Source: Nocardioides marmoriginsengisoli (GTDB lineage Bacteria; Actinomycetota; Actinomycetes; Propionibacteriales; Nocardioidaceae). From it: a stretch of 64,000 nucleotides of DNA. The position numbers and the translations under genes were made by a program. The stretch is taken from the NCBI RefSeq assembly GCF_003725695.1, contig NZ_RJSE01000005.1, positions 99,096 through 163,095 on the forward strand, in the 5' to 3' direction. The notes under the pieces were generated by a model, which was not told where the DNA came from, did not search any database, and saw only the letters and a list, made by a program, of their open reading frames with translations. Position 1 is the stretch's first letter, and each line of letters starts with the position of its first letter. Positions 1 through 64,000 of the stretch are shown piece after piece.

Positions 1-603
1 GAGCTCCTTGGCCGCCACGTACAGCTCGTCGTCGTGCAGCGCACCCAGCCGGCGGATCTCGCCGCGGATCGTGCGCATGTGCGTCACCGCGTTCGACACA
101 TCCCCGGTCCCGGCCTCGCCCTTGGAACGGATCATCGCCGCACCCTCGGTGATCCGCCGCAACGCCTCACCCAGATTCGTCGCCCCGCACACGAACGGGA
201 CCGTGAAGGCCCACTTGTCGATGTGATTCGCATAATCAGCCGGGGTCAACACCTCGGACTCATCGATGTAGTCCACACCGAGGGACTGCAGGATCTGGGC
301 CTCGGCGAAGTGCCCGATCCGGGCCTTGGCCATCACCGGGATCGAGACCGCCTCCACGATGCCGTCGATCATGTCCGGATCACTCATCCGCGAGACCCCG
401 CCCTGGGCACGGATATCAGCAGGAACGCGCTCGAGCGCCATCACTGCGACCGCACCGGCGTCCTCGGCGATCTTCGCCTGCTCGGCGTTGACGACATCCA
501 TGATCACCCCGCCCTTCAACATCTCCGCCATCCCACGCTTCACGCGCGAGGTACCGGTGCTGCTGGGAGTGCTGTCAGGGGTGAAGGAAGTGTCCGAAGC
601 CAT
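1..603 (-). CDS. pdxS: Pyridoxal 5'-phosphate synthase lyase subunit PdxS (3' end outside window)
   Basis: PdxS condenses ribose 5-phosphate, glyceraldehyde 3-phosphate and ammonia (supplied by the glutaminase PdxT) into pyridoxal 5'-phosphate. The reverse-strand translation from the ATG at 603 carries the family core: the segment [20 protein letters not shown] with the substrate-binding Asp, and [12 protein letters not shown] with the Schiff-base Lys. About 200 of the usual ~300 residues are present; the C-terminus lies beyond position 1. The start is supported by a TAAACT hexamer 6 nt upstream of the ATG, consistent with a leaderless mRNA. pdxS lies in the same neighbourhood as pgsA1 and thrS in M. 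tuberculosis, so this is conserved actinobacterial synteny. Identification is secure. Confidence 0.95.
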
Positions 604-711
604 GTTCCGAGTTTACGTCCGCGCGCGGCCGGCTCACACCGAGGGTCAGAGCCTGGAACACCAGGGCACCCCGGCATCGTGCTTGTCGGTGCCGCAGGTA
701 ATGCTGGTCCG

Positions 712-1350
712 ATGGCGGATCGCAAGCACGGCATCCAGGCTCCGCCCACGGACTCGGAGATCACTCACGAGGTGTGGGATCGCGAGGACCTCTCCGGCCG
801 CGCCTTCACCAGGGTCGCGTTCCGGGACGTCGACCTCACCGAGGTGACCGCGACCGGCGCGACGTTCGACGAGTGCACCTTCCGGGACGTCGACTTCAAC
901 GCGGCATCGTTCACCGACACGGCGTTCCTGAACTGCACCTTCACCCGCTCGTCGTTCTTCGGCGCCCGGTTCACCGGGTGCAAGCTGACCGGCAGCATGT
1001 TCGACCGCTGCCGCTTCGGGGCGCTCACCGTTCAGGGCGGGAACTGGGCGTTCGTAGGCCTCCCCGGAGCGGACCTGCGCAAGACGGTGTGGCGGGACGT
1101 CGGCCTGCGCGAGGCGGACCTCACCGGGGCCAGGCTCTCCGGAGCGCTGCTGAACCACGTCGATCTGGGCGGGGCGTGGCTGCAGAAGGCCGACCTCGCC
1201 GAAGCCGACCTGCGCGGCTCGGACCTCTCGACCCTGGACCCGCTCACCGTCTCGATGGGCAGGGCCGTGATCGACCTCGATCAGACGGTGGTCATCGCCG
1301 AGGCGCTCGGCCTGGTGGTGTCGCCGTACCCGGCGGTCCGGGACGCGTAG
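712..1350 (+). CDS. Pentapeptide-repeat protein
   Basis: This 212-residue cytosolic protein is made of A(D/N)LXX-type pentapeptide repeats with Phe- or Leu-centred cores, such as FRDVDL, ATFDECTF, ADLRKTV, ADLTGARL and ADLAEADLRGSDL. They would fold as a right-handed quadrilateral beta-helix. A short C-terminal tail (from about residue 180, LDPLTVSMGRAVIDLDQTVV) matches the tail of McbG/QnrB-type repeat proteins. Some family members mimic DNA and shield gyrase from quinolones; nothing here proves that role. The frame is open far upstream, but the ATG at 712 begins the recognisable protein and leaves a 108-bp gap from the divergent pdxS. The gene converges on pgsA1 with a 3-bp gap. Confidence 0.8.
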   Translation: MADRKHGIQAPPTDSEITHEVWDREDLSGRAFTRVAFRDVDLTEVTATGATFDECTFRDVDFNAASFTDTAFLNCTFTRSSFFGARFTGCKLTGSMFDRCRFGALTVQGGNWAFVGLPGADLRKTVWRDVGLREADLTGARLSGALLNHVDLGGAWLQKADLAEADLRGSDLSTLDPLTVSMGRAVIDLDQTVVIAEALGLVVSPYPAVRDA

Positions 1351-1353
1351 CGC

Positions 1354-2007
1354 TCAGGACTCGGCTTCGTCGCGCGCCGCGTCGATCGCGATCGCCTGCG
1401 CCCGGACGACGAGCACCCGCTGGATCACCGTCACGGTGTTCGCGACGGCGAGCAGGCCCAGGATGATCGGCACCGCGATCAGCCAGTCCTCACCGCCGCC
1501 GAGGATGTTGATCAGGTCGGCCACGCCGGTGGTCACGAGCACGAAGACCAGCCGGTCCGCCCGCTCGGCGATGCCGACCTTCGCCTGCATGTTGAGCGAC
1601 TCGGCGCGCGCACGCGCGTACGACGTCACCGAGCCCATCGACAGGCAGTAGATCGCCAAAGCCGCGAGCCAGTCGTTGTCTCCCGGCCCGACGTAGTACA
1701 TCGCCAGCCCGCCGAAGATCGCGGCGTCACCGATCCGGTCCAGGGTCGAGTCCCAGAACGCGCCGAACGTCGAGGACTTGCCGCTGGCGCGCGCCATGTA
1801 GCCGTCCATGATGTCGCTGAACACGAACGCGGTGATGAACAGGACGCCGGCGAGCAGCTTGCCCTGCGGGAAGAAGATCACCGCACCGGCGACGACGCCG
1901 ACGGTGCCGACGAAGGTCACCGTGTTGGGGCTGATCCCCCAGCGGAGGAAAAGGTTGGCCAGCGGCGCCCAGACGTTGGTCCAGAACTGTCGGAATCTCT
2001 CAAGCAT
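1354..2007 (-). CDS. pgsA1: Phosphatidylinositol phosphate synthase (CDP-alcohol phosphatidyltransferase)
   Basis: This 217-residue integral membrane enzyme should transfer phosphatidate from CDP-diacylglycerol to inositol 1-phosphate, giving the actinobacterial PI precursor of PIMs and lipoglycans. The CDP-alcohol signature D-x2-D-G-x2-A-R-x8-G-x3-D-x3-D is intact (DIMDGYMARASGKSSTFGAF followed by WDSTLDR, near residues 65-91). Several hydrophobic helices follow. Assignment as PIP synthase rather than another CDP-alcohol transferase rests on length, start sequence and synteny: in M. tuberculosis pgsA1 lies next to the HIT and thrS genes, as here except for an intervening sigma/sortase pair. 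A TAGCCT hexamer lies 9 nt before the ATG. Confidence 0.88.
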   Translation of the reverse strand: MLERFRQFWTNVWAPLANLFLRWGISPNTVTFVGTVGVVAGAVIFFPQGKLLAGVLFITAFVFSDIMDGYMARASGKSSTFGAFWDSTLDRIGDAAIFGGLAMYYVGPGDNDWLAALAIYCLSMGSVTSYARARAESLNMQAKVGIAERADRLVFVLVTTGVADLINILGGGEDWLIAVPIILGLLAVANTVTVIQRVLVVRAQAIAIDAARDEAES

Positions 2008-2082
2008 GGTGGCTGCAGGCTATCCAATCCGGCGCCGGGTGCCGGACACGGCCACGCGGAGCAGAATTCCGCCGCCGAAAAC

Positions 2083-2113
2083 TGTTAGATCCCCGATCCC
2101 GCCGCCTCCTACC
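2083..2113 (+). promoter_or_regulatory. ECF-type promoter-like motif upstream of the sigma factor gene
   Basis: TGTTAGA at 2083 and GCCTCCTACC at 2104 are separated exactly as in the motif upstream of the sortase gene (TGTAAGA at 3840, GCCTCCTACC at 3861). The 21-bp register is identical and the -10-like block is identical over 10 bases. The two sites flank an ECF sigma gene and its downstream neighbour, so autoregulation is the simplest reading. A GGAGGAGG and an ATG at 2147 follow, but that ATG is not in the sigma frame. The assignment is an inference from sequence similarity. Confidence 0.5.
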
Positions 2114-2195
2114 GGTACGACGACCGACCGGGAGGAGGAACCCGACATGCCACGACGACCGCGCACAGGCACCCCGTGCGCTCTAGGATCCGAGC

Positions 2196-3830
2196 GTGAC
2201 CTCCTCGGAAGGGCAGACCGACGCCGAGCTCGTCGCCCGGGTGCTCCAGGCGGACCGGGAGGCGTTCGCGACCGTCTACGACCGCTACGGACCGCGGTTG
2301 TACGACTTCGCCTACTCGATGCTCCGGCACCGCGAGGATGCCGCGGACGCGGTGGCGGACTCGTTCGTGCTCTTCGCCGAGCGCCTGGTGCAGCTCCGCG
2401 AACCGGACCGGCTCCGGCCCTGGCTCTACGCGATCGTGCGCAGCGAGTGCCTGCGCCGGCTCAAGGCCCGGAAACGGGTCTCCTACGGCGACGACGAGCA
2501 GTTGGTCCAGATGCCTGACGCCGCCGCCACCCCCGAGCAGTCCGCCGAGACGGCCGCGCTCCAGAAGCTCGTCTGGGACGCCGCCGCCGGCCTCGCCGAC
2601 CGCGACCGCGCGATCCTGGACCTGCACCTGCGCCAGGGGCTCGAGGGCGCCGAGCTCGGCGAGGCGATGGGCGTCAGCGCGGCGAACGCGTACGTGATGC
2701 TGAACCGCCTGCGCGCCCAGGTCGACAAGTCGCTGGGGGCGCTGCTGATCGCCCGCCTCGGTCGTGACGACTGCGCGGAGCTCGACACCCTGCTGACCGA
2801 CTGGGACGGCTCCTACTCCCCGCTGATCCGCAAGCGGGTGGCCCGGCACGTCGAGGGTTGCGACATCTGCGGCGAGCGCCGCAAGAAGATGGTGAGCCCG
2901 TGGATGCTGCTCGCCGGCGTCCCGATCTTCGCCGCACCGGTCGCGCTCCGAGACCGGGTGCTCAACGACACCCAGCTGGTCGCGTATGCCGCACCGGGCG
3001 AGCAGGTCTCCGCCGGCGCGGCGCCGGGGCGGAGCATCAAGCCGCGGACCGCCGCGGTGGCCGCGACCGCCGCCGTGGTGCTGATCGGCGGGGGTGCGTT
3101 GCTGTGGCCGGACGGCGACCCGGCGTCACCGACGGCTGCCGACCCGACGCCGACGGCCACGACCAGCGCGCCGCCCACGTCGACCGACCCCACGCCGACC
3201 GAGACCCCGTCGAGCGCCTCCGCCTCCCCGTCGGCCGGCCCCACCGCGACCCAGGCGGCGGCCGCCCTGACCACCTCGACCAGGTCGATCAGCCTGGGGC
3301 GCACCGCCAGCCGCTCCACGCTCACCGTCGGCAACGACGGCGACCTGCCGCTCACCTTCACGGTCTCCGAGAACGCCCGCTGGCTGAGCGTCTCGCGGGA
3401 CTCCGGCGCTCTCGACGGCGACGAGTCCACCGCGATCACCGTCCGGGCGAACCGCGACGGGCTCCCGGAGGGCACCACCTCCGGGACCGTTCGGATCACC
3501 TCGGACGCCGGTTCGGTCGCGGTGCGGGTCTCGCTGGTCGAGGAGCACGACCCGGTCGTCGGCGCGATCGGTACGCCGGCGAACCCGTCCTGCACCCTTC
3601 CGGTCAGCGTCACCGTCCGTGACGAGAGCCGGATCTCCAGCGTCCGGCTGACCTGGAGCGGTCCGCTCTCCGGCACCAGCGCGATGAGCCTTAGTGCCGG
3701 GCGCTACCGGGCCACGATCGACCCGATCAGCACCGGCGGGACCTACACCTTGAAGGTCGTCGCCAGGGACGCTCGCGGCAACACCACGACCGTGACGCGC
3801 AAGCTCGACGTGAATCCCTGCCCCGGCTGA
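2196..3830 (+). CDS. ECF sigma factor fused to anti-sigma zinc-finger-like motif, TM helix and extracellular domain
   Basis: The 544-residue protein starts as an ECF sigma-70 factor. Region 2 (about residues 18-95, including DREAFATVYDRYGPRLYDF) binds core polymerase and the -10 element; region 4 (about 125-180, with the helix-turn-helix LEGAELGEAMGVSAANAYVM) binds the -35. The polypeptide then continues into an H218-x3-C222-x2-C225 motif like that of ZAS anti-sigma factors, one membrane helix (about 285-304), a Thr/Pro/Ser-rich linker, and an immunoglobulin-like BACON-type domain from about residue 355. A further beta domain ends in NPCPG. The cytoplasmic sigma end and the exported end imply a one-protein transmembrane signalling device, perhaps released by proteolysis. 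Related C-terminally extended, membrane-bound ECF groups are known in actinobacteria. The GTG start has TAGGAT 6 nt upstream. The class F sortase follows on the same strand. Confidence 0.85.
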   Translation: MTSSEGQTDAELVARVLQADREAFATVYDRYGPRLYDFAYSMLRHREDAADAVADSFVLFAERLVQLREPDRLRPWLYAIVRSECLRRLKARKRVSYGDDEQLVQMPDAAATPEQSAETAALQKLVWDAAAGLADRDRAILDLHLRQGLEGAELGEAMGVSAANAYVMLNRLRAQVDKSLGALLIARLGRDDCAELDTLLTDWDGSYSPLIRKRVARHVEGCDICGERRKKMVSPWMLLAGVPIFAAPVALRDRVLNDTQLVAYAAPGEQVSAGAAPGRSIKPRTAAVAATAAVVLIGGGALLWPDGDPASPTAADPTPTATTSAPPTSTDPTPTETPSSASASPSAGPTATQAAAALTTSTRSISLGRTASRSTLTVGNDGDLPLTFTVSENARWLSVSRDSGALDGDESTAITVRANRDGLPEGTTSGTVRITSDAGSVAVRVSLVEEHDPVVGAIGTPANPSCTLPVSVTVRDESRISSVRLTWSGPLSGTSAMSLSAGRYRATIDPISTGGTYTLKVVARDARGNTTTVTRKLDVNPCPG

Positions 3831-3839
3831 CCCGGAAGT

Positions 3840-3870
3840 TGTAAGAAACCGGCTCCTCGCGCCTCCTACC
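3840..3870 (+). promoter_or_regulatory. ECF-type promoter-like motif upstream of the sortase gene
   Basis: TGTAAGA (3840-3846) and GCCTCCTACC (3861-3870) repeat the motif found at 2083-2113 with identical spacing. It lies in the 71-bp gap between the sigma factor and sortase genes, 31 nt before the preferred GTG start. It would give a short leader that includes the GGAGG at 3891-3895. Confidence 0.5.
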
Positions 3871-3901
3871 CGTGTCCCGCACCCGACACCGGAGGTCCGT
3901 C

Positions 3902-4501
3902 GTGAAGCACCTGCTCCGCACCATCGTCCTGGCCGCGGCCTGCGGCATCGCCCTGACCGGGTGCGGCAGCGAGACCCCGGCAGCGCCCGTTCCCGCCGCG
4001 GTCGCGTCCCCCGCTGCACCCGCTCCGGCAGTCGCCCCGAGCGCCCGGCCCGCCCCGCGCCAGGTCGGCCGGCCCACCCGGGTGCTGATCGGCAAGATCA
4101 AGGTCGACGAGGCCCTGCACGGCGTCGGCCTGAAGCAGGACGGCGCGATGCAGACCCCCGACTTCGGCGACGCCGGCTGGTACGACCTCGGGCCGCGTCC
4201 GGGAGCACGCGGGCCGGCGGTGATCGTCGCGCACGTCCACGGACCCGCCGGCGACGACGTCTTCGCCGACCTCCACCGGCTGGTCCCGGGCGACCGGGTG
4301 ACGGTTCGTCGTACCGACGGTGCCTCGGTGTTCGTCGTCGACTCGGTCGAGCAGTCCAAGAAGGAAGCCCTGCCTGCCCAGCGGATCTGGAAGCGTTCCG
4401 ACCAGGCCCTGCTCCGGCTGATCACCTGCGGCGGGAAGCCCGACCCGGTGACCCGGATGTACCCGGAGAACACCGTCGTCTACGCGCACCTGGCGAGTTA
4501 G
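3902..4501 (+). CDS. Class F sortase, lipoprotein-type
   Basis: This is a cysteine transpeptidase acting outside the membrane. The catalytic elements are His111 in VIVAHVHG, Cys176 in LITCGG and Arg185 in PVTRMYPENT, the order expected of class F sortases. The N-terminus has a charged start, a hydrophobic stretch and the lipobox LTGC, then an Ala/Pro-rich spacer, so it is probably lipid-anchored rather than held by the usual single TM. The GTG at 3902 is preferred over an in-frame GTG at 3872 because GGAGG sits 6 nt upstream; this gives 199 residues. The gene ends in a 4-bp convergent overlap with the HIT gene. No LPXTG-type substrate was found in the window. The shared promoter motif links it to the upstream sigma factor. 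Confidence 0.85.
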   Translation: MKHLLRTIVLAAACGIALTGCGSETPAAPVPAAVASPAAPAPAVAPSARPAPRQVGRPTRVLIGKIKVDEALHGVGLKQDGAMQTPDFGDAGWYDLGPRPGARGPAVIVAHVHGPAGDDVFADLHRLVPGDRVTVRRTDGASVFVVDSVEQSKKEALPAQRIWKRSDQALLRLITCGGKPDPVTRMYPENTVVYAHLAS

Positions 4502-5043
4502 CTCCAGGCGTCGGCGAGCAGCTGGCGGGTCTCGGTGAGCAGCTGCGGCAGCGGCTTGGTGCGCCCGATCACCGGCATGAAGTTCGCGTCGCCGGACCAC
4601 CGCGGGACCACGTGCTGGTGCAGGTGCGCGGCGATCCCGGCTCCCGCGATCGGACCCTGGTTCATGCCGAGGTTGAAGCCCTGGGCACCGCTGACGGCGC
4701 GGATGGTCCGCATCGCGGTCTGGGTGAGCCCGGCCACCTCGACCGTCTCGGCCGCGGTCAGCTCGGTGTAGTCGGCGACGTGCCGGAACGGGCAGACCAG
4801 CAGGTGCCCGGAGTTGTACGGGTACAGGTTCAGGACGACGTACGCCGTCTCGCCGCGGTGCACGATCAGCCCGGCCTCGTCGTCGAGACCGGGGATCCGG
4901 CAGAACGGACACTCCCCCTCGGAGTCGTTCTCCGGCTTGTTCTCCCCGCGGATGTACGCCATCCGGTGCGGGGTCCAGAGCCGGTCGAGGTGGTCGTCCT
5001 CGCCGAGCCCGTCCTGGTGGAGGTGCTCCTCGGGTGCGGTCAC
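4498..5043 (-). CDS. HIT-family hydrolase/phosphorylase (AP4A phosphorylase-like)
   Basis: This 181-residue histidine-triad protein acts on nucleotide phosphates. The triad H-x-H-x-H is seen in [11 protein letters not shown], and CPFC near residue 46 supplies a likely zinc site. The M. tuberculosis orthologue at the same position, between thrS and pgsA1, is Rv2613c, a diadenosine tetraphosphate phosphorylase, so that activity is the best guess. The GTG start at 5043 forms a GTGA overlap with the thrS stop, so the two genes are translationally coupled. Confidence 0.88.
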
Positions 5044-7028
5044 ACCTGCACCCGGTCCGCGACCGCCTGCGCCACCCGGGCGATCGCCTCGTCGATCGGG
5101 ACGCCGTTGTCCTGGCGACCGTCGCGGTAGCGGAACGAGACCGCGCCCGCCTCGACGTCGTCCGCGCCGGCGATCAGCATGAACGGCACCTTCTGGAGCT
5201 GGGCGTTTCGGATCTTCTTCTGCATCCGGTCGTCCGAGTCGTCGACCTCGACGCGGAGGCCGAGCGCCTTCATCTTCTTGGCGACGTCGTACAGGTAGTC
5301 CGCGAAGGTGTCGGCGACCGGGATCGCCTGCACCTGCACCGGGGCGAGCCACGGAGGGAAGGCGCCGGCGTAGTGCTCGACGAGGACGCCCATGAACCGC
5401 TCGATGGAGCCGAACTTGGCGGAGTGGATCATCACCGGCTGCTGGCGGGTGCCGTCCGAGGCGACGTACTCGAGGTTGAAGCGCGGACCCGAGGGCATGT
5501 TGAAGTCGTACTGGATCGTCGACATCTGCCAGGTGCGGCCGATCGCGTCGCGCGCCTGCACCGAGACCTTCGGTCCGTAGTACGCCGCGCCGCCGGGGTC
5601 GGGGACCAGCTCGAGACCGGTCTCGACGCAGACGTCCTCGAGCACCTTGGTCGCGATCTCCCACTCCTCGTCGGAGCCGATGAACTTGTCGGGCTTGGAG
5701 TCGTCGCGCGTCGAGAGCTCCAGGTAGAAGTCGTCGAGCCCGAAGTCGCGCAGCAAGCTGAGCACGAAGTTCAGCAGGTGCCGGATCTCGTCGGGCGCCT
5801 GCTCCGGGGTGACGTAGGAGTGCGAGTCGTCCTGCGCGAAGCCGCGGACCCGGGTCAGGCCGTGGATGACGCCGGACTTCTCGTTGCGGTACACGTGCCC
5901 GAACTCGAAGAGCCGCAACGGCAGCTCACGGTAGGAGCGCTGCCGGGAGCGGAAGATCAGGTTGTGCATCGGGCAGTTCATCGCCTTGAGGCGGTAGTCC
6001 ATGCCGTCGAGGTCGAGCGCCGGGAACATCCCCTCGCCGTAGTACGGCAGGTGCCCGGAGGTGTAGAACAGCCCCTCCTTGGCGATGTGCGGCGTACCGA
6101 CGTACTCGAAGCCCTCCTCGATGTGACGGCGACGGACGTAGTCCTCCATCTCCCGCTTGATCACCCCGCCCTTGGGGTGGAAGACCGGGAGGCCGGAGCC
6201 GATCTCGTCGGGGAAGCTGTAGAGGTCCAGGTCGCGGCCGAGCTTGCGGTGGTCGCGGCGCTCGGCCTCCTCGATCCGGTGCAGGTGCTCGTCGAGGGCT
6301 TCCTTGGTCTCCCAGGCGGTGCCGTAGATGCGCTGGAGCTGCTTGTTCTTCTCGTCGCCGCGCCAGTACGCCGCCGCACTGCGCATCAGCTTGAACGCCG
6401 GGATCCGCTTCGTGGTGGGCAGGTGCGGCCCGCGGCAGAGGTCCTTCCAGGCGATCTCGCCGTTGCGGTCGAGGTTGTCGTAGATGGTGAGCTCGCCGGC
6501 CCCGACCTCGGCGCCGGCGCCCTCGGCGGCGTCCGCGGCCGACCCCTTCAAGCCGATCAGCTCGAGCTTGTACGGCTCGTCGGCCAGCTCGGCCCGGGCG
6601 TCGTCGTCGGTGGTGACCCGGCGGGAGAACTTCTGGTTCTCCTTGATGATCTTCCGCATCCGGGTCTCGATCTTGGCGAGGTCCTCGGGGACGAACGGGG
6701 TCTCGACGTCGAAGTCGTAGTAGAAGCCGTTCTCCACCGGCGGCCCGATCCCGAGCTTGGCGTCCGGGTACAGGTCCTGGACGGCCTGGGCCAGCACGTG
6801 CGCCGTGGAGTGCCGCAAGATGTCGCGTCCGTCGGCGCTGTCGATCAGCACGCCCTCGACCTCGTCGCCCGCGATCAGCTCGTAGGCGAGGTCCTTGAGC
6901 GCACCGCCGACCCGCGCGGCGATCACGTCCGGAACGTCCTTGAAGAGCTCCCAGGCACGGGTGCCGGCAGTCACCGTCTGCTCCGCCTGTCCGGCCGGGC
7001 TGACTACGGTGACGAGTACGTCGGACAC
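5040..7028 (-). CDS. thrS: Threonyl-tRNA synthetase
   Basis: This class II synthetase charges tRNA-Thr. The 662-residue protein has an N-terminal TGS domain and an editing (SAD) domain with [10 protein letters not shown]. The catalytic core has the zinc ligand region [10 protein letters not shown], the motif 2 segment [11 protein letters not shown] and a C-terminal anticodon-binding domain. Length and domain order are normal. The start is a GTG with GAGGAG upstream. A 15-bp inverted repeat (7058-7072, GCCGAT-GCT-ATCGGC) lies in the 5' leader. The HIT gene follows with a 4-bp overlap. No T-box was recognised. Confidence 0.96.
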
Positions 7029-7096
7029 AGGTGCTCCTCGAGGTGGTGGATGTACTCGCCGATGCTATCGGCGGACGCCCGCCCCGGTCGCACGGG

Positions 7097-7579
7097 TTAC
7101 TGGTGAGAGGGCAGCACGCAGGCGGCGTCGAGCCCGTAGATCCGGTTGAGCCGGCCGAAGCCCATCCAGGACCCGATGCACATGCTCAGCTCGACGGTCT
7201 CGGTCTGGGTGTAGTGCTCGAACATCCGGTCCCAGAAGGCGTCGTCGATGGCGTGGTGGTCGGTCGCGTAGAGCAGCGCGAACTCCGCGGCCAGCCGGGT
7301 GCGCTCGTCGAAGCGGTCCGTGGTCCGCCAGTTCGTGACCGCCTCGGCGAACTCCTCCTCGACCTTCTCGCCGTCGCGCTCGGTGCGCCAGTCCAGGCAG
7401 AACAGGCAGCCGTTGACGTTCGCGATCGTCAGGCGTGCGGCTTCGAACTCGCGCAGGCCGAGCGTCGAGTGCTCGTAGACGGCCATCGCGAACATCGACG
7501 CCGCGATGCCGATGCCGGGGACCATCTCGCCCCAGACGTAGTTGATCGGGTCCTTGCCCTCGGGAATGTCGATCCTCAT
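7097..7579 (-). CDS. Carboxymuconolactone decarboxylase (AhpD-like) family protein
   Basis: This 160-residue all-alpha protein of the CMD/AhpD superfamily carries the motif NVNGCLFCLDWRTE, whose CxxC pair is the redox-active pair of AhpD-type members. Its start overlaps the stop of the upstream oxidoreductase by 4 bp (ATGA), so the two form an operon driven from about 8665. The operon lies behind a KstR-type site, suggesting a role in steroid or lipid catabolism; the actual substrate is unknown. Confidence 0.8.
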   Translation of the reverse strand: MRIDIPEGKDPINYVWGEMVPGIGIAASMFAMAVYEHSTLGLREFEAARLTIANVNGCLFCLDWRTERDGEKVEEEFAEAVTNWRTTDRFDERTRLAAEFALLYATDHHAIDDAFWDRMFEHYTQTETVELSMCIGSWMGFGRLNRIYGLDAACVLPSHQ

Positions 7580-8658
7580 GCCCTGCTCCTTCGTCCGAGC
7601 TTGCCGACTGCGGGTCGCAGCGGGATGTCCAAGGCGTCGTACAGGCCGGGTTCGGCCGCGACGAGCCAGTCGATGGCGCCGACGAGGCGGCCGACCGCGG
7701 TCGCGTTGCCCCCTTCGGCGCGGTTGTCCTTCTCGTCGGTCGCCTCGACACTGACCTCGATCCGGGGGTTGCCCTCGATGATCACGCGGTGGGCTCCGTC
7801 GCCGGTCGGCGGCAGCGGCCAGTCGGGAGCGCAGGAGGCGTGGATCCGGGTGACGTGCTCGACGACGATCAGCGGCTCGCCGTCGACAATGCCCTGGACC
7901 TCGAACCGGATGGCGCCCTGGGTGCCGGCCTCGAAGTCGCCCATCGTCGCGGTGCTGACGGTCGTGTCCAGCGGCCGCCGCTCGACGACCTCGCGGATCT
8001 CGTCGAGCTCGACCTCCAGCGCACGCGCGATCATCCGGACCTGGCCGCCCCAGACCATCGTCGGGACCGTCGCCGCGATCATCGGGGCGTCGTACTCCAT
8101 CGGCTGGCCCATGCCGACCAGGAACCGGACCGAGTCCTCCTGGTCGTACGTCGTGTAGTCGAAGATCTCCTGGCACCGGATCACGTCGACGTCGGTGCCG
8201 AGTCCGCTGATCAGCACCGGCAGGACGTCGTTGCCCCACCCCGGGTCCACCCCGGACGCGAACAGCGACCCGCCCCCGGCGGCCACGGCCGCGACGATCG
8301 GGTCGCGCACCTCGGCGGGGGCGTTGCGCTGGTCGTAGAGGGCGTAGAGCGCGGGGGTCACCACCACGGCGCCGGCCGCGATCGCACGGGCGACGTCGGC
8401 AAGGGCGTCGTCCGGACGGATGTCCCCGGACGCCGCGTACACGACGGCCTGCGGACCAGCGGCGAGCAGCGCCGCGACGTCATCGGTCGCGGCGACGCCG
8501 AGCTCGCGATCCATCCCGGCGAGAACGCCGGCGTCCCGGCCGACCTTCTCCGGGTTGTGCACGAGGACTCCGGTCAGCTCGAGCGCGGGGTGCGCCTCGA
8601 CAGCCCGGATGGCGAGCCGTCCGACATTGCCGGTGCCCCAGACGACGGTGGAGATCAT
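7576..8658 (-). CDS. NAD(P)-binding amine dehydrogenase/dihydrodipicolinate reductase-like protein
   Basis: This 360-residue oxidoreductase has an N-terminal Rossmann motif VVWGTGNVGR, followed by the segment PALELTGVLVHNPEKVGRDAG. Such proteins are annotated as dihydrodipicolinate reductase-like or 2,4-diaminopentanoate dehydrogenase-like and are common near actinobacterial steroid-degradation genes. It is too long and divergent to be DapB itself. The ATG at 8658 has TAGAGT 6 nt upstream, indicating a leaderless transcript, and a KstR-type operator overlaps the -35 region. The CMD protein gene is translationally coupled downstream. Confidence 0.8.
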   Translation of the reverse strand: MISTVVWGTGNVGRLAIRAVEAHPALELTGVLVHNPEKVGRDAGVLAGMDRELGVAATDDVAALLAAGPQAVVYAASGDIRPDDALADVARAIAAGAVVVTPALYALYDQRNAPAEVRDPIVAAVAAGGGSLFASGVDPGWGNDVLPVLISGLGTDVDVIRCQEIFDYTTYDQEDSVRFLVGMGQPMEYDAPMIAATVPTMVWGGQVRMIARALEVELDEIREVVERRPLDTTVSTATMGDFEAGTQGAIRFEVQGIVDGEPLIVVEHVTRIHASCAPDWPLPPTGDGAHRVIIEGNPRIEVSVEATDEKDNRAEGGNATAVGRLVGAIDWLVAAEPGLYDALDIPLRPAVGKLGRRSRA

Positions 8659-8689
8659 GAGGGGACTCTAGGCAGGTTTCGCCCAAAAG

Positions 8690-8703
8690 TGGAACACGTT
8701 CTA
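8690..8703. promoter_or_regulatory. KstR-type operator over the promoter of the oxidoreductase/CMD operon
   Basis: TGGAACACGTTCTA fits the published KstR consensus TnnAACnnGTTnnA at every fixed position. It lies 32 bp upstream of the start at 8658 and covers the expected -35 region of the promoter whose -10 is TAGAGT (reverse complement of 8665-8670). KstR is the TetR-family repressor of cholesterol catabolism in mycobacteria and relatives. No kstR gene is in the window. Confidence 0.7.
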
Positions 8704-8720
8704 GCACATTGCCGACTATT

Positions 8721-8734
8721 TGAAGGCGCCTTCA
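8721..8734. promoter_or_regulatory. 14-bp perfect palindrome upstream of the KstR site
   Basis: TGAAGGCGCCTTCA is a perfect palindrome between the KstR-type site and the tRNA terminator. It may be a second operator for the 8658 promoter or incidental. No matching regulator was recognised. Confidence 0.3.
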
Positions 8735-8754
8735 GCTGGGCTCCGGGACAGCAA

Positions 8755-8784
8755 AAGGCCCGGTCAGCAGTGTGACCGGGCCTT
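8755..8784 (-). terminator. Rho-independent terminator of tRNA-Val(CAC)
   Basis: A 12-bp perfect stem (AAGGCCCGGTCA paired with TGACCGGGCCTT) with a 6-nt loop is followed on the reverse strand by TTTT. It begins 6 nt after the CCA end of the tRNA. Confidence 0.85.
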
Positions 8785-8790
8785 CTCTAC

Positions 8791-8865
8791 TGGTGGGCGA
8801 TACTGGGTTCGAACCAGTGACCTCTTCGGTGTGAACGAAGCGCGCTACCACTGCGCCAATCGCCC
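8791..8865 (-). tRNA. tRNA-Val (anticodon CAC), CCA encoded
   Basis: The reverse strand folds into a cloverleaf with acceptor GGGCGAT/ATCGCCC, anticodon stem CTTCG/CGAAG around the loop TTCACAC (anticodon CAC, reading GUG), T-arm GGTTCGAACC and a genome-encoded CCA. It is almost the same as tRNA-Val(GAC) at 11204, differing mainly in the anticodon arm, so the two are probable duplicates. A TAGTGT hexamer at about 8882-8887 on the reverse strand is a possible -10. Confidence 0.95.
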
Positions 8866-8929
8866 GTGCAGTGCGCGGGAAACACTAGCCCATCGGAGTC
8901 CCGGGTTTCACATCGGGGACTCCGCCGGC

Positions 8930-9388
8930 TCACATCCCGGGCAGGTCGGGCAGGAAGCCGATCATCGACTGCGCCCGGTCCCAGACGTCGATCGACCAGC
9001 CGGGCCAGTCCTTGAGCGCGACGTACACGGAGATGATCAGCGCCGTCCCCACGGTGATCACGGTGGTGATCAACGCGCGCCGACGACGCTTGCGGGTGTC
9101 CTCCTCGGTCTCCCCCTCCAGCGCCTCGTCGAGCTTGCGCCGGGCGACCTGGAGCCAGCGGTCAGCCCAGTCCCACTCGGTGGCGAGGATGGCCAGACCG
9201 GCGGCGATCCCGACCAGGCCGGGCCCGGGAGTGACCATCATGATCAGGCCCGCGGTCAGCACCGCGACTCCCACCAGCGTCACGACCACCTTGGTGGTCG
9301 CCGACATCGCGCGGTTGCGGTGGAGGTGGCCGTGGAGGCGCATCCAGCGGGACTGTTCCTCGGGACTTTCGGGGGGTGGCGTGGTCAC
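8930..9388 (-). CDS. PGPGW-family (TIGR02611) membrane protein
   Basis: The protein has about 152 residues. Two hydrophobic segments flank the signature TPGPGLVGIAAGLAILATEW that names this actinobacterial family; a third lies near the C-terminus (residues ~115-130) after a basic RKRRRR stretch. Function is unknown. The GTG at 9388 gives a typical N-terminus (MTTPPPESPEEQ) and has CAGGCT 7 nt upstream; an ATG at 9424 would add 12 residues. Confidence 0.75.
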   Translation of the reverse strand: MTTPPPESPEEQSRWMRLHGHLHRNRAMSATTKVVVTLVGVAVLTAGLIMMVTPGPGLVGIAAGLAILATEWDWADRWLQVARRKLDEALEGETEEDTRKRRRRALITTVITVGTALIISVYVALKDWPGWSIDVWDRAQSMIGFLPDLPGM

Positions 9389-9430
9389 ACGCCACAGCCT
9401 GCCAAAGCGCTGTTCATCTCGCACGATTCC

Positions 9431-9484
9431 CGGTCTAGACCGATCGACACCTGAACTAGACCACCAGCGTGATTTTCGTAGACC
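9431..9484. promoter_or_regulatory. Three TAGACC direct repeats upstream of the SsgB-like gene
   Basis: TAGACC occurs at 9436, 9457 and 9479, spaced 21 and 22 bp apart (two helical turns). The first copy is inside the perfect palindrome CGGTCTAGACCG (9431-9442). A GACAC, the core of the WhiA recognition sequence, is at 9446. The array lies between the divergent PGPGW and SsgB-like genes. A cooperative regulator binding one DNA face is plausible. Confidence 0.45.
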
Positions 9485-9622
9485 AGTTGACCGTAAAGCA
9501 CCTATTTAAGCCTCTTCGCCTTGCCAACCGCGTGACCGGTGCCACACCCTCGGGTGGTCGCACTGGGAACTTGCGGGAGGGCTTGTTCCATCAGATGCGG
9601 CCACCTGAAAGAGGCAAGTCCG

Positions 9623-10063
9623 ATGCACAAGGATCTCAAGCTGATCCTGGGGGCTCCCCAGGTCGTCACCGAAGCAATGCAGATGGCGTTCGTCGACACC
9701 GAGGGGACCTCGACGCCGCTGGAGGCGTCGTTCGAGTTCAATCCGACCGATCCGTACGCCGTGAGCATCCTGTTCCACGGTGAGCCGGTCCCGGTGCGGT
9801 GGACGTTCGCCCGCGATCTGCTGGTCGAGGGCTTCTACGAGCCCACCGGCGACGGCGACGTCCACGTCTGGCCCTGCCTCTCGTCCACCGGCAACGCGGT
9901 GGTGATCCTGGAGCTCAACTCCCCCAGCGGCGAGGTGCTGATCCAGGTCTCCTCGCGGCCGATCTCGGCCTTCATCCAGCGCATGCTCGCCTCGGTCCCC
10001 CAGGGCGCCGAGGCCGACCTGGTCGACTTCGACAGCGAGCTCGCCGAGCTGTTCCGCTCCTGA
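9623..10063 (+). CDS. SsgA/SsgB-like cell-division and sporulation regulator
   Basis: The 146-residue protein has the SsgA-like fold core, including VPVRWTFARDLLVEGFYEPT and the acidic C-terminus FDSELAELF. SsgB helps position FtsZ in Streptomyces; the same family is found in non-sporulating actinomycetes, where it likely affects septation. The true start is the ATG at 9623 (MHKDLKLILG) behind GAAAGAGG, not the upstream in-frame codons. The gene has a long (198-234 bp) upstream region with repeated TAGACC elements, unusual in this compact genome, hinting at complex control. Confidence 0.85.
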   Translation: MHKDLKLILGAPQVVTEAMQMAFVDTEGTSTPLEASFEFNPTDPYAVSILFHGEPVPVRWTFARDLLVEGFYEPTGDGDVHVWPCLSSTGNAVVILELNSPSGEVLIQVSSRPISAFIQRMLASVPQGAEADLVDFDSELAELFRS

Positions 10064-10073
10064 GCGCTCGTCC

Positions 10074-10895
10074 CTAGGGATCGATCCCCTGAGCTTCGCC
10101 GGCAGCCCACGCTGCCATCGCCGCTGCGGTCACCGGCCCCGGCGACGGCAGCTCGCGGTCGTCGAGGCGGCGGATCGCCTGCACGTCGCGGGTGGTCGAG
10201 ACCAGGAACAACTCGTCGGCGTCGTCGAGCACCGACATCGGCTCGTCGACCTCGACGACACCGCACCACTGGAGCACGAGCGCGCGGGTGACGCCGGCCA
10301 GGCAGCCCGACGCCAGCGTCGGGGTCCGTGCCTCGCCGTCGATCACGTAGCAGAGGTTGGAACCGGTCCCCTCACAGACGTTGCCGAGGGTGTTGCCGAA
10401 GATCGCCTCGGTGGCGCCGCGCTCGCGGGCGTAGGCGAGCGCGACCACGTTCTCGGCGTACGACGTCGTCTTGAGTCCGGCGACCGGGCTGCGCTCGTTG
10501 CGCACCCACGGCACTCGTACGGCGACCGTGGAGGCCTCCGCGGGCACCATCGGCGCGGCGACCACCACGAGGGACGGCGGGCCGCCACCGCGCCCCGAGC
10601 CCATGGGAGCCGGTCCGGCGGTCCAGGTGACCCGGAGCCGCCCCAGCGCCAGGTCCTGGCCGGCGGTGACCGCCTTGATCGCCGTACGGATCTCGTCCAG
10701 GTCGGGTGCCGGCAGTCCGAGGCCCGCAGCCGAGCCGGTCAACCGGTCCAGGTGGCGGGTCAGCGCGAACGGCTGCCCGTTCACGATCTTCACCGCTTCG
10801 AAGACGCCGTCCCCGACTGTCAGCCCGTGGTCGTCGACCCGGATCGCAGCCTCGGCCGGGTCGTTCAGAACTGATCCGTTGAACCAGACGCGCAT
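10074..10895 (-). CDS. pabC: Aminodeoxychorismate lyase-like class IV aminotransferase
   Basis: This 273-residue fold-type IV PLP enzyme has the PLP lysine in GLKTTSYAENVVAL and phosphate-cup residues near GTGSNLCYV. By size and its start (MRVWFNGSVL) it resembles 4-amino-4-deoxychorismate lyase, which releases p-aminobenzoate for folate. Branched-chain or D-amino acid transaminase activity cannot be ruled out from sequence. The start has TAGGCT 6 nt upstream (leaderless). It converges on the SsgB-like gene. Confidence 0.78.
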   Translation of the reverse strand: MRVWFNGSVLNDPAEAAIRVDDHGLTVGDGVFEAVKIVNGQPFALTRHLDRLTGSAAGLGLPAPDLDEIRTAIKAVTAGQDLALGRLRVTWTAGPAPMGSGRGGGPPSLVVVAAPMVPAEASTVAVRVPWVRNERSPVAGLKTTSYAENVVALAYARERGATEAIFGNTLGNVCEGTGSNLCYVIDGEARTPTLASGCLAGVTRALVLQWCGVVEVDEPMSVLDDADELFLVSTTRDVQAIRRLDDRELPSPGPVTAAAMAAWAAGEAQGIDP

Positions 10896-10947
10896 GCGCT
10901 CAGCCTAGGCGCTGCGCCTGGCGAACTCGCCGACGGAGGGGGTCGAA

Positions 10948-10976
10948 TTGGACCCTGCGTTGGAGTCCGCTAATGT
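10948..10976 (+). promoter_or_regulatory. Housekeeping promoter of the three-tRNA cluster
   Basis: TTGGAC (10948-10953), a 17-bp spacer, and TAATGT (10971-10976) lie 34 bp upstream of tRNA-Gly. Spacing and both hexamers fit a primary sigma factor promoter. Confidence 0.65.
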
Positions 10977-11010
10977 TCTCTTCGCACCTCCGGTCCGCCG
11001 GAAAGTGCAG

Positions 11011-11083
11011 GCGGACATAGCTCAGTTGGTAGAGCGCAACCTTGCCAAGGTTGAGGTCGCGAGTTCGAGTCTCGTTGTCCGCT
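11011..11083 (+). tRNA. tRNA-Gly (anticodon GCC)
   Basis: The cloverleaf has acceptor GCGGACA/TGTCCGC, a D-arm with AGCTCAGTTGGTAGAGC, anticodon loop CTTGCCAAG (GCC) and T-arm GAGTTCGAGTCTC. No CCA is encoded. It is first of three tandem tRNAs. Confidence 0.95.
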
Positions 11084-11108
11084 CGGAGTAGTACAGCCGA
11101 ACCTCCAC

Positions 11109-11179
11109 GGTGGGTTGGCCGAGAGGCGAGGCAACGGACTGCAAATCCGTCTACACGGGTTCAAATCCCGTACCCACCT
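11109..11179 (+). tRNA. tRNA-Cys (anticodon GCA)
   Basis: The acceptor GGTGGGT pairs with ACCCACC; the anticodon loop CTGCAAA carries GCA; the T-arm is CGGGTTCAAATCCCG. It lies 25 nt after tRNA-Gly. No CCA is encoded. Confidence 0.95.
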
Positions 11180-11203
11180 CGAACAGCAGCACAGTTTCAC
11201 CTA

Positions 11204-11278
11204 GGGCGATTGGCGCAGCGGTAGCGCGCTTCCCTGACACGGAAGAGGTCACTGGTTCAAACCCAGTATCGCCCACCA
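11204..11278 (+). tRNA. tRNA-Val (anticodon GAC), CCA encoded
   Basis: The acceptor GGGCGAT pairs with ATCGCCC; the anticodon stem CTTCC/GGAAG encloses CTGACAC (GAC). The T-arm is followed by ACCA. Apart from the anticodon arm and a few bases it matches tRNA-Val(CAC) at 8791. Confidence 0.95.
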
Positions 11279-11281
11279 CCG

Positions 11282-11323
11282 AACGGCCCCTGATCTGCAG
11301 AGATGCGGAACGGGGGCCGTTTG
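11282..11323 (+). terminator. Terminator of the tRNA cluster
   Basis: AACGGCCCC pairs with GGGGCCGTT across a ~21-nt loop, followed by TTGTCGTT. It lies just after tRNA-Val(GAC). Confidence 0.65.
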
Positions 11324-11357
11324 TCGTTGCGTCGGGGCCAGCCGATAGGTTTCGCGC

Positions 11358-12341
11358 GTGAAGCGCACCCTGATCGTCACCGCCCTCGTCCTTGCCCTCC
11401 TGCCTCCGGTCGCCGTCGAGACGGCGACAGCCGCGCCTACGGCCACCCCCGGCGTCTCCATCGGCACGATCCCCACCCGTACTGCCCCGTACGGCAAGAC
11501 GGCACGGGTCACCGTTCCCCGGGTGACGACGCGCGGCAAGGTGCTGGTCACGTCGAAGCGCTTCACCATCAAGAAGAACGGCAGGGTCGTCCGGCGCAAC
11601 GCCACGTCGGCGGCCCTCCGGCCCGGCAAGTACTCGGTCACGACGACCGCGAAGTACCGCGCCTACCGCAACGTGGTCACCCGCGAGGTCCGCAACGGCG
11701 ACGTACTGCGGGCCAAGGCCGGCACCAAGGTCAACGCGTCCTGCGTCATCGACGGCCTCAGCGACCCGTTCGACGAGAGCACGCCGTTCCTGGTCAACCT
11801 CGACTGCCAGTCGGCAGACCAGGTCACCGACCACTTCTACCTCCCGACGACGGTCACCGACCTGGGCGACCAGAACTACCAGGTCCACGACGCCTGGGAC
11901 GGCAGCACCTACCAGACCGTCTTCGCGATGGACAGGAGCCAGCTCGTCGGCGAGCAGGTGTCCCTCCCCGCTGCGGTCCCCGACGACCTCTACGGGCCCG
12001 GTCAGATCGTCGTGAACACCACGCGCAAGGTCGCCTACGGCAAGACGCGGAGCGCGTCGCGCACGCAGAAGCTGCTCATCCGCCAGGGCGCCAAGCCGCG
12101 CACCTGCGCCACCCTCGCCGAGTTCCAGTCCGTCAGGTACGACTTCGACGAGCCGGAGGCGTACGGCGACTCGATGGCGACCGTCGCGAAGAAGCTGCAC
12201 AACGCCGGCAAGCAGTCCAGCTACACCGTGTTCGACGACCAGGTGATCGAGTTCCGCGAGTACAAGGCGTGCTCCGCGGGGGCGTTCATGTCGGTCGGCT
12301 TCGTCAACGGCTACGCGTACGCGAAGAACTACTTCGGCTGA
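11358..12341 (+). CDS. Secreted protein of unknown function
   Basis: The 327-residue protein has a clear signal peptide (about residues 1-26, cut near TATA-APTA). It continues with a basic beta-rich segment (about 35-110), a middle domain with a pair of Cys (CVIDGLSDPF, LDCQSADQV), and a C-terminal region with two more Cys (PRTCATLAEF, EYKACSAGAF) that may form disulfides. The C-terminal part (about 245-325) has features of a small excalibur-like or DUF-type domain, but no family is named with confidence. The GTG start has TAGGTT 6 nt upstream (leaderless). Confidence 0.7.
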   Translation: MKRTLIVTALVLALLPPVAVETATAAPTATPGVSIGTIPTRTAPYGKTARVTVPRVTTRGKVLVTSKRFTIKKNGRVVRRNATSAALRPGKYSVTTTAKYRAYRNVVTREVRNGDVLRAKAGTKVNASCVIDGLSDPFDESTPFLVNLDCQSADQVTDHFYLPTTVTDLGDQNYQVHDAWDGSTYQTVFAMDRSQLVGEQVSLPAAVPDDLYGPGQIVVNTTRKVAYGKTRSASRTQKLLIRQGAKPRTCATLAEFQSVRYDFDEPEAYGDSMATVAKKLHNAGKQSSYTVFDDQVIEFREYKACSAGAFMSVGFVNGYAYAKNYFG

Positions 12342-12357
12342 GAGGTCTCAGTCAGCC
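12336..12357. terminator. Hairpin between convergent genes
   Basis: GGCTGA pairs with TCAGCC, with an inner TGAGA/TCTCA element, right at the junction of the convergent genes ending at 12341 and 12352. It lacks a U-tract. It could serve both strands. Confidence 0.3.
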
Positions 12358-12906
12358 GCGCTGCTCGAGCGCGAGCTTGCGCAGGCCCTGCTTGAAGATG
12401 TCGACCAGCGGGATGTGGGTCGGGTGCGGTTCGCCGCGCCGCTGACCCGGGCAGTACGTCGGACCGTCGGAGCTGAGTGCCAGCCCGATGTTCGCGGCGC
12501 CGCAGCCGACGTCGAGCATCGCAGGGTCGATCCAGTGGAACTGGGTCCAGTGCTGCTCGCGGCACTTGCGCTCGTGCTTGTGCAGCCACCGCGAGGACTG
12601 GTCGCTCGAGCTCTCCCGGCCGTGCACCTGCCCGAACCAGCCGTCGTCGAGCAGGGCGAACGGGCCTAGCTCCCAGACCGAGTGCTGGTGCTTGGCGGTG
12701 CCCTTGCTCTGGACCACGAGGAAGCCGCTGGGGCCGAGCGAGTCGCGCCGGATGATCGTGATCGCGTTCTCGATGAGCTCGCCGAGCGTGGGCGCGCGGT
12801 GCCGCCGGTTCGCGCCGTTCTCCGGCGACGAACGCGGCGTCGGGACGGTCGAGGCCGCTGGAGTGCCGGTCAGCGGCCGGGACTCGGTATTCATCACCTC
12901 GGCCAT
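12352..12906 (-). CDS. Hypothetical protein
   Basis: No family is recognised in this 184-residue protein. It has a low-complexity N-terminus (Ser/Thr/Pro), a helix (about 40-55, LGELIENAITIIRR), and a His/Trp/Cys-rich centre including WLHKHERKCREQHWTQFHW. C-terminal CPGQRRGEPHPTH could bind metal with the central His and Cys. The ATG at 12906 has TAGCGT 6 nt upstream, supporting a leaderless start and a real gene. It is 126 bp downstream of the potassium channel on the same strand but has its own promoter. Confidence 0.65.
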   Translation of the reverse strand: MAEVMNTESRPLTGTPAASTVPTPRSSPENGANRRHRAPTLGELIENAITIIRRDSLGPSGFLVVQSKGTAKHQHSVWELGPFALLDDGWFGQVHGRESSSDQSSRWLHKHERKCREQHWTQFHWIDPAMLDVGCGAANIGLALSSDGPTYCPGQRRGEPHPTHIPLVDIFKQGLRKLALEQRG

Positions 12907-13032
12907 GGCGCCACGCTAGCCACGGCTGCCGACATCCCGAAGCGAATTTCTGAACTGCCCGGATCCTGTTGAGATCGTGTGGCTCAGGGTGACTGATGTG
13001 ACTGGTGGGACCAGGTGGTCCAGCCCACCTGG

Positions 13033-14124
13033 CTACTCCTGCTCGTCCGCCAGCGCCTCGCCGTGCGTGCCGGGCCGCGGGGCCCACGGCAGCTCCTTCG
13101 ACGGCCGCACCACCACGAGCTTGTCGCCGCGTGCCAGCTGGGTGACCGTCGGGTCGTAGTACCGGTAGACCTTCTCGTCGCGCAGCACCGCGATCACCTG
13201 GTCGGGCAGCGACTGGGGGGCCTTGCCGACCTCGGTGACGAGCAGCTCCCGCTCCGCCACCTCCAGGCCCTCGCCGTAGGTCAGCAGATCCTCGAGGACC
13301 GACGCCAGCGGCGGCGAGATCGAGGAGAGGCCGACCAGCCGGCCGACCGCGTCCGAGGACGTGACCACGGCGTCGGCGCCACTCTGCCGGACCAGCGGCA
13401 CGTTGTCCTGCTCCCGGACCGCGGCGACGATGTAAGCCTCCGGGTTGAGCTGACGGACCGTCAACGTCGCGAGCACGGTGGTGTCGTCGCGCGGCGTGGT
13501 GATGATGACCTGCTTCGCCTGCTCGACGCCGGCCCGGCGGAGCACCTCCCGACGGCTGGCGTCACCGGTCACCACCGCGAAGCCGTCCGCGTGCGCCTCG
13601 CCGAGCGCGACGCTGCTCGGGTCGACGATGACGACGCTCTCCTTGGCGACACCGTTCTTGGTCAGGGTGTCGACCGCGCTCCGGCCCTTGGTGCCGTAGC
13701 CGACCACGACGGTGTGCTGCTCCATGTTCTTCCTCCAACGGGCGTTGCGGAACATCTCTCGGCCCTGGTTGGCGAGGACCTCCAGGGTCGTGCCGATCAA
13801 GAGCACCAGGAACCCGATGCGTAGCGGCGTGATCACGAACGCGTTCACCAGCCGCGCTCCGGGCGAGACCGGCGCGATGTCGCCGTACCCGGTCGTGCTG
13901 AGGGTGACGGTCGTGTAGTAGATCGAGTCGGTCAGCGTGATGCCGTCCGCGTCCGGGTGCGCGCTGTCGCGGTAGTTGCCGCGGTCGAGGTAGACGATCA
14001 GGACCGTGAACGCCAGGATCCCGAACGCCAGGAGCACCCGGCGTCCGAGCTCCCACCACGGCGAGCGCGTGGAGACCGGGAGCTTGAGCACCCCCGGGAC
14101 GACCTTCGACTCGATGTCAGGCAC
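13033..14124 (-). CDS. Potassium channel with RCK (TrkA-N/TrkA-C) domains
   Basis: The 363-residue protein has two membrane helices (about residues 28-48 and 85-115) around a pore with the selectivity filter TTGYGDI. A cytoplasmic RCK_N Rossmann domain (VVVGYGTKGRSAVDTL) and a TrkA-C-like domain follow. It should form tetrameric K+ channels gated by a nucleotide or ion at the RCK ring. The stop of an upstream small membrane protein is only 9 bp before its GTG start, so they are probably co-transcribed. Confidence 0.9.
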   Translation of the reverse strand: MPDIESKVVPGVLKLPVSTRSPWWELGRRVLLAFGILAFTVLIVYLDRGNYRDSAHPDADGITLTDSIYYTTVTLSTTGYGDIAPVSPGARLVNAFVITPLRIGFLVLLIGTTLEVLANQGREMFRNARWRKNMEQHTVVVGYGTKGRSAVDTLTKNGVAKESVVIVDPSSVALGEAHADGFAVVTGDASRREVLRRAGVEQAKQVIITTPRDDTTVLATLTVRQLNPEAYIVAAVREQDNVPLVRQSGADAVVTSSDAVGRLVGLSSISPPLASVLEDLLTYGEGLEVAERELLVTEVGKAPQSLPDQVIAVLRDEKVYRYYDPTVTQLARGDKLVVVRPSKELPWAPRPGTHGEALADEQE

Positions 14125-14133
14125 AGGGCGTCG

Positions 14134-14484
14134 CTACTCGACCACGGTGCCGTAGATGACCGTCTTGATGCTGGGGTCGGCGCCCTTCACACCGCTGGTG
14201 TCCATCGACACGAAGCGGAAGCGGTCCCCCTTGCGGGGCACGGTCGCACCGGCCGAGTGGCTCCAGGTGCCGCAGAGCAGGCCCTCGTCGTCGGTGCCCG
14301 GCTCGTCCTCGACCGATTCGCCGGAGAGGCACAGCATCGAGGACTTCGGCACAAAGCTCTCGACGGTGGCCGTGGTGCGCTGCGGCGTGTTCGGACCGGC
14401 GACGGCACCGACCAGATAGCCGGCCACCAGGCAGAGTGCACCGCCGGCCACGAAGACCGGGGTCGGAAGAGTCACGTTTCCCAC
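14134..14484 (-). CDS. Small membrane-anchored protein of unknown function
   Basis: The 116-residue protein has an N-terminal TM helix (about 8-28, VFVAGGALCLVAGYLVGAVA) and an exported domain with two Cys (MLCLSG, LLCGTW) that may form a disulfide. The C-terminal beta-rich segment (DRFRFVSMDTSG and VIYGTVVE) looks OB-like. The GTG start at 14484 is used. It is in an apparent operon with the potassium channel, so a channel-associated role is possible but unproven. Confidence 0.6.
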   Translation of the reverse strand: MGNVTLPTPVFVAGGALCLVAGYLVGAVAGPNTPQRTTATVESFVPKSSMLCLSGESVEDEPGTDDEGLLCGTWSHSAGATVPRKGDRFRFVSMDTSGVKGADPSIKTVIYGTVVE

Positions 14485-14539
14485 GTGCAGAGCATGTCAC
14501 GGGGGCGGTGGGATCTCCGGCAGCGGGGCCCGGGCGGCG

Positions 14540-14806
14540 TCAGGCGCGGCGCAGCGCGATCACCGGCGCCACCGGACGGTCGCGCTGCCAGACGTCCTCG
14601 ATGGTGACCCGGTTGTCCGACCACCTCCGCAGCACGACCCAGTCGCCCGGTTCGGCGGCGCACTGGCGGTCCCGAGCGATCCGGCCGAGCATGCCTCCGC
14701 TGTAGCTGGCCCGGAGCTCTCCGGCGTCGGTCAGCACCCGCGCGATCCCGGTCTCGCAACCGAGCACGCAACCCACCCAGGGGTCGATTCGGGAAACGGA
14801 CATCAC
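14540..14806 (-). CDS. Small OB/S1-like protein of unknown function
   Basis: The 88-residue protein has the arrangement of a small S1/OB-fold domain, resembling the N-terminal domain of RsgA-type proteins: a turn GELRASYSGGMLGRI, then PGDWVVLRRWSDNRVTIEDV, ending RPVAPVIALRRA. No GTPase domain follows. The GTG at 14806 has TAGATT 6 nt upstream; an ATG one codon later is the alternative. Confidence 0.55.
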   Translation of the reverse strand: MMSVSRIDPWVGCVLGCETGIARVLTDAGELRASYSGGMLGRIARDRQCAAEPGDWVVLRRWSDNRVTIEDVWQRDRPVAPVIALRRA

Positions 14807-14845
14807 AGCCCCAATCTACGGCGCTCGCGCAGCACCCGCACCGGA

Positions 14846-15838
14846 TTAATCGGGTTCATCGTCGGTCTGGTTGCGCCACGGCAGCACCGCGTCCAGGCTC
14901 AGTCGCCGGCGCAGCTCCGAGCGGGCACGACTGGTCTCCTTCTGCGGCCAGATCTGGTCGAACGAGGCGTTCAGCGCGGCACCGATCAGGACCGCGATCG
15001 AGAGCACGTAGAGCCAGAGCAGCACCGCGATCGGCGCCGCCAGCGGACCGTAGATGGACGTCGAGCCCTGCGCCGTACCGACGAGCACCCAGCGCAGCAG
15101 CGCCGACCCGAAGATCCAGCAGAACATCGTGAACACGGCGCCCGGGAGGTTGTAGCGCCAGCTCGTCCGAACCGGCACCGACACGTGGTACAGCGTCGCC
15201 AGGAAGCAGACGCAGAGCAGGATCACCGTCGGCCAGTAGAGCTCGTTGAGGAAATCCATCCGCGCCGGCAGCGCCCGGTCGACGAGGTCGGGACCGGCGA
15301 CTACCAGGGGGATGGTCAGGACGCCGGTCAACATCCCGAGGACGTAGAGCAGGAAGGAGAGCGCCCGGGTCCGCACGATCCCGCGGTGGCCGCCTAGCCC
15401 GTACATGATCGTGATCGTGTCGACGAAGACGTTGAGCGCGCGCGACCCGGACCACAGGGCCAGGACGAAGCCGATCGAGATCACGTCGTACCGGCCGCCG
15501 GCGAGGACGTCGTTGAGCGTCGGTTCGATGATCTTGTGGACCGTGTCCGGCGTCAGTGCCTGGGAGGCCAGGTCGAGCACGGTGCTGCGGACGTCGTCCA
15601 CCTGGCTGCTGCTGAACTGCGTGAAGACGTAGCCGATCGTTCCCGCGAGCGCGAAGACCAGCGGCGGCAGGGACAAGATCGCGAAGAAGGCCGCCTCGGC
15701 CGCCAGCCCGGTCACCCGGTTGCGCATGCAGGTGGAGACCGTGGAGACGATCAGCCGCCAGAGGGCCCGCCGGACGTTGGTCAGGGTCCACCGGGACTTC
15801 CGCGAGCGCGCAGGGGTGGAGCTGCTCTGCGCGGTCAT
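14846..15838 (-). CDS. YihY/BrkB-family inner membrane protein
   Basis: The 330-residue polytopic protein has about six membrane segments and the YihY core (GLAAEAAFFAILSLPPLVFA at residues ~42-61, and PGAVFTMFCWIFGSALLRW). The family was once called ribonuclease BN but no nuclease activity is now assigned; the role is unknown. The ATG at 15838 is chosen because TACGGT lies 7 nt upstream; an in-frame GTG 36 nt earlier is less likely. Confidence 0.85.
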   Translation of the reverse strand: MTAQSSSTPARSRKSRWTLTNVRRALWRLIVSTVSTCMRNRVTGLAAEAAFFAILSLPPLVFALAGTIGYVFTQFSSSQVDDVRSTVLDLASQALTPDTVHKIIEPTLNDVLAGGRYDVISIGFVLALWSGSRALNVFVDTITIMYGLGGHRGIVRTRALSFLLYVLGMLTGVLTIPLVVAGPDLVDRALPARMDFLNELYWPTVILLCVCFLATLYHVSVPVRTSWRYNLPGAVFTMFCWIFGSALLRWVLVGTAQGSTSIYGPLAAPIAVLLWLYVLSIAVLIGAALNASFDQIWPQKETSRARSELRRRLSLDAVLPWRNQTDDEPD

Positions 15839-15876
15839 GGGGTCAACCGTAAGGCCCGCGCGGTCGAGAACCACGC

Positions 15877-15908
15877 AGCGCGGCGTCCCGTGGTCGGGAC
15901 GCCGCGCT
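15877..15908. terminator. Strong hairpin between dctA and the YihY gene
   Basis: AGCGCGGCGTCCC pairs perfectly with GGGACGCCGCGCT (13 bp, 6-nt loop). It lies downstream of the dctA stop and likely terminates it. No U-tract follows, common for actinobacterial terminators. Confidence 0.6.
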
Positions 15909-15919
15909 CGGTGGTCGGA

Positions 15920-17248
15920 TCAGACCAGCACCGGCTCCGGTGCGGGTTCGTGGTCGTCGTCGAGCATCGTGGTCTCGTCGAACGGCTCCGCCCCGGCGAG
16001 CACGCTGTCCAGGCGACCCCGGTCGAGACCGCCGGTCCAGTGCCCGACCAGGACCGTGGCCACGGCGTTGCCGGCGAAGTTGGTGACCGCGCGCGCCTCC
16101 GACATGAACCGGTCGATACCGACGATCAGGCCGACGCCGTCGACCAGGTCCGGCCGGTGCGAGCTCAGGCCGCCGGCGAGCGTCGCCATCCCGGCGCCGG
16201 TCACCCCGGCAGCGCCCTTGGACGCGATCATCATGAAGACCAGCAACGAGAACTGCTCCCCCAGCGACAACGGGTTGCCCATCGCGGTAGCGATGAACAG
16301 CGATGCCATCGTCAGGTAGATCGCGGTGCCGTCGAGGTTGAACGAGTACCCGGTCGGTACGACGACGCCCACGGTCGCCTTGTCCACCCCGGCGTGCTCC
16401 ATCTTCGCGATCAGCCGCGGCAGCGCCGACTCCGAGGAGGACGTCGACACGATCAGCAGGAACTCGCGGCCCAGGTAGCGCAGCAGCGCGAACAGGTTCA
16501 CCCCGGTCGCCAGCTTCAGGATCGTGCCCAGTACCAGGAAGACGAAGAGCGCGCAGGTGACGTAGAAGCCGATCATCAGCACCGCGAGGCTCTTCAGCGC
16601 GTCGACGCCGGTCTCCCCCACCACGCCGGCCATCGCCCCGAAGGCGCCGACCGGAGCGGCCCACATGATCATCGAGAGCACCCGGAAGACCAGCCGCTGG
16701 GCATGTCCGACGGCGGTCAGCACGGGAGCGCCGGAACGTCCCATCGCCTGGACCGCGAACGCGACCAGCAGCGCGATCAGCAGCGTCTGGAGGACGTCAC
16801 CGGACGTCAGCGCGGAGAGCATCGAGTCCGGGACGATCCCGAGCAGGAACTCGCTGGTCGAGCTGTGCGCGCCGGCCGCCTGTGCGGCACCGGCGCTGGC
16901 GACCTTCTCGGAGAGGTCCAGGCCCGACCCCGGGTGCAGCAGGTTGCCGACGACGAGCCCGATGCCGAGTGCCGCGGTCGACATCGTCAGGAAGTAGCCC
17001 AGGGCGAGGCCACCGACCTTCCCGACCCGGGCGGCGCTGCGCACCGACCCGACGCCGAGCACGATCGTGCAGAAGATCACCGGCTGGATCATCATCTTGA
17101 TCAGGCCGACGAACGCCTGGCCGAGCGGCTTGAGCTCGACCGCGAAGGACGGGAAGACCAGCCCGGTCAGGATCCCCAGCCCGACGGCCGCGATCACGGC
17201 GACGTACAGGTAGCGGGTCCGGTCGGGCTTCGCGAGTGTTGCGGACAT
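15920..17248 (-). CDS. dctA: C4-dicarboxylate/proton symporter (DAACS family)
   Basis: The 442-residue membrane transporter matches DctA/GltP: the motif SSSESALPRLIAKMEHAG (first re-entrant loop), NLDGTAIYLTMASLFIATAM (TM7), and SKGAAGVTGAGMATLAG (second hairpin). Its likely substrates are succinate, fumarate or malate. It is divergently transcribed from a CitA/DcuS-type sensor kinase and response regulator, the usual arrangement for substrate-induced dicarboxylate uptake. The 121-bp shared promoter region contains a CRP-like site and other repeats. Some DAACS members carry glutamate instead; context favours dicarboxylates. Confidence 0.92.
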   Translation of the reverse strand: MSATLAKPDRTRYLYVAVIAAVGLGILTGLVFPSFAVELKPLGQAFVGLIKMMIQPVIFCTIVLGVGSVRSAARVGKVGGLALGYFLTMSTAALGIGLVVGNLLHPGSGLDLSEKVASAGAAQAAGAHSSTSEFLLGIVPDSMLSALTSGDVLQTLLIALLVAFAVQAMGRSGAPVLTAVGHAQRLVFRVLSMIMWAAPVGAFGAMAGVVGETGVDALKSLAVLMIGFYVTCALFVFLVLGTILKLATGVNLFALLRYLGREFLLIVSTSSSESALPRLIAKMEHAGVDKATVGVVVPTGYSFNLDGTAIYLTMASLFIATAMGNPLSLGEQFSLLVFMMIASKGAAGVTGAGMATLAGGLSSHRPDLVDGVGLIVGIDRFMSEARAVTNFAGNAVATVLVGHWTGGLDRGRLDSVLAGAEPFDETTMLDDDHEPAPEPVLV

Positions 17249-17294
17249 CGTTCCTCCAGGTGTGGTCGAGCAGTCCGACCACTCTCGGACGGCT

Positions 17295-17333
17295 TGTGAC
17301 CTGGGTCACTGTTGTGTTCGTTGTGTTCACAAC
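17295..17333. promoter_or_regulatory. CRP/GlxR-like site plus repeat elements between dctA and its two-component genes
   Basis: TGTGA-N6-TCACT (17295-17310) matches the CRP/GlxR consensus TGTGA-N6-TCACA with one difference. It is followed by a tandem 9-bp repeat GTTGTGTTC (17311-17328) and an inverted repeat GTTGTG-TT-CACAAC (17320-17333). The last two are good candidates for the cognate response regulator. Confidence 0.6.
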
Positions 17334-17369
17334 TCCGCGGCGCGGAGGCGGTGCGACAGAATGCCGAAC

Positions 17370-18941
17370 ATGCGGATCCGGAGGCGCGAGACCTCGGTGG
17401 CACGGCAGGTGCTCGTCCTGCAGCTGCTCGTGGTGCTGGTCCTGGTGGTGGCCGCCGGCGCCCTCGCGACGTACGACGCCCGTCAGGACGTCCGCGACCA
17501 CGCCCGGGACCGGGCCGTCGCGGTGGCCACCTCGCTGGCCGACTCCCCCACCGTGCGCACCGGCGTCGGTACGGCGGACCCGACGGCCGTGCTGCAGCCC
17601 TACGCGACCCAGGTCGAGGTAGACACCGGAGTCGACTTCGTCGTGGTGATGGGCCCGGACCGGACCCGCTACACCCACCCTGATCCGGCCCAGATCGGGA
17701 AGGCCTTCATCGGCGACCTCGGCAGCGCTCCCCGCGGCAAGGTCTTCACCCAGGAGTACGCCGGCACCCTCGGTCCGTCGATGCGCGCGGTGGCACCGGT
17801 GCGATCCGGTGACCGGGTGATCGCCTTGGTCGCGGTCGGGATCACCCTGGACCGGATCGACGACCAGCTCCGGCGCAGCCTCGTCTCGGTCGGCCTGGCG
17901 GCGCTCGCCGTCCTGCTCGTCGGGATCGGCGGCGCCTGGCTGATCAACCGCCGGCTCCAGCGCCAGACGCACGGGATGGGCGAGCAGGAGATCACCCGGA
18001 TGTACGAGTACTACCGGGCAGTGCTGCACGCCGTCCGCGAGGGCCTGCTGCTGGTAGACGCCGGCGGCCGGGTCCAGCTCGTCAACGACGAGGCGATCCG
18101 GCTGCTGAACCTGCCGGCGGACGTCGCGGGTCGCCCGGTCTCCGAGCTCGGTCTGCCGCCCGCCCTGGTGGAGGCGATCAGCGGCAGCACCCCGGAGGAC
18201 GACGACATCTACGTGACCGGCGACCACGTCCTGGTGGTCAGCTCGTCGCCCGCGCTCTGGAACGGCGACGAGGTCGGCGCCGTGGTCACCCTGCGCGACC
18301 GCACCGAGCTGGTCGACGTCACCGGGGAGCTGGACGTCGCCCGCGGCCTCAGCGAGTCGTTGCGCTCCCAGAACCACGAGGCGGCGAACCGGCTGCACAC
18401 CGTGGTGTCGCTGATCGAGCTCGGCCGCCCCGAGGAGGCGGTGGCGTTCGCGACCGCCGAGCTCCAGATCGCCCAGCGGCTCACCGACCAGGTCGTCGGC
18501 GCCGTCGACGAACCGGTCCTGGCGGCACTGCTGCTCGGCAAGACCGCTCAGGCCGCCGAGCGCGGCATCGAACTCACCATCAGCGGCGACCTGCGCGCGG
18601 GCGTTGGTCCGGTCGAGCCACGCGACCTCGTCACCGTCGTCGGCAACCTGCTGGACAACGCCATGGACGCGGTGTCGAGCTCCGTAGACCGCCGGGTCGC
18701 CGTCCAGGTCCGCGGCGGTCCCGACCAGGTGCGGATCGTCGTCGGCGACAGCGGGCCCGGGATCCCGTCGGCGGACTCCGCGCACGTCCTCGAGCGCGGC
18801 TGGTCCACCAAGACCACCGGGTCCGGGATCGGGCTGGCGCTGGTCGGCCAGGTCGCCCGCCGCCACGGCGGCTCCGTGACCGTCGGCACGTCCGCCCTCG
18901 GCGGCGCCGAGTTCGTCGTCGAGCTGGGGCGCCGGTCGTGA
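17370..18941 (+). CDS. dctS: Sensor histidine kinase, DcuS/CitA/DctS type
   Basis: The membrane sensor has about 523 residues. It has two TM helices (about 13-36 and 172-195) around a periplasmic Cache/PDC-like sensor (region DFVVVMGPDRTRYTHPDP, typical of CitA/DcuS). A cytoplasmic PAS domain (about 220-320), a phospho-acceptor helix NHEAANRLHTVVSLIELG and an HATPase domain (N-box NLLDNAMDAV, GDSGPGIP, TGSGIGLALV) follow. The H-box belongs to the CitA/DcuS class. The ATG at 17370 has CAGAAT 7 nt upstream; an in-frame ATG at 17361 is an alternative. A GTGA overlap couples it to the regulator gene. It probably senses extracellular C4-dicarboxylates for control of dctA. Confidence 0.88.
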   Translation: MRIRRRETSVARQVLVLQLLVVLVLVVAAGALATYDARQDVRDHARDRAVAVATSLADSPTVRTGVGTADPTAVLQPYATQVEVDTGVDFVVVMGPDRTRYTHPDPAQIGKAFIGDLGSAPRGKVFTQEYAGTLGPSMRAVAPVRSGDRVIALVAVGITLDRIDDQLRRSLVSVGLAALAVLLVGIGGAWLINRRLQRQTHGMGEQEITRMYEYYRAVLHAVREGLLLVDAGGRVQLVNDEAIRLLNLPADVAGRPVSELGLPPALVEAISGSTPEDDDIYVTGDHVLVVSSSPALWNGDEVGAVVTLRDRTELVDVTGELDVARGLSESLRSQNHEAANRLHTVVSLIELGRPEEAVAFATAELQIAQRLTDQVVGAVDEPVLAALLLGKTAQAAERGIELTISGDLRAGVGPVEPRDLVTVVGNLLDNAMDAVSSSVDRRVAVQVRGGPDQVRIVVGDSGPGIPSADSAHVLERGWSTKTTGSGIGLALVGQVARRHGGSVTVGTSALGGAEFVVELGRRS

Positions 18942-19621
18942 CCGTCCGGGTCCTGGTGGTCGAGGACGAGGCGCTCGCCGCCGAGGCGCACGCGGAGTAC
19001 ACCCGGCGAGTTCCCGGCTTCGAGGTCGCCGGAGTGGCTCGCTCGGCCGGCGAGGCGGTGCGCCAGCTCAACGGCGACCCCGGCATCGACCTGATCCTGC
19101 TCGACCTGCACCTGCCCGACGGCCACGGCCTCGGGCTGCTGCAACGGCTGCGCGCGGCCGGGCACCTCTGCGACGTGATCGCGGTGACCTCGGCGCGCGA
19201 CTCCGAGGTGGTCCGGCGCGCAGTCGCCCAGGGCGTGGTTCTCTACCTGCTCAAGCCGTTCTCGTTCGCGACCTTCCGCACCAAGCTGGAGCAGTACGCC
19301 GCCTACCGCGCCCGGCTCGGCGAGGGGTCCACCGAGGTCGTCCAGGACGACGTCGACCAGCTGATGGGCACCCTTCGGTCGCGCGGGTCCTCGGCGGACC
19401 TGCCCAAGGGCATGAGCGCCGAGTCGCTGCGCCAGGTGACCGAGGCACTGCGCACCGCCTCCGGATCGCTGTCGGCAACCCAGGTCGCCGAGACGATCGG
19501 CGCGTCCCGGGTGACCGCACGGCGCTACCTGGAGCACCTCGCCCGGGACGGTCTCGTCGACCGCGCCCAGCGGTACGGCGGAACCGGACGTCCCGAGGTC
19601 GAGTACACCTGGCGGCGGTGA
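18938..19621 (+). CDS. dctR: CitB/DcuR-family response regulator
   Basis: The 227-residue protein has an N-terminal receiver domain: acidic pocket VVEDEALAAE, phospho-acceptor Asp in LILLDLHLPDG, Thr in VTSARD, and Lys in LKPFSF. The C-terminal winged-helix DNA-binding region (ATQVAETIGASRVTARRYLE) is as in CitB/DcuR/DctR. It starts inside the stop of the kinase gene. Its target is very likely the dctA promoter region. Confidence 0.9.
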   Translation: MTVRVLVVEDEALAAEAHAEYTRRVPGFEVAGVARSAGEAVRQLNGDPGIDLILLDLHLPDGHGLGLLQRLRAAGHLCDVIAVTSARDSEVVRRAVAQGVVLYLLKPFSFATFRTKLEQYAAYRARLGEGSTEVVQDDVDQLMGTLRSRGSSADLPKGMSAESLRQVTEALRTASGSLSATQVAETIGASRVTARRYLEHLARDGLVDRAQRYGGTGRPEVEYTWRR

Positions 19622-19631
19622 CCGCCGGGGT

Positions 19632-21089
19632 TCAGCTCAGCTCGAGGCCCGGGTACAGCGGGTGCTTGTCCAGCATCTCAGCGGACTGCGCACGCACCCG
19701 GTCGGCCACCCCGTCCGCCATCCGGTACGTCGCCTTCGACGGCGCACCCGCCTTGTTGACGCCGGCCTCGGTGTTGGTGAGCACGTCGACGATCATCTCG
19801 GCGACCTTGTCGAACTCGTCGTGACCGAAGCCGCGAGTGGTCAGCGCCGGCGTACCGAGGCGGACGCCGGTGGTGTACCAGGCGCCGTTCGGGTCGTTGG
19901 GCACCGAGTTGCGGTTGGTGACCACGCCGGCGTCGAGCAGCGCCGACTCCGCCTGGCGGCCGGTCAGGCCGAACGAGGCGACGTCGAGCAGCACGATGTG
20001 GTTGTCGGTGCCGCCGGTGACGAGCTTGGCGCCCCGGGTCAGGAACCCGTCGGCCAGCGACTTGGCGTTGTCGGCGATGTTCTGGGCGTAGGTCTGGAAC
20101 GCCGGCTGGCGGGCCTCGGCCAGGGCGACGGCCTTGGCGGCCATCACGTGCGAGAGCGGGCCGCCGAGGACCATCGGGCAGCCGCGGTCGACGTCGGCCG
20201 CAAACTCCTCCTGCGCCAGCACCAGGCCACCGCGCGGGCCGCGCAGCGACTTGTGGGTGGTCGTGGTGGTGATGTGGGCGAACGGCACCGGGTTCTCGTC
20301 GCCGGTGAACACCTTGCCCGCGACCAGGCCGGCGAAGTGCGCCATGTCGACCATCAGGGTGGCGCCGACCTCGTCGGCGATCTCGCGCATCTTGGCGAAG
20401 TTCACCCGGCGCGGGTACGCCGAGTAGCCGGCGACCAGGACGGCCGGCTTGAACTCACGGGCCTTGGCCGCGACGACGTCGTAGTCGAGCAGGCCGGTCT
20501 CCGGGTCGGTGCCGTACTGCTGCTGGTGGAACATCTTGCCGCTGATGTTCGGGCGGAAGCCGTGGGTCAGGTGGCCGCCGGCGTCCAGGGCCATGCCGAG
20601 CAGGCGCTGGTTGCCGAACTCGTGGCGCAGCGTCTCCCAGTCAGTCTCGGAGAGCTCGTTGACGTTCTTGACGTTGTACTTCGCCAGCGCCGGGGTCTCG
20701 ACCCGGTGGGCGAGGATCGACCAGAAGGCGACCAGGTTGGCGTCGATGCCCGAGTGCGGCTGCGCATAGGCGTACGGCGCTCCGAAGAGCTCGCGGGCGT
20801 GCTCGGCGGCGAGCGCCTCGACCGTGTCGACGTTCTGGCAGGCCGCGTAGAAGCGGTGGCCGACGGTGCCCTCGGCGTACTTGTCGGAGAACCAGGTGCC
20901 CATCGTCATCAGCGTGGCCGGCGAGGCGTAGTTCTCGGAGGCGATCAGCTTGAGCGACGAGCGCTGGTCGGCCAGCTCCTTGCGTGTGGCCTCGGCCACA
21001 CGGGGCTCCACCGACGCGATCACCTCGAGCATGGCGTCGTACGCCGTGGAGGTGGTCTTGGCGAGGGTTTCAGGGGTGGCATCGCTCAT
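19632..21089 (-). CDS. glyA: Serine hydroxymethyltransferase
   Basis: This PLP enzyme interconverts serine and glycine with tetrahydrofolate. The PLP lysine is in [14 protein letters not shown], with [14 protein letters not shown] and [12 protein letters not shown] also conserved. At 485 residues it is of the longer form (N-terminal extension relative to ~430-residue enzymes). The ATG at 21089 has TAGGCT 6 nt upstream, which decides between it and a GTG two codons earlier. It converges on the response regulator gene with a 10-bp gap. Confidence 0.95.
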
Positions 21090-21159
21090 GGGCACAGCCT
21101 AGAGCCGCGTCCCGGGCGTGTCCCGAGCACCCAGACGTGTACCAAATGATGGACAGCCG

Positions 21160-21174
21160 TCTCATGACATGAGA
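21160..21174. promoter_or_regulatory. Perfect 7-1-7 palindrome upstream of the sulfate operon
   Basis: TCTCATGACATGAGA is a perfect dyad, followed at about 21180 by GTTTGTGAAAC, a second 4-3-4 inverted repeat. Both lie upstream of the leader-peptide ORF. They are candidate operators for a sulfur-responsive regulator. Confidence 0.4.
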
Positions 21175-21218
21175 TTCGAGTTTGTGAAACAGGTGTCCGG
21201 AACCTGAGACTTGACCCC

Positions 21219-21308
21219 ATGATCAGCGCCGCCACCTCGACCTGGCTCGTGACACGTCGTCACGTGGACCTGGGTCGTACCGGCAGCATGATGTGTCTGA
21301 ACCGCTGA
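21219..21308 (+). CDS. Short leader peptide upstream of sulfite reductase
   Basis: The ORF encodes 29 residues from ATG 21219, or 19 from the in-frame GTG at 21249. The core LVTRRHVDLGRTGSMMCLNR matches the RRHVDL...C pattern of the actinobacterial putative leader peptides often seen before sulfur and ABC-transport genes. A single Cys codon stands four codons before the stop. Translation of the Cys codon could sense cysteinyl-tRNA and control the downstream operon, by analogy with cysteine-rich attenuator ORFs in mycobacteria. The stop is 75 bp before the sulfite reductase start. Confidence 0.7.
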   Translation: MISAATSTWLVTRRHVDLGRTGSMMCLNR

Positions 21309-21383
21309 ACGCCCGCCCACCGTTCCCGCCTCCCGCGCGCAACGAAGCACGCGATTCCTTTCAGCGAAGGACCTCTCCCCACC

Positions 21384-23111
21384 ATGCCTGACCTGCGTTT
21401 CGACTCCCAGCCGCCTCGCGCGACCGAGATCCCCCGCCCCAAGAGGGCCGAGGGGCAGTGGTCGCTGGGCCAGCGCGAGCCGCTGAACAAGAACGAGCAG
21501 TCCAAGAAGGACGACGATCCGCTGAACGTGCGGGACCGGATCCTCTACACGTACTCCAAGAAGGGGTTCGACTCGATCGACCCCGCCGACCTCCGCGGAC
21601 GCTTCCGCTGGATGGGGCTGTACACCCAGCGCAAGCCGGGCATCGACGGCGGCCGGACCGGCTCGATGGAGGAGGAGGAGCTGGACGACCGCTTCTTCAT
21701 GATGCGGGTCCGCTCCGACGGCGCGCTCCTGAACGCCAAGGCGCTCCGGGCGCTGGGCAGCATCGGCACCGACTTCGCCCGGAACAGCGCTGACATCAGC
21801 GACCGGCAGAACATCCAGTTCCACTGGATCCAGATCGAGGACGTCCCCGCGATCTGGGAGCGCCTCGACGAGGCCGGCCTGAGCAGCCTGGAGGCCTGCG
21901 GCGACGGACCGCGGCCCTTCCTGGGCTCCCCCGTCGCCGGTGTCGCGGCCGACGAGATCATCGACGGCACCCCGGCGCTGGAGGAGATCAAGCGCCGCTA
22001 CCTGAACAACAAGGACTTCTCGAACCTCCCCCGCAAGTTCAAGACCTCGGTCACCGGGCACCCGAGTCTGGACACCGTCCCGGCGATCAACGACGTCTCG
22101 TTCGTCGGCGTGGTCCACCCCGAGCACGGTCCCGGCTTCGACCTCTGGGTCGGCGGCGGTCTCTCCACCAACCCGATGTTCGCGCAGAAGCTCGGCGTCT
22201 GGATCCCGCTGGACGAGGTTCCCGACGCCTGGGCCGGGGTCACCGGCATCTTCCGCGACTACGGCTACCGCCGGCTCCGCTCGAAGGCGCGGCTGAAGTT
22301 CCTGGTCGCCGACTGGGGCGTCGAGAAGTTCCGCGAGGTCCTCGAGAACGAGTACCTCGAGAAGAAGCTGGTCTCGATGGACTCGCCGCCGGTCTCGACC
22401 GAGAGCGGCGACCACGTCGGCGTGCACGCCCAGAAGGACGGCAACTTCTACATCGGTGCCGCTCCGGTGGTCGGCCGGATCAACGGCGAGACCCTGACCG
22501 GGCTCGGGGACCTGGTCGAGAAGTTCGCCCTCGCCGGTGCCCGCCTGACCGCCCAGCAGAAGCTGGTCGTGCTCGGCGTCGCGCCGGCCGACGTGGACGC
22601 GGTCGTCGCCGGCCTGCTGGAGCTCGGCCTGGACGCGAAGCCGTCGAACTGGCGTCGCAACACGATGGCCTGCACCGGCATCGAGTACTGCAAGCTCGCG
22701 ATCGTCGACACCAAGGAGCGGTCCCGCGCGCTGATCGCCGAGCTGGAGAAGCGGTTCCCCGAGCTCGACACCCCGATCACGGTCAACGTCAACGGGTGCC
22801 CGAACGCCTGCGCCCGTACCCAGACCGCGGACATCGGCCTCAAGGGCATGATCGCGCTGGACGAGGACGGCAACCAGGTCGAGGGCTTCCAGGTGCACCT
22901 CGGTGGCGGCATCGGCATGCACGACACCTTCGGCAAGAAGCTGCGCGCCCACAAGGTGACCAGCGCCGGCCTCGACGACTACATCACCAACGTCGTGACG
23001 GCGTACCTGGCCGACCGTACCGACGGCGAGAGCTTCGCCGCCTGGGTCGTCCGCGCCGACGAGGTCCTGCTCCGCGGCGAGAAGGCCCTGGAACCGGAGC
23101 CGGTCGCATGA
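21384..23111 (+). CDS. sirA: Ferredoxin-dependent sulfite (nitrite/sulfite) reductase
   Basis: The 575-residue haemoprotein reduces sulfite to sulfide using siroheme and a 4Fe-4S cluster. The cluster/siroheme ligands are ACTGIEYCK (C-x5-C) and NGCPNACAR (C-x3-C). Two ferredoxin-like half domains and two cluster-binding half domains occur in the normal order. Context (zinc-ribbon protein, APS reductase, sirohydrochlorin chelatase) assigns it to assimilatory sulfate reduction rather than nitrite. Its ATGA overlap with the next ORF shows translational coupling. Confidence 0.93.
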   Translation: MPDLRFDSQPPRATEIPRPKRAEGQWSLGQREPLNKNEQSKKDDDPLNVRDRILYTYSKKGFDSIDPADLRGRFRWMGLYTQRKPGIDGGRTGSMEEEELDDRFFMMRVRSDGALLNAKALRALGSIGTDFARNSADISDRQNIQFHWIQIEDVPAIWERLDEAGLSSLEACGDGPRPFLGSPVAGVAADEIIDGTPALEEIKRRYLNNKDFSNLPRKFKTSVTGHPSLDTVPAINDVSFVGVVHPEHGPGFDLWVGGGLSTNPMFAQKLGVWIPLDEVPDAWAGVTGIFRDYGYRRLRSKARLKFLVADWGVEKFREVLENEYLEKKLVSMDSPPVSTESGDHVGVHAQKDGNFYIGAAPVVGRINGETLTGLGDLVEKFALAGARLTAQQKLVVLGVAPADVDAVVAGLLELGLDAKPSNWRRNTMACTGIEYCKLAIVDTKERSRALIAELEKRFPELDTPITVNVNGCPNACARTQTADIGLKGMIALDEDGNQVEGFQVHLGGGIGMHDTFGKKLRAHKVTSAGLDDYITNVVTAYLADRTDGESFAAWVVRADEVLLRGEKALEPEPVA

Positions 23112-23302
23112 CCGCGCGCGCAGTGCCGTACCACTGCCCCTTCTGCGGTGACGAGAACCTCTGGCCCCACGCGGCCGCCGAGGGTGCTGGTCACGGCGAG
23201 TGGGAATGCCGGTCCTGCCTGCGCGCGTTCAAGGTCTCGATGATCAAGCAGCTCCCGCGGCCCGCGCTGGGACAGCCTGCCGGATCGGGAGGCACACCAT
23301 GA
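23108..23302 (+). CDS. Small zinc-ribbon protein of the sulfate-reduction operon
   Basis: The 64-residue protein has two CxxC knuckles: Cys10/Cys13 in HCPFCGDE and Cys34/Cys37 in WECRSCLRAF. Its ATG overlaps the sulfite reductase stop and its own stop overlaps the cysH start, both as ATGA. This double coupling makes it a real operon member. It could bind zinc or a cluster and assist electron transfer or assembly; function is not established. Confidence 0.85.
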   Translation: MTARAVPYHCPFCGDENLWPHAAAEGAGHGEWECRSCLRAFKVSMIKQLPRPALGQPAGSGGTP

Positions 23303-24045
23303 CCGCACCCACCACCCTGGCCGCTCGGGCCGCGCGCGGCACCCTGACCGAGGGTCGTAGCACGGCCGAGCTCAAGGATCTCGTCTTCCAGGTCGGGGCC
23401 GAGCTCGAGCTCGCGCCGGCCGAGGACATCATCGAGTGGGCGGTGGCCACCTTCGGGTCACGGTTCTGCGTGACGTCCTCGATGGGCGACGCGGTGCTGG
23501 CGCACGTCGCCTCGAAGGTCGCACCCGGCGTCGACGTCGTCTTCCTGGACACCGGCTACCACTTCGTCGAGACCATCGGCACCCGGGACGCCGTGGCGGC
23601 GACGATGCCGGTGAACCTGCTGACGATCACCCCGGTGCAGTCGGTGGCCGAGCAGGACGCCCAGTACGGCAAGGATCTCTACAAGACCGACCCCGACCTG
23701 TGCTGCAAGCTGCGCAAGGTCGAGCCGCTGGCCACCTCGCTCGCCGGGTACGACGCCTGGGCGACCGGTCTGCGCCGCGCAGAGACCCACAACCGGGTGA
23801 TCGCGCCGGTCGTCGGCTGGGACGAGAAGAAGCAGAAGGTCAAGGTCTCGCCGCTGGCGCGGTGGACCGACGAGGAGATCGAGCAGTACATCCTCGAGAA
23901 CGGCGTCCTGGTCAACCCGCTCCAGTACGACGGCTACCCGTCGATCGGCTGCTGGCCGTGCACCTCCCGGGTCGCCCCCGGCGAGGACTCGCGCAGCGGT
24001 CGCTGGGCGGGCCAGAACAAGACCGAGTGCGGGATCCACCAGTAA
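23299..24045 (+). CDS. cysH: Phosphoadenylyl/adenylyl-sulfate reductase (APS type)
   Basis: The 248-residue enzyme reduces activated sulfate to sulfite with thioredoxin. The paired cysteines DLCCKLRK and the later GCWPC ligate a 4Fe-4S cluster, which indicates APS rather than PAPS reductase. The catalytic Cys lies in TECGIHQ at the C-terminus. The PP-loop region is VTSSMGDAVLAH. The ATG at 23299 follows GGGAGG and overlaps the upstream stop. Confidence 0.93.
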   Translation: MTAPTTLAARAARGTLTEGRSTAELKDLVFQVGAELELAPAEDIIEWAVATFGSRFCVTSSMGDAVLAHVASKVAPGVDVVFLDTGYHFVETIGTRDAVAATMPVNLLTITPVQSVAEQDAQYGKDLYKTDPDLCCKLRKVEPLATSLAGYDAWATGLRRAETHNRVIAPVVGWDEKKQKVKVSPLARWTDEEIEQYILENGVLVNPLQYDGYPSIGCWPCTSRVAPGEDSRSGRWAGQNKTECGIHQ

Positions 24046-24118
24046 CCACCACGCAGCACCCAACCCATCGCACAGACAGCGTTGTCACCGCGAGATCGAA
24101 GAGAAGGGAGGCCGGTCC

Positions 24119-24862
24119 ATGACCGCCCCAGCCCTCATCGCCCTTGCCCACGGCAGCCGGGACCCGCGTTCCAAGGCAACCATCGAGGCGCTCGTCGCCG
24201 AGACCCGGAAGATGCGTCCGGACCTGCGGATCGAGGTGGCGTTCCTCGACCACGTCCGGCCGTCCTTCGAGACCGCCGTCAACAAGCTGGTGCGGGCGCG
24301 CTTCGAGGAGATCGTGGTGGTGCCGCTGCTGCTCAGCGAGGCCTTCCACGCGAAGGTGGACGTGCCCGAGGTGATCGCCGCCGCGGTCGCCCAGCACCCC
24401 GGCCTGCAGATCCGGCCCACCAAGGTCCTCGGCCTGGAGCACGCGTTCCTCGAGGTGCTCGACAAGCGCCTGCGGGAGGCCCTGAGCGCAGCCCGGGTCC
24501 GTGAGCTCGACGCCCTGGTGCTGGCCGCCGCCGGTTCCTCCGACCCGATCGCGAACCAGGCCGTGGCCCGGCTCGCCCGGGTCTGGGGAGCCCACCACAA
24601 GCTGCCCGTGACGGCGGCGTTCGCGTCCACGACTCCCCCGGCCACCGGCGAGGCCGTTCGCGCCTTCCGCGCCGAGGGCCGTCGCCACGTCGCGGTGGCA
24701 TCGCTCTTCCTGGCCCCCGGCTTCCTGCCGGACCGGGCCAACGAGCTGGCCGTCGAGGCCGGTGCCGTCGCGGTCTCCGAGCCGCTGGGCGCCGACCCGG
24801 AGGTCGCCCGGACCATCCTGGCCCGGTACGCCGTGGGTGCGGTCGAGCTCGTTCCCGTCTAG
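24119..24862 (+). CDS. Sirohydrochlorin chelatase (CbiX/SirB family)
   Basis: The 247-residue protein has two chelatase half-domains. The first has LIALAHGSRDPRS with the metal-binding His and LLLSEAFHAKVDVPEVI. In the second, LVLAAAGSSDP and LFLAPGFLPDR replace the usual His. Its position behind sirA and cysH suggests iron insertion to make siroheme for the reductase. GGGAGG precedes the ATG. It is the last core gene before the island. Confidence 0.88.
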   Translation: MTAPALIALAHGSRDPRSKATIEALVAETRKMRPDLRIEVAFLDHVRPSFETAVNKLVRARFEEIVVVPLLLSEAFHAKVDVPEVIAAAVAQHPGLQIRPTKVLGLEHAFLEVLDKRLREALSAARVRELDALVLAAAGSSDPIANQAVARLARVWGAHHKLPVTAAFASTTPPATGEAVRAFRAEGRRHVAVASLFLAPGFLPDRANELAVEAGAVAVSEPLGADPEVARTILARYAVGAVELVPV

Positions 24863-24875
24863 CGGGATAAGGGAT
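24863..24875 (+). repeat. Left 13-bp inverted repeat of the island
   Basis: CGGGATAAGGGAT begins directly after the chelatase stop codon. Its exact reverse complement lies at 28732-28744, 8 bp before the end of the next core gene. The following 164 bp to 25039 hold no recognisable gene; a weak AGAGAG/CTCTCT inverted repeat lies near 24960. Confidence 0.5.
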
Positions 24876-25039
24876 TAGATGCAGTCATCGTGATGTGGAC
24901 GTAGCGCTGCGCGCGAGCGGACGAACCGATTGTGGACTAGCGCCATGTCGCACTTGAAGAGAGGGCCTGAAGCAACTCTCTAGGAGACAACGGACGCCGA
25001 CAGTGCGGGCATTCCGCGATCCCTCGCGCCGAGTTATGG

Positions 25040-25519
25040 CTACGGTCTCTCGGGGGACTCGATCACCATGCCGTCAACATCTGAGCAAGCTGAGGGTAGG
25101 TCAAGTTCTGACACGTCACGGGTCGCCACAGCACCGAACGTCATGCGGTCTCCCAGCATGAAGGTGCCTGCATCCGGCACACGGATCCCTACTGTTTCGC
25201 CGACCTTCACGAGCTTGGATCCGTGAGGCCAGACTACGAGTCTCCGCTTGTCACCTCTGCTGAGGACTACGCCCAGACACTTGCCGTCGATGAGAGTGAG
25301 CTCAGCGAAAGCACCGATTCCCCCTTCAAGATCACGGTCGAGCATGTGGCGACCGTCAACCACTGCCACGACACCGCCAGCACGAACGACGTCACTCTTC
25401 GACGCAAGATATGCCCAGAGGCCAGCGCCGCCCAGCAGTATCGCTACGACGACGATTACGCGCATACCGCGTGCGACCCAACTCGCCCTGCGAGCTGATT
25501 CAGTACCTGACATGGACAT
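25040..25519 (-). CDS. Small membrane protein paired with the secreted protease
   Basis: This protein of about 159 residues has one TM helix (about residues 18-38, RVIVVVAILLGGAGLWAYLA). An exported domain follows, with two Cys (DGKCLGVVL, PSACSDVDG) likely to be disulfide-bonded. No family is recognised. Its start lies inside the 3' end of the upstream protease gene (20-bp overlap from ATG 25519; GAGGG upstream), so it is translationally coupled. Because the partner encodes a trypsin-like protease, this could be a membrane-tethered inhibitor or immunity factor, but that is conjecture. Confidence 0.7.
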   Translation of the reverse strand: MSMSGTESARRASWVARGMRVIVVVAILLGGAGLWAYLASKSDVVRAGGVVAVVDGRHMLDRDLEGGIGAFAELTLIDGKCLGVVLSRGDKRRLVVWPHGSKLVKVGETVGIRVPDAGTFMLGDRMTFGAVATRDVSELDLPSACSDVDGMVIESPERP

Positions 25520-28475
25520 CAAAGGACCCTCTTCCTTCGTTCCCCCAGATCGGCGTGAAGGTGTCGCATCTGCTTTGCCAAGCGAAACCGCACGCCATGT
25601 TGCCAGTTACGATCCCGACCGCGTTTCCACCAGAGAACCACGGCCCGCCTGAGTCTCCTGGTGACGACCACTGCCCGTGTGTTTCGACAAGGCGCTTGAA
25701 ATCCCAACCTGGCCCTCCGGCATCGTCATCTATGTGGCCGCCCTGGTTCAGGTTCTTGATCGTCGTACAGGTCCGCTTTCCGTCCTTCTTTCGATATCCG
25801 TTGGTCTTGCGACCGAACATGCAGACCTTCTTGTTGATGTAGGGCTTCTGGACCCCCTCGATCCGACGAGGATGCCCGACTCGATCGTAAAAAGCCTTTC
25901 CGACTGCCTCCCCGTTGGTTCGGCTGTATTGGATATCACCGTAGTTCTCGCTCAGAAACCGGCTCGCGTCGCTCAGCGCGGGACGCCCTCCCCGATTGCT
26001 AGGTGTGACGCCGTACCAGTACATGTCGTTTGGGCAGTGGCGAGCCGTAAGAAGGCCCGAATTGGAACCCACATCCTCATTCGCGGGAAACCCGGTTGTG
26101 CAGACGCCGTCGTCGTTCCCGATACGAACCCCGCCGCGCAAGATATTCAACTCCATGACCGGTTCGTCAAACATCGAGATCGATACGTCCGGCACAGACA
26201 CCGATGGGACCTGCTGTGCGACTGCTGCTCTGGCCGTCGTCCTCATTGTGCTCGGTGACCTACTGCCTACATTGCCTACTTCGACGGCGGCCGAAACCAC
26301 CCCTGTTGCAGGGTCCATGTGGACAACGAAGGAATCGGCGTCCGGCAGCTGCGCATTGAGCGAATCGACGACCGTGGAGACAACGTCCGCCTGCTCCACG
26401 TCGCTGTACGGTGCGTCAGCTACCAATGCCACCGGAACCGGAAGGTTGGCGACAGCAGACGCGGCCGAGGACGGTACCGAGCCCTTGAAATGCACGGTTG
26501 CGCTCGGCGCTCCAACGTCGGCGATCTCTGCGTAAGCGAAGGTACCGGGTTCTGCGGCCGAGATGACTCCGACCGCCTCACCGAACTCCTCGCCCCACCC
26601 GTACCGGTCGACAGCTTGTTGGAGCGTGGTGCCATCATTTGCAGCGATCGCCTCAAGGTCATTGAGTTGGTACTCGTCGACACCGTATGTCGTCATCATG
26701 GGAGGTGCGGGATCAGTCGCGTCGAGGTCAATTTCGGGTACCGAAGCGGACGTATCGATGTCAATCGGGATCGGGACGTTGGTACCGCTGAGTAGAGCCC
26801 CGTCGAACCCATACACCTTCACCGTGTAGTGCGAGCCGTCTACGAGGACGTCAGACGGAACGATGATCTGGGACCTTCCACCGCTCGCTACAACTGTCCC
26901 ATCGCCCGACCAGACCAGGTCCGTGCCGGAGTCCCCGTTGTAGATATTGAACCTGGCCCTGACGCTGCCCAAGTCTCTGTCGGACACTGTTGCTGACAGC
27001 GTGGGAGTTGTCGAACCAACGACACCGTCTAACCCTGGCGATATTGCCACATTCGTTGGCGTGTAGGGATAGCTGTTGTACGTCACCGAAAGCCGCGGGA
27101 TTAGGGATGTGTAGGTGTAGCCAGCCGAGCGGTACTTTCGGAATGAGCCGGTGCCGGTCTCTGACGCTGCGGCGATCTGGAACCCGTAGTTGATCGACGG
27201 GTTGGCCGCCCATATCCCGACGATGTCTTTCACGTTCCACGACACATCTGCCGCAGGACAAGATGTCGAAAATCCCCTCGCGGCCGAACTTGCGGCCTCG
27301 TTGGCTCCGGTCACGGCCGGTTGGTTGTTCCACGTTGTGGTGCCTGGCGTCCAGGCGCTGGTGACACGGCGCGCCCGTACCGCAGTCCCCGAGCACGTCG
27401 CGGAATCGAAGTTGCGCATCGTCAGCGTGGCCGCCGAGACGACCTGGTTCTGCCACAGGCCATTCTCAAACTCCAAATAGGTCCGGTACCTGGTCACGCC
27501 GCCGTCAGGCGTCCCCGCGTAGAGAGTCTCGTCGTAAGGGTGGATTGCTGTGGGGTTGGTGTCCCAGACCCAGGTGTCGTTGGGGTTTACCGCACTCCAG
27601 GTTGGGTCGATCGTGACCGGGTAGGTTGTGCCCGGATCGTTCAAGAACGACTCTGCCGGGTCGAGGGTGATCACGCTCCCGGTCGATGTCTTGGTCACCG
27701 TTGTGTTGACCGCTGCCTGGTTCTCGGGGTGACCAGTCGTCTGGTCGACCGCGTCGTACATGATCGGCTGCGGAGCCGTGACAAGTTCGTCTCCGGTACC
27801 GGTAGCGACGACCAATGCGTTGTCGGCTTCCTCGCGGACCGTCGGCCCTCCAGTGACGACCGGGATCTGGAACGAAACAGGATCAACTGGTGCCTCACGC
27901 AGGACAATGTCGTGACGGAAGCCTGTTCGTGTCGCGGTGACGACGAGATCGCCGCCGTCAATCACGTTGGCATAGGTGGCGATGTTTCCGTCGATAGTGG
28001 GAACAGGGAGCGATTCGGGCCAGCGCCAACCCAGGTCCCGACCATCGATGCTCATCTCCGCGAAAGTACGATCCCCACCATCGGAGATGGTCAGGCCCCC
28101 AATCGCGCTCACAGGCGCGAACCCGCCCGGGACTGCCTCCAGGGTCAGGTCGATGTCAGTCCACTCACCCTCGTCGTCGCGGGTTCGCACAGGCTCAGTT
28201 GCCGTCTCCGATGTCCAAGAGCCATCCGGGTTCGCAAACACCTGCTCGACTTCGGAGCGCTGATCTAGATCCTCGACCCGTTGGCCGGACGCAACCGCCT
28301 CCTCAGCGGCAGCGGCCGCCGATTCCGCGGATCCGTCACTGGCCACCGGCGTCGCCTGGGCGGGGTCCGCAGAGGCTGACATAGTGACCGGCACTGCGAT
28401 ACCAGTCAGGCCCAGAGCGAGCGAGAGTGAAATCTTCGCTGCGAACCTTGGAATCCTGCGCTCTGCTCGACCCAT
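25500..28475 (-). CDS. Secreted DNRLRE-domain protein with C-terminal trypsin-like (S1) protease
   Basis: The 991-residue secreted protein begins with a signal peptide (about 1-37). It continues with an N-terminal region as in actinobacterial RHS-like exoproteins, a DNRLRE domain (about 295-475, with TTTWNNQPAVTG and SWNVKDIVGIWAANPSINYG) and an Ig-like segment (to ~580). A region resembling a streptogrisin/alpha-lytic pro-domain (about 600-760) precedes a chymotrypsin-fold domain. The triad is visible: His813 in LLTARHC, Asp847 in NYGDIQY and Ser942 in SSPGDSGGPWF. Base composition is visibly less GC-rich than its neighbours. GGAGAG precedes the ATG. It lacks YD repeats. It may be a host-wall or extracellular protease or the payload of a polymorphic exotoxin-like module. 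Confidence 0.85.
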   Translation of the reverse strand: MGRAERRIPRFAAKISLSLALGLTGIAVPVTMSASADPAQATPVASDGSAESAAAAAEEAVASGQRVEDLDQRSEVEQVFANPDGSWTSETATEPVRTRDDEGEWTDIDLTLEAVPGGFAPVSAIGGLTISDGGDRTFAEMSIDGRDLGWRWPESLPVPTIDGNIATYANVIDGGDLVVTATRTGFRHDIVLREAPVDPVSFQIPVVTGGPTVREEADNALVVATGTGDELVTAPQPIMYDAVDQTTGHPENQAAVNTTVTKTSTGSVITLDPAESFLNDPGTTYPVTIDPTWSAVNPNDTWVWDTNPTAIHPYDETLYAGTPDGGVTRYRTYLEFENGLWQNQVVSAATLTMRNFDSATCSGTAVRARRVTSAWTPGTTTWNNQPAVTGANEAASSAARGFSTSCPAADVSWNVKDIVGIWAANPSINYGFQIAAASETGTGSFRKYRSAGYTYTSLIPRLSVTYNSYPYTPTNVAISPGLDGVVGSTTPTLSATVSDRDLGSVRARFNIYNGDSGTDLVWSGDGTVVASGGRSQIIVPSDVLVDGSHYTVKVYGFDGALLSGTNVPIPIDIDTSASVPEIDLDATDPAPPMMTTYGVDEYQLNDLEAIAANDGTTLQQAVDRYGWGEEFGEAVGVISAAEPGTFAYAEIADVGAPSATVHFKGSVPSSAASAVANLPVPVALVADAPYSDVEQADVVSTVVDSLNAQLPDADSFVVHMDPATGVVSAAVEVGNVGSRSPSTMRTTARAAVAQQVPSVSVPDVSISMFDEPVMELNILRGGVRIGNDDGVCTTGFPANEDVGSNSGLLTARHCPNDMYWYGVTPSNRGGRPALSDASRFLSENYGDIQYSRTNGEAVGKAFYDRVGHPRRIEGVQKPYINKKVCMFGRKTNGYRKKDGKRTCTTIKNLNQGGHIDDDAGGPGWDFKRLVETHGQWSSPGDSGGPWFSGGNAVGIVTGNMACGFAWQSRCDTFTPIWGNEGRGSFDVHVRY

Positions 28476-28751
28476 GGGTCTCTCCGATCTAGATCACCGG
28501 CCGTTGCCGCGTGTTGCGACGCATCCTGATAAACCGTCACTCTTCGTGCTCGATAGTCACATAGTGAACGATTCAGACATATGACCGATCCGGACGAGTT
28601 TGACGCGGCCATCGGCTCAGGAAGCCCGAGCATCAACCGTGGCGGAACAGAGATCTACGGCGGAGCCTGGCGGTGAAGGCGACGCCGCACGGACCGGACT
28701 AACTCAAGGGGTCGGGCATTCCAAACGCCCTATCCCTTATCCCGTCCCGGT
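28476..28751. other. Intergenic region upstream of the protease gene
   Basis: No conserved gene is seen. A 31-codon ORF (28581-28676, +, starting MTDPDEFDAAIGSG) is open but has no clear RBS and no recognised family; it may be a remnant. The right copy of the 13-bp inverted repeat lies near the end. Confidence 0.5.
28732..28744 (-). repeat. Right 13-bp inverted repeat of the island
   Basis: ATCCCTTATCCCG is the exact reverse complement of the sequence at 24863-24875. The pair brackets the two-gene island. Confidence 0.5.
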
Positions 28752-29129
28752 CTAGCGGACCAGCAGGTCCAGCAGCCTGTTCAGCTCGGCAACCGGGTCG
28801 GCCGTCGTACCGCCGTGGACGGGTCCGGGCTGGATCATCGTCGAGCGCGGCGCTTTCACGAATCCGAACCGGGTGCCCAGGTTCTGCGCCGAGACCGACC
28901 CCAGGCCCTCGTCCCCGCGGCAGACCGCGTCGATGTAGTGCAACCGGTCGCACAGGTCGTCGATGTCGACCCCCGGAGCCAGTGCGTGAATCCTCGACGC
29001 CTCGACGTGCCAGACGACCTCGAGGAACTCGGCCTCCTGGCAGTAGACGACCACCCCGACGTTCACGAACTCCTCGCGATCCACCCGAGGCACGCAGCGC
29101 AGGATCACGTACTGGTAGGGCAGCCTCAT
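28752..29129 (-). CDS. DUF3037 domain protein
   Basis: The 125-residue protein matches DUF3037 (PYQYVILRCVPRVDREEFVN, then FLEVVWHVEASRIHALAPGV). Genes of this family commonly pair with HipA-like kinases. It overlaps the kinase gene by 4 bp (ATGA), as last gene of a three-gene operon with ppk2. Its role is unknown; a partner or antitoxin-like role is plausible. Confidence 0.8.
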   Translation of the reverse strand: MRLPYQYVILRCVPRVDREEFVNVGVVVYCQEAEFLEVVWHVEASRIHALAPGVDIDDLCDRLHYIDAVCRGDEGLGSVSAQNLGTRFGFVKAPRSTMIQPGPVHGGTTADPVAELNRLLDLLVR

Positions 29130-29890
29130 GCCGCACCGCGCTTGGGGAGCCAGCCGCGGGAGCCGTCCAGGCGGGCTCGCAGGAAGGTGCCGTACGCGGC
29201 ACGCAGCTCCTCGGGCGGGACCGGTCCGACCAGCCACTCGTCGGGAACCCGTGCAGTGATCTCGGCCAGCGCGTCGTCGGTGACCAGCTCGGCCAGTCCG
29301 TCCGCAACACCGGCCAGCCGGTCGACGTACCCGGCCATCACGTGGTCGTCGATCGACCAGGCCTGGTCGGCGAAACGCTGCGGATCGGTGATCCCGCCGG
29401 CCCACGCGTGGTGGAAGTAGAGCGCGGCGCCGTGGTCGATCACCCAGACGTCGCCGTGCCAGACCAGCAGGTTGGGGTTGCGCCAGCTCCGGTCGACGTT
29501 CGCCGTGAACGCGTCCAGCCAGAGCACCCGGACGGCCACGTCCTCGGGGAAGGCGACCGAGGAGTCGAAGCCGAAGGAGCCCGGCAGAAAGTCCACGCCA
29601 AGGTTCCGCCCGAGGCTGGCGTTGAGCAGGTCCTGGACCTCCTCGTCGGCTTCGTAGCGGGCGATCGGCTCGGTCAGGTCCACCTCGACCAGGCGCGGCG
29701 TCCGGAGCCCGATCAGCTCCGCGAGGCCGCTGACGATCACCTCCGCGACCAGGACGCCCAGGCCCTGGCCGGCGCCGCGGAACTTGCAGACGTAGGTGCC
29801 CAGGTCGTCGGCCTCGACAATGCCGGGGAGCGAACCGCCTTCACGCAGCGGTGCGATGAACCGGGTCGCGGTGACCAGCGGCAGGCTCAC
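29126..29890 (-). CDS. HipA-like Ser/Thr kinase domain protein
   Basis: The 254-residue protein matches the short HipA-like kinase family. An ATP-binding Lys is in GTYVCKFRGAG. The catalytic loop DAFTANVDRSWRNPNLLVW keeps the N-x-D-R...N pattern of HipA, and VIDHGAALYF supplies the Mg-binding Asp. No HipB antitoxin is next to it; DUF3037 is downstream and polyphosphate kinase 2 upstream, each with a 4-bp overlap. The substrate is not known. Confidence 0.82.
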   Translation of the reverse strand: MSLPLVTATRFIAPLREGGSLPGIVEADDLGTYVCKFRGAGQGLGVLVAEVIVSGLAELIGLRTPRLVEVDLTEPIARYEADEEVQDLLNASLGRNLGVDFLPGSFGFDSSVAFPEDVAVRVLWLDAFTANVDRSWRNPNLLVWHGDVWVIDHGAALYFHHAWAGGITDPQRFADQAWSIDDHVMAGYVDRLAGVADGLAELVTDDALAEITARVPDEWLVGPVPPEELRAAYGTFLRARLDGSRGWLPKRGAA

Positions 29891-30726
29891 GGCGTGCCCT
29901 CGTTCACGAGGCGCGCCCGCTGCTCAGCGACGTCGTAGTCCGGCGCCGGCCAGTCGAGGTCGAGTCCGCGGAGGGCTTCGAGGAGCAGGTTGCCGATCGC
30001 GAGATTCCGGTACCACTTGCGGTCGCTCGGGATCACGTGCCACGGCGCGACCTCGGTGTTGCAGCGCGACAGCGCGATCTCGTACGCCTCCTGGTAGGCG
30101 TCCCAGTAGCCGCGCTCGTCGATGTCGCCGGGCTTGAACTTCCACTGCTTGGTGGGGTCGTCCAGGCGAGCGAGCAACCGCTGCTTCTGCTCCTCGCGGG
30201 AGACGTGCAGCATGCACTTGATGATCGTGGTGCCCTCAGCGGCCAGCTTGGCCTCGAAGTCGTTGATGGCGTCGTACCGGCGCTCGACCTCGGCGGCATC
30301 GGCCAGCTCATGCACCTTCACAACCAGCACGTCCTCGTAGTGCGAACGGTCGAAGATCCCGATCTCGCCGGTCGCGGGCAGCTCGCGCTCGATCCGCCAG
30401 AGGAAGTCGTGGGAAAGCTCTTCCTTCGTCGGCTTCTTGAACGACTTCAGGCGCAGGCCGGACGGGTTGAGGAGGCCGACGGTGTGGCTGAGCACTCCCC
30501 CCTTGCCGGAGGTGTCCATTCCCTGCAAGACCAGCAGCACCCGCCCGGAGCCGCCGGTGTAGCCGCGGGCGAACAGCTTCTCCTGGAGGTCGGCGAGCTC
30601 GGCGCCGAGCGCCGGCAGTGCCTCCTCCCCCGCGGCCTTGTCGCCGTCGAAGCCGGGCTTGCCGCCGGTGTCGAAGGCGGCCAGGTCGACGGGTCCGGCC
30701 GGAACGCGCAGCAGTTCGGAGATCAT
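29887..30726 (-). CDS. ppk2: Polyphosphate kinase 2 family protein
   Basis: The 279-residue PPK2 transfers phosphate between polyphosphate and nucleotides. Walker A is GMDTSGKGGVLSH; the lid region has KSFKKPTKEELSHDFLWRI; Walker B is IFDRSHYEDVLV. It looks like a one-domain class I or III member acting on NDPs or NMPs. The ATG has TAGAGT 6 nt upstream (leaderless), only 34 bp from the divergent ligase gene. It leads the operon with the HipA-like kinase and DUF3037. Confidence 0.9.
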   Translation of the reverse strand: MISELLRVPAGPVDLAAFDTGGKPGFDGDKAAGEEALPALGAELADLQEKLFARGYTGGSGRVLLVLQGMDTSGKGGVLSHTVGLLNPSGLRLKSFKKPTKEELSHDFLWRIERELPATGEIGIFDRSHYEDVLVVKVHELADAAEVERRYDAINDFEAKLAAEGTTIIKCMLHVSREEQKQRLLARLDDPTKQWKFKPGDIDERGYWDAYQEAYEIALSRCNTEVAPWHVIPSDRKWYRNLAIGNLLLEALRGLDLDWPAPDYDVAEQRARLVNEGTP

Positions 30727-30760
30727 GCGCTGACTCTACTGAGGCCTCTAGGCTCGTCCC

Positions 30761-31843
30761 ATGGACCTTCCGGTGATGCCGCCAGTGAGACCCATGCTCG
30801 CCAAGTCGGTCAAGGGGATCCCGGACCCGGCGAAGTTCGAGGGTGGACTGCTCTTCGAGCCCAAGTGGGACGGGTTCCGCGGGATCCTCTTCAAGGACGG
30901 CGACGAGGTCGAGATCACCTCGCGCAACACCAAGCCGCTGACCCGCTACTTCCCCGAGCTCGTCGAGGCGGCCCGGGAGGCGCTGCCGGCTCGCTGCGTG
31001 CTGGACGGGGAGATCTTCGTGGCGGTCGGACCGAGGCTCGAGTTCGAGGTACTCCAGGAGCGCATCCACCCGGCCGCCTCGCGGATCACCAAGCTCTCCG
31101 AGGAGACCCCGGCCGGGTTCGTGGCGTTCGACGCCCTCGCCCTGGGTGACGACGACCTCACCGAGCTGCCGCTGTCCGAGCGCCGGGCCCGGCTGGAGGA
31201 CGCTCTCAGACACCTGACCGGGCCGATCCACCTGACCCGCACCACCAACGACCCTGCCGAGGCCGAGGGTTGGTTCGAGCAGTTCGAGGGCGCCGGCCTG
31301 GACGGGGTGATGGCGAAGCCGCTGGCGGCGCCGTACCAGCAGAACGGCCGGACCATGCTCAAGATCAAGCACGCCCGGACCGCGGACGTCGTCGTCGCCG
31401 GCTACCGCGAGCACAAGAACTCCACCCCCGAGCGCCCGCTGCTCGGCTCCCTCCTGCTCGGCCTGTACGCCGACGGCGAGCTGCAGCACGTCGGCGTCGC
31501 GGCGTCGTTCACCGAAGCCCGGCGCGCGGAGCTGATCGAGGAGCTCCAGCCCCTCGTGGTCCCGATCGAGGACCACCCCTGGGGTCGCTGGCAGGAGTTC
31601 CTGACCGCGAATCCGGACCGTGTCCCCGGTACCCAGAGTCGCTGGAGCACCGGCAAGGACCTCTCGTTCACCCCGTTGCGGCCCGAGCGGGTCCTGGAGG
31701 TCGGCTACGAGCACATGGAGGGCCGCCGCTTCCGGCACACCGCGCAGTTCAAGCACTGGCGGCCGGATCGCGACCCGGAGTCGTGCGGGTACGAGCAGTT
31801 GGAGGAGCCCGTCAACTACGACTTGCGTAAGGTGTTGTCATGA
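30761..31843 (+). CDS. ligC: ATP-dependent DNA ligase, LigC type
   Basis: The 360-residue ligase has adenylation Lys35 in EPKWDGFRG, motif III-like FVAFDALAL, motif IV DGVMAKPL and motif V MLKIKHARTADVVV, then an OB domain. Length and sequence fit mycobacterial LigC (Rv3731). A Prim-Pol gene lies 1.7 kb downstream on the other strand, in line with the LigC/Prim-PolC gap-filling repair pair. TAGGCT lies 6 nt before the ATG. Confidence 0.9.
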   Translation: MDLPVMPPVRPMLAKSVKGIPDPAKFEGGLLFEPKWDGFRGILFKDGDEVEITSRNTKPLTRYFPELVEAAREALPARCVLDGEIFVAVGPRLEFEVLQERIHPAASRITKLSEETPAGFVAFDALALGDDDLTELPLSERRARLEDALRHLTGPIHLTRTTNDPAEAEGWFEQFEGAGLDGVMAKPLAAPYQQNGRTMLKIKHARTADVVVAGYREHKNSTPERPLLGSLLLGLYADGELQHVGVAASFTEARRAELIEELQPLVVPIEDHPWGRWQEFLTANPDRVPGTQSRWSTGKDLSFTPLRPERVLEVGYEHMEGRRFRHTAQFKHWRPDRDPESCGYEQLEEPVNYDLRKVLS

Positions 31844-32376
31844 GCGACTACGACGTGGTGCTGCTGGTCGAGCAGGCCCTGACCGCCCAGGACGCCGTCC
31901 AGGTCCGCAGCCTGCACGAGGGCGTCGAGGACCCGGTTCGCTACCACCTGCTGCTGCCGGTGGAGGACAGCGCGACCCGGATCGAGGCCGGGATGGGCTC
32001 GCTCGCCACCGGCGACGCGATGGGCGTGCCGGCGCTGCTCAGCGACCCCGAGGCGCTGGCCGAGATGCAGCACGACCTGCTCGAGTCCGCCCGGGAGGCG
32101 CTGCGGACCTCGCTCGCCGCGATCGAAGCGGCCGGCGGTACGGCGGTCGGCGAGATCGTCTCCGTCGACCCGATCGAGGGGCTGGCCAAGAAGGTCACCG
32201 AGGTCGACGCCCGCGAAGCGATCATCCTGACCCGCCCGCACGTGGTCAGCGAGTTCTTCCACCTCGACTGGACCTCGCGCGCCCGCCGCAAGCTCGGCGT
32301 CCCGGTGCTGCACCTGCTGGAGCACGAGACCTTCGACGAGCAGGCCGGAGAGGGCGAAGGCATCACCGGACTGTGA
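31840..32376 (+). CDS. Conserved hypothetical cytosolic protein
   Basis: The 178-residue protein has alternating beta/alpha segments (YDVVLLVEQALT..., HLLLPVEDSATR, AREAIILTRPHVVSEFFHLD, LGVPVLHLL) resembling a universal-stress-protein fold, with the final strand in the expected place. It has no ATP-binding G-2x-G-9x-G motif that can be seen. It overlaps ligC by ATGA and the next gene by GTGA. Confidence 0.65.
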   Translation: MSDYDVVLLVEQALTAQDAVQVRSLHEGVEDPVRYHLLLPVEDSATRIEAGMGSLATGDAMGVPALLSDPEALAEMQHDLLESAREALRTSLAAIEAAGGTAVGEIVSVDPIEGLAKKVTEVDAREAIILTRPHVVSEFFHLDWTSRARRKLGVPVLHLLEHETFDEQAGEGEGITGL

Positions 32377-32792
32377 TCGTCCAGGCACTCGACGGGCGCT
32401 ATGTCACCGTCCGTCGCCGTTGGGTGCCGTGGCGCCCCCGCAAGCGCGGTATCGGCAGTCCGTTCGGGCCGTTCAGCTTCGTCAAGGATGCTGACGACCC
32501 GGTCTCGTTCGTCGTCCTGCTCGCCGCGGGGATCGCCGCGTTCCTCTTCGGCGGCATCGTTCTCACCGCGCTCTTCCTGGCCGGCGAGGTAGTTCTGCTC
32601 CTTCTCCTCCTGGTCCCGCTGCTGATCGCGGCGCGGGTGCTCTACGTGCTTCCCTGGACCATCGAGGCTACGTACGGCGACGAGGTGCTCGGGACAGTCG
32701 GCGTCCGCGGCTGGCGGGCGTCCTCGGAGAAGATCCGCGAGATCGCCGCGGCGTACCAGCAGGGTGTGGATCCGTTCACGACCGTCGGCTAG
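32373..32792 (+). CDS. Conserved hypothetical membrane protein
   Basis: The 139-residue protein has a basic N-terminus (VRRRWVPWRPRKRG), two adjacent TM helices (about 48-70 and 72-95, with LLLLLLVPLLIAARVLYVLP), and a cytosolic C-terminal segment. The GTG at 32373 overlaps the previous stop (GTGA). It ends with a 4-bp convergent overlap. No function can be assigned. Confidence 0.65.
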   Translation: MIVQALDGRYVTVRRRWVPWRPRKRGIGSPFGPFSFVKDADDPVSFVVLLAAGIAAFLFGGIVLTALFLAGEVVLLLLLLVPLLIAARVLYVLPWTIEATYGDEVLGTVGVRGWRASSEKIREIAAAYQQGVDPFTTVG

Positions 32793-33034
32793 GCCAGCTC
32801 TCGGCCCGCCCTGGCCAGCAGCGTCAAGGCACGGACGCTGCTCCAGTCCCCAGACTTGAGCTTGGCCGCCTTCGTGCGAGCGAGCTCGTACAGGCGAGCG
32901 CCTTCCGGGCCCTGGACCTCGATGGCGAGCAGGGCCAGCGCCTCCACGCTCTCCCAAGTACCGGCGGTCAGCCCGGAGGCCGCTTCCTGCGCGCGCTCCA
33001 ACGGTGGGCGCTCGTCCGACGATGACCCGAACAT
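32789..33034 (-). CDS. Small hypothetical protein with an internal repeat
   Basis: The 81-residue helical protein has two copies of a 16-residue unit: LTAGTWESVEALALLA and LKSGDWSSVRALTLLA, separated by about 25 residues. No known family. It lies 3 bp downstream of the thioesterase gene, probably co-transcribed. Confidence 0.55.
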   Translation of the reverse strand: MFGSSSDERPPLERAQEAASGLTAGTWESVEALALLAIEVQGPEGARLYELARTKAAKLKSGDWSSVRALTLLARAGRELA

Positions 33035-33037
33035 CGC

Positions 33038-33487
33038 TCAGCCCAGCACGCGGAGCTGGTAGTCGCCGCGGGTCCGGGCGACGACGGTGCCGGCCTCGTC
33101 GATCACTTCGGTGACCAGCTCGAAGTTCGACTTGCCGTTGGCCGCTGCTTCCTCCTGCACCCGCGCGATCTCCGCGTCGGACAGCGTGGTTCGCGCGGTG
33201 ACGGCCGTGGTCGCCGGTCGGGTGAAGTCGATCTCGACCCGCTTCACCAGCGGGACCGCTCCGGGCACCGTGAAGAACCCGCCGATGATCCCGCCGAGCA
33301 TCTCGGCGACCGAGAACAGCGAGCCGGCGTACGCGACGCCGAAGTGGTTCACGTTCGGGCCGCTCGGGAGACGCGCAGCCGCGCTGCCCGGGGTGGCCTC
33401 GAGCACCTCGATCCCCATCGCGCCCAGGATCGGGATGACGGTGTGCACGTTCGCGGTGGCAGCTGCCAGGTCGATCTCATCGGTCAT
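33038..33487 (-). CDS. Hotdog-fold thioesterase (YiiD_C/DUF4442-like)
   Basis: The 149-residue protein has the hotdog core: NHFGVAYAGSLFSVAEMLGG with the family Asn-His pair and the long central helix, then VKRVEIDFTRPATTAVTART. It likely hydrolyses an acyl-CoA, substrate unknown. The ATG has TAGGTT 7 nt upstream. Confidence 0.78.
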   Translation of the reverse strand: MTDEIDLAAATANVHTVIPILGAMGIEVLEATPGSAAARLPSGPNVNHFGVAYAGSLFSVAEMLGGIIGGFFTVPGAVPLVKRVEIDFTRPATTAVTARTTLSDAEIARVQEEAAANGKSNFELVTEVIDEAGTVVARTRGDYQLRVLG

Positions 33488-33517
33488 GCCAGGAAACCTA
33501 GCGGGTCGTGGTCGCTG

Positions 33518-34603
33518 TCAGTCCTCGATTCGGTTCCCGTCCGCGTCCCAGTGCTCGGCGACCTTCTTGCTCGGCTGCACCCGTGGCGGCTCACCGGGCA
33601 TCTTCGGGTAGTCCGGCGGGTAGTTCAGTTCGACCGCGCCCTGCTCCTCGAAGGCATCGAGTAGCGGCTGCAACGAGCAGGCGACATCGTCGATTCCCGC
33701 CCACGGGTCGCCGTCGGCGAGGCGCTCCGGCACCGTGAACAGGTTGTAGACCTTCGGGTCGGTGACGCCGGCGATCTCCTCCCAAGTCATCGGCGTCGAC
33801 ACCGGGGCGCCGGCGATCGGACGCAGCGAGTACGCCGAGGCGATGGTGCGGTCGCGGGAGTTCTGGTTGAAATCCACGAAGATCCGCTCCCCGCGCTCCT
33901 CCTTCCACCACGCCGTCGTGACCCCGTCGTCGCGCTTCTCCAGCTCGCGGCCGAACGCGATCGCCGCGTGCCGGACGTCGGTGAAGTCCCAGCGCGGTTC
34001 GATCCGCACGTAGATGTGGATGCCGCGGTTGCCCGACGTCTTCGGGAAGCCGACCATGCCCAGGTCGTCGAGCAGCTCCTTGGCCACCCCGGCCACCCGG
34101 ACGGCGTCGGCGAAGGTGGTCCCGGGCTGCGGGTCGAGGTCGATCCGGAGCTCGTCGGGCAGGTCGACGGCGTCGCGACGTACCGGCCACGGGTGGAAGG
34201 TCAGGGTGCCCATCTGCGCGCACCACACCGGCACCGCGATCTCGGTCGGGCAGACCTCCTTCGCCGTACGACCGGACGGGAAGGTCACCTCGCAGGACTC
34301 CAGGTAGTCGGGCGCGCCCATCGGCACCCGCTTCTGGTAGAACGCGTCGGCCTTCTCCCCCGGTCGCCCGGTGCCGAGCTTGATCCCCGGCTGCACCCCC
34401 TTGGGCCACCGCTCCAGCGCGGTCGGCCGGTGCCGCAGCGCGCGCATCAGCCCGTCGCCCACATCGGCGAAGTACTGGGCGACCATGCCCTTGGTCACCT
34501 CGGGAGTGGTGTCGGTCGCCGGGTAGATCACCCGATCCGGGCTGCTGACCCGGACCGCGCGTCCGCCTGCGTCGACCTCGATCGCGGGAGTCGCCTTCGC
34601 CAT
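33518..34603 (-). CDS. Prim-Pol family polymerase/primase (LigD-Pol/Prim-PolC-like)
   Basis: The 361-residue archaeo-eukaryotic primase-type polymerase has motif I DLDPQPG (catalytic acidic residues), motif II SGNRGIHIYV and motif III RTIASAYSLRP. There is no ligase or phosphoesterase domain, so it is a standalone protein like Rv3730c (Prim-PolC), which works with LigC in excision repair. No Ku gene is in the window, arguing against classic NHEJ at this locus. TAGGGT lies 6 nt before the ATG. Confidence 0.88.
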   Translation of the reverse strand: MAKATPAIEVDAGGRAVRVSSPDRVIYPATDTTPEVTKGMVAQYFADVGDGLMRALRHRPTALERWPKGVQPGIKLGTGRPGEKADAFYQKRVPMGAPDYLESCEVTFPSGRTAKEVCPTEIAVPVWCAQMGTLTFHPWPVRRDAVDLPDELRIDLDPQPGTTFADAVRVAGVAKELLDDLGMVGFPKTSGNRGIHIYVRIEPRWDFTDVRHAAIAFGRELEKRDDGVTTAWWKEERGERIFVDFNQNSRDRTIASAYSLRPIAGAPVSTPMTWEEIAGVTDPKVYNLFTVPERLADGDPWAGIDDVACSLQPLLDAFEEQGAVELNYPPDYPKMPGEPPRVQPSKKVAEHWDADGNRIED

Positions 34604-34648
34604 GCAGCGACCCTACGGGTTCTGGTGGGGACTCAGTACGCTGGAGCC

Positions 34649-35056
34649 ATGGGTTACCAGGTCGAGAAGTCCGACGCCGAGTGGCGCGAGCAGCTGTCCC
34701 CCGCCGAGTACGACGTGCTCCGCAACGCGGGCACCGAACGCCCGTTCGTCGGCGAGTACACCGACACCAAGACCACCGGCGTCTACAAGTGCCGTGCCTG
34801 CCAGGCCGAGCTCTTCCGCAGCGACACCAAGTTCGACTCGCACTGCGGCTGGCCGTCGTTCTTCGCGCCGCTCGCCGAGGACCGGGTCGAGTACCTCGTG
34901 GACAAGTCGATGGGCACCGTCCGCACCGAGGTCCGCTGCGGCAACTGCGGCTCCCACCTGGGCCACGTCTTCGAGGGCGAGGGCTACGGGACCCCGACCG
35001 ACCAGCGCTACTGCATCAACTCGATCAGCCTGACGCTGGAGCCCGACGCGAGCTGA
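34649..35056 (+). CDS. msrB: Peptide-methionine (R)-S-oxide reductase
   Basis: MsrB repairs methionine-R-sulfoxide. The 135-residue protein has two zinc CxxC pairs (CRAC, CGNC), HCGWPSFF, GTVRTEVRC, and the catalytic Cys in RYCINSISL. The ATG at 34649 has TACGCT 6 nt upstream; longer in-frame readings run antisense to the polymerase gene and are not used. Confidence 0.95.
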   Translation: MGYQVEKSDAEWREQLSPAEYDVLRNAGTERPFVGEYTDTKTTGVYKCRACQAELFRSDTKFDSHCGWPSFFAPLAEDRVEYLVDKSMGTVRTEVRCGNCGSHLGHVFEGEGYGTPTDQRYCINSISLTLEPDAS

Positions 35057-35075
35057 AACGTTCAATGGCGCCAGC

Positions 35076-35594
35076 ATGAGTACCTGGGCTCACGCGCTGG
35101 AGTTCGATCGCCGGCACGCTGGGGCCATGACCCCTCCACTCGTGCTGCCTAGGGCTACCGCCGGCGGGTCGCGCCACCCCGGTTGTTCCTACCTTCCGGT
35201 GCTCGGCCTGAACGCGATCCTGGGCATCCCCGCCTACTTGTTCTCGTTCCTCTTCGCCTACGCGTTCGTCGACGTGATCGGCTGGACCCAGCACCTCACC
35301 TTCCTCGGGCTGATCGCCGTGTACGCCTTCGTCGTCGGCTCTCTGGCAACCTCGGTGCCCGCTTGGAGGTACCCCGAATCCTCGTTTCGCATCCTGAACT
35401 TCGGCGTCGTGGCCTCGTTGGCGCTGAATACGGCCGCCGTGGGGATCGGCAGCATCGCGAGCGCCGCGAACAAGGATCAGCAATCAGTCTCTGCTGCCTT
35501 CTCCACCACCACAGACGTCCTCGTGGCGATGTCTCTCTTCGGCGTCGCGGCAATCTGTGCGTTCGCGGCGTCCAGGATCGGGAGCATCGCCTGA
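35076..35594 (+). CDS. Hypothetical membrane protein
   Basis: The protein has up to 172 residues and four hydrophobic segments (about 45-70, 74-95, 105-128 and 145-165). No family is recognised. An internal ATG at 35127 (after CTGGGG) would remove 17 residues and may be the real start. It lies 19 bp after msrB. Confidence 0.55.
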   Translation: MSTWAHALEFDRRHAGAMTPPLVLPRATAGGSRHPGCSYLPVLGLNAILGIPAYLFSFLFAYAFVDVIGWTQHLTFLGLIAVYAFVVGSLATSVPAWRYPESSFRILNFGVVASLALNTAAVGIGSIASAANKDQQSVSAAFSTTTDVLVAMSLFGVAAICAFAASRIGSIA

Positions 35595-35633
35595 ACGTCG
35601 ACCGTGCAGCTGAGAGCGCGAAGCGCTCACTGC

Positions 35634-36332
35634 CTACGGCAGCCCGTTGATCAGCACGCCTGGCGCCAGCAGGCGCCCGGTGTAGAACGGGACCTCTTCG
35701 CGGACGTGGCGGCGGGTCTCGGACCCGCGCAGGTGCCGCATCAGGTCGACGATCCGGTAGAGCTCCGCCGCCTCGAAGGCCAGCATCCACTCGTAGTCGC
35801 CGAGGGCGAACGACGACACCGTATTGGCGCGCACGTCCGGGTAGTCGCGGGCCATCTTGCCGTGCTCGGCGAGCAGCCGGCGGCGCTCGGCGTCCTCGAG
35901 CAGGTACCACTCGTAGGACCGCACGAACGGGTAGACACAGACGTACGGCTGCACTTCCTCGTCAGCCAGGAACGCCGGCACGTGGCTCTTGTTGAACTCG
36001 GCCGGGCGGTGCAGCGCCAGCTGCGACCAGACCCCGTCCAGCCGGCGACCGAAGGCCGTCGAGCGGAACCGCTGGTAGGCGTCCTGGAGCTCGTCCGCGG
36101 TCTCGGCGTGCCACCAGATCATCAGGTCGGCGTCCGCACGGAGACCGGCGACGTCGTAGGTGCCGCGGATGATCACGTCGGCGGCCGTCAGCTCGGCGAA
36201 GAGCGCCTCGACCTCGGCGACGTCCGCCGTCCGGTCCGCGCCGGCGTACAGGTCGCGGAGCTTGAACACCGACCACATGGTGTAGCGCACCATGTCGTTG
36301 ATCTCGCGGGCCTTCTTCACGTTGGTCACCAT
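35634..36332 (-). CDS. hemQ: Coproheme decarboxylase HemQ (ChdC)
   Basis: The 232-residue chlorite-dismutase-fold enzyme converts coproheme III to haem b in the Gram-positive (coproporphyrin-dependent) pathway. Core sequences are YTMWSVFKLRDL, ADLMIWWHAET and AFLADEEVQPYVCVYPFVRS with the active-site Tyr. The ATG at 36332 with GGGAGG upstream is chosen; the frame continues upstream only as antisense to the next gene. It lies 23 bp downstream of the oxidase gene. Confidence 0.92.
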   Translation of the reverse strand: MVTNVKKAREINDMVRYTMWSVFKLRDLYAGADRTADVAEVEALFAELTAADVIIRGTYDVAGLRADADLMIWWHAETADELQDAYQRFRSTAFGRRLDGVWSQLALHRPAEFNKSHVPAFLADEEVQPYVCVYPFVRSYEWYLLEDAERRRLLAEHGKMARDYPDVRANTVSSFALGDYEWMLAFEAAELYRIVDLMRHLRGSETRRHVREEVPFYTGRLLAPGVLINGLP

Positions 36333-36355
36333 GGGGACATCCTCCCAAGGGTCAC

Positions 36356-37786
36356 CTAACCTGCGGTCGGCAGGTCCCCCAACAGCGACATCACCGCAGC
36401 GTGCGCCGAGGCGATGCACGCCGGGATCCCCAGTCCGTCGTACGCCGCCCCGCAGACCGCGAGGCCCGGGACCCGGGCGACCTCCGCCCGGATCGTCGCG
36501 ACCCGGTCCAGGTGCCCGACGGCGTACTGCGGCAGCCCGCCGCCCCAGCGCTGGACGTGGGTGTCGATCGGCCTGACCGACAGACCGACCGCGTCGGTGA
36601 GGTCCGTCAGCGCCAGCTCGACCAGCTCCTCGTCCGAGGCCTGGAGCTGGTGCTCCTCGCGGTGCCGGCCCAGCGAGCACCGCATCACCAGGGTCTTCTC
36701 GCGGCCGTCGCCGGCCTCACGGACCCAGTCCCACTTCGCGAACGAGAACGTCGCTGCCTTGATCGCGCGCTTCTCCACCGGTGGCACCAGGAATCCCGAC
36801 CCGGTCACCGCCGGGAAGTCGCGGGCCTGGAACGCCATCGTCACCAGCGCGACCGAGGCGTACTCGATCCGGGCCAGCTCCAGCGCCGCCCCCGGTACGA
36901 CGTCGCTGAGCAGTCTCGCCGTCGCCCGGGCCGGGGTCGCCACGATCACCGCATCGGCCTGAACCACCCGGGCGTCCCGGGTGGAGCCGACCACCACGTT
37001 CCACCCGCCCCCGGACCGCCGCGCCAGGTCCCGTACGACGGCGCCCGTCTCGATCCGAGCACCGCTGCGTGCGGCGACCGCGGCCGGCAGCCGGCCGATC
37101 CCACCGGCGATCCCCGCGAAGACCGGTACCTCGCTGGCCGGACCGGAGGTAGCCCGAGCGGCCGCCTTGCCCAGCGAACGGTCGCGGTCCAGCAGCGCCA
37201 CCACCTGCGGCACCGCCGCCCGCGCCGAGATCTCCCGGGCGTGGCCGGCGTACACGCCGCCGAGCAGCGGCTCGACCAGCCGGTCGACGACCTCCTTGCC
37301 GAAGCGTTCTTCGACCAGCCCGCCGATGCTGGTGTCGCGGCCCTCCATCGAGGTCGCCGGCAGGACCGCGTCCATCGCCGCGCGCGCCATCCCCGGTTTG
37401 GAGATCACCCCGCTCTCGGCGAGCAGCCGCAGGTCCGTGGGGATCCCCATCATCGTCCTGGGCATCACCACCAGCTCGTCGCGGTTCCAGAGATGCGCGC
37501 TGGTGGTGGCGGGGTGCACGATCGAGTCCGCCAGGCCGGAGGTCCGGGCCAGGGCTACCGCCTCGGGGCGCCGGTTCAGCATCGCCTCGGCACCGACGTC
37601 CACGGTCACGCCGCCGACCTCGGCGAGCCGGAGCTTGCCGCCGATCTCAGGCGAACCCTCCAGCACCACGATCTCCGCGTCCGGCCGTTCCTCGTGCAGC
37701 CGGGCCGCGGCCGCCAGGCCGGCGATGCCCGCGCCGACGATCACGACGGTGGGTCGATCCGAGCGGGGCGCGGCGGGCGTGGGCAC
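36356..37786 (-). CDS. cgoX: Coproporphyrinogen III oxidase (HemY-type)
   Basis: The 476-residue FAD enzyme oxidises coproporphyrinogen III in the coproporphyrin-dependent haem pathway; older names are hemY or hemG. The dinucleotide motif VVIVGAGIAGLAAAARLHEE is at the N-terminus, and the family C-terminus AAYDGLGIPACIASAHAAV is intact. The GTG start has TAGGCT 6 nt upstream. hemQ follows, and hemE lies upstream beyond an opposite-strand gene. Confidence 0.92.
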   Translation of the reverse strand: MPTPAAPRSDRPTVVIVGAGIAGLAAAARLHEERPDAEIVVLEGSPEIGGKLRLAEVGGVTVDVGAEAMLNRRPEAVALARTSGLADSIVHPATTSAHLWNRDELVVMPRTMMGIPTDLRLLAESGVISKPGMARAAMDAVLPATSMEGRDTSIGGLVEERFGKEVVDRLVEPLLGGVYAGHAREISARAAVPQVVALLDRDRSLGKAAARATSGPASEVPVFAGIAGGIGRLPAAVAARSGARIETGAVVRDLARRSGGGWNVVVGSTRDARVVQADAVIVATPARATARLLSDVVPGAALELARIEYASVALVTMAFQARDFPAVTGSGFLVPPVEKRAIKAATFSFAKWDWVREAGDGREKTLVMRCSLGRHREEHQLQASDEELVELALTDLTDAVGLSVRPIDTHVQRWGGGLPQYAVGHLDRVATIRAEVARVPGLAVCGAAYDGLGIPACIASAHAAVMSLLGDLPTAG

Positions 37787-37849
37787 GGTCCCAGCCTACG
37801 TATCCGACACCGGACGGATCCGAACAGGGCCGCCCTGCGTCCCACTGCC

Positions 37850-38743
37850 ATGAAGATCTCCCGCGTCGCCCTCGCCGTCCCCGCCGTCCTGCTGGTCGCC
37901 GCCTGCGGGGCCAGCGGTTCCGACACCATGACGCCGGCTTCCGCGCCCGACGCCGCCCCCGCCGACACCCAGCGAGGATCCGGGGCTGCCGACGCCCCGG
38001 AGACGGCCAACCTGTTCGACACGGCGGGGGCCAAGGACGCCGACGCGATCGTCGCGCAGACCAAGGCGATCATCTCCAAGGGCCAGATCTCGTTGCACGC
38101 CAAGGATGTCGACAAGGCCCGCTTCGACCTCCGCAAGCTGCTGGACGGCCTTGACGGGACCATCGCGAACGAGGAGTCCACGGCGGACGACGACGGCGAC
38201 ACCGAGCGGATCCGGCTGGAGCTGCGGGTCCCGAGCGCGCGATTCGACGAGGCGATGGACTCGTTGACCGAGCTCGGCACCCTGGTGGACCGCAAGCGGA
38301 CCTCGGAGGACGTCACCACCCAGGTGATCGACAACAACGCCCGGGTGCGCAGCCAGAAGCTCAGCCTGGAGCGGATCCGGGCGCTGCTGGCCCAGGCCAA
38401 GACGCTGAACCAGGTGATCAGCATCGAGGAGCAGCTCAGCCAGCGTCAAGCCGAGCTGGACAGCCTGGAGCAGCAGCAGAAGTACCTCGCCGACCAGACG
38501 TCGCTCGCCACGATCGGCCTGTACCTGTCCCGCCCCGACGACGAGGCCGCCGGGGACGACGAGGACGACACGTTCCTGAGCGGGCTGAAGAACGGCTGGG
38601 AGCACCTCGGATCGGCCACCAGCGCGGTGCTCACCGGCCTCGGCACGGTCCTCCCGTTCGCGGCCGTTCTCGCCCTGGTCGTCCTGGTGGGACGGGCTCT
38701 CAGCGGGCGCTGGACTCGTGCACGTGGTCGGTCAGCCGCTTGA
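37850..38743 (+). CDS. DUF4349 lipoprotein
   Basis: The 297-residue lipoprotein has a signal sequence and lipobox LVAAC, then a DUF4349 domain: beta region with RIRLELRVPSARFDEAMDSL, a long coiled coil (about 175-215), and a C-terminal TM helix (about 268-286). It is inserted among haem genes on the opposite strand; its end overlaps hemE by 44 bp. Function unknown. Confidence 0.85.
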   Translation: MKISRVALAVPAVLLVAACGASGSDTMTPASAPDAAPADTQRGSGAADAPETANLFDTAGAKDADAIVAQTKAIISKGQISLHAKDVDKARFDLRKLLDGLDGTIANEESTADDDGDTERIRLELRVPSARFDEAMDSLTELGTLVDRKRTSEDVTTQVIDNNARVRSQKLSLERIRALLAQAKTLNQVISIEEQLSQRQAELDSLEQQQKYLADQTSLATIGLYLSRPDDEAAGDDEDDTFLSGLKNGWEHLGSATSAVLTGLGTVLPFAAVLALVVLVGRALSGRWTRARGRSAA

Positions 38744-39731
38744 GCTGATCGGGGTCGGTCGACGGGATCACGCCGTGACCGAGGTTGAAGATGTGCCCTG
38801 GCGCCGCCCGGCCGGCGGCGAGCACCTGGTCGGCGCGGTCCAGCATCACCTCGGTCGGCGCGAAGACCAGGGTCGGGTCCAGGTTGCCCTGCACCGACCG
38901 GCCCGCGACGCGCTTGATGCCTTCGGCGAGCGGCACCCGCCAGTCGACGCCGACGACCTCGGCACCGGCCGCCCCCATCAGGTCGAGGATCTCGCCGGTG
39001 CCGACCCCGAAGTGGATCCGCGGGACACTGGTCGTGCCGATCGAGGTCAGGACGTCGGTCGAGTACGGCAGCACGTGCGTCTCGTAGTCGGCGCGGGTGA
39101 CCGCACCCGCCCAGGAGTCGAAGAGCTGGACCGCGCTGGCACCGGCGGCCACCTGGACGTGCAGGTACGCCGCGGAGATCCCGGCGATCTTCCGCATCAG
39201 CGCCTCCCAGACCTCCGGAGCGCCGAACATCAGCGCCTTGGTCTTGGCGTGCTCCTTCGACGGCCCGCCCTCGACCAGGTACGACGCCACCGTGAACGGC
39301 GCGCCGGCGAAGCCGATCAGCGGGGTCGCCCCGAGCTCGCCGACCAGTTGGCCGACCGCCTCGGTGATGAACGGGACGTGCTCGGGAGTCAGGTCCGGGA
39401 TCGCCGCGACGTCGGCGAGGGTGCGCACCGGGTTCGCGACGACCGGGCCGACGCCTGCGACGATGTCCAGGTCGACCCCGATCGCCTTGAGCGGGAGCAC
39501 GATGTCGGAGAAGAAGATCGCCGCGTCCACGCCGTACCGGCGCACCGGCTGCAGGGTGATCTCGGTGACCAGGTCCGGCTGCATGCAGGACTCGAGCATG
39601 GTGACGCCCTCCCGCACCTTCAGGTACTCCGGCAGCGACCGGCCCGCCTGGCGCATGAACCAGACCGGGGTGTGCGAGACCGGTTCACCACGGGCGGCCC
39701 GAAGGAAATTGGAGTCACGAAGCTCAGCCAT
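38700..39731 (-). CDS. hemE: Uroporphyrinogen decarboxylase
   Basis: The 343-residue enzyme decarboxylates uroporphyrinogen III to coproporphyrinogen III. N-terminal VWFMRQAGRSLPEY (phosphate/acid-binding Arg residues), FSDIVLPLKAIG with the catalytic Asp, and GHGVIPSTDP near the C-terminus are diagnostic. It supplies the substrate of CgoX, encoded nearby. Confidence 0.95.
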   Translation of the reverse strand: MAELRDSNFLRAARGEPVSHTPVWFMRQAGRSLPEYLKVREGVTMLESCMQPDLVTEITLQPVRRYGVDAAIFFSDIVLPLKAIGVDLDIVAGVGPVVANPVRTLADVAAIPDLTPEHVPFITEAVGQLVGELGATPLIGFAGAPFTVASYLVEGGPSKEHAKTKALMFGAPEVWEALMRKIAGISAAYLHVQVAAGASAVQLFDSWAGAVTRADYETHVLPYSTDVLTSIGTTSVPRIHFGVGTGEILDLMGAAGAEVVGVDWRVPLAEGIKRVAGRSVQGNLDPTLVFAPTEVMLDRADQVLAAGRAAPGHIFNLGHGVIPSTDPDQLKRLTDHVHESSAR

Positions 39732-39801
39732 GGGTCGATCTTCGCAGGTCAGGCGGCGAGTCGAGGACGCGGGATCGGAAGATCCGATCTAGCCTGAGCC
39801 C

Positions 39802-40401
39802 ATGTCCGCACCGCGCGAACGGCATATCGAGCCGCCGCAGATCCCGGCCGAGTTCGAGCGTGCCGTGCAGCAGTTGCGCGCCGCGAAGTTCCGGCCCGAG
39901 GTCTACACCGAGGAGATGCCGGCGCCGCAGCGGATCGCGCCGTACGCCTCCGCGATCTCCGCGGACGTCACCGTCGACGGCGAGGACGTCGGGACCGGCC
40001 GGATCGTGATCCTGCACGACCCCGCCGGCAACGACACCTGGGACGGCACCTTCCGTTGCGTGGCCTACGCCCGCGCCGACATCGACCCCGAGCTCGTTAC
40101 CGACCCGCTCCTCGCCGAGGTCGGCTGGACCTGGCTGACCGAGGCCCTCGAAGCGCACGGCGCGGCGTACGGCGCCCCGTCCGGCACGGTGACCAGCGTC
40201 GCCTCGGAGAGCTTCGGCGGGATGGCCGCCGAGCCCGGCACCGCCCAGATCGAGATCCGGGCCTCCTGGACGCCGGTCGGCGACCTGACCGCGCACGTCG
40301 AAGCCTGGGGAGAGCTGCTCTGCACGGCAGCCGGCCTCGCACCTGTTCCGGAAGGCGTCGCGACGATGCCGAGCCGTCGCGGTCAGCGCGGCCCGGAATA
40401 A
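39802..40401 (+). CDS. DUF3000 protein
   Basis: The 199-residue protein matches DUF3000, a family restricted to actinobacteria, and lies between hemE and RNase D as its orthologue does in M. tuberculosis. Function unknown. TAGCCT lies 6 nt before the ATG. Its stop overlaps the RNase D start by 1 nt (TAATG). Confidence 0.85.
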   Translation: MSAPRERHIEPPQIPAEFERAVQQLRAAKFRPEVYTEEMPAPQRIAPYASAISADVTVDGEDVGTGRIVILHDPAGNDTWDGTFRCVAYARADIDPELVTDPLLAEVGWTWLTEALEAHGAAYGAPSGTVTSVASESFGGMAAEPGTAQIEIRASWTPVGDLTAHVEAWGELLCTAAGLAPVPEGVATMPSRRGQRGPE

Positions 40402-41681
40402 TGGAACCGGACGACACCACCGAGGTCGAGGCACCCCCGGCTCCCCTGCTCGGACTCCGTGACGGGCTGCCGCCGATCGTCGAGACCCGCGCCGCGCTCG
40501 ACGAGGTCGTCGCCGCGGTCGCGGCCGGCAGCGGCCCGATCGGCCTGGACGCCGAGCGGGCGTCCGGGTACCGCTACTCGGCGCGCGCCTACCTGATCCA
40601 GCTCCGTCGCGAGGGCGCCGGCACCGCGCTGATCGACCCGATCGCCTTCGACGACCTCACCGACCTGAACGCCGCCTTCGGCGACGCCGAGTGGATCCTG
40701 CACGCCGCCAGCCAGGACATCCCGTGCCTGCGCGAGGTCGGCCTGGTCCCGAAGGCGCTCTTCGACACCGAGCTGGCGGCCCGGCTCCTCGGCTACCCGC
40801 GGGTCGGCCTGGCCACTCTGGTCGAGGTGATCGTCGGCAAGTCGATGCGCAAGGAGCACTCCGCGGCCGACTGGTCGAAGCGACCGCTGCCCGAGCCGTG
40901 GCTGGAGTACGCCGCCCTCGACGTCGAGGTCCTGGTCGAGCTCCGCGACGTGCTCAGCGCCGAGCTGGAGGCCGCCGGCAAGTCCGAGTGGGCCCGCCAG
41001 GAGTTCGAGCACCTGATCACCTTCGAGCCGCCCCCGCGCCTGGACCCGTGGCGTCGTACGTCCGGGATCCACAAGGCCAAGGGACGGCGCGCGCTGGCCG
41101 CCGTACGGGAGCTCTGGACCGTCCGCGACGCGCTCGCCGAGTCGCTGGACACCACCGCGGGTCGGCTGATCCCGGACTCCGCGGTGATCGCCGCGGCGAA
41201 CGCGCTGCCCACCAGCGGCAAGCTGCTGATGGACACCAGCGGCTTCCACGGTCGTGGCGCCCGGCGCTACCTGGACACCTGGGTGGAGGCGCTCAAGCGT
41301 GCCCGGGCGCTCCCCGACAACGAGCTCCCGCCGGTCGCGAACCGGTCCGACGGCCCGCCGCAGGTCCGTTCCTGGGCCGACCGGGACCCGGTCGCCGCGG
41401 CCCGGCTCAACACCGCGCGGGCGGCCGTCACGGAGCTGTCCGAGGACCGCAACGTCCCCGTCGAGAACCTGCTCACCCCGGACTACATGCGGCGGGTGCT
41501 CTGGACGCCGCCGAAGGTCGCGGACGACGAGCTCGACGCGGCCGTCTCCCAGGAGCTGGACGCTCTCGGCGCCCGCCGCTGGCAGATCGACCTGATGGCG
41601 CCGATCATCGCCGAGGCGATCCGGAACCCGGCCCCGGAGCCCGCAGCCGAGCCCGCTCCCGAGACCGACCCGGCGGACTGA
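40401..41681 (+). CDS. rnd: Ribonuclease D (DEDDy exonuclease with HRDC)
   Basis: The 426-residue 3'-5' exoribonuclease has the DEDDy residues in IGLDAERASGYRY, HAASQDIPCLREVG and YAALDVEVLVEL, then an HRDC domain (about 215-290). The C-terminus is Pro/Ala/Glu-rich. The ATG at 40401 overlaps the previous stop, so upstream in-frame codons are not used. Likely substrates are tRNA and structured RNA precursors. Confidence 0.92.
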   Translation: MEPDDTTEVEAPPAPLLGLRDGLPPIVETRAALDEVVAAVAAGSGPIGLDAERASGYRYSARAYLIQLRREGAGTALIDPIAFDDLTDLNAAFGDAEWILHAASQDIPCLREVGLVPKALFDTELAARLLGYPRVGLATLVEVIVGKSMRKEHSAADWSKRPLPEPWLEYAALDVEVLVELRDVLSAELEAAGKSEWARQEFEHLITFEPPPRLDPWRRTSGIHKAKGRRALAAVRELWTVRDALAESLDTTAGRLIPDSAVIAAANALPTSGKLLMDTSGFHGRGARRYLDTWVEALKRARALPDNELPPVANRSDGPPQVRSWADRDPVAAARLNTARAAVTELSEDRNVPVENLLTPDYMRRVLWTPPKVADDELDAAVSQELDALGARRWQIDLMAPIIAEAIRNPAPEPAAEPAPETDPAD

Positions 41682-43070
41682 TCAGTTCGAGGACGGCGTC
41701 GCGGTCGGCGTCGCCGTGGGACTGGGCGTGGGACTGGGCGTGGGACTGGGCGTCGGGATGGGCGTGAACAACGGCACCGAGGCAGCGTCGATCGCCTTGA
41801 GGCGCTCGTCGAGCGGGTCGATCACCGGGTCGTTGAACAGCCCGGTCAGCAGGGTCGCCATCTTGGCCTCGACCGACGGCCAGGTCGGCACGGTCGGGAA
41901 GTTCTTGATGTAGCGGACGTTCGCGGCGAAGACCTCGGCACTGGCCGGCTGCTCCCCCGGCTGGGTGAACGCGTCCGAGTTCACCACGTCCAGGTTCGTC
42001 GGCACGGTGTACCCGGTCGCGGCCAGCAGCTTGCTCGCCTCGTCGGAGACCGCGTACGCGATGAAGTCGGCCACCTTGCCGGTGTGCTCGGTCTTCGAGC
42101 TCAGGCAGACGCCGGTGCTCTCGCCGACGGTCACCTTGCCGCCGACGCGGGGCAGCGGCATCACGTCGAAGTTCAGGTTCTGCTGGGCGCGCAGCTGCGG
42201 GGTCAGGCTGCGGAAGCCGAGCATCATCGCCAGCGAGCCGCCCTTGAAGCGAGCCAGCGCCGACTTGCGGGCCAGCTGCTTGTCGTTGAACGTGACCTGC
42301 GGGTTGCGGACGATCTCGAGCAGCTTCTCCAGCGCGGACTTGCTGGATCCGTCCGAGAGCCGCAGCGTGGTCGGGGCGCTGTCGTCGTCGGTGAGGTCAC
42401 CGCCTCCGGACCAGACGAAGGGAGCCACCTGCTGCAGGGTCGGCGCGACCGCCACCCCGCGGACTCCGCGTCCGGACGCGGCTGCTGCGGCCTCGCCGAA
42501 CTGGGACAGACCCCAGCCGTCGGTCGGGTTCACCTGCGAGTCGGACGGCATGATCGGCTGGGAGAGGTCGATCAGGTCGGTGTTGTAGTAGACGACCAGG
42601 GGCGAGACGTCGACCGGCATGCACTGCAGCCGGTTGTCGGCGGAGAACGCCTCCAGCGAGTAGCGCTGGTAGCCGTCCCCGAAGTCGACCTCGCGCTCAC
42701 CGAGCAGGTCGTCGACCGGCTGGATCGCCTTCAGCTCCTCCAACGAGGGCAGCGCCTCCAGCGGGGTCAGGAAGGCGTCGGGTGCCTTGCCGGCGGCGAT
42801 CTGCTGCTTCAGCGCCGCGGTGGCCTCGGTCGCGTTGTCGTAGGGCCGCACGTTGACGACGGTGCCCGGGTGCTCGGCCGAGTACATCGCGGCGACCTTC
42901 GCGTAGGCGGTGACGACCTGCGGCGGGCCGTAGACCTCGAAGGTGAGCAGGGTCGGCCCGGCCGGCGGCGCAGTGGTGGGCGTCGCCTTCGGTTCGCCCC
43001 CGGAGCAACCGGCGACGAGCACCGCTCCCCCCGCGATCAGAGCGATCAAGGCCTGACGGCTGCCCAGCAC
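41682..43070 (-). CDS. ABC-transporter sugar-type solute-binding lipoprotein
   Basis: The 462-residue family 1 extracellular solute-binding protein has the lipobox LVAGC, the fold signature PDAFLTPLEALPSLEELKAI, and LARFKGGSLAMMLGFRSLTP. No permease or ATPase genes are adjacent, so it is an orphan receptor. The C-terminus is a TPSP repeat tail. GGAGG lies 8 nt before the GTG start. Confidence 0.85.
   Translation of the reverse strand: MLGSRQALIALIAGGAVLVAGCSGGEPKATPTTAPPAGPTLLTFEVYGPPQVVTAYAKVAAMYSAEHPGTVVNVRPYDNATEATAALKQQIAAGKAPDAFLTPLEALPSLEELKAIQPVDDLLGEREVDFGDGYQRYSLEAFSADNRLQCMPVDVSPLVVYYNTDLIDLSQPIMPSDSQVNPTDGWGLSQFGEAAAAASGRGVRGVAVAPTLQQVAPFVWSGGGDLTDDDSAPTTLRLSDGSSKSALEKLLEIVRNPQVTFNDKQLARKSALARFKGGSLAMMLGFRSLTPQLRAQQNLNFDVMPLPRVGGKVTVGESTGVCLSSKTEHTGKVADFIAYAVSDEASKLLAATGYTVPTNLDVVNSDAFTQPGEQPASAEVFAANVRYIKNFPTVPTWPSVEAKMATLLTGLFNDPVIDPLDERLKAIDAASVPLFTPIPTPSPTPSPTPSPTATPTATPSSN
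41716..41763. repeat. 12-bp tandem repeat encoding a TPSP tail
   Basis: Three exact copies of GTGGGACTGGGC and one variant (GTCGGGATGGGC) encode the Thr-Pro-Ser-Pro repeats at the C-terminus of the binding protein. Copy-number change would leave the frame intact. Confidence 0.85.
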
Positions 43071-43183
43071 AGCGGACTCCCTCCTGCACGAGGGGCGATC
43101 CCACGAGCACGCTCACGATAGCCGGACACGCCGCACGGGCCAGGAGGACCCAGCCGCGATGAGAACGCCCCTAGGCTCAGGGC

Positions 43184-43885
43184 ATGCTTTCGCTCTCTCG
43201 TGTCGCGCCCGCCTTGCTCATCACGCTCGCTCTCGGACTCGGCGGCTGCGCGTCCGAGGACGACTCGCCGGCCAAGTCCCCCGCGGGCGAGTCCCCGGAG
43301 ACCAGCGCTCCCCCGGTGACCACGCCCGATCCGACCCCGACACCGACGGAGACGCCGACCACCACGCCGGCGACGCTGACCGACCGGCTGCTCCCCACGG
43401 ACGCCGTACCGGGGTTGAACGCGTCGTGGCGCTGGCAGGACGGCGAGACCGGTCCGGCCGACTCGGAGCCGTTCGGCCGCTGCGCGAAGGTCGACCTGGT
43501 CAGCATCGGCGCGACCGAGGTCGTCGAACGCACCTACTTCCCGCCGGTGGACACCGACGACAACGCCGCCGAGCAGATCGCGGAGTTCCCGGACGCCACC
43601 ACCACGGCGACCGCGCTCAAGGTCCTCAAGAGCTGGCACAAGCGCTGCGGCACCAAGACCGTGAAGGCCGGCACGCTGACCACCGTGGACGGCGGCTCCT
43701 GGTACCTGCTCACCGTCAGTGCCGCCCACGCCGACGAGGGCCTCTTCCAGGCCGTCGGACTGGTCACCTCCGGCACCCGGATCGCGGTGCTGACGATGGA
43801 CAGCATCGGCCAGGACTACAACTACCCCGCCGGCAAGGAGCCGATGGTGGCGATGGTCAAGGCCGCGGCGGTCAGGCTCGGCTGA
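43184..43885 (+). CDS. Lipoprotein with PknH-like sensor region
   Basis: The 233-residue lipoprotein has lipobox LGGC, a Thr/Pro-rich linker (about 30-65), and an exported domain with two Cys (FGRCAKVDL, HKRCGTKTV). Its layout resembles the PknH extracellular sensor family, though similarity is only moderate. TAGGCT lies 6 nt before the ATG. Confidence 0.65.
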   Translation: MLSLSRVAPALLITLALGLGGCASEDDSPAKSPAGESPETSAPPVTTPDPTPTPTETPTTTPATLTDRLLPTDAVPGLNASWRWQDGETGPADSEPFGRCAKVDLVSIGATEVVERTYFPPVDTDDNAAEQIAEFPDATTTATALKVLKSWHKRCGTKTVKAGTLTTVDGGSWYLLTVSAAHADEGLFQAVGLVTSGTRIAVLTMDSIGQDYNYPAGKEPMVAMVKAAAVRLG

Positions 43886-43898
43886 GTACGTTGGGGTC

Positions 43899-44522
43899 AT
43901 GAGCGAGCGCGCGCACCACCGGCCCCAGCTGCCCGGGGCCGGGCACTTCGAGGCGATCGAGACCACCGCGCACGGGGTGGACCCGGCGGTGCTCGCCGAG
44001 GCGGCCGAGCGCGCCGCCACCGCGCTGGTCCGCGGCGCTCGCGACCAGGCCGACAGCGACCTGGTCTCCCGGGTGGTGCACCTCGCCGACACCGAAGGCC
44101 TGGAGACCCTGGCGGACCTCTGGGCGGGTGCGCCCTCGGACTCGCTCGCCGGCGCGCTCTGGCGGCTCTACCTGCTGCGCACCTGGGTGCACGCCGACCC
44201 GCGGACGGCGGCTCAAGAGTTCGACCGCGGACGCGCACTCGCTCCGGTGGCCGAGGCGATCTCCGGCGTCGAGGAACCCCCGGGCGCCGACGAGGTCCGC
44301 TCGCTGGTCGACGCGGTCCTCTCCGGGGTGGTCGTCGGCGAGTTCGCGGACACCCTGTTCCGGGCGGCGGCGTTCGCGCGGGTCACCGCCGCCGGCCGGG
44401 CCCGGACCGAGAGCGACCACGGGTCGTCGTACCAGGTCGACCTGTCGGCCTCGCGGCTGCTCACCCTCGCCGACCAGCTGCACCACGCGGCCCGCCTCGA
44501 GCTCGAAGGACGACTCACGTAG
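43899..44522 (+). CDS. Conserved actinobacterial hypothetical protein
   Basis: The 207-residue, almost all-helical protein has segments like LWRLYLLRTWVHADPRTAAQ and LTLADQLHHAARLELEGRL. No catalytic motif seen. Homologues in actinomycetes are sometimes annotated as RNA polymerase subunits without support. TACGTT lies 6 nt before the ATG. Confidence 0.65.
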   Translation: MSERAHHRPQLPGAGHFEAIETTAHGVDPAVLAEAAERAATALVRGARDQADSDLVSRVVHLADTEGLETLADLWAGAPSDSLAGALWRLYLLRTWVHADPRTAAQEFDRGRALAPVAEAISGVEEPPGADEVRSLVDAVLSGVVVGEFADTLFRAAAFARVTAAGRARTESDHGSSYQVDLSASRLLTLADQLHHAARLELEGRLT

Positions 44523-44547
44523 ACCTGCGCTGGGTTAGAATTCAGGG

Positions 44548-44628
44548 GCGCCGGGCCGTGGCAGCCCCGGGACCTAAATAAAGCCGCTACGAGCGGCCAC
44601 GCGCCGTGAGGCGCTCCCGGCCCGGCGC
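44548..44628 (+). ncRNA. Candidate structured RNA (three-way junction)
   Basis: In the 142-bp gap, GCGCCGGGCCG (44548-44558) pairs perfectly with CGGCCCGGCGC (44618-44628), closing a domain with two hairpins: GCCGCT/AGCGGC (44583-44597) and GCGCC-GTGA-GGCGC (44601-44614, a GNRA tetraloop). A TAGAAT at 44536-44541 is an ideal -10, placing a start about 7 nt downstream. An alternative pairing GGGGC/GCCCC (44545-44549 with 44563-44567) would exclude the long helix. No known family was recognised. The strand is chosen from the -10. Confidence 0.5.
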
Positions 44629-44664
44629 ACCCATCTGCAACCGCCCTCGACTAGCGTTCGGGTC

Positions 44665-45111
44665 ATGGCGTTCCGACTTCCGCAGCTCTTCCGCCGGGGC
44701 GCTGGTGCCCGCCGACCGGCGCTGCGCGCCGACTACGCGCCGGCGAGCAACGGGCAACCGGATCCCGGTGAGGTCTGCTGGGCGTGGGTGCCGTACGAGG
44801 AGGACCCGAGCCAGGGGAAGGACCGCCCGATCCTGGTGATCGCGGTCTCCGGGGGCCAGGTGATCGCACTGCCGCTGACCAGCAAGGACCACGACCGCGA
44901 CGCCGCCCAGGAGGCCCGGGCCGGCCGGTTCTGGATGGATGTCGGCAGCGGCGACTGGGACCGGCAGCGCCGGCCCAGCGAGGTCCGGCTGAACCGGGTG
45001 CTGGTCCTCGACGTCCAGTCCGTACGGCGTGAGGGCGGCGCCCTGCCCCGCGCGACCTTCGACGCGGTGATCGCCGCCGCGACGCCGTACCTGCCCCAGG
45101 GGCCGTCCTGA
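44665..45111 (+). CDS. PemK/MazF-like protein (paralogue 1)
   Basis: The 148-residue protein has a basic N-terminus and a PemK-like SH3-barrel core: PDPGEVCWAWVPYEEDPSQ, GKDRPILVIAVSGG, and LNRVLVLDVQSVRR. No antitoxin is adjacent. It could be a ribonuclease, but the family has members with no toxicity. TAGCGT lies 7 nt before the ATG. The next gene is its paralogue. Confidence 0.7.
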   Translation: MAFRLPQLFRRGAGARRPALRADYAPASNGQPDPGEVCWAWVPYEEDPSQGKDRPILVIAVSGGQVIALPLTSKDHDRDAAQEARAGRFWMDVGSGDWDRQRRPSEVRLNRVLVLDVQSVRREGGALPRATFDAVIAAATPYLPQGPS

Positions 45112-45467
45112 CCAGGCCGCCGTACTCGCCCGCCGTCGACGGCCGCCCGTTCCCCGGCGAGATCGTCTGGACCTGGGTCGCCTTCGAGGAGGGTTCCCGC
45201 GCGGGCAAGGACCGCCCGGTGCTGGTGCTCGCGGTCGACGGCGCCCGGATCACCGCGCTGCCGCTGCGCACCCGGACCGACCAGCAGCGCCGCAAGCAGG
45301 TCTGGATGGACCTCGGCAGCGGCGACTGGGACCGGAGCGGGCGCAGCAGCGAGGTGCAGCTGAACCGGGTCCTCACCGTCAGCGTGTACGACGTCCGTCG
45401 CCAAGGCGCCGAGCTGGACGAGGACTTGTTCGCGGAGGTCGTTCGCGCGTCGCGGCGGTACCGCTAG
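45108..45467 (+). CDS. PemK/MazF-like protein (paralogue 2), probable CTG start
   Basis: The 119-residue protein is a paralogue of the preceding one: PFPGEIVWTWVAFEEGS, GKDRPVLVLAVDG and LGSGDWDRSGR align with it throughout. Homology begins about 25 residues before the first in-frame GTG at 45219, so that start would remove a third of the domain. The only codon that fits is CTG at 45108, which overlaps the upstream stop as CTGA and follows CAGGGG. Translation by re-initiation at a rare CTG is the best reading; a programmed frameshift producing a two-domain fusion is an alternative. Confidence 0.7.
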   Translation: MTRPPYSPAVDGRPFPGEIVWTWVAFEEGSRAGKDRPVLVLAVDGARITALPLRTRTDQQRRKQVWMDLGSGDWDRSGRSSEVQLNRVLTVSVYDVRRQGAELDEDLFAEVVRASRRYR

Positions 45468-48400
45468 CTAGGCCTGCCCCAGGGCGTCGCGGAGGCGCTT
45501 GTCGGAAACCGGCTCGCGGGTGCCCAGGTGCTGCGCCCAGAGCGAGACGCGATACTCCTCGACCAGCCACCGCAACCGCTCCAGAGCAGCGTCCGGGGGG
45601 CGCCCGGGTGCCAGCGCGGCCATCCGCTGCTCCCACCCGTTCTGGAACTCCGCGACCCTGGACATCAGCTCCAGGTCCTTCCCGGGCGATTCCGGGAGCT
45701 TGCGGTGCCGCTCGGCCAGCGCGGCCAGGTAGCGCGGGAACTCGCGCAGCTGCGTACCGCCGGCCTCGACCACGAACCCGGGCGCAACCAGGCGGCCGAG
45801 CTGCTGGCGCATGTCGTTCATCGACGGCAGCACCGCCAGGTCGACGCGGCCGTGCAGCAGCCGGTCCACCTCGCGCTCCGCCGCGAGCACGCGCAGGACG
45901 TCGGCCCGGATCTCGGCGGCCCGCTCGGGCAGCGCGCGGGTGACCTCGGCCAGCAGCGCCTCGAACGAGGCCGCGTCCCAGACCTCGACGGTGAGGTCGC
46001 CGATCGCGGCGAGCACGCAGTCGGCGAGCAGCGCCTTCACGGCCGGGTACGGCGACGCCGCCAGCGCCAGCTTCGTGGCGTTGTCCAGCCCGATGGTGAG
46101 ATCGGGGGCCGGGACGTTCAGGTTCAGCAGCCGGCGGATGCCGCGACGGTGCTGCGCCGCCTGCTCGGCCTCCGACGCGAAGACCTTCAGCCCCACGGTG
46201 TCGCCCTCGTCGACCAGCCCCGGGTAGCCGCGGACCTCGTGGCCGGCCCGGACCTGCACGAAGTACTGCTCGAGGGTCCCGAAGGTCCAGATGGTCTGCC
46301 CGGTGGTGGCCAGGCCCGACTCCGCGGCCGCACCGGCCATCGCGGCCTCGAAGGAGGGGCGCAACGGTCGCTTGAGGGCTTCGAGGTCCTTGCCCTCGCC
46401 CAGCACCGCGCCGTCCTCGTCGACGATCCGGAACGTGGGCCGGAGGTGGCCGGGCACCTTCGCCCAGTCCCACGCCTCGGGCGGCACCGCCACCCCGGTG
46501 ACCGCGCGCAGGTGCCGGGCGAGCGCGTCGGTCAGCGATTCCTCCCCCGGCGGCACCGCGGCGAGGAAGCCCTTGGCGACGTTCGGCGCCGGCACGAAGT
46601 TGACCCGCAGCTGCTTCGGCAACGACCGGAGCAACGCGATCACCAGCTCCTCGCGCAGGCCCGGGACGTGCCAGCTGAAGGCCTGGCCGCCCAGGTGGTT
46701 CAGCGTCGCCAGCGGTACGTCGACCCGGACCCCGTCCTGCTCCGCCCCCGGTTCGAAGTGGTAGCTCAGCGGCAGCGCCAGCGAGCCTTCGCGCCACTCG
46801 TCGGGATAGTCGCCGGGGGCGACCTCCTCGGCGGTGGCGTGCACCAGCATCGCGGGGTCGAACGTCAGCAGGTCCGGGCGCTCCCGGCGCTCCACCTTCC
46901 ACCACCCGTCGAAGTGGCCCCCGGAGACCACGTCGGGCGGGATCACCGCGTCGTAGAAGTCGAAGAGGGTGTGCTCGTCGACGACCAGGTCGCGGCGGCG
47001 GGCTCGGTGCTCGAGCTCCTCGGCCTCCTCGAGCAGCGCCCGGTTGGTCTCCAGGAACCGGTGCCGGGTGTTCCACTCGCCGTAGACCAGCGCGTGCCGG
47101 ATGAAGAGCTCTCGCGCCAGGGCGGGCTCCAGCTTGCCGTAGTCCGCCAGCCGGTCGGCGACCAGCGGGACGCCGTACAGGGTGACCCGCTCGTGGGCCA
47201 GCGTCGCGGCGCGCTTCTTGGACCAGTGCGGTTCGGAGAACGAGCGGCTGACCAGGTGGGCGCCGATCCGCTCGACCCAGAGCGGATCGACGACGGCGCA
47301 CTGCCGTCCCCAGAGCCGGGAGGTCTCGACCAGCTCGGCGGCGACGACGAAGTCGGGCTGCCTCTTGAAGAGCCCCGAGCCCGGGAAGATCGAGAACCGG
47401 GCGCCGCGAGCGCCGAGGTAGTCGCGGCGGTCGGGGTCGCGCAGCCCGATGTGCGAGAGCAGACCGGCGATCAGGGCCTGGTGGATCAGGTCCTCGCCGG
47501 CCCGGCCGTCACCGGACCGCGCGGGCTTCAGGCCGACCTGCTTGGCGACCTGGCGGAGCTGGCTCTCGAACTCCTGCCACTCCCGCACCCGCAGGTAGTT
47601 CAGGTGCTCAGCCCGGCACATCCGGCGGAAGGCGCTCGACCCGAGCTCCTTCTGCTGCTTGCGGACGTGGTCCCAGAGATTGAGCCAGGCCATGAAGTCC
47701 GAGCGCCGGTCGGCGAACCGCGCGTGCATCTCGTCGGCCCGGGCCTGGTGCTCGACCGGTCGCTCGCGCGGGTCCTGGAGCGAGAGGGCGGAGGCGATCA
47801 CCAGCACCTCGCGCAGGCAGCCGAGGCGGTCGGCCTCGAGCAGCATCCGGCCCAGCTGCGGGTCGATCGGCAGACGTGCCAGGGAGCGGCCGACCCCGGT
47901 CAGCCGCGGCGTGGACCGGCCACCGGTGTGCTCCTTGATCGCCCCGAGCTCGGTCAGCAGCAGCATCCCGGCCCGGATGTTGCGGGCATCGGGTGCCTCG
48001 ACGAACCCGAACCGGGCCACGTCACCGAGACCGAGCGAGGTCATCTGCAGGATCACGCTGGCCAGCGTCGTCCGCAGGATCTCCGGCTCGGTGAACTCGG
48101 GCCGGGCCTCGAAGTCCTCCTCGGAGTACAGCCGGATCGCGATCCCGGCCTCGATCCGGCCGCAGCGGCCCGAGCGCTGGTTGGCGGACGCCTGGCTGAT
48201 CGGCTCGATCGGCAGCCGCTGCACCTTGGTCCGCACCGAGTAGCGGCTGATCCGGGCCACGCCGGTGTCGATCACCGCGGTGATCCCCGGGACGGTCAGC
48301 GAGGTCTCGGCGACGTTCGTGGCCAGGACCACCCGGCGCCGGGAGTGCTGCTCGAAGACCCGGTGCTGCTCGGCCTCGGAGAGGCGGGAGTAGAGCGGGA

Positions 48401-49214
48401 CGATGTCGAAGCCCCGCGGTCCCTCCGAACGCTTCTTCAGCACGTCCGCGGTGTCCCGGATCTCGCGCTCTCCGGGCAGGAAGACCAGGATGTCGCCGTC
48501 GGTGGCGGTGCGCAGCTCGTCGACCGCGGCCACGATCGCCTCGGTCTGGTCGCGGACCAGCGGCTCGCCGTCCTCGTCATCCTCCGGGAGCGCGACCAGC
48601 GGCCGGTAGCGGATCTCGACGGGATAGGTCCGGCCGGAGACCTCGACGATCGGAGCCGGTACGCCGTCCCGGGCGAAGTGCTCCGCGAACCGCTGCACGT
48701 CGATCGTCGCCGAGGTGATGACCACCTTGAGGTCCGGTCGTCTCGGCAGCAGCTGCTTGAGGTAGCCGAGCAGGAAGTCGATGTTCAGGCTGCGCTCGTG
48801 GGCCTCGTCGATGATCAGGGTGTCGTAGCGGCGCAGCAGCTTGTCGCGCTGGAGCTCGGCGAGCAGGATGCCGTCGGTCATCACCTTGACCCGGCCGGCC
48901 GCGGACGTCCGGTCGGTGAACCGGACCTGGTAGCCGACCACGTCGCCGAGCTCGGTGCCCAGCTCGGCGGCGATCCGTTCCGCGACGCTCCGCGCGGCGA
49001 TCCGGCGCGGCTGGGTGTGGCCGATCAGTCCTCCGCCGGGACCGCCTTCGCCGCGGCCCAGCGCCAGGCAGATCTTGGGCAGCTGGGTGGTCTTCCCGGA
49101 GCCCGTCTCCCCCGCGACGATGACCACCTGGTGATCGCGGATCGCCTCGGCGATGTCCTCACGGCGGGCCGAGACCGGCAGCTCGGCGGGAAACTTGATA
49201 TCCACAACCCGCAC
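45468..49214 (-). CDS. hrpA: ATP-dependent RNA helicase HrpA
   Basis: The 1248-residue DEAH-box helicase has Walker A GETGSGKTTQ (about residues 34-43), motif II IIDEAHERS, motif III SATI, motif VI QRSGRCGR, and HA2, OB and DUF3418 domains. Its N-terminus is short relative to E. coli HrpA. The start is the GTG at 49214. HrpA resolves stalled ribosomes and RNA structure in E. coli. It ends immediately next to the convergent PemK-like gene. Confidence 0.93.
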   Translation of the reverse strand: MRVVDIKFPAELPVSARREDIAEAIRDHQVVIVAGETGSGKTTQLPKICLALGRGEGGPGGGLIGHTQPRRIAARSVAERIAAELGTELGDVVGYQVRFTDRTSAAGRVKVMTDGILLAELQRDKLLRRYDTLIIDEAHERSLNIDFLLGYLKQLLPRRPDLKVVITSATIDVQRFAEHFARDGVPAPIVEVSGRTYPVEIRYRPLVALPEDDEDGEPLVRDQTEAIVAAVDELRTATDGDILVFLPGEREIRDTADVLKKRSEGPRGFDIVPLYSRLSEAEQHRVFEQHSRRRVVLATNVAETSLTVPGITAVIDTGVARISRYSVRTKVQRLPIEPISQASANQRSGRCGRIEAGIAIRLYSEEDFEARPEFTEPEILRTTLASVILQMTSLGLGDVARFGFVEAPDARNIRAGMLLLTELGAIKEHTGGRSTPRLTGVGRSLARLPIDPQLGRMLLEADRLGCLREVLVIASALSLQDPRERPVEHQARADEMHARFADRRSDFMAWLNLWDHVRKQQKELGSSAFRRMCRAEHLNYLRVREWQEFESQLRQVAKQVGLKPARSGDGRAGEDLIHQALIAGLLSHIGLRDPDRRDYLGARGARFSIFPGSGLFKRQPDFVVAAELVETSRLWGRQCAVVDPLWVERIGAHLVSRSFSEPHWSKKRAATLAHERVTLYGVPLVADRLADYGKLEPALARELFIRHALVYGEWNTRHRFLETNRALLEEAEELEHRARRRDLVVDEHTLFDFYDAVIPPDVVSGGHFDGWWKVERRERPDLLTFDPAMLVHATAEEVAPGDYPDEWREGSLALPLSYHFEPGAEQDGVRVDVPLATLNHLGGQAFSWHVPGLREELVIALLRSLPKQLRVNFVPAPNVAKGFLAAVPPGEESLTDALARHLRAVTGVAVPPEAWDWAKVPGHLRPTFRIVDEDGAVLGEGKDLEALKRPLRPSFEAAMAGAAAESGLATTGQTIWTFGTLEQYFVQVRAGHEVRGYPGLVDEGDTVGLKVFASEAEQAAQHRRGIRRLLNLNVPAPDLTIGLDNATKLALAASPYPAVKALLADCVLAAIGDLTVEVWDAASFEALLAEVTRALPERAAEIRADVLRVLAAEREVDRLLHGRVDLAVLPSMNDMRQQLGRLVAPGFVVEAGGTQLREFPRYLAALAERHRKLPESPGKDLELMSRVAEFQNGWEQRMAALAPGRPPDAALERLRWLVEEYRVSLWAQHLGTREPVSDKRLRDALGQA

Positions 49215-49256
49215 AGTCTGACGGGTGGCGTCCGGGGCACGCCAATCAGTTGATCG

Positions 49257-49685
49257 TCAGGAGGCGCTGCCGGGAGCAGCCGGGGGTTGCTGGGGACCCT
49301 GTTGCTGGTAGTCCTGCTGCCCGTTCTGCTGCCCGCTTTGGGGCCCGTCCTGGCGGAACTGCGGGCCGCCGTACCCGCCGGGGCCCCGGTGCTGGCCGTC
49401 CATGCCGCCGCCGGGACCGGCGAAGCGACCGACCCGGTCCGGGCCGTCGTTCCCGCCGTTGGTCGCGGCGACCAGGCTCGCGCCGCCGGCACCGCCGAGG
49501 AGCAGGGTGGCAGCGGCTACCGCGATCATCGCGCGGAAGGACCACATCCGGTCCCGGAGCCGCGGTGCCGCTGCTACCGCGGAGGCGTCCGGCGCCGCGG
49601 GGACCTCGGGGGTCGTGGGCTGCACGGCCGTCTCGTCGACGGCGTCAGCTTCGTTCGTCAGGTTCTCGTCCGTGTTCTCTGCCAT
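49257..49685 (-). CDS. Gly/Gln-rich membrane-anchored protein
   Basis: The 142-residue protein has an acidic N-terminus, a TM helix (about 55-75, MIAVAAATLLLGGAGGASLV) and a low-complexity exported tail rich in Gly, Gln and Pro. No family. The ATG at 49685 is preferred over a longer in-frame start. It is divergent from the PhoP-like gene and has its own GCACAG-N5-GCACAG box, so it is a likely target of the two-component system. Confidence 0.65.
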   Translation of the reverse strand: MAENTDENLTNEADAVDETAVQPTTPEVPAAPDASAVAAAPRLRDRMWSFRAMIAVAAATLLLGGAGGASLVAATNGGNDGPDRVGRFAGPGGGMDGQHRGPGGYGGPQFRQDGPQSGQQNGQQDYQQQGPQQPPAAPGSAS

Positions 49686-49707
49686 GAGCACACCGTGGAC
49701 GGCGAAC

Positions 49708-49724
49708 CTGTGCCCGACCTGTGC
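49708..49724 (-). promoter_or_regulatory. PhoP-box-like direct repeat upstream of the Gly/Gln-rich gene
   Basis: On the reverse strand GCACAG occurs twice, 11 bp apart (49719-49724 and 49708-49713), pointing toward the gene starting at 49685. Confidence 0.55.
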
Positions 49725-49762
49725 ACGAGCCAGCAACCCGATGCGACTTCACCGGCACGGGT

Positions 49763-49779
49763 TCACAGGATTCTCACAG
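49763..49779 (+). promoter_or_regulatory. PhoP-box-like direct repeat upstream of the response regulator
   Basis: TCACAG at 49763 and 49774 are 11 bp apart, with flanking bases giving TCACAGG-N4-TCACAGC. This closely fits the M. tuberculosis PhoP site, a direct repeat of TCACAGC with a 4-bp spacer. Confidence 0.65.
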
Positions 49780-49837
49780 CCCAGTCATGGAGAACCGGGC
49801 GGGAGATGGGCCAGGCTGTGACCATGAGGTTTGGATC

Positions 49838-50569
49838 ATGACCACGTCCCGCGGCCCCGAGCTGACCCGGATCGACGGCAGCCCGCTCCGCGTCCTGGTC
49901 GTCGACGACGAGGCGAACATCGCGGAGCTGCTGAGGATGGCGCTGCGCTACGAGGGCTGGGACGTCGAGGTCGCGCACACCGGCGCCAAGGCGGTCTCGG
50001 CGGCGCGGAAGTTCGCTCCCGACGCGATCGTGCTGGACATGATGCTCCCCGACTTCGACGGTATGGAGGTGCTGCGCCGGCTCCGCGCCGACGCGGACGA
50101 CGTACCGGTGCTGTTCCTGACCGCCAAGGACGCGATCGAGGACCGGGTCGCCGGGCTGACCGCGGGTGGGGACGACTACGTCACCAAGCCGTTCTCGCTC
50201 GAGGAGGTGGTCGCCCGGCTGCGCGCGTTGATGCGGCGGGCCGGAGCCCAGGCCACCGCCGACCACTCGGTGCTCTCGGTCGGCGACCTGGTGCTGGACG
50301 AGGACTCCCACGACGTCAGCCGCGACGGCGAGCAGATCCAGCTCACCGCCACCGAGTTCGAGCTGCTCCGCTACCTGATGCGGAACCCGAAGCGGGTGCT
50401 GTCCAAGGCCCAGATCCTCGACCGAGTCTGGAACTACGACTTCGGCGGGCAGGCCAACGTGGTCGAGCTGTACATCTCCTACCTGCGGAAGAAGATCGAC
50501 GCCGGGAGGGAACCGATGATCCACACCATGCGGGGTGCGGGGTACGTGCTGAAGCCGGTGGAGGCGTGA
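49838..50569 (+). CDS. phoP: PhoP-like OmpR-family response regulator
   Basis: The 243-residue protein has a receiver (DDE acidic pocket in VLVVDDEANIAELL, Asp in IVLDMMLPDFDG, Thr in FLTAKD, Lys in TKPFSLEEVVARL) and a winged-helix DNA-binding domain (FELLRYLMRNPKRVLSKAQI). The phrases GGDDYVTKPFSLEEVVARLR and WNYDFGG match mycobacterial PhoP. The ATG at 49838 is chosen over a longer frame because GAGG lies upstream. A PhoP-like box lies in its promoter region. It overlaps the kinase gene (GTGA). Confidence 0.88.
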   Translation: MTTSRGPELTRIDGSPLRVLVVDDEANIAELLRMALRYEGWDVEVAHTGAKAVSAARKFAPDAIVLDMMLPDFDGMEVLRRLRADADDVPVLFLTAKDAIEDRVAGLTAGGDDYVTKPFSLEEVVARLRALMRRAGAQATADHSVLSVGDLVLDEDSHDVSRDGEQIQLTATEFELLRYLMRNPKRVLSKAQILDRVWNYDFGGQANVVELYISYLRKKIDAGREPMIHTMRGAGYVLKPVEA

Positions 50570-51993
50570 ACCTGCTGCCCAGAAGCCTGACCAGTCGCCT
50601 GGTGGTCACGGCGGTGGCGCTGGTGGCGGTGGTCGGGATCCTGGTCGCGTTCAGCGCAACCCTGGTGATGCGCGGGATCCTGAGCGACAGGTTGGACGGC
50701 CAGGTCAGTGACGCGCTCCGTCGAGCGACAGGACCGAGCATGGCCGTCAGGAGCCCGGACGTCCCCACCCCCGAAGAGACGAACAGACTGCTGCCGGGCA
50801 GCCTCGTCGTGATCATGCCGACGACGCAACCGAGCTCTGCTGTCGGCGGCATCGTGCAGGAGGACACCGACTCGTTGACCGACCTGTCGACGTCGAGCAC
50901 CCAGCGCGTCGTCGCGGTGGCCGACCGCCGTACCCCCCACTCGATCAAGGTGAACGGAACCACCTACCGGGTGCTGCAGGACGACGATCCCCGTGGCTAC
51001 ACCTTCATCGTCGGCCTGCCCACCGACGACAACGACAACACCCTGGCCAGCCTGATCAGCACCTTCGCCCTCCTCACCCTCCTCGGCGTCGGCATCGCCG
51101 GGGTCGCCGGGACCTGGCTGGTCAGGCGCCAGCTCCAACCGTTGCACGCCGTCGCCGAGGCCGCCCGCGAAGTCGCCACCCAGGACCTCTCCACCGGCGA
51201 GACCACGATCAGCACCCGGGTCCCCGACGAGCTCACCGACGACGAGACGGAGGTCGGACAGGTCGGCGCAGCCCTGAACACCCTGCTCGACCACGTGGAC
51301 GGGGCGCTCGCGGCCCGGCACCGCAGCGAGCAGCAGGTCCGGCAGTTCGTCGCGGACGCCTCCCACGAGCTGCGGACCCCGCTCTCCACGATCCACGGGT
51401 ACGCCGAGCTCTCCCGCCGTACGCCGGAGGACCCCGAGGTGCTCGGCACCGCACTGAACAAGGTCGAGACCGAGGCGGGCCGGATGTCGGCGCTGGTCGA
51501 GGACCTGCTGCTGCTGGCCCGGCTCGACTCGGGGCGGCCGCTGGTGCGCGAGGAGGTCGACCTGACCCGGCTGCTGCTGGAGGCGGTCGCCGACGCCCGG
51601 GTGCTCGCGCCCGACCACCACTGGCGCTTCGGACTGCCCGACGAGCCGGTCACCGTCACCGGCGACGCCGCCCGGCTGCACCAGGTGGTCACGAACCTGC
51701 TCAACAACGCCCGCAACCACACCCCCGCCGGGACCACCGTCACCGTGCGGGTCAGCACCGGGGACGACGAGGTCCGGATCGAGGTGCACGACGACGGCCC
51801 GGGGCTGCCCGAGGACATCGCCTACGCCGCGTTCGAGCGCTTCACCCGCGGCGACTCCAGCCGCACCCGCGCCTCCGGAGGGGCCGGACTGGGTCTCTCC
51901 CTGGTCAGCGCGATCGCCACCGCGCACGGCGGCACCGCCGAGGTCGTCTCCCAGCCGGGCGACACGACCTTCGTCGTCCGACTCCCGCGCTAG
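50566..51993 (+). CDS. phoR: PhoR-like sensor histidine kinase
   Basis: The 475-residue kinase has TM helices at about 14-36 and 160-185, a periplasmic sensor between them, HAMP, HisKA (DASHELRTPLSTIHGYAEL with the phospho-His) and HATPase (NLLNNARNHT, DDGPGLP, GGAGLGLSLV). The GTG start at 50566 overlaps the regulator stop. The signal is unknown. Confidence 0.9.
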   Translation: MNLLPRSLTSRLVVTAVALVAVVGILVAFSATLVMRGILSDRLDGQVSDALRRATGPSMAVRSPDVPTPEETNRLLPGSLVVIMPTTQPSSAVGGIVQEDTDSLTDLSTSSTQRVVAVADRRTPHSIKVNGTTYRVLQDDDPRGYTFIVGLPTDDNDNTLASLISTFALLTLLGVGIAGVAGTWLVRRQLQPLHAVAEAAREVATQDLSTGETTISTRVPDELTDDETEVGQVGAALNTLLDHVDGALAARHRSEQQVRQFVADASHELRTPLSTIHGYAELSRRTPEDPEVLGTALNKVETEAGRMSALVEDLLLLARLDSGRPLVREEVDLTRLLLEAVADARVLAPDHHWRFGLPDEPVTVTGDAARLHQVVTNLLNNARNHTPAGTTVTVRVSTGDDEVRIEVHDDGPGLPEDIAYAAFERFTRGDSSRTRASGGAGLGLSLVSAIATAHGGTAEVVSQPGDTTFVVRLPR

Positions 51994-52712
51994 CGCGTGG
52001 CTTCGACGATCAGCTGGGCGCCTTCCTGGTCGAGGCGGAAGTCGATGCCGTGGAGCGCCTCGTGCTCGGACTCGCCCATCTCGCAGCGGATCACCGAGTG
52101 GAACCCGGCCCGCTTGAGCTCGGCCTCGAGGATCTCGAAGTCGTAGACGTACCCCTCGTGGTGGCCGAAGCTGCCGATCGGGATCCGGATCAGGTCGATC
52201 GGGTGCTCCACGGTCATGCCGAGTGCCTTGTAGGCCTGGGCGACGTCGCTGTCCACCGCGGTGGCACCGCTGAGGTAGAGCTCGACGTGCTTCTTGATGT
52301 CCGGGGTGAGCAAGCGGATCACGCCGCCCGGCTGCATCGCCCGGTACGCCTGCGCGAGCATCGCCCGGCCGGCCTCGAGCGGGATGTGCTCGATCACGTT
52401 GTCGGTGAAGACGTACGAGACCGAGCCGTCCTCGACCGGCCACGGCGAGGTGGCGTCGAGGTAGTTGCGGGTGGTCGCGTTGACGTTGGTGATGATCCAG
52501 CCGTCGCGCGGCACCAGGCCGCCGATCTCGAGCTTGATCGGGCGGTCGGACTTCGCGACGGCCCGTCGCATCCGGACCTTCGCGACCGGCGTGTTGAGCG
52601 CGCGGACGGTCTCCCGGATGGCGACCCGCAACCGCGGGGTCTTGAGGAGGAAGGCTGCCGGGACCTGGGTATCGGTCTCGTGCTTGTCGGCTGACTCGCG
52701 CTCTGGATTCAC
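51990..52712 (-). CDS. SAM-dependent methyltransferase of the glycan cluster
   Basis: The 240-residue class I methyltransferase-like protein has a degenerate SAM motif I (IKLEIGGLVPRDGW), acidic YVFTDNVIEHIPLEAG, and the post-motif region GGVIRLLTPDIKKHVELYL. Such proteins occur in cell-surface polysaccharide loci. It converges on the PhoR gene (4-bp overlap). The GTG start has TAGCCT 7 nt upstream. Confidence 0.78.
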   Translation of the reverse strand: MNPERESADKHETDTQVPAAFLLKTPRLRVAIRETVRALNTPVAKVRMRRAVAKSDRPIKLEIGGLVPRDGWIITNVNATTRNYLDATSPWPVEDGSVSYVFTDNVIEHIPLEAGRAMLAQAYRAMQPGGVIRLLTPDIKKHVELYLSGATAVDSDVAQAYKALGMTVEHPIDLIRIPIGSFGHHEGYVYDFEILEAELKRAGFHSVIRCEMGESEHEALHGIDFRLDQEGAQLIVEATR

Positions 52713-52759
52713 GCCGGGAAGGCTACCGGACCCGGCCCGTCCCGAAGGCCGGAATCGCC

Positions 52760-53908
52760 CTATCGGCGGGGGCTCCGGCCGAGCACCTTCCCGTGCGCGT
52801 CGACGCCGAGCAGGCTCCGGGAGAACTCGTCCGCCGTGGCCGGCGGGACGGTGTTGCGCCGCGGCGCGTCCGGGTCCTTCGCGAACTGCCGCTTGATCGC
52901 GGCCCCGATGCTCTCCGGGGTCAGCTCGGCCACCTCACCGCCGTCGGTCGCGACCAGCTCACGGGCCCGGACCTCGGACCCCGCGGTGATCACCGGTACG
53001 CCGGCCGCGCTGGCCTTGCCCATGATCCCGCTCGGCCCGTTGTTGGTCAGCGCGATCGGGCACGCGTCGACCGCCGCGACGAGCTTGTCCATCAGCTCGT
53101 TGGTCAGGAAGCCGTCGTGGACGATCACCCGGGCCCGGTCGGCCTCGGGCAGCTGGTTGATCCACTCCCAGACCTCCGGGAGGACGCTGCCCGCGAGCAG
53201 CAGGTCGACGTCGTCGAGCCCGGCCGCCTTGAGCGAGTCCAGTACCAGCGGAGCGTTCTTGCGCTCGGTGAGCTGGCCGAAGATACCGACGATCTTGCGG
53301 TCCTGGGGCAGGTCCAGCTCGGCGCGGATGGCCGCCCGGTCCCGGGAGTGCGCGGAGCAGATCTCCGGGTCCCGGGCGCGCTTGACGATCCAGCCCTTGG
53401 TCATGTCGTCACGCCCGGAGAAGCCGGCGACGTGGTGCAGCGTCCCGGTCGCCATCGCGACCACGGCCAGCGCCGACTTCGAGATCCGGAACTTCCAGCC
53501 GAACGAGTCGGTCAGCTTCAGCTTCGCCGGGTAGCGGGTGAGCATGAAGACCACCCGCGGCTTGCGCGGCAGGCCCTTGAACTCGCTGCGGGCGACGTAG
53601 AACCACTTCTTCAGGGACTGGTCGGCATCCATCACGACGGCGGTGCTGACGTCGAGCTCACGGGCCTTCGCGGCCACTGCGGCGGCCATCTCCCGGGTGG
53701 GCGGGTAGACCTCGGTGAACACCTCCTCCACCCGCAGGAACGTCGTCTCGGCGAGGTAGACGTCGAAGGCCTCGCTCGTCGACGCCCCGGTGGAGGTCAG
53801 CAGCACGACGTCGTCGTACTCGTTGGCGACCGCGGCGACGTTCGCCACCGCCTGGTAGCGGTGCCCGCTCGGGTCGGGTTCGACGATGACGGTGACGGAC
53901 CGGCTCAC
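52760..53908 (-). CDS. Glycosyltransferase (GT-B-like)
   Basis: The 382-residue protein has an N-terminal Rossmann-like domain beginning VTVIVEPDPSGHRYQAVANV and a C-terminal donor-binding domain with KIVGIFGQLTERKNAPLVLD and TNNGPSGIMGKASAAGVPVI. This is the typical GT-B layout, but no GT family is assigned. The GTG start overlaps the upstream stop (GTGA). Confidence 0.75.
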   Translation of the reverse strand: MSRSVTVIVEPDPSGHRYQAVANVAAVANEYDDVVLLTSTGASTSEAFDVYLAETTFLRVEEVFTEVYPPTREMAAAVAAKARELDVSTAVVMDADQSLKKWFYVARSEFKGLPRKPRVVFMLTRYPAKLKLTDSFGWKFRISKSALAVVAMATGTLHHVAGFSGRDDMTKGWIVKRARDPEICSAHSRDRAAIRAELDLPQDRKIVGIFGQLTERKNAPLVLDSLKAAGLDDVDLLLAGSVLPEVWEWINQLPEADRARVIVHDGFLTNELMDKLVAAVDACPIALTNNGPSGIMGKASAAGVPVITAGSEVRARELVATDGGEVAELTPESIGAAIKRQFAKDPDAPRRNTVPPATADEFSRSLLGVDAHGKVLGRSPRR

Positions 53909-54993
53909 CGCGGACCACGCGCCTCGGGCAGCAGCTGGATCGACTTGTTGACCAGCTGCTCGACCCACCGCTCCGGGGTGTACTGCTTGGCCAGCTCGAC
54001 GCTGCGCTCGCTGATCAGGGCGCGCTTGGCAGGATCGGCGTTCGCGATCCAGTGCATCGCCTCGGTCAGCTCCTCCACCCGGTCCGGTGCGACCACCCGG
54101 CCGTTGTACCCGTCGTTGACCAGGCGCGAGGCGGCACCGCAGGCGCTGGTGCAGATGACGGCCTGACCCGAGGCTGCCGCCTCCTGGATGACCACGCCCC
54201 AGGGCTCGAACCGGCTCGGCAGCACCAGGCAGCCGGTGTCGGCCATCACCCCGGGCAGGTCCCGCGGCGCCACGAAGCCGAGCAGCTCGACGCCGTCGAT
54301 CGCCTTCAGCTCCTCCTCCATCTGCCCCATCCCCGCGACGGTGAGCGGCCACGGATCCTCGGACTCGCTGCGGTACTTCTTGTACGCCGCCGCCAGCACG
54401 TCGAGGCCCTTGGTGTCGACCAGCCGGCCGACGAAGAGGAAGGCGTTCTTGGGCGGCACCTGCGGCCCGGTGAAGAACGAGGTCTCGCAGGTGTAGAGCC
54501 CGGTGATGATCTCGTGCTGCTTGAAGCCGAGGTGCCGGGCGAACTCCGCCTGCTCGTCACCGGGCATGAAGGCGGCGTCGAACGCGCGCTGGATGTAGAT
54601 CTCCCGGGTCAGCCGGCCCAGCCACTGCTTCGCCGTACCGTGCCACTGGTGGTCCATCACGACGATCCGCAGCGCCTTGCCGCGCCACTTCCGGGCAGCC
54701 TTCATGTACGCCGGGATGTGCCACGAGTTCACGACCAGGACGTCGGGCTGGAACTCCTCGAGCTCGGCCAGCAGCAGGTCGACGTCGGGCTGACCGGTCC
54801 ACCCGGTCGCGTGCAGGCCCTCGGTGAGCTCCTCGTCGTTGAACGCGCCCCAGAACGCCGTCTTGGTCTCCTGGTACATCAGCCGGACGTCGTGCCCGGC
54901 AGCGTGCAGCTCCTGCATGCCCGAGGTCGAGTAGCCGGTGATGTACTGCCAAGCGAGGTAGATCCGGAGGCGCTCGGTCACGGGACCGGTCAC
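53905..54993 (-). CDS. Glycosyltransferase family 4
   Basis: The 362-residue GT4 enzyme has the donor-binding motif [20 protein letters not shown] (E-x7-E) and [20 protein letters not shown]. It starts in the stop codon of the UDP-xylose synthase gene, so the three genes form one operon. It may use UDP-xylose or UDP-glucuronate; this is an inference from context. Confidence 0.85.
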
Positions 54994-55970
54994 TGGACAG
55001 CCTCCACCAGCCCGCGGAAGTACTCCACGGTGGGCTTGAGGCCCTGGTCGAGCGAGACCGTGGGGCTCCAGCCCAGCAGGCTCTGCGCCTTGTCGATGTT
55101 CGGCTTGCGGCGGACCGGGTCGTCGGTGGGCAGCGGCTCGTGGACCAGCTTGCTCTCCCCGCCGACCAGCGCGATCACCTTCTCAGCCAGCTCCAGCATG
55201 GTGAACTCGCCCGGGTTGCCGATGTTGATCGGGCCGGTCACCTCGGGCGGCGAGTCCATCAGCGCGATCAGGCCGCTGACCAGGTCCTCGACGTAGCAGA
55301 ACGAACGGGTCTGCTCACCGTCGCCGAAGACGGTCAGGTCCTGGCCCTGGAGCGCCTGCATGATGAAGTTCGAGACCACCCGGCCGTCGTTGGGCAGCAT
55401 GTTCGGGCCGTAGGTGTTGAAGATCCGGGCCACCTTGATCGGCAGGTCGTGCTGGCGGTAGTAGTCGAAGAACAGCGTCTCCGCGCAGCGCTTGCCCTCG
55501 TCGTAGCAGGAGCGCAGGCCGATCGGGTTCACGTTGCCCCAGTACGACTCCTCCTGCGGGTGGACGGCCGGGTCGCCGTACACCTCGGAGGTGGAGGCGA
55601 GCAGGATCTTGGCGCCGGTCCGCTTGGCCAGGCCTAGCATGTTGATCGAGCCGTGCACGCAGGTCTTCGTGGTCATCACCGGGTCGCGCTGGTAGAAGAC
55701 CGGCGAGGCCGGGCAGGCGAGGTGGAAGATCTCGTCGACCTCGACGTACAGCGGGAAGGTGACGTCGTGGCGCATCAGCTCGAAGCGGGGCTCGTCGAGC
55801 AGGTCGTAGAGGTTCGCGCGGGTGCTGGAGTAGAAGTTGTCCACCACCAGCACGTCGTGTCCCTGGTCGAGCAACCGCCGGGTCAGGTGCGAGCCGATGA
55901 AGCCGGCACCACCGGTGATCAGCACCCTTTTGGGCGGGCCCGGGACATCAGGAACGGGGTTGGGGATCAT
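54990..55970 (-). CDS. uxs: UDP-glucuronate decarboxylase (UDP-xylose synthase)
   Basis: The 326-residue extended SDR makes UDP-xylose from UDP-glucuronate. NAD motif [12 protein letters not shown], catalytic region [20 protein letters not shown] and the Tyr/Lys motif [11 protein letters not shown] match UXS closely. The ATG at 55970 is set by TAAGTT 7 nt upstream, not the longer frame. UDP-glucose dehydrogenase is divergent 83 bp away. Confidence 0.92.
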
Positions 55971-56053
55971 GGGAGGGAACTTAGCCGACAAGCACCTCCC
56001 ACGTTCACGTAACCCACCGGTCCCGGCCATCGGCCGACAGTAGGATTCGCCGC

Positions 56054-57223
56054 ATGAAGATCACCATCGCCGGAACCGGCTACGTGGGGCTGTCCAACGC
56101 CGTGATCCTGGCGCAGCACCACGACGTCTGGGCGCTCGACCTGGTCCCGGAGAAGGTCGACCAGATCAACGCGCGGCAGTCCCCGATCGAGGACGCCGAG
56201 CTCGAGGAGTACCTGGCGACGCGGCCGCTCAGCCTGACCGCGACCCTCGACAAGCACCAGGCGTACGACGGCGCCGAGTTCGTCGTGGTGGCGACGCCGA
56301 CGAACTACGACGAGCGCACCAACTACTTCGACACCGGCTCGGTGGAGTCGGTGATCGCCGACGTCGTCGCACTCGCCCCGGAGGCGACCGTCGTGGTGAA
56401 GTCGACCGTCCCGGTCGGGTTCACCGCCCGGATGCGCGAGGAGCACCCCGGGGCGTCGATCATCTTCTCCCCCGAGTTCCTCCGCGAGGGGCACGCGCTC
56501 TACGACAACCTGCACCCGTCCCGGATCGTCGTCGGCGCCGACGACGAGCGGGCCCGCCGGTTCGCCGACCTGCTCGTCGAGGGCGCCATCAAGACCGACA
56601 TCGAGGTGCTCTTCACCGGGTCCACCGAGGCCGAGGCGATCAAGCTCTTCGCCAACACCTTCCTGGCACTGCGGGTCGCCTACTTCAACGAGCTGGACAC
56701 CTACGCGCTCAGCCACGGGCTCGACACCCGGCAGATCATCGAGGGCGTCGGGCTCGACCCCCGGGTCGGCAAGCACTACAACAACCCGTCCTTCGGGTAC
56801 GGCGGCTACTGCCTGCCCAAGGACACCAAGCAGCTGCAGGCCAACTACCGCGAGGTCCCGCAGAACCTGATCAGCGCGATCGTCGAGGCGAACACCACCC
56901 GCAAGGACTTCATCGCCGTCGACATCCTGCGCCGCAACCCGCAGACGGTCGGCGTCTACCGGCTGATCATGAAGGCCGGTTCGGACAACTTCCGAGACTC
57001 CTCGATCCAGGGCGTGATGAAGCGGATCAAGGCCAAGGGGATCGAGGTGGTGATCTTCGAACCGGCCCTGGAGGACGAGCTCTTCTTCAACTCCGAGGTG
57101 ATCTCCGACCTCGACGAGTTCAAGAAGCGCGCCGACGTGATCATCGCCAACCGCCGTACCGACGCGCTCGACGACGTCGCCGACAAGGTCTACACCCGCG
57201 ACATCTACGGGAACGACGAGTAG
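56054..57223 (+). CDS. ugd: UDP-glucose 6-dehydrogenase
   Basis: The 389-residue enzyme oxidises UDP-glucose to UDP-glucuronate. NAD motif [33 protein letters not shown], and catalytic Cys (about 253) in [13 protein letters not shown] are present. It feeds the UXS encoded divergently. TAGGAT lies 7 nt before the ATG. Confidence 0.95.
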
Positions 57224-57225
57224 GT

Positions 57226-57253
57226 CCACAGAGACTGCACAGACGCCGCACAA
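57226..57253 (+). promoter_or_regulatory. Triple PhoP-box-like repeat upstream of the GT39 gene
   Basis: CCACAG (57226), GCACAG (57237) and GCACAA (57248) are each 11 bp apart, 34 bp before the GT39 start. The spacing and core match the boxes at 49708-49724 and 49763-49779. Confidence 0.6.
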
Positions 57254-57287
57254 GGTCGTCGCAGGGCGGACGGTCAACCTCGGAGGC

Positions 57288-59267
57288 ATGACCTCCCTCA
57301 GCGTTCTCCCCCAGCAGCTCGCCCGCTCCGCCGTCCGGATCCGCCCCCTCCAGGCCGCGTACGCCGGCCTGCTCGCGGCGACCGCGCTGCTGTACCTCTG
57401 GGGCCTCGGTGAGTCCGGCTGGGCCAACTCGTTCTACTCCGCCGCGGTCCAGGCCGGCTCCGAGTCGTGGAAGGCGTTCTTCTTCGGCAGCTCGGACGCG
57501 GCGAGCTCGATCACCGTCGACAAGACCCCGCTGGCGCTCTGGCCGATGGCGCTCTCGGTGCGCCTCTTCGGCCTGTCGAGCTGGAGCATCCTGGTCCCCC
57601 AGGCGCTCGCCGGTGTCGCGACGGTCGCCCTGATCCATCGCACGGTCTCCCGGACGACCGGATCGGCACCGGCTGGGCTGCTCGCCGGCGCGGCGATGGC
57701 GCTGACTCCCGTCGCGGCGCTGATGTTCCGGTTCAACAACCCCGACGCGATGCTGGTGCTGCTGCTCACCGGCGCCGGCGTCGCCACCCTCCGCGCCATC
57801 GACGAGTCCCGAACCGAGACCGGCCGCCCGTTGCGTTGGCTGGTCCTCGGCGGCGGTCTGGTCGGCCTGGCCTTCCTGGCCAAGATGCTGCAGGCGTTCC
57901 TGGTGCTGCCGGCCCTGGCGCTCGCCTACCTGGTCTGCGCGCACACCCCGATCGGCCGCCGGATCGTGCACCTGCTGGCCGCCTTCGGCGCGATGGTCCT
58001 CGCCGGGGGCTGGTGGGTGGCGATCGTCGAGCTCTGGCCGGCCTCGTCCCGGCCATACATCGGCGGCTCCCAGAACAACTCGATCCTGGAGCTGACCCTG
58101 GGCTACAACGGCCTCGGCCGGCTCTCGGGCAACGAGACCGGCTCGGCGGGCGGCAACGCCGGTGCCGGCGGTGGCGGCTGGGGAGCCACCGGGATCGGCA
58201 GACTGTTCAACAGCGAGATCGGCGGGCAGGTCGCCTGGCTGGTCCCGGCCGCCCTGGTCCTCGGCGCCGGAGCGCTCTGGGTGGCGCGGCGCGACCCGCG
58301 GATCCGCTCGGCGGTCGTCGTCTGGGGCGGCACCCTGGTGGCCACCGGGCTGACCTTCAGCTTCATGGCAGGGATCTTCCACGCGTACTATACCGTCGCG
58401 CTCGCCCCGGCGATCGCCGCACTGGTGGGCATCGGCTCGGCCGCGATCTGGCGGGACCGGCACGACCCGGTCGCGCGGGCGGTGCTCGCCGTCGCCGCCG
58501 CGCTGACCACCGCGACCGCGTTCGTGCTGCTCGGCCGGTCGCCGGACTTCCAGCCCTGGCTGCGACCGCTGGTGGTCGTCACGGGTCTCGGCGCCGCACT
58601 CGCCCTGCTCGGCGTGCACCGGCTGCCCCGGCGCTGGGCGGCTGCGGTCGCCGGCGTCGCCCTGGTCAGCGCGCTGGCGGGGCCTGCGGCGTACGCCGTC
58701 CAGACGGCGAGCGTGGCGCACACCGGGTCGATCCCGTCAGCCGGGCCGAGCGTGTCCGGCGACGCCCGTCGCGGTGGGCCGGGTGGCGGGCCGGGCGGTG
58801 GTCCTCGCCCCGGTGGCGGTCAGCCTCCGCAGGGAGCTCCTGCGGCAGGTGGCGGTCCCGGTGGCGGTCCCGGTGGCGGTCCCGGAGGCGGCGGAGCCGG
58901 CGGGCTGCTGAACGGCAGCACCTCGACCACGGCGATCACCGCGCTGCTGCAGACCGGCGCGTCGTCGTACACCTGGGCCGCGGCGGCGATCGGCTCGAAC
59001 ACCGCGTCGGGCTACCAGCTGGCCTCGGAGCTGCCGGTGATGGCGATCGGCGGCTTCAACGGGTCCGATCCGTCCCCGACGCTGGCCGAGTTCCAGACCT
59101 ACGTCGCGAACGGCGAGATCCACTACTTCATCGCCGGCGGGAACGGCGGCGGGCCGGGAGCCGGCGGGAGTACCAGCTCGGAGATCAGCGCCTGGGTGAG
59201 CGCGAACTTCACCGCGCAGACCGTCGACGGGATCACCCTCTACGACCTGTCCGGGAGCAACGGCTGA
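57288..59267 (+). CDS. GT39-family membrane glycosyltransferase (ArnT/YkcB-like)
   Basis: The 659-residue polytopic protein has an N-terminal ArnT/PMT-like catalytic region, with the early segment YLWGLGESGWANSFYSAAVQ and SSITVDKTPLALWPMALSV (acidic catalytic residue). About 11-13 TM helices follow, then a Gly/Pro-rich stretch (about 490-545) and an exported C-terminal domain. It would transfer sugar from a polyprenyl-phosphate donor outside the membrane. The PhoP-like box triple upstream suggests two-component control. Confidence 0.85.
   Translation: MTSLSVLPQQLARSAVRIRPLQAAYAGLLAATALLYLWGLGESGWANSFYSAAVQAGSESWKAFFFGSSDAASSITVDKTPLALWPMALSVRLFGLSSWSILVPQALAGVATVALIHRTVSRTTGSAPAGLLAGAAMALTPVAALMFRFNNPDAMLVLLLTGAGVATLRAIDESRTETGRPLRWLVLGGGLVGLAFLAKMLQAFLVLPALALAYLVCAHTPIGRRIVHLLAAFGAMVLAGGWWVAIVELWPASSRPYIGGSQNNSILELTLGYNGLGRLSGNETGSAGGNAGAGGGGWGATGIGRLFNSEIGGQVAWLVPAALVLGAGALWVARRDPRIRSAVVVWGGTLVATGLTFSFMAGIFHAYYTVALAPAIAALVGIGSAAIWRDRHDPVARAVLAVAAALTTATAFVLLGRSPDFQPWLRPLVVVTGLGAALALLGVHRLPRRWAAAVAGVALVSALAGPAAYAVQTASVAHTGSIPSAGPSVSGDARRGGPGGGPGGGPRPGGGQPPQGAPAAGGGPGGGPGGGPGGGGAGGLLNGSTSTTAITALLQTGASSYTWAAAAIGSNTASGYQLASELPVMAIGGFNGSDPSPTLAEFQTYVANGEIHYFIAGGNGGGPGAGGSTSSEISAWVSANFTAQTVDGITLYDLSGSNG
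58848..58883. repeat. 12-bp tandem repeat (GGGP) in the GT39 gene
   Basis: Three exact copies of GGTGGCGGTCCC encode GGGP units, within a wider Gly/Pro-rich linker from about 58770. It links the membrane and exported domains. Confidence 0.85.
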
Positions 59268-59272
59268 ACGCG

Positions 59273-59896
59273 TCAGGACAGCACGATCGCGGGCAGCGCC
59301 CGGGCCAGCCGCTCAAGCAGGTCCTCGCGGGCGATCCCGCGCGGGTCGTCCACCCAGTCGATGATGACGACCTCGAGCATCGCGGCCCAGCCGTTGACCA
59401 GCAGCCGTATCGTCGGCGAGTCGGAGAGCCCGAGCGCCTCGAGCCCCTCGGGGCCGGTGACCTCGAAGATCCGATCGGTCAGCGCCTTGCGGCCCTGGTC
59501 GTAGATGGCCCGGAGCTCCTCGTTGCCGCCGGCGGCCGCGCGGACCAGGGAGACGTAGCCGGTGTAGTTCTCGACCACGTAGTCGAGGTAGGCGCCGATC
59601 GAGACAGCCAGCTGCTCGATCGGGTCGTCGATGTCCCGGGGCGCGGTGATCGCGACCAGGTCCTCGACAGCCCGTCGTACGACGGCCAGGTGGAACTCCT
59701 GCTTGTTGCCGAAGTAGTGGTACAGCAGACCGCGCGAGATCCCGGCCTCCTCGGCCAGCACCTCGATGGAGATCTCCTCGAGCGTCCGGGTCGAGAGCAG
59801 CCGGGTGCCGAGGTCGAGCAGCTGCTCGCGACGGCTCTCCGGGGACATCCGGAGCCGGCCGGTGCGGGCCGACCGGGGCTCACTACTGGTGGTCAT
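59273..59896 (-). CDS. TetR-family repressor
   Basis: The 207-residue regulator has the TetR N-terminal HTH (SREQLLDLGTRLL... with EEAGISRGLLYHYFGNKQEF). The C-terminal ligand-binding domain is all-helical. It is divergent from the monooxygenase gene, and a 36-bp dyad lies between them. The ATG has TAATGT 7 nt upstream. Confidence 0.9.
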   Translation of the reverse strand: MTTSSEPRSARTGRLRMSPESRREQLLDLGTRLLSTRTLEEISIEVLAEEAGISRGLLYHYFGNKQEFHLAVVRRAVEDLVAITAPRDIDDPIEQLAVSIGAYLDYVVENYTGYVSLVRAAAGGNEELRAIYDQGRKALTDRIFEVTGPEGLEALGLSDSPTIRLLVNGWAAMLEVVIIDWVDDPRGIAREDLLERLARALPAIVLS

Positions 59897-59910
59897 GTGT
59901 CCTACATTAC

Positions 59911-59946
59911 TGAACCTCAGTCAATAGCGCTATTGACGATCGTTCA
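59911..59946. promoter_or_regulatory. 36-bp dyad operator between tetR and the monooxygenase gene
   Basis: The core GTCAATAGCGCTATTGAC (59920-59937) is a perfect 18-bp palindrome. Outer arms TGAAC (59911-59915) and GTTCA (59942-59946) have the same centre, 59928.5. The right core arm contains TTGACG, 16 bp before the monooxygenase -10 TAGGAT (59955-59960), so binding would block the -35. Confidence 0.75.
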
Positions 59947-59967
59947 ACAGGCGGTAGGATCATCAGC

Positions 59968-61497
59968 ATGACCTCCACGACCAGTCTCCCCGAGCGCGTT
60001 CGCGTCCTCGTCGTCGGTGCCGGGTTCGCCGGCCTCGGCGCGGCCATCAAGCTGGACGAGGCCGGGCAGGCCGACTTCCTGGTCCTCGACAAGGGCACCA
60101 GCGTCGGCGGCACCTGGCGCGACAACACCTACCCCGGTGCTGCCTGCGACGTGCCCAGCCAGCTCTACTCGTTCTCGTTCGCCCCGAACCCGAACTGGTC
60201 GCGGTCGTTCTCCCCGCAGCCGGAGATCCACGCCTACCTCCAGGACGTCGCCCGCTCCTCCGGCGTGCTCGACCGGTTCCGCTTCGGCGTGACCGTCGAG
60301 GACGCCGCCTGGGACGAGACCGACCAGGTCTGGACCGTGACCACCAGCGCCGGCACCGTCACCGCCGACGTCGTGATCAGCGGCTCCGGCGGTCTCTCCG
60401 AGCCGAAGAACCCGGAGATCAAGGGCATCGACGGCTTCACCGGCGAGATCTTCCACACCGCCCGCTGGGACCACGACGTCGACCTGGCCGGCAAGCGGGT
60501 CGCCATCATCGGCACCGGCGCCTCCGCGATCCAGGTGATCCCGGAGATCGCCAAGACGGTCGGCCACCTCGACGTCTACCAGCGCACCGCGCCCTGGGTG
60601 ATGCCGCGCCACGACCGCGCCTACACCCGCGTGGAGAAGCTCGGCTTCCGGTTCCTGCCGGGGCTCCAGAAGCTCTACCGCACGGCGATCTACTGGGGCC
60701 GCGAGACCTACGTCCCCGGGTTCGTGAAGGCGCCGGCGATCCTGACCCCGGCCAAGACGATGGCCCTGGCGAACATCAAGAAGGGGATCAGCGACCCGGA
60801 GCTGCAGCGCAAGGTCACCCCGGACTTCCAGATCGGCTGCAAGCGCATCCTGATCTCGAACACGTACTACCCCGCGCTCGCCCAGGCCAACGTCGACGTG
60901 ATCACCGACGGCATCGCCGAGATCACCCCGACCGGGATCGTGACCAGCACCGGCGAGACCCGCGACATCGACGTCCTGATCGTCGCGACCGGCTTCTACA
61001 CCACCGACCAGCCGATCGCGCACCACATCAAGGGCCGCGACGGCCGCACCCTGGGCGACGTCTGGGCCGAGCACGGGATGGCGTCGTACAAGGGCACCAC
61101 CGCCGCCGGGTTCCCGAACCTGTTCCAGATCGTCGGCGCCAACACCGGTCTCGGCCACTCGAGCATGGTCTTCATGATCGAGAGCCAGATCGCCTACATC
61201 CTCGACGCGCTGGCGCAGATGGGAGCGCGGCAGCTCGCGACCGTCGAGCCGACCCCCGAGGCGCAGAAGTCCTGGAACGAGGACATGCAGCGCCGGATGC
61301 GGAGCACCGTGTGGAGCACCGGCGGCTGCGCCTCCTGGTACCTCGACGAGCACGGCCGCAACACCACCCTGTGGCCGCGGACCACGTTCGCGTTCCGCGG
61401 GCTGCTGCGCAGCTTCGACATCGAGAAGTACGTCGTGACCGCCCGGTCCGACGCCCCCGTGAGCAAGGCCAACACAGAGAAGGAGAGCGTCGCATGA
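59968..61497 (+). CDS. Flavin-dependent monooxygenase, Baeyer-Villiger type
   Basis: The 509-residue FAD enzyme has the FAD motif VVGAGFAGLGAAIKL, the type I BVMO fingerprint F-x-G-x3-H-x3-W-D (FTGEIFHTARWD) and the NADPH motif IIGTGASAIQV. It could oxidise a ketone to an ester or lactone. Translationally coupled to an SDR (ATGA overlap), it is repressed presumably by the TetR. Confidence 0.9.
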   Translation: MTSTTSLPERVRVLVVGAGFAGLGAAIKLDEAGQADFLVLDKGTSVGGTWRDNTYPGAACDVPSQLYSFSFAPNPNWSRSFSPQPEIHAYLQDVARSSGVLDRFRFGVTVEDAAWDETDQVWTVTTSAGTVTADVVISGSGGLSEPKNPEIKGIDGFTGEIFHTARWDHDVDLAGKRVAIIGTGASAIQVIPEIAKTVGHLDVYQRTAPWVMPRHDRAYTRVEKLGFRFLPGLQKLYRTAIYWGRETYVPGFVKAPAILTPAKTMALANIKKGISDPELQRKVTPDFQIGCKRILISNTYYPALAQANVDVITDGIAEITPTGIVTSTGETRDIDVLIVATGFYTTDQPIAHHIKGRDGRTLGDVWAEHGMASYKGTTAAGFPNLFQIVGANTGLGHSSMVFMIESQIAYILDALAQMGARQLATVEPTPEAQKSWNEDMQRRMRSTVWSTGGCASWYLDEHGRNTTLWPRTTFAFRGLLRSFDIEKYVVTARSDAPVSKANTEKESVA

Positions 61498-62327
61498 AGT
61501 CGCTCAACGACAAGGTCGTCGTCATCAGCGGAGCCGGTGGCGGCATGGGTCGCGAGATGGCCCTCAAGGCGGCCCGCGAGGGTGCGCTGCTGGCGATCTC
61601 CGACTGGAACGCCGAGGCACTGGCCGAGACCGTCGACCTGGTCAAGGGACTCGGTGCCGAGGTCCGCAGCGACGTCATCGACGTCTCCGACCGGGCCGCG
61701 ATGGGTGCCTGGGCGACCGCCGTCGCCGAGCAGTTCGGCCGGGTCAACGTGGTCGTCAACAACGCCGGCGTCACCGTGACCGGCGACTTCGAGGAGATGT
61801 CCTACGAGGACTTCGACTGGATCGTCGGCGTCAACTTCAACGGCGTCGTCAACGGCACCAAGGAGTTCCTCCCGCACCTGATCGCCTCCGGCGACGGCGC
61901 CCTGGTGAACATCTCCAGCCTCTTCGGCCTGGTCTCGATGCCCGGGCAGACCGCCTACAACGCGACCAAGTACGCCGTCCGCGGCTTCACCGAGGCCCTC
62001 CGCGAGGAGATGCTGATCAACAAGCACCCGGTCACGGTCACCTGCATCCACCCGGGCGGCATCAAGACCGGGATCGCCCGCAACGGCCGCAAGACCGCGA
62101 GCCAGGACGCCGGCAAGATCGACGAGCTCTTCGACAAGCGCCTGGCCCGGATGACCGCCGAGAAGGCCGCCGGGATCATCCTGGACAACGCGGTCAAGGG
62201 GAAGGCGCGGGTCCTGGTCGGCATCGACGCGCACATCATCCACCACCTCGCCAAGGTCGCCGGCTCGCGCTACCAGGACGTGGTGGCGTGGGGCGCACCG
62301 AAGACGATGCCCAAGCCCAAGAAGTAG
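61494..62327 (+). CDS. SDR-family oxidoreductase
   Basis: The 277-residue classical SDR has cofactor motif ISGAGGGMGREM, NNAG, catalytic Ser in NISSLFG and YNATK. It probably interconverts an alcohol and the ketone used by the coupled monooxygenase; the substrate is unknown. Confidence 0.9.
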   Translation: MKSLNDKVVVISGAGGGMGREMALKAAREGALLAISDWNAEALAETVDLVKGLGAEVRSDVIDVSDRAAMGAWATAVAEQFGRVNVVVNNAGVTVTGDFEEMSYEDFDWIVGVNFNGVVNGTKEFLPHLIASGDGALVNISSLFGLVSMPGQTAYNATKYAVRGFTEALREEMLINKHPVTVTCIHPGGIKTGIARNGRKTASQDAGKIDELFDKRLARMTAEKAAGIILDNAVKGKARVLVGIDAHIIHHLAKVAGSRYQDVVAWGAPKTMPKPKK

Positions 62328-62352
62328 GCAGGACCTCCGTAGGCTTGCCCGC

Positions 62353-62883
62353 GTGACCGACCTCCGAGCCGTCCGCGTCCGCACCCGCAAGTGGCCCGAC
62401 GAGCCGCACTGGGAGTTCGACGCGGTCCGGCTGGGGGTCGACGCGCTCGGGCACTGGCTCGGCGTCACCAGGGGCACCTGGCTCGCCAAGCCGGGCAAGG
62501 GCTTCACCGCCTGGGCCGACCACGTGGTGCTGCTCCCCCACGACGACTGGTGGGTGGCCACCATCTACGGCAACGATGCCGACCGCCCGGTGGACTTCTA
62601 CGTCGACATGACAACGCCCTGCACCTGGTCGGAGGACGAGTCCGAGGTCCGCTGCGTCGACCTGGACCTGGACGTGATCCGCGAGACCGACGGCCGGGTC
62701 TGGATCGACGACGAGGACGAGTTCGCCGAGCACCAGGTCGCGCTGGGCTACCCGGCCGAGGTGATCGCCGGTGCCCGGGCGAGCTGCGACGAGGTCTTTG
62801 CGGCGATGTCGGCGGAGAGGGCGCCGTTCGACGGCAGCGTGGCCCGCTGGCTGGCGAAGCTCGCCGAGATCCGCCAGCCGTAG
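62353..62883 (+). CDS. DUF402 protein
   Basis: The 176-residue protein has the DUF402 core with WWVATIYG, VDFYVDMTTPC, and acidic EVRCVDLDLDVI and DDEDEF. Some DUF402 proteins are nucleotide phosphatases. TAGGCT lies 7 nt before the GTG start. Confidence 0.82.
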   Translation: MTDLRAVRVRTRKWPDEPHWEFDAVRLGVDALGHWLGVTRGTWLAKPGKGFTAWADHVVLLPHDDWWVATIYGNDADRPVDFYVDMTTPCTWSEDESEVRCVDLDLDVIRETDGRVWIDDEDEFAEHQVALGYPAEVIAGARASCDEVFAAMSAERAPFDGSVARWLAKLAEIRQP

Positions 62884-62894
62884 TTCCCGTACAG

Positions 62895-63578
62895 CTAGAG
62901 CACGCCGGTGTACGGGTCCCGGTCGGTGATGCAGTACGTCGCCCCGGACGGGTCGCGGAGCACCGTCCAGTGCTGCCGGGTGGCCTCCACCCGGGCGCCG
63001 AGCCCGCGGTGGCGATCGGTCTCGGCGGCACGATCGGTGGTCGCCAGGTCCAGGTGCGCACGGACCGGGCCGTTCTCCTCGTCCAGGCGCTGCAGCAGGA
63101 TCCGTAGCGGCACCTCGTCGGGCCGGGCCAGGAAGCGGAACTCGGGACGGCTGCCCTCGTGCAGCTCCCACCCGGTGGCGTCGGCCCAGAAGGCGCACTC
63201 CGCGTCGTACGCCGACGGGGGCACGTCCAGGCAGACCTGGTCGACCAGGCTGGCCTGTCCCCCGGCCCAGATCCGCGGCAACGGCCGGACGCCCGACTCG
63301 CCCTCGTTGAGGCAGTAGGGCAGCCCTCCGGGTGACCGCAGGACCTCCAGGTCGCGGTCGCCCTCGTGCAGGTCGAGGTGCACCCCGGCCGGTCCGGCGC
63401 CGATCCGCTGGAACCGGAGATAGGGATCGCCGTCGGGAGGCAGGAAGGTGGCGAACTCGCCGTCGGCGCCGCGCGTGCTCGAGAGCGTCGAGCCGGTGAC
63501 CCCGCACCAGAACGCCGCGGCCGCGGCCTGGCGGGAGGCGGGCACGTCCACGAAGGCGGTGATCCAGGCTGTCGTCAC
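62895..63578 (-). CDS. VOC-superfamily (glyoxalase-like) two-domain protein
   Basis: The 227-residue protein has two VOC half-domains: the first begins ITAFVDVPASRQAAAAAFWC, the second QVCLDVPPSAYDAECAFWAD. Metal ligands are not all conserved. The GTG at 63578 is preferred; longer in-frame starts exist (e.g. ATG near 63603). Confidence 0.78.
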   Translation of the reverse strand: MTTAWITAFVDVPASRQAAAAAFWCGVTGSTLSSTRGADGEFATFLPPDGDPYLRFQRIGAGPAGVHLDLHEGDRDLEVLRSPGGLPYCLNEGESGVRPLPRIWAGGQASLVDQVCLDVPPSAYDAECAFWADATGWELHEGSRPEFRFLARPDEVPLRILLQRLDEENGPVRAHLDLATTDRAAETDRHRGLGARVEATRQHWTVLRDPSGATYCITDRDPYTGVL

Positions 63579-63611
63579 CCTGGTGATGCTCCCATGTGTC
63601 AGCATCCTCAT

Positions 63612-64000
63612 GTGGCCATCGACTTCGCGGTATCGCCCCGGCCGACCCTTGGGGTCGAGTGGGAGTTCGCCCTCGTCGACCACCGCACCCGGGACCTGGT
63701 CAATGCCGCCTCCGAGCTCTTCGACCTGGTCGAGGAGCGCCACGGACCGGAGCCGCGGCTGCACAAGGAGCTGCTCCGCAACAGCGTGGAGCTGACCACC
63801 GGCATCTGCGAGAACACCGACCAGGCCATCGCCGAGCTCGTCGAGATGCTCGCCAAGGTGGTCCCGGTCGCGGCCGACCTCGGCGTCGACCTGTTCAGCG
63901 CCGGGACGCACCCGTTCGCGGCCTGGTCCGACCAGCTGCTCACGCCCGGGCACCGCTACGAGGAACTGATGGCCCGGACCCAGTGGTGGGGCCGGCAGAT
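63612..64000 (+). CDS. Glutamate-cysteine ligase-like (carboxylate-amine ligase) protein, 3' end outside window
   Basis: The first ~129 residues match GCS2/YbdK-type ligases: TLGVEWEFALVDHRTRDLVN, LHKELLRNSVELTTGICENT and FSAGTHPFAAWSDQ, with ATP/Mg-binding Glu residues. The family includes EgtA and weak gamma-glutamylcysteine ligases. The GTG at 63612 has CAGCAT 6 nt upstream; an in-frame ATG at 63594 is an alternative. Divergent from the VOC gene. Confidence 0.85.
   Translation, partial: MAIDFAVSPRPTLGVEWEFALVDHRTRDLVNAASELFDLVEERHGPEPRLHKELLRNSVELTTGICENTDQAIAELVEMLAKVVPVAADLGVDLFSAGTHPFAAWSDQLLTPGHRYEELMARTQWWGRQ

Follow-up and report, generated by a model that had tools for sequence, protein, structure and literature searches.

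The 64,000-nucleotide stretch of Nocardioides marmoriginsengisoli DNA analyzed here (the window) raises the question of whether a sigma factor, its anti-sigma module and a cell-surface sensor can reside in one polypeptide, and, if so, which genes such a protein would control. The original prediction had proposed an ECF sigma factor fused to a zinc anti-sigma (ZAS)-like motif, a membrane helix and a BACON-like exodomain, with a sortase as partner. The corresponding ORF spans 1635 nt from a GTG start and is intact, encoding one protein with the following parts.

2196-3830, + strand: fused transmembrane ECF sigma factor, 544 aa (ORF, codon-position GC, ortholog in 18 family genomes including that of the window)
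2277-2477, + strand: sigma-70 region 2, aa 28-94 (Pfam PF04542, Sigma70_r2, 2.3e-10; AlphaFold pLDDT >90)
2571-2720, + strand: sigma-70 region 4, aa 126-175 (PF08281, Sigma70_r4_2, 7e-4, below the gathering cut-off)
2772-2870, + strand: zinc anti-sigma-like module, C193-x24-H218-x3-C222-x2-C225 (residue conservation)
3048-3107, + strand: transmembrane helix, aa 285-304 (Kyte-Doolittle peak 2.03; AlphaFold helix 286-302)
3108-3257, + strand: Pro/Thr/Ser-rich disordered exolinker, approximately aa 305-354 (sequence; pLDDT mostly <50)
3273-3530, + strand: BACON/ASH-PapD-like beta-sandwich exodomain, aa 360-445 (PF19190, BACON_2, 5.3e-12)
3552-3827, + strand: second Ig-like exodomain, aa 453-544, with C466 and C542 (Big_13, weak, 7e-4; AlphaFold)

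The ORF, domain searches, AlphaFold modeling and residue conservation bear out this order of sigma, ZAS, membrane and BACON parts in a single chain. Two ways in which the prediction might have failed had been named. The first, a frameshift between residues 230 and 285, is ruled out by GC3, which is uniformly high at 0.91-0.98 from one end of the gene to the other; as to the second, that homologues might prove to be separate genes, each complete family ortholog that was fetched is a single ORF of ~535-570 aa, and none is split. Searching the segments individually by HMM recovered Sigma70_r2 and BACON_2, placed Sigma70_r4_2 below its cut-off, and did not detect Pfam zf-HC2 in the window protein; zf-HC2 was matched in 10 of 41 homologues from Nocardioides, Aeromicrobium, Actinophytocola, Pseudolysinimonas, mycobacteria, Nonomuraea, Acidimicrobiia and others. 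The NCBIfam model TIGR02937 for ECF sigma factors spans aa 22-178 (1.3e-21), and a structure search matched the fold of region 2 to SigW (Z 14.2). The predicted H-x3-C-x2-C motif (H218, C222, C225) is present, and a fourth ligand that had been missed, C193, completes it; all four residues are unchanged in 41/41 homologues across Actinomycetota, with the CHCC pattern found in 18/18 family orthologs. Judged from sequence, this CHCC stretch is a putative zinc anti-sigma module. The protein thus carries the features of transmembrane fused ECFs: regions 2 and 4 (region 4 alone being weak), a CHCC extension, and a membrane helix followed by an exodomain.

Outside the membrane, the anticipated Ig/BACON-like domain is modeled as two beta-sandwich domains with a pLDDT of 95.5. 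In the AlphaFold model, sigma domains, zinc module and both exodomains are all predicted with high confidence, and the linkers on either side of the membrane are disordered; the placement of these domains relative to one another is unreliable (pTM 0.40). The BACON exodomain matches an accessory domain of GH115 (Z 14.1, rmsd 1.5 over 97 residues) in fold searches that barely touched the second exodomain; as this beta-sandwich fold is common, recurring in pilus chaperones, cilia proteins and the GH115 accessory domain, no ligand can be assigned from it. C466 and C542 are both unchanged in 25/25 exodomains compared and probably form a disulfide.

How might such a protein be held in check and released? 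By analogy with ZAS proteins of the SigW/RsiW type and with ECF52, the membrane-tethered cytosolic CHCC module would keep the sigma-2 and sigma-4 domains inactive within their own chain, until some event on the two-domain exodomain, for which the original prediction had suggested a possible link to wall or glycan status, leads to intramembrane proteolysis or a conformational change that would free the sigma domain. Release by such a route has been proposed in the literature for ECF48, ECF52 and ECF53. For the ECF52 protein SCO4117 of Streptomyces coelicolor, proteolytic release has been proposed and autoregulation reported, and genetic evidence from this protein lends support to both sigma-domain release and autoregulation (PMC5826349). 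Activation could also proceed with no proteolysis, the sigma domain acting while bound to the membrane, if the zinc module were to answer a redox or metal change or if the exodomain were to drive a reversible conformational change. The examined part of the window contains no linked protease gene, and zinc anti-sigma modules of the CHCC/HHCC type can respond to redox state, as RsrA does, both of which favor this alternative. A purely cytosolic signal is however made less likely by the transmembrane helix and the conserved two-domain exodomain with its unchanged cysteine pair, and regulated proteolysis is what activates another fused ECF, IutY (PMC8999054); we therefore regard activation without proteolysis as unlikely.

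The DNA flanking this candidate switch has the following promoter-like features.

2082-2112, + strand: CTGTTAG-N17-CTCCTAC, putative ECF-type promoter for the fused ECF gene, 114 nt 5' of the start codon (aligned with 16 orthologous upstream regions; spacing 17-18)
2184-2189, + strand: putative leaderless promoter of housekeeping type, with the -10-like box TAGGAT placed at -12 relative to the GTG
3839-3869, + strand: TTGTAAG-N17-CTCCTAC, putative ECF-type promoter for the sortase gene (fits the ortholog motif exactly; the same motif precedes the orthologs' adjacent sortases)

Just two ECF-type motifs of this form occur in the window, one before the fused ECF gene, where the match to the consensus is the weaker (CTGTTAG), and one before the sortase. 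Nearly every ortholog with upstream sequence is preceded by YTGYAAG-N17/18-CTCCYAC; the ortholog consensus AAAAgTTGYAAG-N17/18-CTCCYAC lies mostly ~100-130 nt 5' of the ECF start (54 nt in L063), and the motif recurs between the ECF stop codon and the sortase. In 16 ortholog loci (218,688 bp, both strands), the strict motif was matched 38 times, 14 times before the ECF gene, 12 times before the sortase and 12 times before a surface-protein gene; it was found nowhere else in these loci and in none of 20 first-order Markov shuffles. When one mismatch was allowed, whole-genome counts were no higher than those of a reversed-pattern control, and the evidence for the motif is hence that of its exact matches, position and conservation. 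Because the fused ECF gene and the sortase have this promoter-like motif in common, the sortase is a predicted target of the fused ECF. The TAGGAT box, or a one-base variant of it, sits exactly at -12 of the ECF start in 17/17 ortholog loci with upstream sequence, which would fit the expectation for a leaderless housekeeping promoter, and such a promoter may supply a basal level of the protein. The released sigma domain would then recognize YTGYAAG-N17/18-CTCCYAC, and the genes transcribed would be its own, the class F sortase, and those of secreted proteins with a C-terminal membrane helix and basic tail. A leader ORF out of frame with the ECF, beginning at a Shine-Dalgarno-led ATG at -49 (window 2147-2195), was considered and set aside, as it recurs in several orthologs without being general and possibly arose by chance.

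Under a looser pattern searched in 12 whole genomes, the motif also precedes unlinked secreted-protein genes, some resembling the surface-protein gene of the ortholog loci, including two in the window's own genome (G000; C12:81846 and C2:284466). At the second of these (G000:C2:284466, L094), an exact motif lies 84 nt before the start of a 645-aa secreted protein (MFRKTFTGSLVAASLTAGAL...) in which no sorting signal is evident; relatives of this protein in G007 and G086 are motif-preceded as well. In G115 (L097), the motif stands 5' of the gene for a secreted 236-aa protein whose glycine/aspartate repeats are RTX-like.

The gene that follows the fused ECF gene is the predicted sortase.

3902-4501, + strand: class F sortase (NF033748, 4.5e-44; Pfam Sortase, 1.9e-18)

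Its longest ORF begins at 3872, and the likely true start is the GTG at 3902 that follows GGAGG; the signal peptide holds a lipobox-like LTGC. With the NCBIfam class F model it scores 149.8 bits, a little short of the cut-off of 166 (E 4.5e-44), and class E is far behind at 2e-4. The catalytic residues H111 and C176 are unchanged in 13/13 orthologs, and the usual downstream Arg is missing from the L057 sortase. The sortase partner is real: of the 18 orthologs, 13 (with that of the window) have it directly 3' of the fused ECF gene and one more has it at a distance of 1.4 kb, and it shares the promoter-like motif. It does not stand beside every homologue, there being none near the fused ECF in the remaining four orthologs (G007, G001, G140 and G064), and adjacency as a universal rule was rejected on their account. 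An early impression that the link was accidental, formed on G007 and G001 only, was overturned by the wider ortholog survey. Nor is the link one of simple synteny, since it is kept where the thrS/HIT/pgsA neighborhood differs. In the G007 locus (L023), two ClpP-like protease genes lie directly 3' of the ECF gene (3983-5262). Across 150 genomes of the family, the sortase clade (profile, E <1e-80) occurs in exactly 14, all ECF-positive, and the next-best class F sortases outside it score 5e-46 or weaker.

The third motif-preceded gene of the ortholog loci, that of the surface protein, has a secreted product of 157-227 aa in which inspection and hydropathy show a signal peptide, a C-terminal membrane helix and a basic tail. 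An LPXTG-type pentapeptide is not present in these proteins; in its place the tails have P[TNSK]R[VI][DE][AT]G in common, with the membrane helix and basic residues coming next, and Pfam Gram_pos_anchor scores them at 12.8 bits against a cut-off of 20. Strong tails (48-position profile, E <1e-10) were found in 16 family genomes, all ECF-positive, and in 0/132 ECF-negative ones (Fisher 1e-19 for co-occurrence with the ECF, without phylogenetic correction; 11 of the 18 ECF-positive genomes belong to one genus, and the associations are not phylogenetically independent). The tails vary with the sortase. In each of the 14 family genomes with the sortase clade, a tail reads P[TNSK]R[VI]DAG; the Actinophytocola loci L137 and L149, which have a sortase, carry PNRIETG and PNRIDTG, respectively. 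Where the sortase is absent genome-wide (G140, G064), or from the 5 kb examined (Pseudolysinimonas L138, Actinophytocola L143 and L146), the motif-driven tail protein is still encoded and has no sorting signal. This pattern, to which G007 is the one exception (see below), suggests that the ancestral regulon may have comprised the ECF itself and a surface protein, the sortase and the sorting signal coming and going as a pair. By this co-occurrence and co-variation, the sortase would be predicted to join the tail proteins to the envelope at the non-LPXTG signal.

Two other explanations of the regulon bear on these data. The motif could be the promoter of another regulator, either a second ECF or a transcription factor, with the fused ECF as just one of its targets; each genome encodes many ECFs, and the pairing of this motif with the fused ECF is itself our inference. 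We consider this distinctly unlikely, because the motif precedes the ECF gene in nearly every ortholog with upstream sequence while being absent elsewhere in the loci, the sortase clade and the strong tails are confined to ECF-positive genomes, and autoregulation is usual for ECFs and has been reported for SCO4117 (PMC5826349). Alternatively, the sortase and the tail proteins could be functionally unrelated, the sortase having other substrates and PTRxDAG being a lineage feature of the tails. One genome speaks for this: G007 keeps a PTRVHAG tail with no class F sortase at E 1e-25. The promoter motif and gene order that the two genes have in common, together with the joint absence of sorting motif and sortase in several lineages, including some outside the family, make a functional separation very improbable in our view.

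A full-length ortholog of the fused ECF was found in 18/150 genomes of the family, the window's own among them; absences are provisional, since not all first-look candidates are scored in the genome search. Named counterparts come from Aeromicrobium, Nocardioides, Pimelobacter, Actinophytocola and Pseudolysinimonas, and more distant fused ECF-ZAS-TM proteins with varied exodomains occur in 26/296 genomes sampled across the phylum. Since GC3 is even and isolates as well as MAGs of several genera have full-length orthologs in a single ORF, a sequencing artefact or an accidental fusion of separate genes can be dismissed. A viral or phage origin was likewise rejected, as one viral-contig scan returned no relative and a phage collection gave one weak sigma match. 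In Streptomyces cellostaticus, two fused ECF-type proteins have, by eye only, a CAP/SCP-like (L232) and a BACON-like (L233) exodomain, which suggests that exodomains are freely swapped in proteins of this type. The window's own genome encodes another ECF (L007, G000:C4:68478-69125) that has a short C-terminal zinc-motif-like stretch and no membrane helix, and overlaps a membrane-protein gene.

Taking these lines of evidence together, we favor, with a probability of about 0.7, the reading in which the fused ECF is a self-contained transmembrane sigma switch that runs a surface-protein anchoring module. We hold it reasonably probable, with somewhat less assurance, that a surface-sensing one-chain sigma factor runs a class F sortase dedicated to a signal not recorded before, P-[TNSK]-R-[VI]-[DE]-[AT]-G, and induces itself, this sortase and the anchored protein. 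The outcome would be an inducible, positively autoregulated remodeling of the cell surface and, if true, a complete sense-and-remodel surface module within one regulon.

The fused architecture, whose novelty the original prediction had implied, is not new, since ECF48, ECF52 and ECF53 are known fused groups with ZAS, membrane and extracellular extensions (PMC5826349, PMC8999054). The regulon appears to be the new part, and the sortase-signal pair is possibly new; a literature search limited to open-licence papers found none that links a fused ECF to a sortase. Among the closest known systems is SCO4117, which, like the window protein, has an ECF, a zinc finger, a transmembrane helix, a Pro-rich exposed linker and an extracellular domain in one protein (PMC5826349). 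SCO4117 possesses a carbohydrate-binding module (smart00776), whereas the window protein has BACON and Ig-like domains; no module of the SCO4117 kind was found by Pfam in the window protein or among the families matched by the 41 homologues, and none was recognized in the fused ECFs from a Streptomyces genome search. SCO4117 governs development and secondary metabolism, whereas the regulon predicted here is one of sortase and surface proteins. The motif of SCO4117, the one fused ECF of actinobacteria to have been studied, is not settled; a promoter sequence is now predicted for a fused transmembrane ECF. The actinobacterial groups ECF48 and ECF53 share the C-terminal ZAS fusion and one or two transmembrane helices, but the available part of their description mentions no sortase, sorting signal or promoter motif (PMC8999054). 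IutY (ECF243) of Pseudomonas putida likewise unites a sigma factor and a membrane anti-sigma factor in one chain and is activated by proteolysis (PMC8999054), but serves iron-starvation surface signaling with another type of anti-sigma factor.

Class F sortases are common in Actinomycetota and their physiological role is stated to be unknown; a 2026 study in which all four of one species were deleted saw no phenotype, and neighbors without a pentapeptide motif have been suspected as possible substrates (PMC13251363). The window sortase shares with them the sortase domain and the catalytic His and Cys, and differs in that a substrate of its own, bearing a non-LPXTG signal, is predicted for it. 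A specific family of substrates, the signal by which they would be sorted and the circuit that would control them are thereby proposed, giving class F sortases a first candidate job. The tail proteins in turn resemble actinomycete wall proteins of the SspA/CwpA type, which have a signal peptide, a C-terminal transmembrane helix, a basic tail and an often disordered body (PMC13251363), but where those proteins present LPXTG or LAXTG, the proteins described here present P[TNSK]R[VI][DE][AT]G.

Follow-up and report, generated by a model that had tools for sequence, protein, structure and literature searches.

A conserved leader ORF with a fixed TGT cysteine codon and a covarying RNA hairpin ahead of the genes for sulfite reductase and APS/PAPS reductase in Nocardioides marmoriginsengisoli

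Upstream of the genes for a sulfite reductase and an APS/PAPS reductase in Nocardioides marmoriginsengisoli lies a short ORF that, as comparison with relatives supports, looks like a translated, leaderless regulatory peptide with a fixed cysteine control codon. The ORF, located in a 64,000-nucleotide stretch of DNA that was analysed as a whole (the window), is confirmed by this comparison as real and far beyond chance, because its 29-residue peptide matches 144 of the 149 genomes of the family (Nocardioidaceae) at E<=1; an earlier sequence-only reading, which had seen a 29- or 19-codon ORF ending in an RRHVDL-type leader pattern, is borne out in this respect. Cysteine leader attenuation is a known kind of control, predicted in 2005 and shown in M. 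smegmatis in 2020, and the ORF appears to be a real, conserved case of that mechanism whose score falls under the curated cut-offs of the named leader families. We consider it quite probable that it acts as a leaderless, cysteine-responsive attenuator before nirA, a small ORF and cysH. Two of its features seem to be new: the locking of the control codon, codon 13, to TGT, and an RNA hairpin inside the ORF in Nocardioidaceae. Neither of them, nor the leaderless promoter layout, was part of the sequence-only reading, whose proposal of a ribosome stalling at a Cys codon is partly supported by the sequence. The features of the region are listed below, with positions in the window.

19632-21095, direction opposite to the leader: serine hydroxymethyltransferase gene
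21160-21174, no strand assigned: operator-like palindrome TCTCATGACATGAGA, just upstream of the -35 element
21182-21187, plus strand: -35-like element TTGTGA, with conservation across 122 loci at positions -37 to -33
21206-21211, plus strand: -10-like element GAGACT, with conservation across 122 loci at positions -13 to -8
21219-21308, plus strand: leader peptide ORF MISAATSTWLVTRRHVDLGRTGSMMCLNR, 29 codons from ATG to TGA, with homologues in the family and sub-cut-off matches to NF042936 and NF042934
21248-21264, plus strand: RNA hairpin CGUGAC-acguc-GUCACG in the leader ORF, from pairing and covariation
21255-21272, plus strand: codons of the conserved RRHVDL motif, from the codon table of 123 loci
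21294-21296, plus strand: control Cys codon, spelled TGT, 13 codons beyond the first RRHVDL Arg
21309-21366, plus strand: C-rich spacer, candidate Rho-loading (rut-like) region, with 28 C and 13 G among 58 nt
21367-21371, plus strand: Shine-Dalgarno sequence AAGGA of nirA, read from the sequence
21384-23111, plus strand: nirA-type ferredoxin-dependent sulfite/nitrite reductase (Pfam NIR_SIR 9.8e-59, NIR_SIR_ferr 7e-31)
23108-23302, plus strand: small CxxC...CxxC ORF, zinc-ribbon-like, with ATGA overlaps to nirA and cysH
23299-24045, plus strand: cysH, APS/PAPS reductase (Pfam PAPS_reduct 1.8e-43; NCBIfam NF002537 above its cut-off)
24119-24862, plus strand: CbiX-type sirohydrochlorin chelatase (Pfam CbiX 4.3e-41)

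The start of nirA at 21384 lies 75 nt past the leader stop. Sulfur genes do follow the leader, as the sequence-only reading had it, but its term 'sulfate operon' is loose, the genes being those for the sulfite reductase, the small ORF, cysH and CbiX. No NCBIfam model scores above its cut-off for either the nirA-type protein or the small ORF. Because ATGA overlaps join nirA, the small ORF and cysH, the three are probably coupled in translation. An Rfam scan of the window returned four tRNAs only; around the leader there were two matches at chance level, under the gathering score. A tRNA-Cys gene with anticodon GCA is found at 11109-11180, some 10 kb upstream of the leader and between genes for tRNA-Gly and tRNA-Val.

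The comparison drew 124 loci from 123 of the 144 matching family genomes, leaving 21 genomes aside, and all of these loci but one (L117) aligned gap-free on R-x-H-V-D, which gives 123 anchored loci. Of these anchored loci, 122 entered the promoter counts and 103 the spacer and Shine-Dalgarno counts. A nirA-type gene lies within the fetched DNA at 119 of the 124 loci (the exceptions are L020, L027, L103, L117 and L127). Named nirA relatives belong mostly to Nocardioides, Marmoricola and Aeromicrobium, and among 80 named nirA loci, a set that overlaps the other family set, the leader with TGT is present at 76, the codon being TGT in all 76.

The ORF had been read as either 29 or 19 codons long, and it is the 29-codon form that we prefer. 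Promoter layout is conserved across the 122 loci, which have TTG at -37 to -35, GAGACT at -13 to -8 and, in 98% of cases, a C at -1, so that the -35/-10 array ends at the C directly 5' of the ATG; the start of the 19-codon form, a GTG at codon -2, instead falls within the conserved hairpin. Start codons are ATG at 111 of these loci and GTG at 11, and motifs resembling a Shine-Dalgarno sequence are not enriched before the leader (6 of 122, against a chance expectation of 9.1, sd 2.6). A scan with a generic sigma-70 consensus gave no promoter match at the leader. From this arrangement we infer that the transcript starts at or beside the leader ATG, which would make it leaderless. Further upstream, TCTCA..TGAGA is conserved at about -58 to -45 from the leader start in the 122 family loci.

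Within the peptide, the residues around the motif are close to invariant among the 123 anchored loci: L-3 is found in 123, V-2 in 121, R0 in 123, H2 in 123, V3 in 122, D4 in 123, R7 in 118 and C13 in 123. The codon for R0 is nevertheless CGA at 54 loci, CGT at 35, CGC at 27, CGG at 6 and AGG at 1, and because an invariant residue is thus spelled with five codons the peptide itself is under selection.

How does this leader relate to those already named? The 29-residue form matches NCBIfam NF042936 (Ms4527A family Cys-rich leader) with 22.4 bits (E 6.7e-5) and the 22-residue form with 23.4 bits, both under the cut-off of 45 bits; for NF042934 (cis_reg_atten, putative leader peptide) the scores are 21.8 (E 1.1e-4) and 22.7 bits, under the cut-off of 27. 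The matches are local and run across the RRHVDL..C stretch. NF042936 and NF042934 share with our leader a short ORF and sulfur genes downstream; NF042936, however, is named Cys-rich, whereas our leader has one Cys. In the class, 199 of 296 genomes match NF042934 at E<=0.001 and 177 of 296 score above the cut-off; in the phylum 15 of 198 genomes match, 14 of those 15 belonging to the class. To extend the comparison beyond the family we used the best-scoring NF042934 hits in the class rather than a random draw (30 loci and 60 regions, 90 loci in all), of which 86 could be anchored (L147, L262, L271 and L300 could not). Among 82 ORFs downstream of these best-hit leaders, matches include Rhodanese (18), DUF4395 (15), NIR_SIR_ferr (10), PALP (5), luciferase-like (4), Sulfatase (3) and PAPS_reduct (3). 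Many sulfur genes of the wider class thus have a leader of this kind in front of them.

Three sense codons separate the single Cys codon of the leader from the stop; the codon stands where the sequence-only reading had noticed a lone Cys codon near the leader end. Counted from the first Arg of RRHVDL, this Cys is codon 13 at 123 of 123 anchored loci and is written TGT in every one of them, whereas Cys codons in the nirA fragments of 103 family loci are TGC 209 times and TGT 6 times. The same lock is seen in the class, where among the 86 anchored best hits codon 13 is TGT in 85 and TGC in 1, while in the same leaders codon 6 is TGC in 49 and TGT in 2, and codon 11 is TGC in 27 and TGT in 10. 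Leaving aside the polycysteine-bearing family f5, codon 13 is TGT in 70 and TGC in 1, against TGC 81 to TGT 6 at all other positions; 35 of the 37 ORFs with both Cys6 and Cys13 (f5 again excluded) have TGC at 6 and TGT at 13, and only TGT occurs at codon 13 in 23 of the 24 class families examined. Downstream ORFs of the 82 class loci use TGC 215 times and TGT 28 times. Both the family and the class set contain related genomes, and kinship among loci inflates any p value for TGT, whereas the contrast between codons of one ORF is independent of kinship.

Could that U be kept by a partner in the RNA? Among the 40 of 103 loci listed, the third UGU base had no consistent partner. This base pairs somewhat more with the start region of nirA than other leader-end bases do (0.228 vs 0.084), and a T-to-C change at UGU carries a small folding cost (+0.32 vs -0.87 kcal/mol at control wobbles), so that an RNA role of this U is conceivable. 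Other family leader codons are unusual too, and TGT is therefore not the sole deviation: R0 is CGA in 54 of 122, G6 is GGT in 70 of 110 and R7 is CGT in 60 of 118, against 2%, 10% and 7% in nirA.

In Nocardioidaceae the leader codons also encode a covarying RNA hairpin, formed by the codons for LVxRRHV. A covariation scan over all leader columns has (-3,+5) as its strongest pair, and excess pairing peaks at (-2,+4); the two stack, and this helix also tops the well-paired stems of a stem scan. In 90 distinct sequences 96.3% of cells are paired, as opposed to 89.5% after shuffling, 30 cells are changed on both sides (7.2 shuffled) and covariation amounts to 0.277 (0.136 shuffled), a value that none of 500 shuffles reaches. 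When synonymous codons were resampled with residues fixed and nirA codon usage, 4.40 of 6 pairs were expected (sd 0.08) and 5.78 were seen. The two neighbouring arginines differ: each of the 90 CGN codons for R1, which lies in the stem, has C or T as its third base, but for R0, which lies in the loop, this holds for 62 of 122. Placed on a nirA tree of 102 loci, the pair (-3,+5) is GC in 75, AT in 15, GT in 12 and AC in 0, and the AT state needs 7 changes; independent contrasts for this pair go in the same direction in 5.1 of 6 and never in the opposite one, with a borderline median p of 0.0625, and for the second hairpin pair 0.9 of 3 go in the same direction, which is not significant. As a single sequence the hairpin is ordinary, at -8.6 kcal/mol for 21245-21268 (z -0.77). 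An extended hairpin in the window's own fold was discarded, its outer part not being conserved, as was the idea of a class-wide hairpin: none of the 86 class leaders keeps six pairs and 2 of 86 keep five of six.

We suggest that these elements work together as follows. Transcription would begin at, or right beside, the leader ATG and a 70S ribosome would translate the 29 codons. With Cys-tRNA plentiful, the ribosome would pass UGU and end at the stop, and expression of nirA, the small ORF and cysH would fail, most likely through exposure of the C-rich spacer to Rho or through an unfavourable mRNA fold. With Cys-tRNA scarce, it would stall with UGU in the A site and cover the leader end and the start of the spacer, so that expression continues; this step is proposed because the design resembles that of mycobacterial Cys sORFs. 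The tRNA-Cys of the window, with its anticodon GCA, would read UGU by G-U wobble, and the UGU spelling is most simply accounted for if UGU, read in this way, is the slower Cys codon, which would heighten the sensitivity of a sensor built on a single codon. Like the pause hairpin of the trp leader, the hairpin could keep RNA polymerase and ribosome in step. A scan of 21090-21400 found no intrinsic terminator, and in this the leader departs from the classical trp-type attenuator. C exceeds G in all 103 family spacers (C 0.49 and G 0.27 in the first 40 nt), as expected of a Rho site, but coding stretches also have more C than G (leader 94 of 102, nirA 99 of 102), and the argument for Rho is therefore weak.

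Attenuation by codon counting has to be weighed against other uses of the same elements. One possible, if doubtful, scenario is nascent-peptide arrest: RRHVDL would act in the exit tunnel while UGU is being decoded and respond directly to cysteine or to some other sulfur metabolite, and the codon would merely mark the arrest site. The peptide is indeed conserved beyond the needs of counting Cys, with R0, H2 and D4 in 123 of 123 loci at a fixed spacing to Cys, and RRHVDL would trail the P-site residue by 12 to 7 residues, a distance that fits the tunnel constriction; it is also found in leaders that have no hairpin. If the peptide were the only sensor, however, retention of TGT over TGC would go unexplained, because one tRNA-Cys presumably reads both codons, and the motif does vary among class leaders (RLHVDL, RRAVDL). 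Joining both ideas, one might tentatively imagine a composite ribosomal sensor throughout the class, made of a nascent R-x-[HA]-V-D-L peptide and a UGU 13 codons after its first Arg, in which the wobble-read UGU and not cysteine as such is the selected element, and which is common to several sulfur operons per genome; we regard this as speculative.

Alternatively, the leader end might pair with the Shine-Dalgarno region of nirA unless a stalled ribosome is present. Such sequestration was reportedly proposed by Canestrari for a mycobacterial polycysteine sORF, and in the minimum free energy fold of the window CGCUGAA, at the leader stop, is base-paired to UUCAGCG, beside the Shine-Dalgarno sequence, complementary stretches being seen in several congeners. 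When 103 loci were folded free, with a ribosome at UGU, with a ribosome at the stop and with shuffled spacers, mean accessibility of the Shine-Dalgarno sequence was 0.29 free and 0.29 stalled at UGU (20 up, 22 down), and shuffled spacers, at 0.32, were hardly above native ones. Thermodynamic folding is a weak test; with no net effect in 103 loci it lends no support to simple masking as a general mechanism, and we think it unlikely that sequestration explains the leader. Least probable by far is that the ORF is incidental to a DNA operator or an untranslated RNA element: palindrome and hairpin are both present and conserved, yet there is synonymous variation beneath fixed residues (all five spellings of R0), ATG placement is exact, and G-U and compensatory pairs would be needless in a DNA dyad. 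A cysteine-responsive attenuator remains our preferred reading.

Precedents for such an attenuator are available. Seliverstov et al. 2005 (PMC1262725) predicted cys leader peptides in Mycobacterium and P. acnes, in which Cys codons come in runs and no conserved hairpin could act as terminator, and suggested Rho; our leader shares with them the Cys leader peptide and the lack of a terminator hairpin and differs in having a single Cys instead of a run. Mycobacterial polycysteine leaderless sORFs were described by Shell 2015 (PMC4633059), are attenuators in M. smegmatis according to Canestrari 2020 as described in PMC9031893, and also appear in PMC13236596 and PMC9094748. Our leader, leaderless as judged by its sequence, shares with them the leaderless design, Cys near the stop and a sulfur operon downstream; unlike them, ours has a single Cys, always TGT, and a conserved in-ORF hairpin, and the mycobacterial model of Shine-Dalgarno masking is unsupported for the family by the folding of 103 loci, a weak test. 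The cysS attenuator of Rhodobacterales, uORFC-8-2 (PMC8632094), is likewise a uORF whose Cys codons are conserved and which has RNA structure, but it has tandem Cys codons with UGC dominant and an intrinsic terminator. We did not find the TGT lock at leader codon 13 in the literature searched, which comprised titles and the openings of abstracts in partial reading.

Theory on codon choice in attenuators, as discussed in PMC1183508, concerns the selective charging of isoacceptors and asks which synonymous codon senses best. Here one spelling is fixed against a strong TGC bias even though a single tRNA-Cys probably reads both UGU and UGC, so that another explanation is needed, such as wobble decoding speed, an RNA role or an interplay of peptide and codon. 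The spelling can be tested by one silent base change, and R-x-[HA]-V-D-L together with TGT at codon 13 provides a sequence rule for finding sulfur-controlled operons in actinobacteria.

The genome itself holds further leaders of this kind. A second one, MSTTFHTVRRHVDLLRTASSLCR, at C14:699874-699921 (L130), scores 31.4 bits with NF042934, above the cut-off, and has TGT as the Cys at codon 13; the gene after it presumably resembles a luciferase-type monooxygenase. A weak third, RRAVDHCRTRSSLC, at C5:28252-28308 (L131), also has TGT as codon-13 Cys and precedes an ORF that we take to resemble DUF4395. A looser form of the palindrome with a downstream TTT occurs twice in the genome, one copy being at C5:28184-28207, and because each precedes a Cys leader, one transcription factor may be shared across the palindrome-bearing Cys leaders. 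Finally, the family loci whose spacers span 100-160 nt, for instance L017, L023 and L015, have motifs in common before the Shine-Dalgarno sequence, GGGCGCGCGGTCGCCGG and CTCGTGCGTCT among them, and these may form another conserved structure.
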